Positions 1 through 26,548 of a DNA stretch of 26,548 nucleotides are shown here, piece after piece; the first letter of the stretch is position 1; each line of letters starts with the position of its first letter. The position numbers and the translations under genes are program-made. The notes below the pieces were generated by a model, which ran no database searches, was not told the DNA's origin, and worked only from the letters and a program-made list of their open reading frames with translations. The DNA lies in assembly GCA_009602725.1 (NCBI GenBank), contig WELB01000357.1, forward strand, positions 1 through 26,548, given 5' to 3'. This DNA is from Spirogloea muscicola. Lineage: Eukaryota; Streptophyta; Zygnematophyceae; Spirogloeales; Spirogloeaceae.

Positions 1-195
1 GGCCATGGCGCCTGGCGTGGGGGGGTACGGAGGAACGTGGGGGGCGAGGGTGTGCGGTGAGTGTGGTGAATGTGGCACGGCGAGGCCTGGTCGTTTATGG
101 AGGGTGAGCCTCGCGGCCTCCCCAGCCGCACCTTTCGGGCCCCCGTGCGGCCACGCCTCGCCCCGCCGAGATTCCCCCGCTGAGCGCCGCCTCCA

Positions 196-222
196 CCGCC
201 GCCGCCGCCGCCGCCGCCGCCG
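196..222. repeat. (GCC)n trinucleotide microsatellite
   Basis: About nine uninterrupted CCG/GCC units in a GC-rich context. Confidence 0.9.
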
Positions 223-512
223 CGCTGTCGCTGGATTCGGTCCGATCCGGCCGGAGCCCTCCGCTCTCTTCGTGCGCCAAGGCCCCTCGCCGGGCGCAGC
301 AGGGCCCTCAGGGGGCCGGCTCCCCTCCCGAGCACAGTCGCCTCCCTTGCCGGCTGGCCGGCCCCGGGATGCGGGCCCCACGCTTGGTCCCAGATGTCCG
401 GCGCAGATCTCGCAGCAGATGCATCTCCTCCGCATTCTCGGGATGCGTTGGTGGGAGACCACCGGAAGGGCACCGGTTGGCCAACCTCGGGGGCGTTGGT
501 GAACCCCTCCCC

Positions 513-950
513 TGCTGGTAAGGCGACCGCTTGTGCGCTAACCATTCGTGCCCGGTCTTCAGGAACGGCTGCGATGTCCTTCTCCGGAACCCACGGAAGC
601 GCGTGTCCCTTAGGGGGAAGATTCTGCGTACCCCGGAATCTTCCCCCGCAACTCTTCGCGCCTGGTCGGGTCTGGGACGAGCAAGTCCTGCACGGGCCCA
701 AACCCCGCGATCGCCGCTGCCAGCCAGCCCCTGCTTCTGAAGGCGACCCCTTGTGCCTCCGCTCATTTGTGCCCAGCCTTCTGTGACCCCGCAAATGCCC
801 GGCACCCACGGAAGCGCGTGTCCTTTAGAGAGAAGCTCCTCGTGAAGCCCGGAATCTTCCCCCGGCATCTTCCTTTGCCTGGCCGGCGCTCCCGCCCGTA
901 CGCAACTGATCCCACGGACATCCAATTCGCTGAGCCCAGCACCATCTGCG
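513..950. repeat. Two-copy imperfect tandem repeat, period about 220 bp
   Basis: Landmarks recur in the same order: AAGGCGACC followed by CTTGTGC (517 and 738), CCACGGAAGCGCGTGTCC (591 and 812), and GGAATCTTCCCCCG (636 and 857). The copies are diverged, with small indels. The period is not a multiple of three. Confidence 0.75.
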
Positions 951-1179
951 GCGTGGCGATGCCGTACAGAAAAGAGAAAAGAGAAAAGAAAAGCAAGCCG
1001 ACTCACACCACTCCACGTGACCCAACCGTTGGACTGGAACAACGGTGCAGAGTGTGCATGCGTTGCTTGATGCATTGCTGATCGTTCAGACTCTCCTGGC
1101 GCCGCGCTTGCGCTTGTGTGTGACCACAGACTGCGCACGACTGCCCCTCAAGGACCTCCTTGCACGGCTGCTGGCAAGA

Positions 1180-1260
1180 AGTGGCACTCCCAATGGGGGC
1201 AAGGGCTGCGAAAAGCCAGCCCAAAATGAATTCACAAAGGTTCAGAAGGCTGCTGGCAAC
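1180..1260 (-). repeat. Tail fragment of the dispersed short interspersed family
   Basis: The motif GTGGCACTCCCAATGGGGGC followed by an inverted GGGCTG...CAGCCC hairpin matches copies at 17000-17060, 20155-20225 and 25975-26045. It is oriented opposite to the presumed element direction, so the copy is on the minus strand. Confidence 0.75.
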
Positions 1261-1439
1261 GGTACTGCCACATCTGATTACCGTCGTCTGGAGCTCCAAA
1301 CACCAGATCGGTGTGTGGATCCACGAGTCCGTAGAACCTATGAAGGGCCCACCAGTCAAAGAGACGGAGCGCGGTGCGCATGAAATGAGAGGGAGGCCGC
1401 TTCAAGCTGATACATTGTTTAGGCAAAAACTAATGTAGT

Positions 1440-2250
1440 AACGTCCCCGCCGTTACGGGACGCTTAACTCCGAGTTGATCCTACCGCGTAACCACTGACG
1501 CGCACGTGCCTGACGCGTGCGACGCGCGAGCGACCCGCTCGAGGTGTCGCGCGGAGTGACGCGCCTGCTGACGGTGTGACGTGCAGGCGCGCCGCCTCCA
1601 GCAGAGGAGGAGACGCGGCGAATCCAGGACTTCCCGAGAGAAGCTCCTCGGCAGATTCTTGATACTGCCGCCGTGCTCGCACTGACGTGTATGCAACACG
1701 TGTGGCGCGCCTGTGACGCCGCGCCACACCCATGACCCGCAGGGCGCCGCTCGGCGGCGCCGCAGGACGGCCGCCGCTTCCAGAAGGGGGCCGCGTGGCC
1801 TGCCCTCGTACTAGATTCCCCTTGTCGGGCCCGCCTTCCCGGGGTGGGCCCTGAGACGAGCCTCCCAGAGACCCCTGGGGAGGGTGGCACATGAAGCACC
1901 ACAAGTAGGGGCTGAGAGCGGGCTCGGGTCACCCAGTCAACATCAGTGAAGCCCGCGAGAGCGAGGCGCAGCCCTGCTGCCGCCTGCTGCCGCAGCACCA
2001 CCGACGCAGCCCTGCTGCTGCCTGCTGCTGCAGTCCGTCGCCGCATCCCATCGTCGCGGATCTTCAGCGGCTCTCTGTGAGTAAGACTGTGACTGCTCCT
2101 TTGAGGACAGTTGCTGGCCCGTACCTGACAGGTGAGTCGCCGCCTGTCGGCGGCGCCTCAGGGCAAGATATTCCACTGCGTGGTACACGTGGTGCTTCAC
2201 TGTGCTGGGGCTGTGTCTCTAAACCCCAGCGACCGAAACCAATAAGGACG
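1440..2250. other. GC-rich stretch downstream of the minus-strand integrase; possible LTR territory
   Basis: This is where the 3' LTR of the minus-strand retroelement would be expected. A short hairpin (CGTCCC...GGGACG) lies at 1441-1464 and a CTGCTGC-rich tract at about 1970-2035. No second copy of this sequence is visible elsewhere in the window, so an LTR cannot be shown. No gene is supported. Confidence 0.3.
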
Positions 2251-3520
2251 TCCTAACCCCTAACTGTCTGTATAGGGCTTAGGGGCATCACATTCTGTAT
2301 GTGAACTGAAATTTCCCTGCCACATGAGCCCTGCAAGCGAATGACGCCTGAATTGTTCTTACCAACAACCTTGTATATAAATGGACCTGTAGAGGCATCT
2401 AGTGCATCTGGAGATTTAACTTTGAGATATACATAATCATTGACGGCAATTGTCTGATGTTTGGGTCGATAATAGCCACTGCGAATCGTAGCATACCGTT
2501 GGGTATCGCGATGTTGAGCGATACGGAGATTGTCCAAAGCAATAGGCATATGACGTTTGAATAAACGGTCCCGCTCAGTACAAACTTTGATCCACGGTTT
2601 CGGATTGTCAAGGTCAACTACTTTTGTGAGACAGCTTGAAGACTTACAGGAATTACTCTGACGTCCGTAGAGAAGGAAGTCGGGCTATAGGCCGACAAAG
2701 ATGTTTGTTTGGACATCCGGTATCCCATAGTAAGCCATGGCAGCAACTTGTTCCAGCTTTCTGTGCCGTTGCGAAGAGCATACTTGGTCAGACCGCGTTT
2801 GATAATCTGAACCATGCGTTCCGCTGAGCCATCAGCTTGGGGATGGTCTCGTGAGGTAAGTCGGTGATCAATGAAAGTTTGGTCTAACAGACATTGAAAT
2901 TCACCCTGACATTCTGAGCCCTGATCGGCGAGTACCTCAGCACAAGCGCCAAATCTAGATAATACTTGGTCCAAAAAGGCCTCAGCGACGTGTACACTAG
3001 ACTTGGTAGGAATGACGATCACCTCAACCCATTTGGTGCAGTGCTCAATCATGATTAACACGTAGGGGCTTTGTTTACTCAGACGCACGGGACCAGCCAA
3101 AACCAAAGTCCACCGATGGAATAATCCGTGAATGGGCAACGGATAAATTGGAGGTGACTTGAACGAAAGAGTCTTCGAATGCGATCACATTCCTTGCAGG
3201 TAGATAGAACATGTTTAAGCATGTTTGTGATGCCAGACCACCAGTACTTAGTGGCCAACAGACTGATAGGTGCGCTTTACTCCAATATGCCCTAAGGAGG
3301 CATGAACATCGTGCACTATTTGTGTCCGCACTGCAGGTGGTGGAACGATCTGATTGCCATATTCAATATCTGGTTTGATAAGTTGTGTATCAGTCCAGAC
3401 ATAACGACGTGCTCGGTGTTTTATGCAATCCTTCTGCATTGTCGTAGAGTCGGGAGGATATATACCAGTCTGTGAATACTGTAAGACTGGTGCATCCAAT
3501 GTAACGAAGTTACACAAGAT
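2250..3520 (-). mobile_element. Decayed Ty3/gypsy-type retroelement: integrase region of pol
   Basis: Three pieces read in order on the minus strand. The zinc-binding part (3517 to about 3170) has VHASLGHIGVKRT, then KYWWSG and C-K-E-C. The catalytic core (about 3170-2618) has ADQGSECQGEF with the second Asp and HPQADGSAERM with the Glu. A C-terminal part (2549-2253) has DYVYLKVKSPDALD and a PFIYKVVG stretch. Frame breaks separate them near 3248, near 3170 and near 2600, so this is a pseudogene. In the first catalytic motif W-x-x-D-x-x-G-P the Asp is replaced by Val (WTLVLAGP). No reverse transcriptase or RNase H is seen upstream on this strand. I could not define an LTR. Confidence 0.85.
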
Positions 3521-3821
3521 GGACCATCTATATCATGGGAATGATAGCTGGAGGGGGTACTGAGGAGGCGAAGGACGGGCGCGCGATGTTAGAGAAAGCG
3601 CACCTCTGAATAATGGCGCGCGATGCTGATGAACGAGTAATATGGAATTCAGGAGCGCGACGGCGGCGAAGCCGGAATCTAGACTTCTAGTGTTAGAACT
3701 CCACTAGTATTAGTATTACGCGCGGGTCCCCGCAATCGGCGGCGACTCCAGCGGCGGAGGCGGCGGCCACGGGTGGATCTTCTGTGAGGGCTTAGCAAGT
3801 GGCCGGGCGCCTAATAATCCC
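3521..3821. other. Spacer between the head-to-head retroelement pieces
   Basis: No open frame, RNA gene or clear repeat. It contains a GGCGGCGG-rich part near 3740-3770. It may hold a leader or junction sequence, but nothing proves it. Confidence 0.35.
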
Positions 3822-5204
3822 ATGAGGCCGGGGGCAGGGCCCCGAGAGAACCTCGATGGTTACTTAAAGAGGAGGGGCGCCCGATTGCGGTCTTTCTTCC
3901 ACCCCCAGACGCTTGTACTCAACATTCTTTACAGCTCAACGGTTGGCTTGTTTTTACCCATTGCATACGTTTGGCTCCGACTCCTTTGCTTCGCGACACC
4001 AGCGCCTCGTCCTTGGGCTTGACGATCCTCATTCTTTACAGTTCTTACGCGTGACTGCGGGCAATTATTTGAAGCAAATCCAGACCTTACTGTTGGAACG
4101 TCGTCAGCAGGTAGGCAAGGCAGATTATGACTTGAAGGATGTTTACAAACTTCTGATAAAGGAAAAAAGCTAATGACTTTACGCTCCACATTGTGGACGA
4201 GCGTTTTGCAGGCAGTGGAAGTCTTCAGGGCTCCAAACAGGCCTCCACACTTGATACGATATCAGAAGATATGGAGAGTGCTACTTTGACTTCTGATGTT
4301 CAGTATGTTGAGAGACCTTCTGGCCATCCTCGCCCAATCCAAGAGTGTCATGGAGGTGGAAGGAAAGGCCATCTTAAGGACTGCACGGCTTCGCATCAAA
4401 TTGTTGGTGCTACGTGTGGATATTGGTCAAGGTCAGGTCACATTGAATAGCAGTGCTGGCGTAAGTACCCTGAGATTATGCCTATGTCTCCGAGAAGCAA
4501 GGCAGCTGCAAGGAATGGGTTACCATTAACCAATAGACCCGCTGAGTCTCAGGATACGAAGTGACCAGATGGCTAGACAGATTGCTGAACTGACCAAACA
4601 AATTGCTGTTATTCAGAAGCAGCAAGAGTGTAAGGTAGCTCCGTCTTCATTCTTTGATGAGAACATGCAAGAGGACGAGGACTTTTGTCCCGGCAGGGAT
4701 CATCAGCACAATTTAAATGATGTGAGTGAATGTGATGCCCATTTTGCTTCTGTTGTTGCAGTGTCATCAGAGGCTAAGATTGAGCCAAGTAATCCATTGA
4801 CTTCTGTGGCTATAGTCGACAACGCCAATGGTGTTATCCAAGTGACCACAGATTCTGTTACGGCAGAGCCAACCTTGGTAGTCCTGGACACAGGTGCTCA
4901 GCCTATCCTTATAGGCCACCACTTTGCTAAGTTGCTGAGTCTTAAAAAGAAAATATTCTGCGCACCAATGAAGTCAAGACTGCAACGGGTGGCACCAACA
5001 GCATGGTTGGCATCACCAAGAAACCCCATTCTGAATAAGGAGAACCCTAGGTTGAAACCCACAGTCTCAGCTTGTTGCATCTTAAATAAAGCTGTACCTC
5101 TCGGCCTGGTATTATGCAGGGCAAGCTTGGTACATGCTTGGCAGACAGAAGTCTTGTACGAGAGAGGTTGTCTTGCCTTTACTCCATGGGAAGCAGCTTG
5201 CTAA
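3822..5204 (+). mobile_element. Decayed retroelement gag and aspartic protease region
   Basis: The plus strand carries an open stretch from 3913 to 4173 with gag-like charged helical sequence (LLLERRQQVGKADYDL). It is followed by two damaged zinc knuckles between about 4349 and 4462: in one the second Cys has become Gly, in the other it has become Trp (CGYWSRSGH) and a TAG interrupts the motif before its last Cys. Downstream, 4569-5204 encodes a coiled IAELTKQIAVIQKQQE segment and then LVVLDTGAQPILIG, the D-T-G-A active site of a retropepsin (Asp codon 4887-4889). Stops and frame changes make it non-functional. The boundaries are approximate. It may be the other half of the element on the minus strand or a separate insertion. 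Confidence 0.72.
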
Positions 5205-5850
5205 CATACCAGCATATAGTGCCATTGTCACAGGTGTTTCGCAAGCACAAGGTAAATCAAGGCAAGCTGGTACTCTAATTCCATTGACTCGAAGCACAGA
5301 GACAGGTAAATGCACAATGGATTTCTGACAAACCTCTGGTGCAGAATCATTTAGTGGTGCGACTTTGTGCGCCAATTTCTCCAGGGAATGGCTTGTTATC
5401 CACCATATCGATGGCCGATCAACTGATGAAGTCAAAGCTTGGCTCGTGTATGTTACTCCCCGTTGCTAAAGCTGCTCCGGCGCTGCCACATTGGCGACAG
5501 GCGTCCCTAATTTCATAATGCTGTCAAAGTGTTGACGCGGTGGATGCAGAGACCCAGCTCGAAAGTCTATCCCGAAGGTACGGCATCGGTCACGAGGACC
5601 AGAAGCGCTAATACATTGTCCAACACCACCACTCACATACCTACAGATGACTGGTTTTGCAGAAGTTGTCTGGGTTCATACCCAACTCCTTCTCCTATGC
5701 CAGGATTCGCAATTGGGTGGGGGGGGGGACAAATAGATTCCTCCATTCCAAGTTCTGGTAAACAAACCACGGCATCTGTTAATTCTTTTCCATTATCCAT
5801 CGCTTTCTTTTCACAAATAGTACGTTGCCAGCCACGTGGATCCTGACGTG
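5205..5850 (+). mobile_element. Possible continuation of the retroelement, with a PHD-finger-like remnant
   Basis: No continuous coding frame. At about 5610-5670 two overlapping frames together give H-C-P-T-P-P-L-T and HIPTDDWFCRSC, which resembles the C-terminal half of a PHD zinc finger broken by a frameshift. A G-rich run lies near 5720. The rest holds nothing I recognise. Confidence 0.35.
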
Positions 5851-5984
5851 TCACCTTAATTTCTTACAAATCTGCCCTACCGATATTCCCTAGCAATCGG
5901 CACTGTATGGCACGACAAGCTTTCAGAAGAGGGCGTTGGCTGTGAGAGGCCAGCCCAGAACAAAGAGTGCACAGATGTCGAAGG

Positions 5985-6215
5985 GGCAAACACGCAATCA
6001 AGTAGCTACACGACACTCAGTAAGCCCTACTAAGCAGCCGCAGGTCGGAGAAACTAGTTGCCTGGTAGCGGGTCCTCTGGCTAGGGCCAGAGGCTGCGGC
6101 ACGACCGGCACGCAGATGCAGCGCGCGAGCCATGGGCCTCTGCAGCGAGACGGACAAGCGCATGCGACACAGCTGCGCGAGCGAGCCTGCGCATGGCAAT
6201 CCAGCATGCGTAGCC
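5985..6215 (-). repeat. Copy of the dispersed short interspersed family
   Basis: On the minus strand it carries the shared core: CGCATGCGC, then CTGCAG, then a CATGGC stretch and GCTGCATCTGCG, followed by the AGCAGCCGCAG border on the plus strand at 6034-6043. It is similar to the copies at 16655, 18945 and 19636. The A-box-like segment is degenerate. Confidence 0.75.
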
Positions 6216-6458
6216 GTGGAGGCAGATTGCGTGGGGTGAGTGCGGTCGGATGAGTCGGTGGTCACCACGTCTAGGATGAGACGCGGCCCGCCAGCCAGGG
6301 GAGAGGCCAGGAGGTCGACGCGTCGGGCGTGGAGACCGTTCGCCCTCTGCTGGAGCGGCATGACAGCGGAGTTCTCGGCGGCCACCGAGAAGCGGGCCTC
6401 CACGAGAATGCCATGCATGGCATGGCGGAGGAGGTCGTGCGCCGCCGTCCGCTGATGT

Positions 6459-7164
6459 TGCCATTTGCATGAGCTTGACAGGGTCCAGCGGAGAAGTACA
6501 TGCTGGCCAGATCTCCGTGAAGCACAATCAAATCAATGAGGCTGGCAGAACGTAGGTGCTCAGGCTTTGCTCAGATGTGTTTAATGCGGATCACCCTGCT
6601 GGTGATGGCATTGTGGCGCTGGCAATGGACGTGCACGGTGCTGGACCTCCTGCAGGCGGCTTGCACGGCCGGCCATCAAGTGTTGGCAGGGACAGCAAGG
6701 TGAGCTGCCCGGCTCGAATGCCGCCGGGTCGCTTGCCCAGGTGTTCCGCATGCGGCCATCCACTCCCTTCTAATGTTCCCAGTCTCACGCAGTGCACTTG
6801 TGGGCAGGCGGCCCTTTGGCAGCTGCTTCTGCGACTCGTCGGGGTGCCTCTTTCCAGCTGCAAGTCACTCCGACTTGCCGCAGCGGACTCGGGGTCACTA
6901 TGCTCCTATTCGCCGTAGTCTACTCGACATAGTCTTTCGCATACTCTTGCGGTTTTGGCGACTCGGCCTTGGGACCTTGTTCATTCTCCCTGGGCTGGCC
7001 TTTCACAGCCTCCCCCCCCTCTGCATGTAGCATTCGGTCCATAGCAGGCAGCTTAGAGCCAAATGCGTCCTCTTTGGGGTTGAGTGCTTGGGGATTCAGG
7101 GACACCAACCCGCCACGAAGAAGCACTCCGGCACTTGGACCCTGTCAAGCTCATGCAAATGGCA
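6459..7164. repeat. 28-nt perfect inverted repeat flanking about 650 bp
   Basis: The arms at 6459-6486 and 7137-7164 are exact reverse complements over 28 nt. They start TGCCATTTGC... on the left and end ...GCAAATGGCA on the right. The flanks diverge at once. The interior has no recognisable gene, and neither a target-site duplication nor a transposase is evident. Confidence 0.8.
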
Positions 7165-8165
7165 CCATCGTGCGCCCTACCGCTACATGCCACAAACGTC
7201 TGTGATATGCTGACACAAGCAGCCACTCTACATGGCAGTGACGCCTGTCCGGACAACCTGATTGAGCAGCCACCTTCTCATGTGACTGGCCTCTCAAGCC
7301 TGCAGTAGCTGCGTGATCTCACGTTGCCCTGAAGCAGGTCACCTGCTAGCTGCTGCAAGCATTGGTGATAAGTGACAGTCTGCTCGAGTGCCACTCGACA
7401 TTATCCAGCGAGGTAGAGATCTCAGAGTGCCATTCCAATGGACCTCTGAGCAAGCGGAGCATCTCCTCGCAGAATACTTGACAACAACAGAGCTGCTGGC
7501 ATAACACCAGCAAACTCCCGGACAAGCCTCGAATTCACTGCATGTTCATGGTGTAAGTGGTGACCTCTGAGCTACTACTTTGGTGATTATTTGTATTGGT
7601 TTGCATGCACTATCTTTGGTCGCCACCTACTAGATGATGGCGGTAGGAGTCTTGTCAATACATTTATGCCTGGGATCGTGTGAGTAATGTAAGCACTTGC
7701 TCTATCAACTACTTCCCTGGAGGCATGAAATCCACTTCAGTAGCAGCTTTTCAATATCGCTCATCCCCCCACATTAGTCCAACAGCTCTCAGTATAGTCG
7801 AGTGGACTATGGCTTCACGACCGGCAGGTGGCTGCCAAATGCAGGCCACAGGAGGATGTCGACGATCGGCTGCTTCAAGGTGTTCCTGTGCCATTGCACA
7901 TTGTGGAGTTGATGCGGATGTGAGCACTGCAAGTCCGAGACCTGTTGAGTGGTCAATCCCCAGGTGGACACATATTGGTCAGCTTTGCAGATGCCATGGG
8001 GGCCTCACATTGCAGCATGACAGCTCCCTGTGAGATTGATATCGAGCACCAACGCTCATCATCGGCAAACAAGCATGAGACTTTCCTGCACCCATGGCTG
8101 CGGGAACTGCAAAGCAATCAGCGAGTGCCCTTGGCTAGCCCACGAGCTTGGTGGTGGTCCCTTAC
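7165..8165. other. Unassigned stretch downstream of the placed LRR/Cys exons
   Basis: The 3' end of the minus-strand LRR/Cys gene must lie here or beyond. Weak candidates are a short exon near 8076-8123, which would add C-R-K-V-S-C before a GTTTGC, and an acceptor near 7921 followed by N-S-T-M-C. Neither gives a full module, and I could not place a stop codon. Confidence 0.35.
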
Positions 8166-11100
8166 TCTCGGTCGCAAACGTAGGGATAGCAAGGGTCGAT
8201 GGGCGTGGGCACGATGTTATAGTCGTACTGGTCTTCAGGATAAGGGTTAAACACTTTCATCCCCGGAGGAGTGCAGAGAGTCTTGTTGTTGAAGGAGTTT
8301 GTGCAGACACCCTTCCTGCACCGACAACACAGGGTAGGACGCGCAGGTGTGGGAACCTTCCACTTGGCTAGGCTCCGGGCAGCGTGCGGGGTCAAGATGC
8401 CCAGTCATAGAAAGGGCCTGAGCTTTAGCCCCTTCCCGAGCATGACTCTCCCTACAGCTGCAGAGCACTTGCTGCTGGTGGACGTCTCCCCCCCCTGAAC
8501 TCAACACAACTGACACGTGCACAATTGAAAGCGGAAACACTTCACTGGCAGTTTGTGATTGTACACTCGGAGTCGACATTTGGCAGATAACACTGGGTTC
8601 CGTCGGTGTAATTGTTTGCACTCTTGCAATGGCCTGCCCCACTGCAGCAAAAACATGAAAAGACAGAGGAGACCAGAGCCTAGTCAAGCAAACCAGAAAG
8701 GTGCAGTCAGCTGAATTACATGCCCACTTGTGAGTCAGCTTCTAATGACATCATGATGTTGACTTTGATTTGTCGCCGACACTCGTACGCTGGTGACTCA
8801 TGGCAGTGCAGGGAAGTTGATGGCAAGTATGCCAGATGGTTGCGAGCACGATGTGTACGGGAACCACCAGTTGATCTTGCAGTAATGAGCACATTGAGAG
8901 CGGTGTGGCCCCATCAGCTAGCAGATCAGAGTGCTCCACTTACTCGCAGACCTTGTCAGAACAGGCAGCTCCGGAGGTCCTGGGGTCCTGGCAAGTCTTG
9001 CTGGAGTTGAAATACCCCGCCACCGTGCAGACTCCATGCCTTGCCCGCAGATTGGACGAGCATCGGCGAGGGGGTCAAGCACCACTGGATGCATGTTGTG
9101 GATGATGCCGCAAGGTGAATACTCACTAAATAGACTCTCAGAGCATGATGGCATGTGTGATGCTCAAGATGCATGTAGATGTTTGACGATCGTGTCCGCT
9201 TCACGAGGTTGTGCAGGGTGCCTACAACGGCTGACATTATGTAGCCAACTGAAAAGGGGCAGATGCAGTACGTCCATTCAAGCCAGGACTAGCCGACTCT
9301 GCTTGGCAAGGAGCAGCAGTCAAGGACTTCACAGGCACCGTATCAGTGGGTCTATTGCTTACTTGCAAGCCTCCGTAAAACAGTACAGGTCCTCGACCTT
9401 GTCGTTGTCAGTTGTTCCCGTTTGGCAATAAGTTCCATCCGTGGCGTTCTTCCTCAGGTTGCAGGCGCCCTTCCCACTGCCAACCACCACATAGCTTAGC
9501 AGCCGACAGAGCTGGAGTTTGCGTTCAAAGAGTTGCTTGGGGAGACGCTTACCGCAAGTGACACCCACTTCCTGGACGTGAAGCACATCAAGACTGCTGA
9601 GAGGTACTATGAGCCTGCTTCTGAGCATCCATACGTCATGTCTAATTTGGCACAGAGCATAACTAGGAGCAAAGGCTTGGCTTTGGAGATAGCACACAGA
9701 TAGCACGCTTTTGCAAGCCAATGCCAAGTGCATGTGGCAGCAGACAGACATGACGAGGCACAGGCGGGCATGAGGCCAACCAACCGTAGACTTGAACCGC
9801 GTTTGCAGTGGTCAGCAATCAGATGTCATAGGGACCGCACCACTGCCTGACTGAGTACTGTGCATTGAGAGAGGTCAAGCGCCTTACTTGCAGTAGAGGG
9901 CGGTGCAGCTGACTGTGTAGTCGATGTTGCATCTTGTAAAGTTGTTGCGGAACCCCGTCGTGATGCATGAGCCATTGCTGCCAGGCTCACATGCAGTGCC
10001 ACGCACTCTTACTCAGACTCACTGGCGCTGACAATCGCTTCCAGGTGGACGCTGTGACAGACTAACTCCGTGTGCACTGCTGGTGCTCCTACTTGCTCTG
10101 CGGTCCGACCATATGCTGGTAACGACAAAAAGCACACAAAGCACGGCATAGGCTGTCTGCGTGGAGCCTGTCTGCGGGAAGTCAGAGCTTCCAAAACTGA
10201 AACCGCTCCAGTCCCATCGAGTCATCCATGTCAAGCCGACTTCGGAGCTCGTCACATTTTCTGGATGTGGGGTTTAGGGTTGGATGACACCCTGAGCACC
10301 TATGCAGGCTGGGCACTGCACCTGGAGCAGCGGCTTTCAATGCACTCCTTGTCCCAGCTTGGGTCCGTATATAATGGGTAATAGCACAGTCGATTGATGG
10401 CCCCCTGCTGGACACTGTCGAAGGTGCAGTTGCCTGCCCTGCATTGTGCATGTGGTTGCAAGTCAGCAGCACCACTGTCTAAGCATGCACTGGCAACAAT
10501 ATCAGCTCAACTGCGACCCCCCCGCGTGCGTGTCCTTGCTGTATGTATTGGCAAACACCGCAATATCCAGTGGATGGTAGGTGATCGTTGCCCAGGATGG
10601 GGAGCAGGTGGGCTGATGTCTAAAGAGGACTTGGGTGCGGAGGACCCTAGGACCGGCGAGCTGGCGAGTTATTGCAACAGATCGGGCGAATGGTGGGAAG
10701 CCACTTGAAACTGCTCCTAGCATTCGCCCAGAGTAGCGGGAGTGTGCCTAGTCTAACAAGGTTTTGGCTACCGCCAGCATGAAACCGCAAGCGGCGCTTC
10801 AGAGACATTGCCAGCTACTTGCCTGCTGCACCGTGTGTGGTTGAGGTGCATGAGCATCCTAACACTAACCTGCAAAAGGAGAATGAGCACTCGGAGGAAT
10901 AACTGGTCCTTGGGTAGTGGCCCGAACAAATGGTGTTGTCCACGTCCATATGAAGAGAGCATCTGGGGATTGGGCCATCATAGTAGCTTCGCCAGGGAAC
11001 CACGAGGCTCAGAGTCAGTGTCGACTGTGCAGCAGTCTCCGAGAATCAGTGCAGCATTGAATCAGCTTCTGCAGGGGCGGCAGTAAGGCAGAGGCTCGCG

Positions 11101-11267
11101 AGCCAACTCATCTGCAGCGAGTGGCGAGCAGAGTCACTCTCAGATACCATGGGCTCACTTGCAAATTGATTCGGAGCACGCTGGATCGATGTCGGTGTGG
11201 TTGTAGTCCACACCAAGATAGGTCTCAATGTCACAAGGTCCAGGCAAGGCTTCCCCGTCTCTACATT
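8166..11267 (-). CDS. Eight exon-encoded four-Cys modules
   Basis: Exons 11267-11159, 10962-10870, 10438-10322, 9977-9888, 9476-9363, 9039-8944, 8641-8546 and 8315-8166 each encode one module of pattern C-x(9-13)-C-x(7-27)-C-x4-C, with the final Cys followed by a phase-2 intron (in the last exon two residues later). Spacings in order are 9/18/4, 10/12/4, 13/13/4, 11/7/4, 11/14/4, 11/8/4, 11/8/4 and 9/27/4. N-x-S/T sequons occur in seven of the eight, usually between the first two cysteines (for example NFT, NAT, NSS, NYT, NKT). The pattern suggests two disulphides per module and a secreted, glycosylated stalk or binding region. I do not recognise the module as a named domain. Other modules may lie in the unassigned intronic stretches. 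Confidence 0.82.
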
Positions 11268-14200
11268 CTGAGGAGCAAGAAGGCCACTGTTCAGATGCCA
11301 GCATGCGCCGCATGCTGCACACGCAGGGCACGTCAGAAGACGGCTTAGATCGCATGAGATGGACGACAGCAAGGAGGAGTAGACTGGCAGTGAAGGTGAC
11401 AAAGACACGGTGGCTCTACACAGCCTGCCACTCAGCGCCCCCCGGCAGCCATTGCCGATCGGGCTGAGCTCAGGGTGGGCCGCACCGCGAGCCGGGCTGC
11501 TTGCCATGGCTCACTGGCCGGTGCAGCCTCGTAATGTCGGCGACATGTGAGGAGCAGGGACCCGAGCACTCACGGGGTAGCGGCAGCCCCTTGCAGAAGG
11601 CCACCGGACGCTGCGAGACCGCCGGCGGCTTGAAGCAATTGTTGCCGGTGATCACCCTCACTCCCGGCACCGACACGTTGGGCAGCGGGCCGAGCAGGTA
11701 GTTGCCAGAAATGTCCACATACTTCAGCCCCATGCTGGCCAGCAGCGGGAGCAAGGTCCGTGGGAAGCCCCCCCCGAACTGGTTGTTGGAGATGTCGCTG
11801 CACGCGCACGCAGCATGGCCCTGGTTCGCGGTGAGATGGCCACAACAGGCAATGTGCAGCATGTGGTTGGGACTGCGGCCAGCGAGCATGACCATGGTGA
11901 GGATTGCAAGAGGAAAGGCGCGCACACGCCCCACACCGCCTGATTGGGGCTGCAGTCGGCCGCATGCATGCAAGCAGCCGCAATCATGTGAAAGCCTGCA
12001 GGCCATCAGTCATGTGGCCCAGGGCAATCAATGTGGCTCGTGATTCTGACTCACAACTTTGTCAGCTTGGATGCACCTGCCAAGTTGACCTTCACCGTCC
12101 CCCAGAATCTGTTTCCAGCCAGATTACTGCCACCAGAACAACACTGACAGTCACAACCATGCACCCCGGCTGTGCTCATGACTGCATCTACGACCTCAAC
12201 CGTATCCGGTGCAATGAGCAGCACTAGCATACACAAGCAAGGGCTGATGGTTGGTTGTAGCCCCTCCTAACCACCGACGACCTTACCTGCACCGGCTGGC
12301 TAACAAGACTGACCTGTCCTGCTCCTCCTGAATCTACCTAGTCCTGGCACTTGGGCGACAAGGCTGTGCAGGGCCCATGGCTGCACCTGTTTGCCTCAGC
12401 ATAGCTGGCAACATGGATTTGCGGGACAAGCGAGCCTATCCTGGAGGAGGGAGCCAGGCGAGGTGCAGTAAGGGCTCACATAATTTGGGACCCGGCTGCC
12501 GACGGGGGCCTGTAGAAGTCGGTGCCAAGCTTCTCAGGGAAGGGCCCCGTGAGATTGTTGTAAGAGACATCTCTGGCATGTGAGCATTGTGCATGGAAGT
12601 CAGTCCCCAATCAGGATATCATTGTCTACAAGGTCACAATGACACGCTGCACATGTCAAGAGAACTTTCTTAGCCTGTGCCACAGTGGCATCACCAGAAC
12701 AACGACACGGTGCACTCTGCTTAAAAAGCGGCAAGTGGACTAGCATGGAAGGCACATAGACAGGCAACTAAGGTAAGACTTGACAGCAAGATGGGGGGCT
12801 CTCTCAGCGGATATTTCGACCGAGTGCGCACATCACATAGAGGTCTAGCATGGATGCATAGGAATTGTCGTAGAGGAAGCTGGGCTCGCCGCTCAGCTTG
12901 TTGTGCCCCAACTGTCTGCAATGGATGTGGACTGAGCATATGAGCACGTAGGGCTGGGTTACCTACTGCATCCCAATGACTGCTAGCAATCTGGTTAGCA
13001 GCAGTGTAGAGCCCTTTGCACTTAACCATGTCACTCGAGCACCGTGCCCCGACTTGCAAATCACTGGCAGCCTCTGTCTTGTCTGATCCAGACACGGCCT
13101 CCAGCTTTTAGCTGTGAGTGTGAGTCAGACCTTACTTTGAGACCTTGCAGAAAAAAATTACCAGACATTTCTGTCATTGCTTGAAGCTCCAGATGGGGAG
13201 GATGACTCACATTTTCTGGAGCCTGGTCATTGGAGAGAGGTCCGGGATCTCGCCGGTGAAGCCGTTGTAATCAATAGTGCTGTCAATCACTCGTAACAAG
13301 TGATGAGAAGGTGGCGGTCCAAGATCAAGACTGCATGGCAGGGAGAGCTCGAGCTCCCAGTTGCAGGCATGTGGGCAAGTCGGGAAAAGAGGGGTCCATG
13401 ATCACCGACAGGATGCTCAGGTTTCTCATCATGCCGATGTTGCTGGGGATCTGCCCGGTCAGATTGTTGCAGCACAGATGCCTGCTTGTCCAGAGTACTT
13501 TTGTCAGCGTCTCCGTCACTGACTGAATGAGAGCCATCCTTGTGGTCGGTCAGACTGCATCAATGTCAGCTCACAGCAAGTGGCAGAGCGTGGAGTGGGT
13601 GGGACAACTCACAGGAGGCTCAGCTTCATCATGCTTACGAATGTGCTGGGAATAGACCCAGTCAGGAAGTTGTGGTCCAAGTTCCTGCGCGTGCAAGCCA
13701 CACATTCCACTTCCATGTGACCGACAGAGAGCGCCGAGCACGCTCGCTTGATGAGCGACCGCAAGTTTGCGACGTTCATCGACTTGGTCCACATGGTAGA
13801 CTTTGTGTCTTGTCCACTCCCTGCTGACCGCAGGCGCTCACATGCCGCCCTTATGCCGCCCCCCACCCATCCCTTCCCCGGGTACAACCACTTATCACCA
13901 GTGCTGGACTCAAGTAGAAGCAGCTCTGCTGTGAGGGGTCTTGGGTCTGGGAGCATACATCACGTCCAGCTTGCTGAGCTGAGATATGCTCGATGGTATG
14001 GATCCTGTCAGCCGGTTGTAGTTCAGGTGCCTAGTAGACAGAGCAGGCACGAAAAGAGCCATCAGGTGATGCTCGACCTTAGAGACAGTGTGCCTCGACC
14101 AAGCACGCTCTCGTTCGCAGTGAGGGACAGAGTGTGATCAGATGCAGCCAGAGAATTTGTGCAGGTATCGCGGCACAGCTCTGCCAGTTTCGGAGGGCGA

Positions 14201-14736
14201 GGATAAGGCAGCAACCGACAGGCAATTGAGAGGGGGAGCTCGCCCTACAAGACAATGAGCTGCGAAAGGCCTCCAATTGCAGTCGTGATGGTGCCATTCA
14301 GGTTGGCACCCGTCAAGATGCTGCAGAACAGTCCAGGGCACCGGATGCTAAGGCAGGTCGACGCCGCTACGCGCACCATGCAGCCAGTCGAACAGCAGGG
14401 AAGCAGGTCATTGTCACCCCCGCACTAGGCACATGCATTCGGCCAGTCTGCCGAGCCTGGCCTCCTCAGTCTCGGGAGCGGCTGGAGAGTCTGTACACGT
14501 CGGATTGCGGTCAGAGGAGGTCGTCAGCGTGCAATGTTGCCGCCGCCGATGGAGGGTGGCCGTGCCAGGGGCTACTCACAGGGAGTTGACGCGGGTGCTG
14601 GTGCTGTCGCAGCCGATGCCGTACCAGGGGCAGTTGCCGCCTGTGGCGTTACAGCCCGCGCAGGGGTTGGCGCCCGCCCAGCTCGACAGGACCGCGGGGT
14701 TGAGCACCGCCGCCTTGAAGGCTTGCAGCGGTGGCA
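8166..14736 (-). CDS. Multi-exon LRR protein with C-terminal tandem four-Cys modules (partial model)
   Basis: Eighteen exons were placed by hand on the minus strand, 5' to 3': 14736-14580, 14320-14249, 14030-13959, 13684-13613, 13481-13410, 13279-13211, 12915-12832, 12572-12480, 12126-12055, 11797-11574, 11267-11159, 10962-10870, 10438-10322, 9977-9888, 9476-9363, 9039-8944, 8641-8546, 8315-8166. All introns are GT-AG, and the frame stays open for about 617 codons. Order: plant-type LRR N-cap, about nine LRRs, a Cys-containing C-cap, then eight Cys-rich modules. Known of the family: such LRRs usually form extracellular recognition or adhesion surfaces. No signal peptide, membrane segment or kinase was found in the part seen, so location is inferred only. 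The start codon is not found; the first placed exon begins at an acceptor or may be read through from upstream, and the N gap lies nearby. The last placed exon ends at a donor (GTAAGG), so more exons follow downstream. Confidence 0.85.
11574..11797 (-). CDS. Exon: last two LRRs and C-terminal cap
   Basis: This 224-nt exon holds two further repeats (SNNQFGGGFPRTL and SGNYLLGPLP) and then a stretch with two cysteines (NNCFKPP ... AFC), which looks like the cap closing an LRR solenoid. It enters in phase 2 after a GTGCAG acceptor and leaves in phase 1 before GTGAGTGC. It is the only phase-1 junction in the placed model. It therefore marks the border between the LRR part and the Cys-module part. 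Confidence 0.82.
12055..14320 (-). CDS. Eight LRR exons, mostly exactly 72 nt, all phase 2-2
   Basis: Exon lengths in order are 72, 72, 72, 72, 69, 84, 93 and 72 nt. Each encodes one leucine-rich repeat of the plant form N-x-L-T-G-x-I-P-x-x-I-x-x-L-x-x-L; examples are NRLTGSIPSSISQLSKL and NNLTGQIPSNIGMMRNL. Each starts one nucleotide into a codon and ends two nucleotides into one, so every junction codon joins to a hydrophobic residue (L, M, I or F). This fits the known LRR gene pattern in plants, where exons match repeats. The 84- and 93-nt exons carry longer, less regular repeats. Acceptors are mostly CAG; donors include GTGAGT, GTATGC, GTCGGT and GTAGGG. Confidence 0.85.
14580..14736 (-). 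CDS. Exon: LRR N-terminal cap (LRRNT_2-like)
   Basis: Part of the LRR/Cys-module gene. The peptide contains LQAFKAAVLNP, then SSW, two C-x2-C-like cysteines, and W-Y-G-I-G-C-D, which is the usual plant LRR N-cap layout (an amphipathic helix followed by a W-x-G-x-x-C motif). The exon ends in CT before a GTGAGT donor, phase 2. The proposed acceptor is CTGCTGCAG just upstream of 14736. The frame is also open further 5' through a start-like ATG, so the true exon start is uncertain. A signal peptide would be expected 5' of this exon, but I could not recognise one between here and the assembly gap. Confidence 0.8.
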
Positions 14737-15183
14737 CTGCAGCAGGTGAGGAGATGGGGATAAGAGTGACCATCAACCTGGGCAATGCACGCAGTCCACA
14801 GCCCAGGCTGCCCGGGCACACGATGGCGGTGCACAGCTGGGCGGGCCGCAATGGCAGGCCTCAGCGCAAGGTGGCGGCGGGGCAGGCGCGGCGCTCACGG
14901 TCGGGGTGGACGGCGAGCAGTCGGCGGCCGCCCGCCGAGGCGTGTGCGGCTTCGGGCAGGTGCAGGCCCTGTAGCAGCGGGGCCGCTGCGGCACGGGTCA
15001 GGCCCAGGCAGGGTGCTGTCGGAGGCGCGCCACAGCCGTCAAAGTGGCGGCGCTGCGGAGCAGGGCAGCGCTGGGCGGCGGCCGGGGCCCCTGGCGGCGC
15101 AGCTGCCGGGGAGGGCGGGGGCGGAGCTCGCGGGGCGGAGGCGTACTGGGTCGGCAGGGGCCCCCGAGGAGGTGCCGGCGGCG

Positions 15184-15500
15184 NNNNNNNNNNNNNNNNN
15201 NNNNNNNNNNNNNNNNNNNNNNNNNNNNNNNNNNNNNNNNNNNNNNNNNNNNNNNNNNNNNNNNNNNNNNNNNNNNNNNNNNNNNNNNNNNNNNNNNNNN
15301 NNNNNNNNNNNNNNNNNNNNNNNNNNNNNNNNNNNNNNNNNNNNNNNNNNNNNNNNNNNNNNNNNNNNNNNNNNNNNNNNNNNNNNNNNNNNNNNNNNNN
15401 NNNNNNNNNNNNNNNNNNNNNNNNNNNNNNNNNNNNNNNNNNNNNNNNNNNNNNNNNNNNNNNNNNNNNNNNNNNNNNNNNNNNNNNNNNNNNNNNNNNN
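15184..15500. other. Assembly gap
   Basis: 317 consecutive N, bordered on both sides by very GC-rich DNA. It sits upstream of the first placed exon of the LRR/Cys gene and may hide its start. Confidence 0.99.
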
Positions 15501-16171
15501 AGCCGGCCCGGGGGCCCGTGCGGCGGGCCCGGGGCGGCCCGCGGCCTGCGACGGCCGCCCACTCGCCCCGGGCTGGCAATTCCCCAGCCTTCGCCGCTGG
15601 CTTGTCCAGCCCCTATCCTCAATGGGCGAGCCCTTTCTTTCCGCCCCAGGGAAGAAGAAGAAGTGGCACTCCCAATGGAGGAAGGACTCCTAGGGGAAGC
15701 GCTAAGTAAGCCAAGCACAAAAAAAGCAGCTACGAATCACTCACCCTATGGACCTTCTTCGGATTGGTTGCTTACAGCCCCCTTCAAGAGCCACTTTCTA
15801 TTTTTGGGGGAGCCACCTTCCCACTTCAGCAACGTGCACTCTGTCAAATATGTTACACGTGGACACATGAGGTGGACTCACGTTGCTGACATGTGACGAG
15901 GAGTCGCGAACACGGTACCTCCAGCTCAGCCCCGGAAAGATGCGCATCGGCCGCCGAGCCGTGATCTGGCATCCGCGACCCTGCCCTGCCCATCAGCTGA
16001 CCCTGCCCTGCCGACCGTACCGCTCAACCAGAAGCCGGAACGCCCTGAAAGCCCCGCTTCGATGGGACCCACCTTGCCCCTATTTTCATTACACAAGATT
16101 TCGGCTGAACAATGTACAGTACTGGCTTGGATTGACCACGCTTATAATTCCTGCGCACCGCGCGCCTTTCC

Positions 16172-16205
<34 letters not shown>

Positions 16206-16250
16206 TGCCGGTGTGTAACGGGCCATTTGGGTCTCAGTGGCTTGCCCTGG
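15501..16250. other. Repeat fragments and poly-C, no supported gene
   Basis: It contains a GC-rich tract (15501-15560), a reverse copy of the GCTCGCCCATTGAGGATAGG unit near 15613-15635, a GTGGCACTCCCAATGG fragment at 15663, and an AGGGGAAGCGCTAAGTAA fragment at 15692. All of these recur in the repeats at 19850-19945 and 26380-26490. Confidence 0.65.
16173..16205. repeat. Poly-C tract, 33 nt
   Basis: Uninterrupted C run; length may be unreliable in the assembly. Confidence 0.9.
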
Positions 16251-16420
16251 CTTGCGCGACGCGCAATGTTCTGCAGGGGAGGCGAGCAGGCCGACTTCAA
16301 CACCGCTGGCTCGCTAGCGCAGGTGTGTCACATGCGCCTGTTCGCATCGCGCCAGCGGATCATGGCCCACGCCTTGCACTACGTGCTGGCCGTACTCTAG
16401 CTGCAGTCACTGCTGAGTGG
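16250..16420 (+). repeat. Copy of the dispersed short interspersed family (3' truncated)
   Basis: It starts with a GCTTGCGCG stretch and a GACTTCAAC-x-CCGCTGGC block. An A-box-like TAGCGCAGGTG follows at 16315 and a B-box-like GGATCATGGCCC at 16357, 42 nt apart. It stops resembling the other copies after about 16410. Confidence 0.75.
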
Positions 16421-16654
16421 ACTGCCTTCCGGCTTCATACGTATCCGACATGGTACTTGCTTTGTCATGTACTTCAGCACTTTTCGGCCCCTTCGAATCT
16501 TGTCAATTTTTCGGACTGGCTTTTCACAGTCCGCCGCCCCCTTTGGAAAAGAGAAAGTGCTCGCACATAGAGAAGAGGGGCTGAAAGATCTCACTTCATT
16601 CTTTGATAGACCAGTCCAAAGAAAGTGGCTCTCTCAGAGTCTGGGTCCCAGTTG

Positions 16655-17060
16655 CTTGACCTGTTGGCTAGGCTTGCGCGGCGGGCTGTGTCCCGCAGAC
16701 GCGGCGAGCCAGCCGACTTCAACGCCGCTGGCTCGTGGGCTCAGGTATACCGCATGCGCCTCTCTGTATCCCTGCAGCGGTCCATGGTCCACGCTCTGCA
16801 TCTGCGAGCTGGCCGTGCTCTCGCTGCGGGCTCTGGCTTTCGTCAGGGTGATAGCTTCCCGGCAGCTAGTCTGTCGGATCTGAGGCTCCTCATTCGTAAT
16901 TACTGAATGATCCATCCTCCCCCTGTTTTACCATAGCATCCTCAGGCCCATTTGTAGCTGCTCACCGCTCTTAGGCCCCTCTGAACCTTTGTAAAAACTT
17001 TTTGAGCTGGCTTTTCGCAGCCCTTGCCCCCATTGGGAGTGCCACTTCTTCTCTCAGAGG
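16655..17060 (+). repeat. Most complete copy of the dispersed short interspersed family
   Basis: The head has the GACTTCAACGCCGCTGG block, an A-box-like TGGGCTCAGGTA at 16735 and a B-box-like GGTCCATGGTCC at 16779. The middle ends in a CTGAGTGATCC-like stretch (here TGAATGATCC). The tail has CCTTTGTAAAAAC and a GCTGGCTTTTCGCAGCCC hairpin, and ends with the reverse of GTGGCACTCCCAATGGG near 17045. The open frames across it are incidental. Confidence 0.8.
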
Positions 17061-17214
17061 GGGCGAGAGCTGTGAACAGCCAGCCCGACAAGGATTGACA
17101 AGGTCCGGAGAGGCCCACAACCGTTTTCAAAAGCTTTCCCAGTAGGTTTATCACGTAGTAACCTCTATTTAGGAGCCGCAAGTGTGAAAGAGTCGCCGCC
17201 GGAAAGGAATTCCC

Positions 17215-17390
17215 CTTGATGGAGGCCAGAGGCTGCTATAGCACGGCCAGCACGCAATTGCAATTCTTCAAACGCAAGGCGTGGGCCATGGTCCTCTGGC
17301 AGGTATATGGAACAGACGGATGCAAACTACCTGCGCTAGCGAGCCAGCGGCGTTGTAGTCGGCCTGCTCGCCCCGCCTGCGAGTCGATGC
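17215..17390 (-). repeat. Copy of the dispersed short interspersed family
   Basis: On the minus strand it shares the GGCGAGCAGGCCGACTACAAC-type block, the GCTCGCTAGCGCAGGTAG A-box-like segment and the CCATGGCCCACGC segment with the copy at 16250. It is bordered by a GC-rich tract at 17390-17445. Confidence 0.75.
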
Positions 17391-17554
17391 CGTCGGGGGC
17401 GGCTCGCCTCGAGGGGCGCGGGGGGCCCCGCCTCCGGGTAATGAGAACAAGGTTGAAAGGGCCAAAAGTAGTTGCTCGCCCAATTGAAGAAGGTGGCTGG
17501 TGGCCAGCCCAAAAAAATGGACAAGGGCCCAAAACCACACAGCTATGCAAGTAC

Positions 17555-17685
17555 TGTGTATGGGAGTATTAGTTCCCACCGAGAAAGGGATAGTGACAAC
17601 GTGGGGACACAACAGCTGTGCTAGTCACTACAGTGAATGGGAAGTATTTGCTCCACCGGGAAATGGTGGCAACAACGAGGGGGCA
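17555..17685. repeat. Imperfect direct duplication, about 38 bp units
   Basis: GGGAGTATTAGTTCCCACCG (17562) is echoed by GGGAAGTATTTGCTCCACCG (17639), and both are followed by GAAA and a GACAACG/CAACAACG end. It lies next to the tRNA-Glu gene. Confidence 0.55.
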
Positions 17686-17718
17686 AAAGCCGGCTGGCAC
17701 GCGCGGCGGCGACTACCA

Positions 17719-17792
17719 CTCCATTGCCGGGATTTGAACCCGGGTCGTCTGGGTGAAAGCCAGATATCCTAACCAGGCTAGACGACAATGGA
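17719..17792 (-). tRNA. tRNA-Glu (anticodon UUC)
   Basis: On the minus strand the sequence folds as a complete cloverleaf. The acceptor TCCATTG pairs with CAATGGA, with discriminator G. The D arm is GTCT/GGAT with a GG in the loop. The anticodon stem is TCTGG/CCAGA around CTTTCAC, giving anticodon TTC. The T arm is CCGGG/CCCGG around TTCAAAT. The B box is perfect and the D-arm pairing matches eukaryotic tRNA-Glu. A TTTT stretch about 30 nt downstream on the minus strand (near 17684-17689) could stop RNA polymerase III. No intron and no encoded CCA are present, as expected for a nuclear gene. Confidence 0.93.
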
Positions 17793-17916
17793 CGCGCCGG
17801 CGCGCCCACCGCAGCAGTGTCACGAATGTTGCCGTCACGTTACATACCCACTACGGTGCTCTCATCCACAGCTCTCAATCTGGTGGCCTATTCCCTGTGT
17901 ACTTCAGCCGTGTCTC

Positions 17917-18261
<345 letters not shown>

Positions 18262-18274
18262 CTCTCTCGCCCAT

Positions 18275-18860
18275 TCAGACTTTGTCAATTCTTTTTCTTG
18301 GGCTGGCCTCTAACAGCCACCGGCCTCTCCTAGAAGCGTCTTCTCTTCTTGTCCGTCGTGATCCAATTCCAAAAGCCTTGAGAACCGAGTCGGACTAATT
18401 ACGGCAATGGCTGTGAGAGGCCAGCCCAGAGGAACTTTAGGTCTGAATGGGCCGAGAAAGGAGAGAGACCGACTTTCCAGTAGACGGGTGTAATTGGCCA
18501 GCCCAGAAGAATAGAGAGAGACTCTTCCAGGAGAGGGCGATGGCTGTGATTGGCCTAGCCCAGAAAGAACAATGAAGAAATTTCGAAGGGGTCAGAAAAG
18601 CGCTGAAGCACATAGCGCCTCAAGTGGCCAGTGGGGGCTCAATATCTTCTGTTGAGCAGCCGCAGGTCAGACAGACAGCTTTCTCTGGCCCCTTCGAACT
18701 TTCTTCATTCTTTCTTTTCTTGGCTTGCCACTCACAGCCACCGCCCTCTCCTGGAAGCGTCTATCCTTCTAGTGCAAGAGTCATTCTCACTAATAAAGAC
18801 AGGAGACTCTTGCAGTAGAGGGCGATGGCGGTGATTCGCCAGCCCAGAAACAAGATCGGA
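18275..18860. repeat. Cluster of short hairpin-ended repeat fragments
   Basis: The motif GGGCTGGCCTCTAACAGCCACC (18299) and its reverse GGCTGTGAGAGGCCAGCCCAG (18409) face each other. Related ends recur at 18495, 18543, 18718 and 18825, and at 5938. Most copies are followed by AGAA and a GTC/CGAAGGGG stretch, as in the tails of the dispersed family. Confidence 0.6.
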
Positions 18861-18944
18861 AAACAACACAAACAAACAAATAGACTAGCAGCAAAGGAAA
18901 TAGACAAGCGCTAAAGGACACAGCGACTCCGGACGCCACTGGGC

Positions 18945-19160
18945 GCTCAATATCCCCTCGTTGAGCAGCCGCAGGTCAGAGGAACTAGTCTCTGGGTAGC
19001 CGGTCCCCTGGATATAGCCAGAGGCTGCAGCCAAAGCACGACCGGCACGCAGATGCAACACGCGTGCCAATGACTTCTGCAGCGATACTGACAGGCGCAT
19101 GTGATACACCTGGGCGAGAGAGCCTGCCGCGTTATAACCGGGCTGCTCCACGTGGTAACG
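18945..19160 (-). repeat. Copy of the dispersed short interspersed family
   Basis: The GAGCAGCCGCAGGTCAGAG border at 18962 and the minus-strand CGCCCAGGTGTATCACATGCGCC core match the copies at 5985 and 16655. The B-box-like part is diverged. Confidence 0.75.
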
Positions 19161-19599
19161 CTGGGACACAAGGTTGCGCGAGAGTTGGTGCAGGAACAGA
19201 AAAAGGAATATTAAGGGCGAGAGAAGGGGGGGAAAGAAGTGAGCCCTTCCAAGAGAAAGGTGGCACCGGTCGTCATCGCCGCCCTCGTCGTCCCTGTTGT
19301 GGATCTGAAGTTAACAGGTAGACTTGGCTAATGGAAGCCACAGTGCTAACCTAAGTCAGGTACATGACCGCTCTTACCCGGTACTTGCGTAGAGCAGCGA
19401 GGAGCCGCCAAGTGGCGGCACCACAGCTGCTGTCTGCCGGTTGTGTAGCGGGTGAGCGGGAGGCAGACCGGGGACGACACACTTTGTGTGATCAGACATT
19501 TGGTGACTTGGGCGTCCGGACGCGCCTGGCTCGGGGCCCGGACACCCGCATATAAAAAAGAAAGAAAGAAAGGGGCTCCCCCAGTGAAGCAGGGGCTCT

Positions 19600-19945
19600 T
19601 GCCCACCCCCCCGTGAAGTCGAGCGGGGCTCCTATCCGGCCGCGCTGGCGCAATTGTATCGCATGCGCCTGGCCGTCTCGCTGCAGCGGTCGATGGCCCG
19701 TGCGCTGCACCTTCGTGCCGGCCGGGCTCTTGCTGCTGCCTCTGGCTCTGGCCAGGGGACCCACTTTCAGGACCCTAGCCTCTCTGATTTGCGGCTGCTT
19801 AGCAGGGGTTACTGAGTAATTTGTAGCTGCTTTCTTTGTGTGCTTTGTTTTCTTAGCGCTTCCTCTGGCCCCCTTCTCGTACTTTGTTCATTCTTTTTTG
19901 AGCTGGCAATTCCAGCCCCTATCCTCAATGGGCGAGCCTTTCTTC
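19600..19945 (+). repeat. Copy of the dispersed short interspersed family with alternative tail
   Basis: An A-box-like TGGCGCAATTG starts at 19646 and a B-box-like GGTCGATGGCCC at 19688. The 3' part contains GCGGCTGCTTAGCAGGGG, CTTAGCGCTTCCTCTGGCCC and the reverse of GCTCGCCCATTGAGGATAGG. This tail recurs in reverse at 26320-26548. Confidence 0.75.
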
Positions 19946-20139
19946 TTTCTTAATCGACGGCCAGGCGAAGAGAGACGAAGCTTGGCCGCCGTTTCACCGT
20001 CCACTCTCTCTGTCCATGCCATCGCTCCGGCCCTCCAACAGCTGGTGAAGCCCGCCATCAGCACCTGGCTGGCTTACAGCCGCTCTCTTGACTCGGCAGT
20101 TGCATTCTTCCTTGACTCGGCAGTCGCATTCTTCGTCAG

Positions 20140-20320
20140 CAGCCGTGTTCATAGAAGTGGCACTCCCAATGGGGGCAAGGGCTGTGAAAAGCCAGCCCGA
20201 AAAGAAATGACAAAGGTTCGACGAAGGGGCCATACACGCTTAGCAGCTACGAAGGGGCCTGAAGAAGCTATGTCAGAACGGGGGGAGGATGGACCACTCA
20301 GTGGTTACGAGTGAGCCGTG
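20140..20320 (-). repeat. Tail-only copy of the dispersed short interspersed family
   Basis: It begins with GTGGCACTCCCAATGGGGGC, then the GGGCTGTGAAAAGCCAGCCC hairpin, then GACAAAGGTTCGACGAAGGG, AGCAGCTACGAAGGGGCC and GGATGGACCACTCAGTGG. It is the mirror of the tail at 16905-17060. Confidence 0.8.
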
Positions 20321-20900
20321 TTCCAGACTTCTGACGGAGTTTCCTGCCAGCTGGTGCGGGGTGGCGGGGCTCGCCCGCCGGCCAGGCCGGGGGCCCCCGC
20401 GCGCGCCCAGCGACTGCCGGCCTCAGACGACGGCGCAGGCGGGCATGGGCGGGGGGCCGGCCCCACCGCCTCCGGAGGCGCCGCCGCAATGGCAGCGCCT
20501 CATGGGCCACGCCGCCGCCTCCTGCACTCGTTCCACGATGGTGACACTCTGCCCCTTTGGTCGCCCGCCTTTGCCGTGCCTCCGTCGGGAGCCTGCGCCA
20601 GCCCATCACCTTCATCGGTCCCCCGTGCATCGCTGCCCAGGCTGTTTCGTCGGTCGTCAGCGACCGAGGATGGCACTCGAGCAGCACGGGATCTTACGTA
20701 GAGCTTGCTCTCACATGCGCTCAATTGCGTCATCACTGAAGGATAGTAGCAGCCTTCCATGAGTATGAGATACAATTAGCCAGTGGCTAGCTGCTCACCT
20801 GAACCGCCTCGCAAGCCAAGATGAAGCTTGTCAAATTGACTCTTCACGAGCACCTGAAAAGCCTCACAACGTACATCCGTTCCCGCTCATCGATTGGCAG
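20321..20900. other. GC-rich stretch upstream of the lipase exons
   Basis: It probably contains the promoter and first exon or exons of the plus-strand lipase gene. Several open frames overlap, but none shows a recognisable domain or joins in phase with certainty, so I leave it unassigned. Confidence 0.4.
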
Positions 20901-23900
20901 CACAAAGCGACAGCGATGAAGTACCTCAGGAGGACCAGCCAACCTTGGCGGCCATTGCAGCAAGCCTCCGCCGGAGCGCTGCTGGCATGAGCCGCTGGAG
21001 CGTGGCTGAACTCACTCTGGGCCTCTACAAGCTGGCACACAGGCACTATCAGGAGGGAGTGAAGGACACAATTCATGGGGAACCAATTACTGCCAGGTCC
21101 TTGCTTGTACCTTGTCATTATACAAATGATGCGCAGTGTACTTAAGGTGGTCAGCGTTGGGCTACTCTTGTATCATGTGCCAGGCTCGTTCTCGCACTCC
21201 GTTTACTTGTCCACTCATTCCATCTAAGCAGCAGTGCTGCTCCACTTGGATACCCCCGCGATTATTCTGTAAAGCACTTACACCTGTATGCCCTTCCGAT
21301 GTGCTTCATGATATTCAGCAGCCTTGTTCAACCGGCATTTGCAGATTGGAGTTGGAGGAGATCTTGCACTGGCTTCGCTGGGCTATGGCTGCATATAAGT
21401 CTGACAGTGCTTCGCTTGCCCGGCTGCTGCATGTAGGTGGCAGTCGCACATTTCTCTGGTTTGACTTAAGCTAGCGAGTTCTTCAAGGCCGGACACGGCA
21501 TCAATCGTGTCTGATAAGCATCTAGGAAACAAGGGGTTCATATCGAGAGAGAATAGATTGAAACTTCCGAATCGTGGCCCTGGTACTGTAACCCAAGACA
21601 GCACAGGAGGATTAAGCCAATGATGAAATTTGCCAGAGTGATTGAAGCACGAACTGGCCTCCACATGTGTACTGACCAGTACTTTGGGATCAATTTGGTT
21701 TTGGTGCTTAGGTTGACAAGGATCACATTTTGAGACACTCAATCAAGTCGCAAATACAAAGGCCAGCCTTCTTTGTTGCCCTGGATCATGAGAGGGAACT
21801 TGTGGTACTTGGAATCAGGGGTACTTCTGCGGCCACCGATGTTCTTACGGACCTGACACCACATTGCGAGCCCTTTCAAGACGGGTGAGCAAAGTCGGGA
21901 GGCTGTTCGGTAGCAGTTCTCTCCTATAATGGCATGCAATATAGGTGGTGGCTATCAGATTTTGTGTGTTTTCAAAGGGACTGATATTGCGCAAATCACC
22001 TCCTTTCCTTCAGCAGAGACTCCTGCAAGCCTCATTAGTGTGTGTAGTATTGTAGGTACGCACACTCTGGCATGCTTGGGTCTGCTAAATGGCTCCTCCG
22101 TGAGGAAGTACCAGGAGTCCGGCAGTTGCTAGCTGAAAACAAGGTTACTCAGCTGAGCCTTGCGTGCACTGTCTGTACTGAGCAAGAGGCTGTGCAGCAC
22201 ATAGCTGTGTACATAGCTGCATCGTAGTGTCAACGAGGTGCTATCTCACAAATCTACATGTCTACACGTCTACAAGCTTTTGCATGGCATAACTGCTTAC
22301 ATACTCTCATTACTCACGCTCCTTGGGCAGGGGTATGATTTGGTCATCACGGGGCATTCTCTGGGTGCTGGCACTGCTGCCCTGTTGACCATGATGTTGA
22401 GATTACCACATTTATCGGACTCCATCGCATCTCCAATCTCACAGCACCTGGGAGTCCCGCTCACCAGCATTTTGTGCTGGGCATTTGCTTGCCCTCCCTG
22501 TGTGGATCATCGTCTGGCCTCGGCGTCCCCCTTTGTGAGGACGGTCGTGCTCGCGGTTTGTGCATGAACGCCTCTGCTTTCTGCTTGTTACCTCCAAGTT
22601 GGAGCATGACTGGCGTGCGTGCTTGCCAGCTGGTGGAGGCCGCTCTCCTCCTGTAAGCTTAAGGGACTGTCGCACTTTTGTCTACTCTACCTGGACATCT
22701 TAGAACCTTGATAAATCTTGTGACTCATGCTCAGGATGATGTGGTGGCGCGGGCAAGTGCATCAGCCTTGGAGGATCTCCGCTCAGAGATCATCGACACA
22801 AATTGGTGAGCATTCTCAACAATCAAGTACCAAAAACACTAGCCTGGCTTGTCTTAGCTGCCCATGTGGTTGCTGAAGTCACGGAGGATCAGTACTGTAC
22901 TTTCAAAACATAAAGTAGCACTGAGAGCTCATGAAGTTGTGATTGGCCAATGAATTGGCACTCGTCTTGGTAATGCATTGCAAGATTCCAGTACCTGTCC
23001 GGCTCTCAGCTTCTGCAAGTAGGAGAACAGGAAAGCTGATGTCATTGAGCAAGGGCATCATATGTACGATCAGATCTTCATCTCACACATCAATAGGCCC
23101 AGATAATTCACAGGCATCAATAGCTCCTCTCTTACTTGCCAAGTTGGAGACCCATTCTGGTGCCTTGATGATGAGACAGGAGTCAGGTGCTGAAGGATGG
23201 CAGCAAGCGGAGCCACATATTCATGATGGCTCATGCTACAGACTGCCACCTTAGCAGGATGGAGCTCGCGTTGGGATATGAGAAGGGCCACCTGTACAAG
23301 AAGATGGCGCAGCTTGGTGGAATGGTGCGGGGTCGGTTGCAGCATGAATTGTTTGCTCGCATGGAGGAAGTCAAGGCTGGTGACCACGGGGAGAAGGCAA
23401 AGGCTGCTGTGCAATGGCTCTCAACTGGGGCAGTCATAGTCAACGCGATCTTGAGCGTCGCCTGTAAGCGAATTTCTATTGCTTCACCTGTTCCAGAATG
23501 CTGATTCTAACATGGGAGACAGCTGTGGCACTAGACATCTGCACTAGCAATCAGTATGTGCTGACCATTCCTGGTTACATGCATTTTCCCGTCCTTCGCC
23601 CAGCTGAAGGTGCTATAGGCATTTCTTCAGCTCAACTACTCATCTACAGTGAGGCATGGATTTGCATCTGTGCAGCAACTTATATTGCAAGCGACATAAG
23701 TGACATCATCACCGCACCCCCGCTCGTCGTGCCAGGGTTACTGTATCACGTGGTCCGGCAGACCCTGCAAGCAGGGGAGGTGCCTCCACTCACCATAGAG
23801 GACCTCACGGGCGAGGCAGGCTCAAGTGAAGCTGAACAGGGTGATAATGGAGGGGCGGGGAGCCTGCGGGTGCGGGAGGTTGTTTTGTGGCTGCAAGCTG

Positions 23901-24466
23901 AGCAGGAGGATGAGCGTGAAGCAGCGCTGCAGCACAAGAGCTCGCGGAGTTGGTGGGCCTGGGGTGGGAGCAGCAGCAAGAGTAGCAGCTCCAAGAAAGA
24001 CGATGAAGCAGTAGACGCTACCATGAAGCCTGGCGGTAGTTGCAAGCGGGTTGAGGAGGATTTGTTGGCAGAAATGGTTGTCAATGGAGTACATCGAGGA
24101 GGGGAAAGCATGGATGCTGCAACTATCGTCAAGCCTGGCACAAGGGCCAACCAGCCTGACAAGGGCGAGAGTTCGTCGTGGTGGGCATCCCTCAGGAGGA
24201 AGAAGGTTGAGGATGAGCCAGGAGTGGCGGGGGCTGGCGCAGTAACCATCGAAACAGATGGCAACGGCAAGGAGGTAAATGAGGAGGTCCACGAAAAGGG
24301 CGCTGAGCGGAAGGTGGAGGCTGTACCGGTCCGGCACGTTGTCATACAGGGGACGGATCCAAACTGCCGCTTCAAGCGGATCGTGCTCTCAAACACAATG
24401 TTGTCGGACCATGGGTGCTACAGTTGTCGGGATGGTCTGCTTGATGCGCTCAGATGGACAGCATGA
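20901..24466 (+). CDS. Class 3 lipase, DAG-lipase-like (multi-exon, 5' end unresolved)
   Basis: Placed exons: about 20901-21096, 21345-21432, 21712-21884, 22056-22143, 22331-22555, 22735-22805, 23258-23463 and about 23604-24466, ending at TGA. All phases agree across GT-AG introns. The protein shows LGIRGTSAATD (the strand and oxyanion-side loop of class 3 lipases), then GYAHSGML, then the nucleophile elbow GHSLGAG (Ser codon 22358-22360), the acid motif DDVVARAS (22735 on) and the C-terminal SDHGC with the likely catalytic His (24410-24412). By family it would hydrolyse acyl esters of glycerolipids such as diacylglycerol, probably at a membrane. The upstream RWAMAAY segment is typical of the plant/algal group. 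The 5' exon or exons are not identified; the acceptors at 20900 and 20913 and that at 23603 are my best choices, not certain. Confidence 0.88.
23604..24466 (+). CDS. Last lipase exon with long low-complexity insertion before the catalytic His
   Basis: After PPLVVPGLLYHVVR, which corresponds to the family's conserved L-x-V-P-G strand, the exon runs through an acidic and Ser/Lys/Gly-rich stretch with repeated S-W-W motifs (SWWAWGG and SSWWASL) and then returns to conserved sequence at RIVLSNTMLSDH. The roughly 180-residue insert between strand and His is poorly conserved in character and is probably a disordered regulatory loop. Entry is assumed at 23604 after GCCCAG; acceptors at 23630 and about 23673 would keep the same phase. 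Confidence 0.8.
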
Positions 24467-24930
24467 GGAGCCGTGACATTCAAACGAACTCTGTATCATC
24501 TACTTTTCAACTTTTTGCCTTGTATGGTGAGCGCTTGTATTGGTCGCAATTCAGCAGAGAGTTGCAACCTTTAGCAAGGGCTATAATCTGGACATCACAT
24601 TACCTAGTGGCAGGTGAGAGGAATGGATGAACATGGGGCCCACACGGTCCTCACTTTAGCATATGAGTCTCTCTCAAACTAAGTCTGGGCATGTTGCAAA
24701 CACTGTCAAATTGGGGGACAACGGCCAGATCAAGGTCGAGCGCAACCGCTAGACAAGATAGTAAGAGAGAGAGAAAGGCGCGCGGTGCGCATGAGAATGG
24801 AGGCGGGCCAGTCCGAGCCTTATCAACGTCCTGGTGACGGGGCAATCAGGTGGCTAAGGAAAACTTTGCGTGTATTGACCTGACAGAAGGCCATGTCCGG
24901 CAGAGACGGGAAGCCAGAGGGAGAAGTCAG
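24467..24930. other. 3' flank of the lipase gene and a degenerate fold-back arm
   Basis: Presumed 3' UTR follows the TGA; I see no convincing polyadenylation signal. At 24777-24850 a diverged copy of the AAGGCGCGCGGTGCGCATG arm of the fold-back element appears on the plus strand. Confidence 0.5.
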
Positions 24931-25080
24931 CTCTTCCAAAGGGGGCGGGGGCTGTGGCAAGCCAGCCCAGGAAGGATCGACGAGGTCCATAGGGGCCGAA
25001 GGTCTCCAGAACCACACAGGTATGCAAGGGACGACAGCAAGTCTAGTAGCCCGAGTCAGCAGCCGCAAGTTCATTGACTA
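24930..25080 (-). repeat. Diverged tail copy of the dispersed family
   Basis: The hairpin GGGGGCTGTGGCAAGCCAGCCC is followed by GACGAGGTCCATAGGGGCC and AGCAGCCGCAAG, in the same order as the other minus-strand tails. Confidence 0.5.
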
Positions 25081-25094
25081 GCAGCTGGAAGAGA

Positions 25095-25690
25095 GAAGGC
25101 GCGCGGTGCGCATGAAATTGGACGGGAGGCCAAATCTAGCCTTACAAATGTCCGGTCAACTGGGTGATGAGCTGGCTAAGGGGGACACTAAACATCCCCG
25201 AGTGAGCACATGCATATCTGACAAGCTATACTGTGGCGCCAAACCACCACCACGGAAGCCATTAGCCTGGGTAATGCACGACCAGCACGCTGGTGTATCG
25301 CGAGTGCCAGGGAGCGCTGTAGACTCAATGATAGCCGCATTCTATAGCATGCAACGATGGCCTGCGGGACGCTAGATGCCCTGAGCTACCCGCGCGACTA
25401 CGTCGGCGGGCATCGACATGCAGTGCCAGGCGATGGAGTAGGGAAGACCACTTCGTTCCGTAGCGGCCGTATATGTCCAGGGCGCATGGGAAGAAGTGGT
25501 CGCCCCGGGGTGGTCATTATAGTGGCTTCCGTGGTGGTGGTTCGGCTCCTCAGTATAGCTTGTCAGATATGCATGTGCTCACTCGGGGATACCAGTGTCC
25601 CCCCTTAGCCAGCTCATTACCCAGTTAACAGGCCATTTGTAAGGCTAGAGTTGGCCTGCCTTTCAATTCCATGCGCACCGCGCGCCTTCC
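25095..25690. mobile_element. Fold-back (long terminal inverted repeat) element, about 600 bp
   Basis: The left arm 25095-25261 and right arm 25523-25690 are reverse complements with a few mismatches and indels. Shared blocks in order include GGCGCGCGGTGCGCATG, TCTAGCCTTACAAATG, ATGAGCTGGCTAAGGGGG, a CCCCGAGTGAGCACATGCAT block, TGACAAGCTATACTG and CCACCACCACGGAAGCCA. The 261-bp interior has no gene I can support. No transposase is present, so it would be non-autonomous. No target duplication is evident. Confidence 0.85.
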
Positions 25691-25849
25691 CAACAGTGCC
25701 TCTCCTTCTTCCTCTCCGCATGATGTGTCGCCCGACCTGGCACAGTCGGTGTGGGTGCCCCTGCTCGGAATGCGTCGATGAGAGCGGCGGACGTCGAGGA
25801 GAAGGCGAGGCCCACCACTCCGGGGAGTGGCCACCACATCCAGGCTTCC

Positions 25850-26045
25850 CGGCCGCTAGTCTGTCGGATCTGAGGCGACTCACTCGTACCTACTGAGTGA
25901 TCCATCGTCCCCCTGTTCTCTGACTTAGCATCTTCCGGCCCCTTTTGTAAGCTGCTAATCGCTTGTTGGCCCCTCCAAACCTTTGTCAATTCCTTTTCCG
26001 GCTGGCTTTTCGCAGCCCTTGCCCCCATTGGGAGGGCCACTTCTT
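25850..26045 (+). repeat. Tail copy of the dispersed short interspersed family
   Basis: It runs from GCTAGTCTGTCGGATCTGAGG through CTACTGAGTGATCCATCGTCC to the GCTGGCTTTTCGCAGCCC hairpin and the reverse of the CCCAATGGGGGC end. It parallels 16860-17055 closely. Confidence 0.8.
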
Positions 26046-26274
26046 CATCCAGACGCCTGGACGTGAGGCCTGCCACTCTTCGGGAGCACCGGCATGGATG
26101 CCCGGCACACTCCGCGGCCGCCCCACGTTGAGGGCGGGTCAAGAAGAAGTGGCACTCCCAATGGGGGTCAAGGGGGCCCGGAGCGCCGGCGGGCCGGCCG
26201 CCTCGCCTGGCGGGCCGGCCCGCGCCGGCCGCCGCCCGGAGCGTGCCAGCGTGGCCTCCCCCCCCCGAATAGAA

Positions 26275-26490
26275 AGAGAAAGAGCTCGCCCATTGAGGAT
26301 AGAAGAAGGCTCGCCCATAGAGAGAAGAAAGTGCTCGCCCATTGAGAATAGGGGCTGGAACAACCAGCCCGAAAAAGAATGAACAGAGTACGAGAAGGGG
26401 GCCAGGGGAAGCGCTAAGTAACAGAAACAAAGAAAGGGCTCGCCCATTGAGGATAGAAGAAAGGGCTCGCCCATTGAGGATAGGGGCAAA
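26275..26490. repeat. Minisatellite-like array of GCTCGCCCATTGAGGATAG units
   Basis: Units start near 26284, 26309, 26333, 26439 and 26465. Spacings are about 25 nt within two blocks separated by about 106 nt of dispersed-repeat sequence. Single reverse copies occur near 15615 and 19920. Confidence 0.75.
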
Positions 26491-26548
26491 GCTGAAACAA
26501 AGCTGCTACGAGACACTCAGTAACCCCTGCTAAGCAGCCGCAGACACG
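26320..26548 (-). repeat. Copy of the dispersed family with alternative tail, cut by the window end
   Basis: It mirrors 19780-19945: GGGGCTGGAAC, AAAAAGAATGAACAGAGTAC, GGGGAAGCGCTAAGTAAC and CACTCAGTAACCCCTGCTAA followed by GCAGCCGCAG. A minisatellite expansion interrupts it at 26438-26485. Confidence 0.75.

Follow-up and report, generated by a model that had tools for sequence, protein, structure and literature searches.

Gene structure at the locus

The window, by which we mean the whole 26,548-nucleotide stretch of Spirogloea muscicola contig WELB01000357.1, contains on its minus strand a gene in which plant-type LRRs are followed by a row of small four-Cys modules. Eighteen exons, each with an AG acceptor and a GT donor and with compatible phases throughout, splice from 14736 to 8166 into a stop-free frame of 626 codons, in the order LRRNT, nine LRR exons, of which the ninth closes with an LRRCT-like end, and then eight modules. 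Among these exons, LRRNT and M1 are entered in phase 1 and all others in phase 2. The earlier note had proposed a single frame over 18 exons and, within one gene, about ten LRRs followed by four-Cys modules; both proposals hold, with sites and phases intact and the same exons in the same order in two paralogs, C107 and C92.

The LRR part opens with a plant-type N-terminal cap, the LRRNT exon (14580..14736), which is conserved in C92 and C107. In Pfam searches the window protein satisfied the test for plant-type LRRs, with matches to LRRNT_2 (22.2 bits; cut-off 20.7), LRR_1 (66.3; 20.6) and LRR_8 (52.6; 27), and C107 matches the same LRR families. The next exons, supported by splicing and by the paralogs, are L1 (14249..14320; 72 bases, phase 2-2), L2 (13959..14030), L3 (13613..13684), L5 (13211..13279; 69 bases), L7 (12480..12572; 93 bases) and L8 (12055..12126). 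Two further LRR exons are marked by their donors: L4 (13410..13481) has GTCGGT where C107 and C92 have GTCAGT, and L6 (12832..12915; 84 bases) has a GTGCGC donor common to the window, C107 and C92. Exon L9 (11574..11797), whose counterparts in C92 and C107 are 78% identical to it, is entered in phase 2, left in phase 1 and encodes the final two LRRs and an LRRCT-like end (NNCFKPP...QR..AFC).

The module exons begin with M1 (11159..11267; phase 1 in, 2 out) and continue, again by splicing and paralogs, through M2 (10870..10962), M3 (10322..10438; donor weak), M5 (9363..9476), M6 (8944..9039) and M7 (8546..8641) to M8 (8166..8315), which ends with GA before the phase-2 donor GTAAGG. M4 (9888..9977) has an alternative acceptor at 10007; since the acceptor at 9977 is common to both paralogs, the exon probably starts there and not at 10007.

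The ends of the gene and secretion

Upstream of 14736 lies a further minus-strand exon, E0 (14899..14968; GLHLPEAAHASAGGRRLLAVHPD), with phase 0 in, phase 1 out and a conserved GRRLLAxHPD end. Its counterparts in C107 and C92 are 70-base exons with an identical donor, and on the evidence of this conservation the gene begins upstream of 14736. A first, signal-peptide exon would, by distance, fall in the assembly gap at 15184..15500. Signal-peptide-like ORFs occur upstream in three of the five paralogs scanned (C107, C92 and C244), with no strong donor found; the other two (C16 and C453) gave no convincing ORF of this kind. At the opposite end, all ten last exons read reach a stop at most seven residues after the last Cys, the C107 and C92 tails ending CLPFSG-stop and the others being likewise short. 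Read by eye, the paralog tails contain no transmembrane segment; Pfam gave no kinase match for the complete C107 protein, and the paralogs' last exons have none. The secreted protein envisaged earlier is thus supported by the paralogs but not proven.

C107 and C92 read through 23 exons, from E0 to the last exon, to a stop, encoding proteins of 831 and 827 residues, each of which has 66 Cys. Their arrays comprise 11 modules followed by a Cys-rich last exon, and the suggestion that the array ends at module 8 was therefore not borne out: the paralogs go on for three more modules and the last exon. A TAA at 8164-8162 is, in our model, intronic, lying within a conserved splice donor (GTAAGG in the window and C107, GTGAGG in C92), and conservation of this donor led us to reject a gene end at the stop just beyond 8166. 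Beyond it we found the minus-strand remnant of M9 (7875..7941), likely a shortened ninth module exon, which has two of the four Cys and runs into an in-frame TGA (7877-7875). Near 7914, inside M9, the homology to both paralogs breaks off, and none of the remainder of M9, M9b, M10 or the last exon was found in the window. By this comparison the window copy belongs to the family but is shortened at its 3' end, having eight complete modules and an interrupted ninth.

The cysteine module

The module was originally described as C-x(9-13)-C-x(7-27)-C-x4-C with an invariant C-x4-C end. M1-M8 agree with this, having first gaps of 9-13, second gaps of 7-27 and a last gap of 4 in 8/8 modules. A strict phase-2-to-2 scan found six module exons on the array strand between 8100 and 11300, none on the other strand and none on either strand in the remainder of the window; six pass and not eight because M1 enters in phase 1 and the M3 donor is weak. 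Dinucleotide shuffles (n=300) under the same scan yielded no module exon in 297 cases and one in 3, ruling out chance Cys exons. The module consensus is xGxC-x8-GTxC-x10-C-x4-C. The window protein has 16 N-x-S/T sites, 10 of them in the module part.

Searches of Pfam and NCBIfam left whole module rows without a match and placed no module above a curated cut-off. A module profile found nothing among PDB sequences up to E 10, and the C92 module row met unrelated chains only (E 0.48-1.3). The earlier impression of an unfamiliar module is supported as far as Pfam, NCBIfam and PDB sequences go: none gave a convincing match, and a single module of 53 came near a known family (see below).

Conservation and the family across the genome

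All module Cys of the window copy are conserved in both paralogs (32/32 in C107, 32/32 in C92), compared with 106/242 and 107/233 (44-46%) of the other module residues. Identity between the window and the paralogs is 0.74 in exons and 0.58-0.59 in introns, and dN/dS is ~0.45 overall, 0.30-0.33 in the LRR part and 0.54-0.59 in the modules; these values indicate that purifying selection acts on the gene. Strand-exposed LRR residues were identical at 23/30 positions versus 84/107 others in C107, and at 22/30 versus 81/107 in C92. In this three-way comparison the LRR face shows no excess variation over the remainder of the LRR, and so lends no support to rapidly changing recognition.

Across the genome we counted 18 last-exon loci and 49 matches to the LRRCT exon with E no higher than 0.001, figures that represent matches and not genes, since contigs may carry alleles of one locus (as paired near-identical matches suggest). 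Module rows were collinear in 9/10 gene pairs in a label-free test, the exception being the window versus C20a; a position-label test gave 43/44, with labels partly set by resemblance, and the label-free test is more trustworthy. Three more distant rows have no partner for M4 and M5. One LRRCT relative (C357:52800-57800) has no modules in the following 5 kb. An apparent giant fusion on C193, a 3,084-residue open frame, was discarded as mostly N, and an LRR-free class comprising C357b and C289 was likewise rejected, the DNA upstream of both being N. No relatives turned up in the bacterial, archaeal and viral contigs searched. The genome also encodes chlorophyll a/b-binding proteins; among single-domain PDB chains, one of these scores highest with the moss chains 7xqp (340.6 bits) and 8htu (339.7 bits), ahead of 6kac_Y from Chlamydomonas (318.0 bits), a weak pointer to the lineage.

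Comparison with known LRR proteins

Against PDB sequences, the LRR part matches MIK2, FLS2, PEPR1, ERL and others, along with the polygalacturonase inhibitor 1ogq. It resembles receptor-kinase and receptor-like-protein ectodomains in its LRRNT_2 cap, its LxxLxxLxLxxNxLtGxIP repeats and its LRRCT-like Cys pair, and shares with plant receptor ectodomains the encoding of one LRR per 72-base phase-2 exon. Unlike those receptors, the paralogs end without a transmembrane segment or kinase and have a module row instead. Polygalacturonase-inhibiting proteins, which end at the LRR cap, are secreted, kinase-less proteins with about ten plant-type LRRs, a description that the present, putatively secreted proteins would share; here, by contrast, the frame passes the LRRCT cap into M1 (in the window, C107 and C92) and goes on through 8 to 11 Cys modules. 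LRR-extensins (PDB 6qwn, 6qxp) combine a secreted LRR head with a long wall-type tail, and the present proteins share the head-and-tail plan but differ in having a tail of disulphide modules, with no Ser-Pro-rich extensin repeats seen by eye in the spliced proteins of the window, C107 or C92. Among the open-access papers listed by our searches, no title or abstract start describes an LRR protein with such modules. LRR proteins reported from the Trebouxia secretome are not described with this build (PMC12712428).

Alternative readings

Lacking its last exons, the window copy may be non-functional, and it is possible, though we lean against it, that it is a dying pseudogene whose 3' end has been lost and whose remainder has no useful expression. 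The break inside M9, the missing later exons and the run of M9 into TGA all fit such decay. Against it, all 18 exons are open with intact splice sites and every module Cys has been kept, while simulated neutral change at 0.1, 0.2 and 0.29 substitutions per site introduced a mean of 5.0, 9.0 and 12.0 stops and left only 1, 0 and 1 of 500 runs stop-free, though a loss of recent date would be compatible with this. That the LRR and module exons belong to two adjoining genes is highly improbable. The phase shift from 2 to 1 at the LRRCT-M1 junction might hint at a boundary, but C107 and C92 share this junction, left and entered in phase 1, the first module likewise has a phase-1 entry at nine further loci (C20b, C20a, C16, C244, C453, C289, C357b, C153 and C242), no start or stop lies between the two parts, and LRR and modules occur together at 11/15 loci read.

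The modules themselves could have diverged from a known Cys-rich class, such as ADAMTS/disintegrin cysteine-rich or EGF-like domains, which we consider unlikely. Their GTxC...C...C..GxC look, evident in the consensus and similar in the last exon, recalls ADAMTS cysteine-rich domain 2 (PF17771), and one module in 53 gives a marginal match to ADAMTS_CR_2 (E 0.016). The other 52 have no such match, the rows were unmatched and the PDB profile search was empty as described above, and the spliced proteins include no protease or other ADAMTS part. EGF-like domains have six Cys with C-x-C; M1-M8 have four without C-x-C, and Pfam EGF was unmatched. A more substantial competitor, though still the lesser prospect, is a structural wall or matrix protein, in which LRR and module row would assemble with wall proteins or polymers, in a manner like that proposed for LRR-extensins in plant walls, and nothing foreign would be recognised. 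The absence of a kinase or membrane anchor in the paralogs, the position-conserved module rows, the stronger constraint on the LRR than on the modules and the lack of excess change at exposed strand positions are consistent with such a role; the many copies (again counted as matches) exceed a simple scaffold's need, and extensin repeats are missing from the spliced proteins.

A putative family of secreted LRR-module proteins

Exon order, phases, Cys invariance and paralogs of the same build establish the architecture at the level of sequence. We favour, with some reserve, the reading that the locus belongs to a multigene family whose secreted products join plant-type LRRs to a collinear four-Cys module row, without kinase or anchor. 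Disulphides would lock each module into a small unit, and the modules in a row may form a stiff, N-glycosylated rod that keeps the LRR head within wall or matrix, the wall being the probable location. Ligands of the head might be wall polymers, peptides or foreign proteins, and with no kinase the protein would act by binding, as an inhibitor, scaffold or co-receptor; recognition is what we infer from this build. A bolder proposal, to which we give little weight, is that the modules define a new extracellular domain and that the expanded, partly chromosome-end family represents algal secreted, kinase-less recognition proteins with the row as a conserved multivalent rod.

LRR perception in plants is known chiefly through receptor kinases and receptor-like proteins of the membrane. 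In a photosynthetic green-lineage genome, a large secreted LRR family whose tail of disulphide modules is conserved would offer a protein set for studying wall, partner and microbe sensing in simple or single-celled greens, and the module, as a candidate new domain, is open to expression and structure solution. With its modules encoded as symmetric phase-2 exons, and with M4 and M5 unpartnered in the distant rows, the window copy also illustrates how module number changes within such a family.

Gene structure and the ends of the window copy

An earlier note had described an LRR ectodomain followed by eight one-exon four-Cys modules, joined in one open frame, and the exon model bears this out. 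Eighteen exons run on the minus strand from 14736 to 8166 with AG/GT at all edges, phases that fit throughout and 626 codons free of stops; the same exons recur in the same order and phases in two paralogs, C107 and C92, and the noted Cys spacings (9–13, 7–27 and 4) were found in all eight modules (M1–M8). Under a strict phase-2-to-2 rule, six module exons were recognised in the array region; its opposite strand and the remainder of the window had none, while dinucleotide shuffles of the array region (n = 300) gave no module exon in 297 cases and one in three. The modelled window protein contains 42 Cys and 16 N-x-S/T sites.

A conserved 70-base exon, E0 (14968–14899, minus strand; ending GRRLLAxHPD), precedes the N-terminal LRR cap exon and is also present in C107 and C92. 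Among five paralogs scanned, C107, C92 and C244 have signal-peptide-like ORFs upstream and C16 and C453 have no convincing one; the upstream scan found no strong splice donor for these ORFs, and an N gap occupies the place in the window where such an ORF would fall. Positions 17913–18268 are taken up by a long array of the dinucleotide TC, with 178 copies and 98% matches.

At the 3' end, the TAA after M8 is rejected as the gene end: it lies inside a splice donor (GA|GTAAGG), with GTAAGG at the same place in C107 and GTGAGG in C92. Beyond M8, the C107 and C92 frames continue through a ninth module (M9), two later modules (M9b and M10) and a Cys-rich last exon to a stop; from E0, these models have 23 exons each (831 and 827 residues), with 66 Cys each and 23 and 20 N-x-S/T sites. 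Window homology to both stops at ~7914, inside M9, whose exon runs into TGA at 7877–7875, and the later modules and last exon used as query gave at most weak matches in the window, to its own modules. Zero stops in the 18 exons would be unlikely under long neutral decay of the window copy, but its function may have been lost recently. Just past the lost 3' end is a repeat (6601–7028) with dozens of similar genome copies (at least 50 among 1,401 first-look candidates). An ORF with an integrase core domain (2618–3139, minus strand; Pfam rve, E 3.3e-9), also downstream, is part of a retroelement.

The module and its conservation

With M1 manually shortened to remove its additional N-terminal Cys stretch, 53 aligned modules gave the consensus xGxC-x8-GTxC-x10-C-x4-C, with three Cys invariant and the fourth at 90% or more. 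The earlier note did not know the module as a described domain, and Pfam, NCBIfam and PDB sequences gave no convincing match to it. Pfam matched nothing in whole module rows or last exons, and single modules yielded only ADAMTS_CR_2 (1/53, E 0.016) and DUF6204 (1/53, E 0.13). NCBIfam had no match; the module profile matched no PDB sequence, and the C92 module row retrieved five unrelated chains (E 0.48–1.3). Searches of bacterial, archaeal and viral contigs returned no relative.

The window gene is more similar to its paralogs in exons (identity 0.743 to C107, 0.740 to C92) than in introns (0.588 and 0.582), with dN/dS of 0.45 against each (dS ~0.57–0.58). By part, dN/dS against C107 and C92 was 0.30 and 0.33 for LRR exons versus 0.59 and 0.54 for module exons. 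Both paralogs retain every one of the 32 Cys in the window's modules, and other module residues much less often (106/242 in C107, 107/233 in C92), so the modules change fast except at cysteines, as disulphide-locked units would.

Distribution in the genome

Paralogs were sought in the 153-Mb genome (471 contigs, the window being the start of C357), and a search with the last modules found further loci. Chlorophyll a/b-binding proteins encoded in this genome mark its lineage as photosynthetic. LRR sequence and modules occur together in 11 of the 15 loci read (the window, C107, C92, C20a, C20b, C16, C244, C453, C153, C242 and a diverged one at C20:1033600–1039500). Among the rest, C357b and C289 have N upstream of the modules and C193 has N after the C-terminal LRR cap (LRRCT) exon; at C357:52800–57800, no modules were seen in the 5 kb after that exon. 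Module rows were collinear in nine of ten gene pairs, the exception being the window versus C20a. In C244, C20a and C357b, no module pairs reciprocally with M4 or M5 of the window clade.

Of 24 rows given by a last-exon probe, 18 are distinct places (E ≤ 4.3e-10), none of them in the window; of 56 rows given by an LRRCT-exon probe, 49 have E ≤ 0.001, including the window. These are matches rather than gene counts, because contigs may include alleles. The 123 genome-wide LRRNT_2 matches, many clustered (C2, C16, C20, C33, C223, C330), point to an abundance of LRR genes, though near-identical matches on several pairs of contigs may represent alleles. Contig C107 ends in TTTAGGG telomere repeats (C107:474720) within 0.6 kb of the gene's stop, placing at least one family copy at a chromosome end. 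Contig C357 bears a second module row and last exon on the opposite strand (C357:30500–38500, 4867–8001 therein), its upstream part falling in an N gap. On C20, the 3' end of the gene (M10 and last exon) is present again as a partial second copy, a few kb beyond the first (8911–9956 of the C20 stretch read), a tandem duplication.

Relation to known LRR proteins

The gene models show a plant-type LRR domain joined in phase to a conserved row of Cys modules, and the predicted proteins of complete relatives have neither membrane anchor nor kinase. The PDB sequences most like the LRR part are ectodomains of plant receptors, with PGIP and LRR-extensin entries as its counterparts among secreted proteins. 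Tests of membership placed the protein outside receptor kinases, membrane receptor-like proteins, PGIPs and LRR-extensins; on our reading it would nonetheless work like the secreted LRR proteins (PGIP, LRR-extensin).

Six LRR exons count against recognition by a fast-changing LRR face: of their strand-exposed residues, 23/30 are identical in C107 (84/107 for the rest) and 22/30 in C92 (81/107). Since these residues are as conserved as the rest, recognition and scaffold readings are kept side by side. The protein would be secreted, with a binding head borne on a rod, and rod and head may be placed in the wall or matrix.
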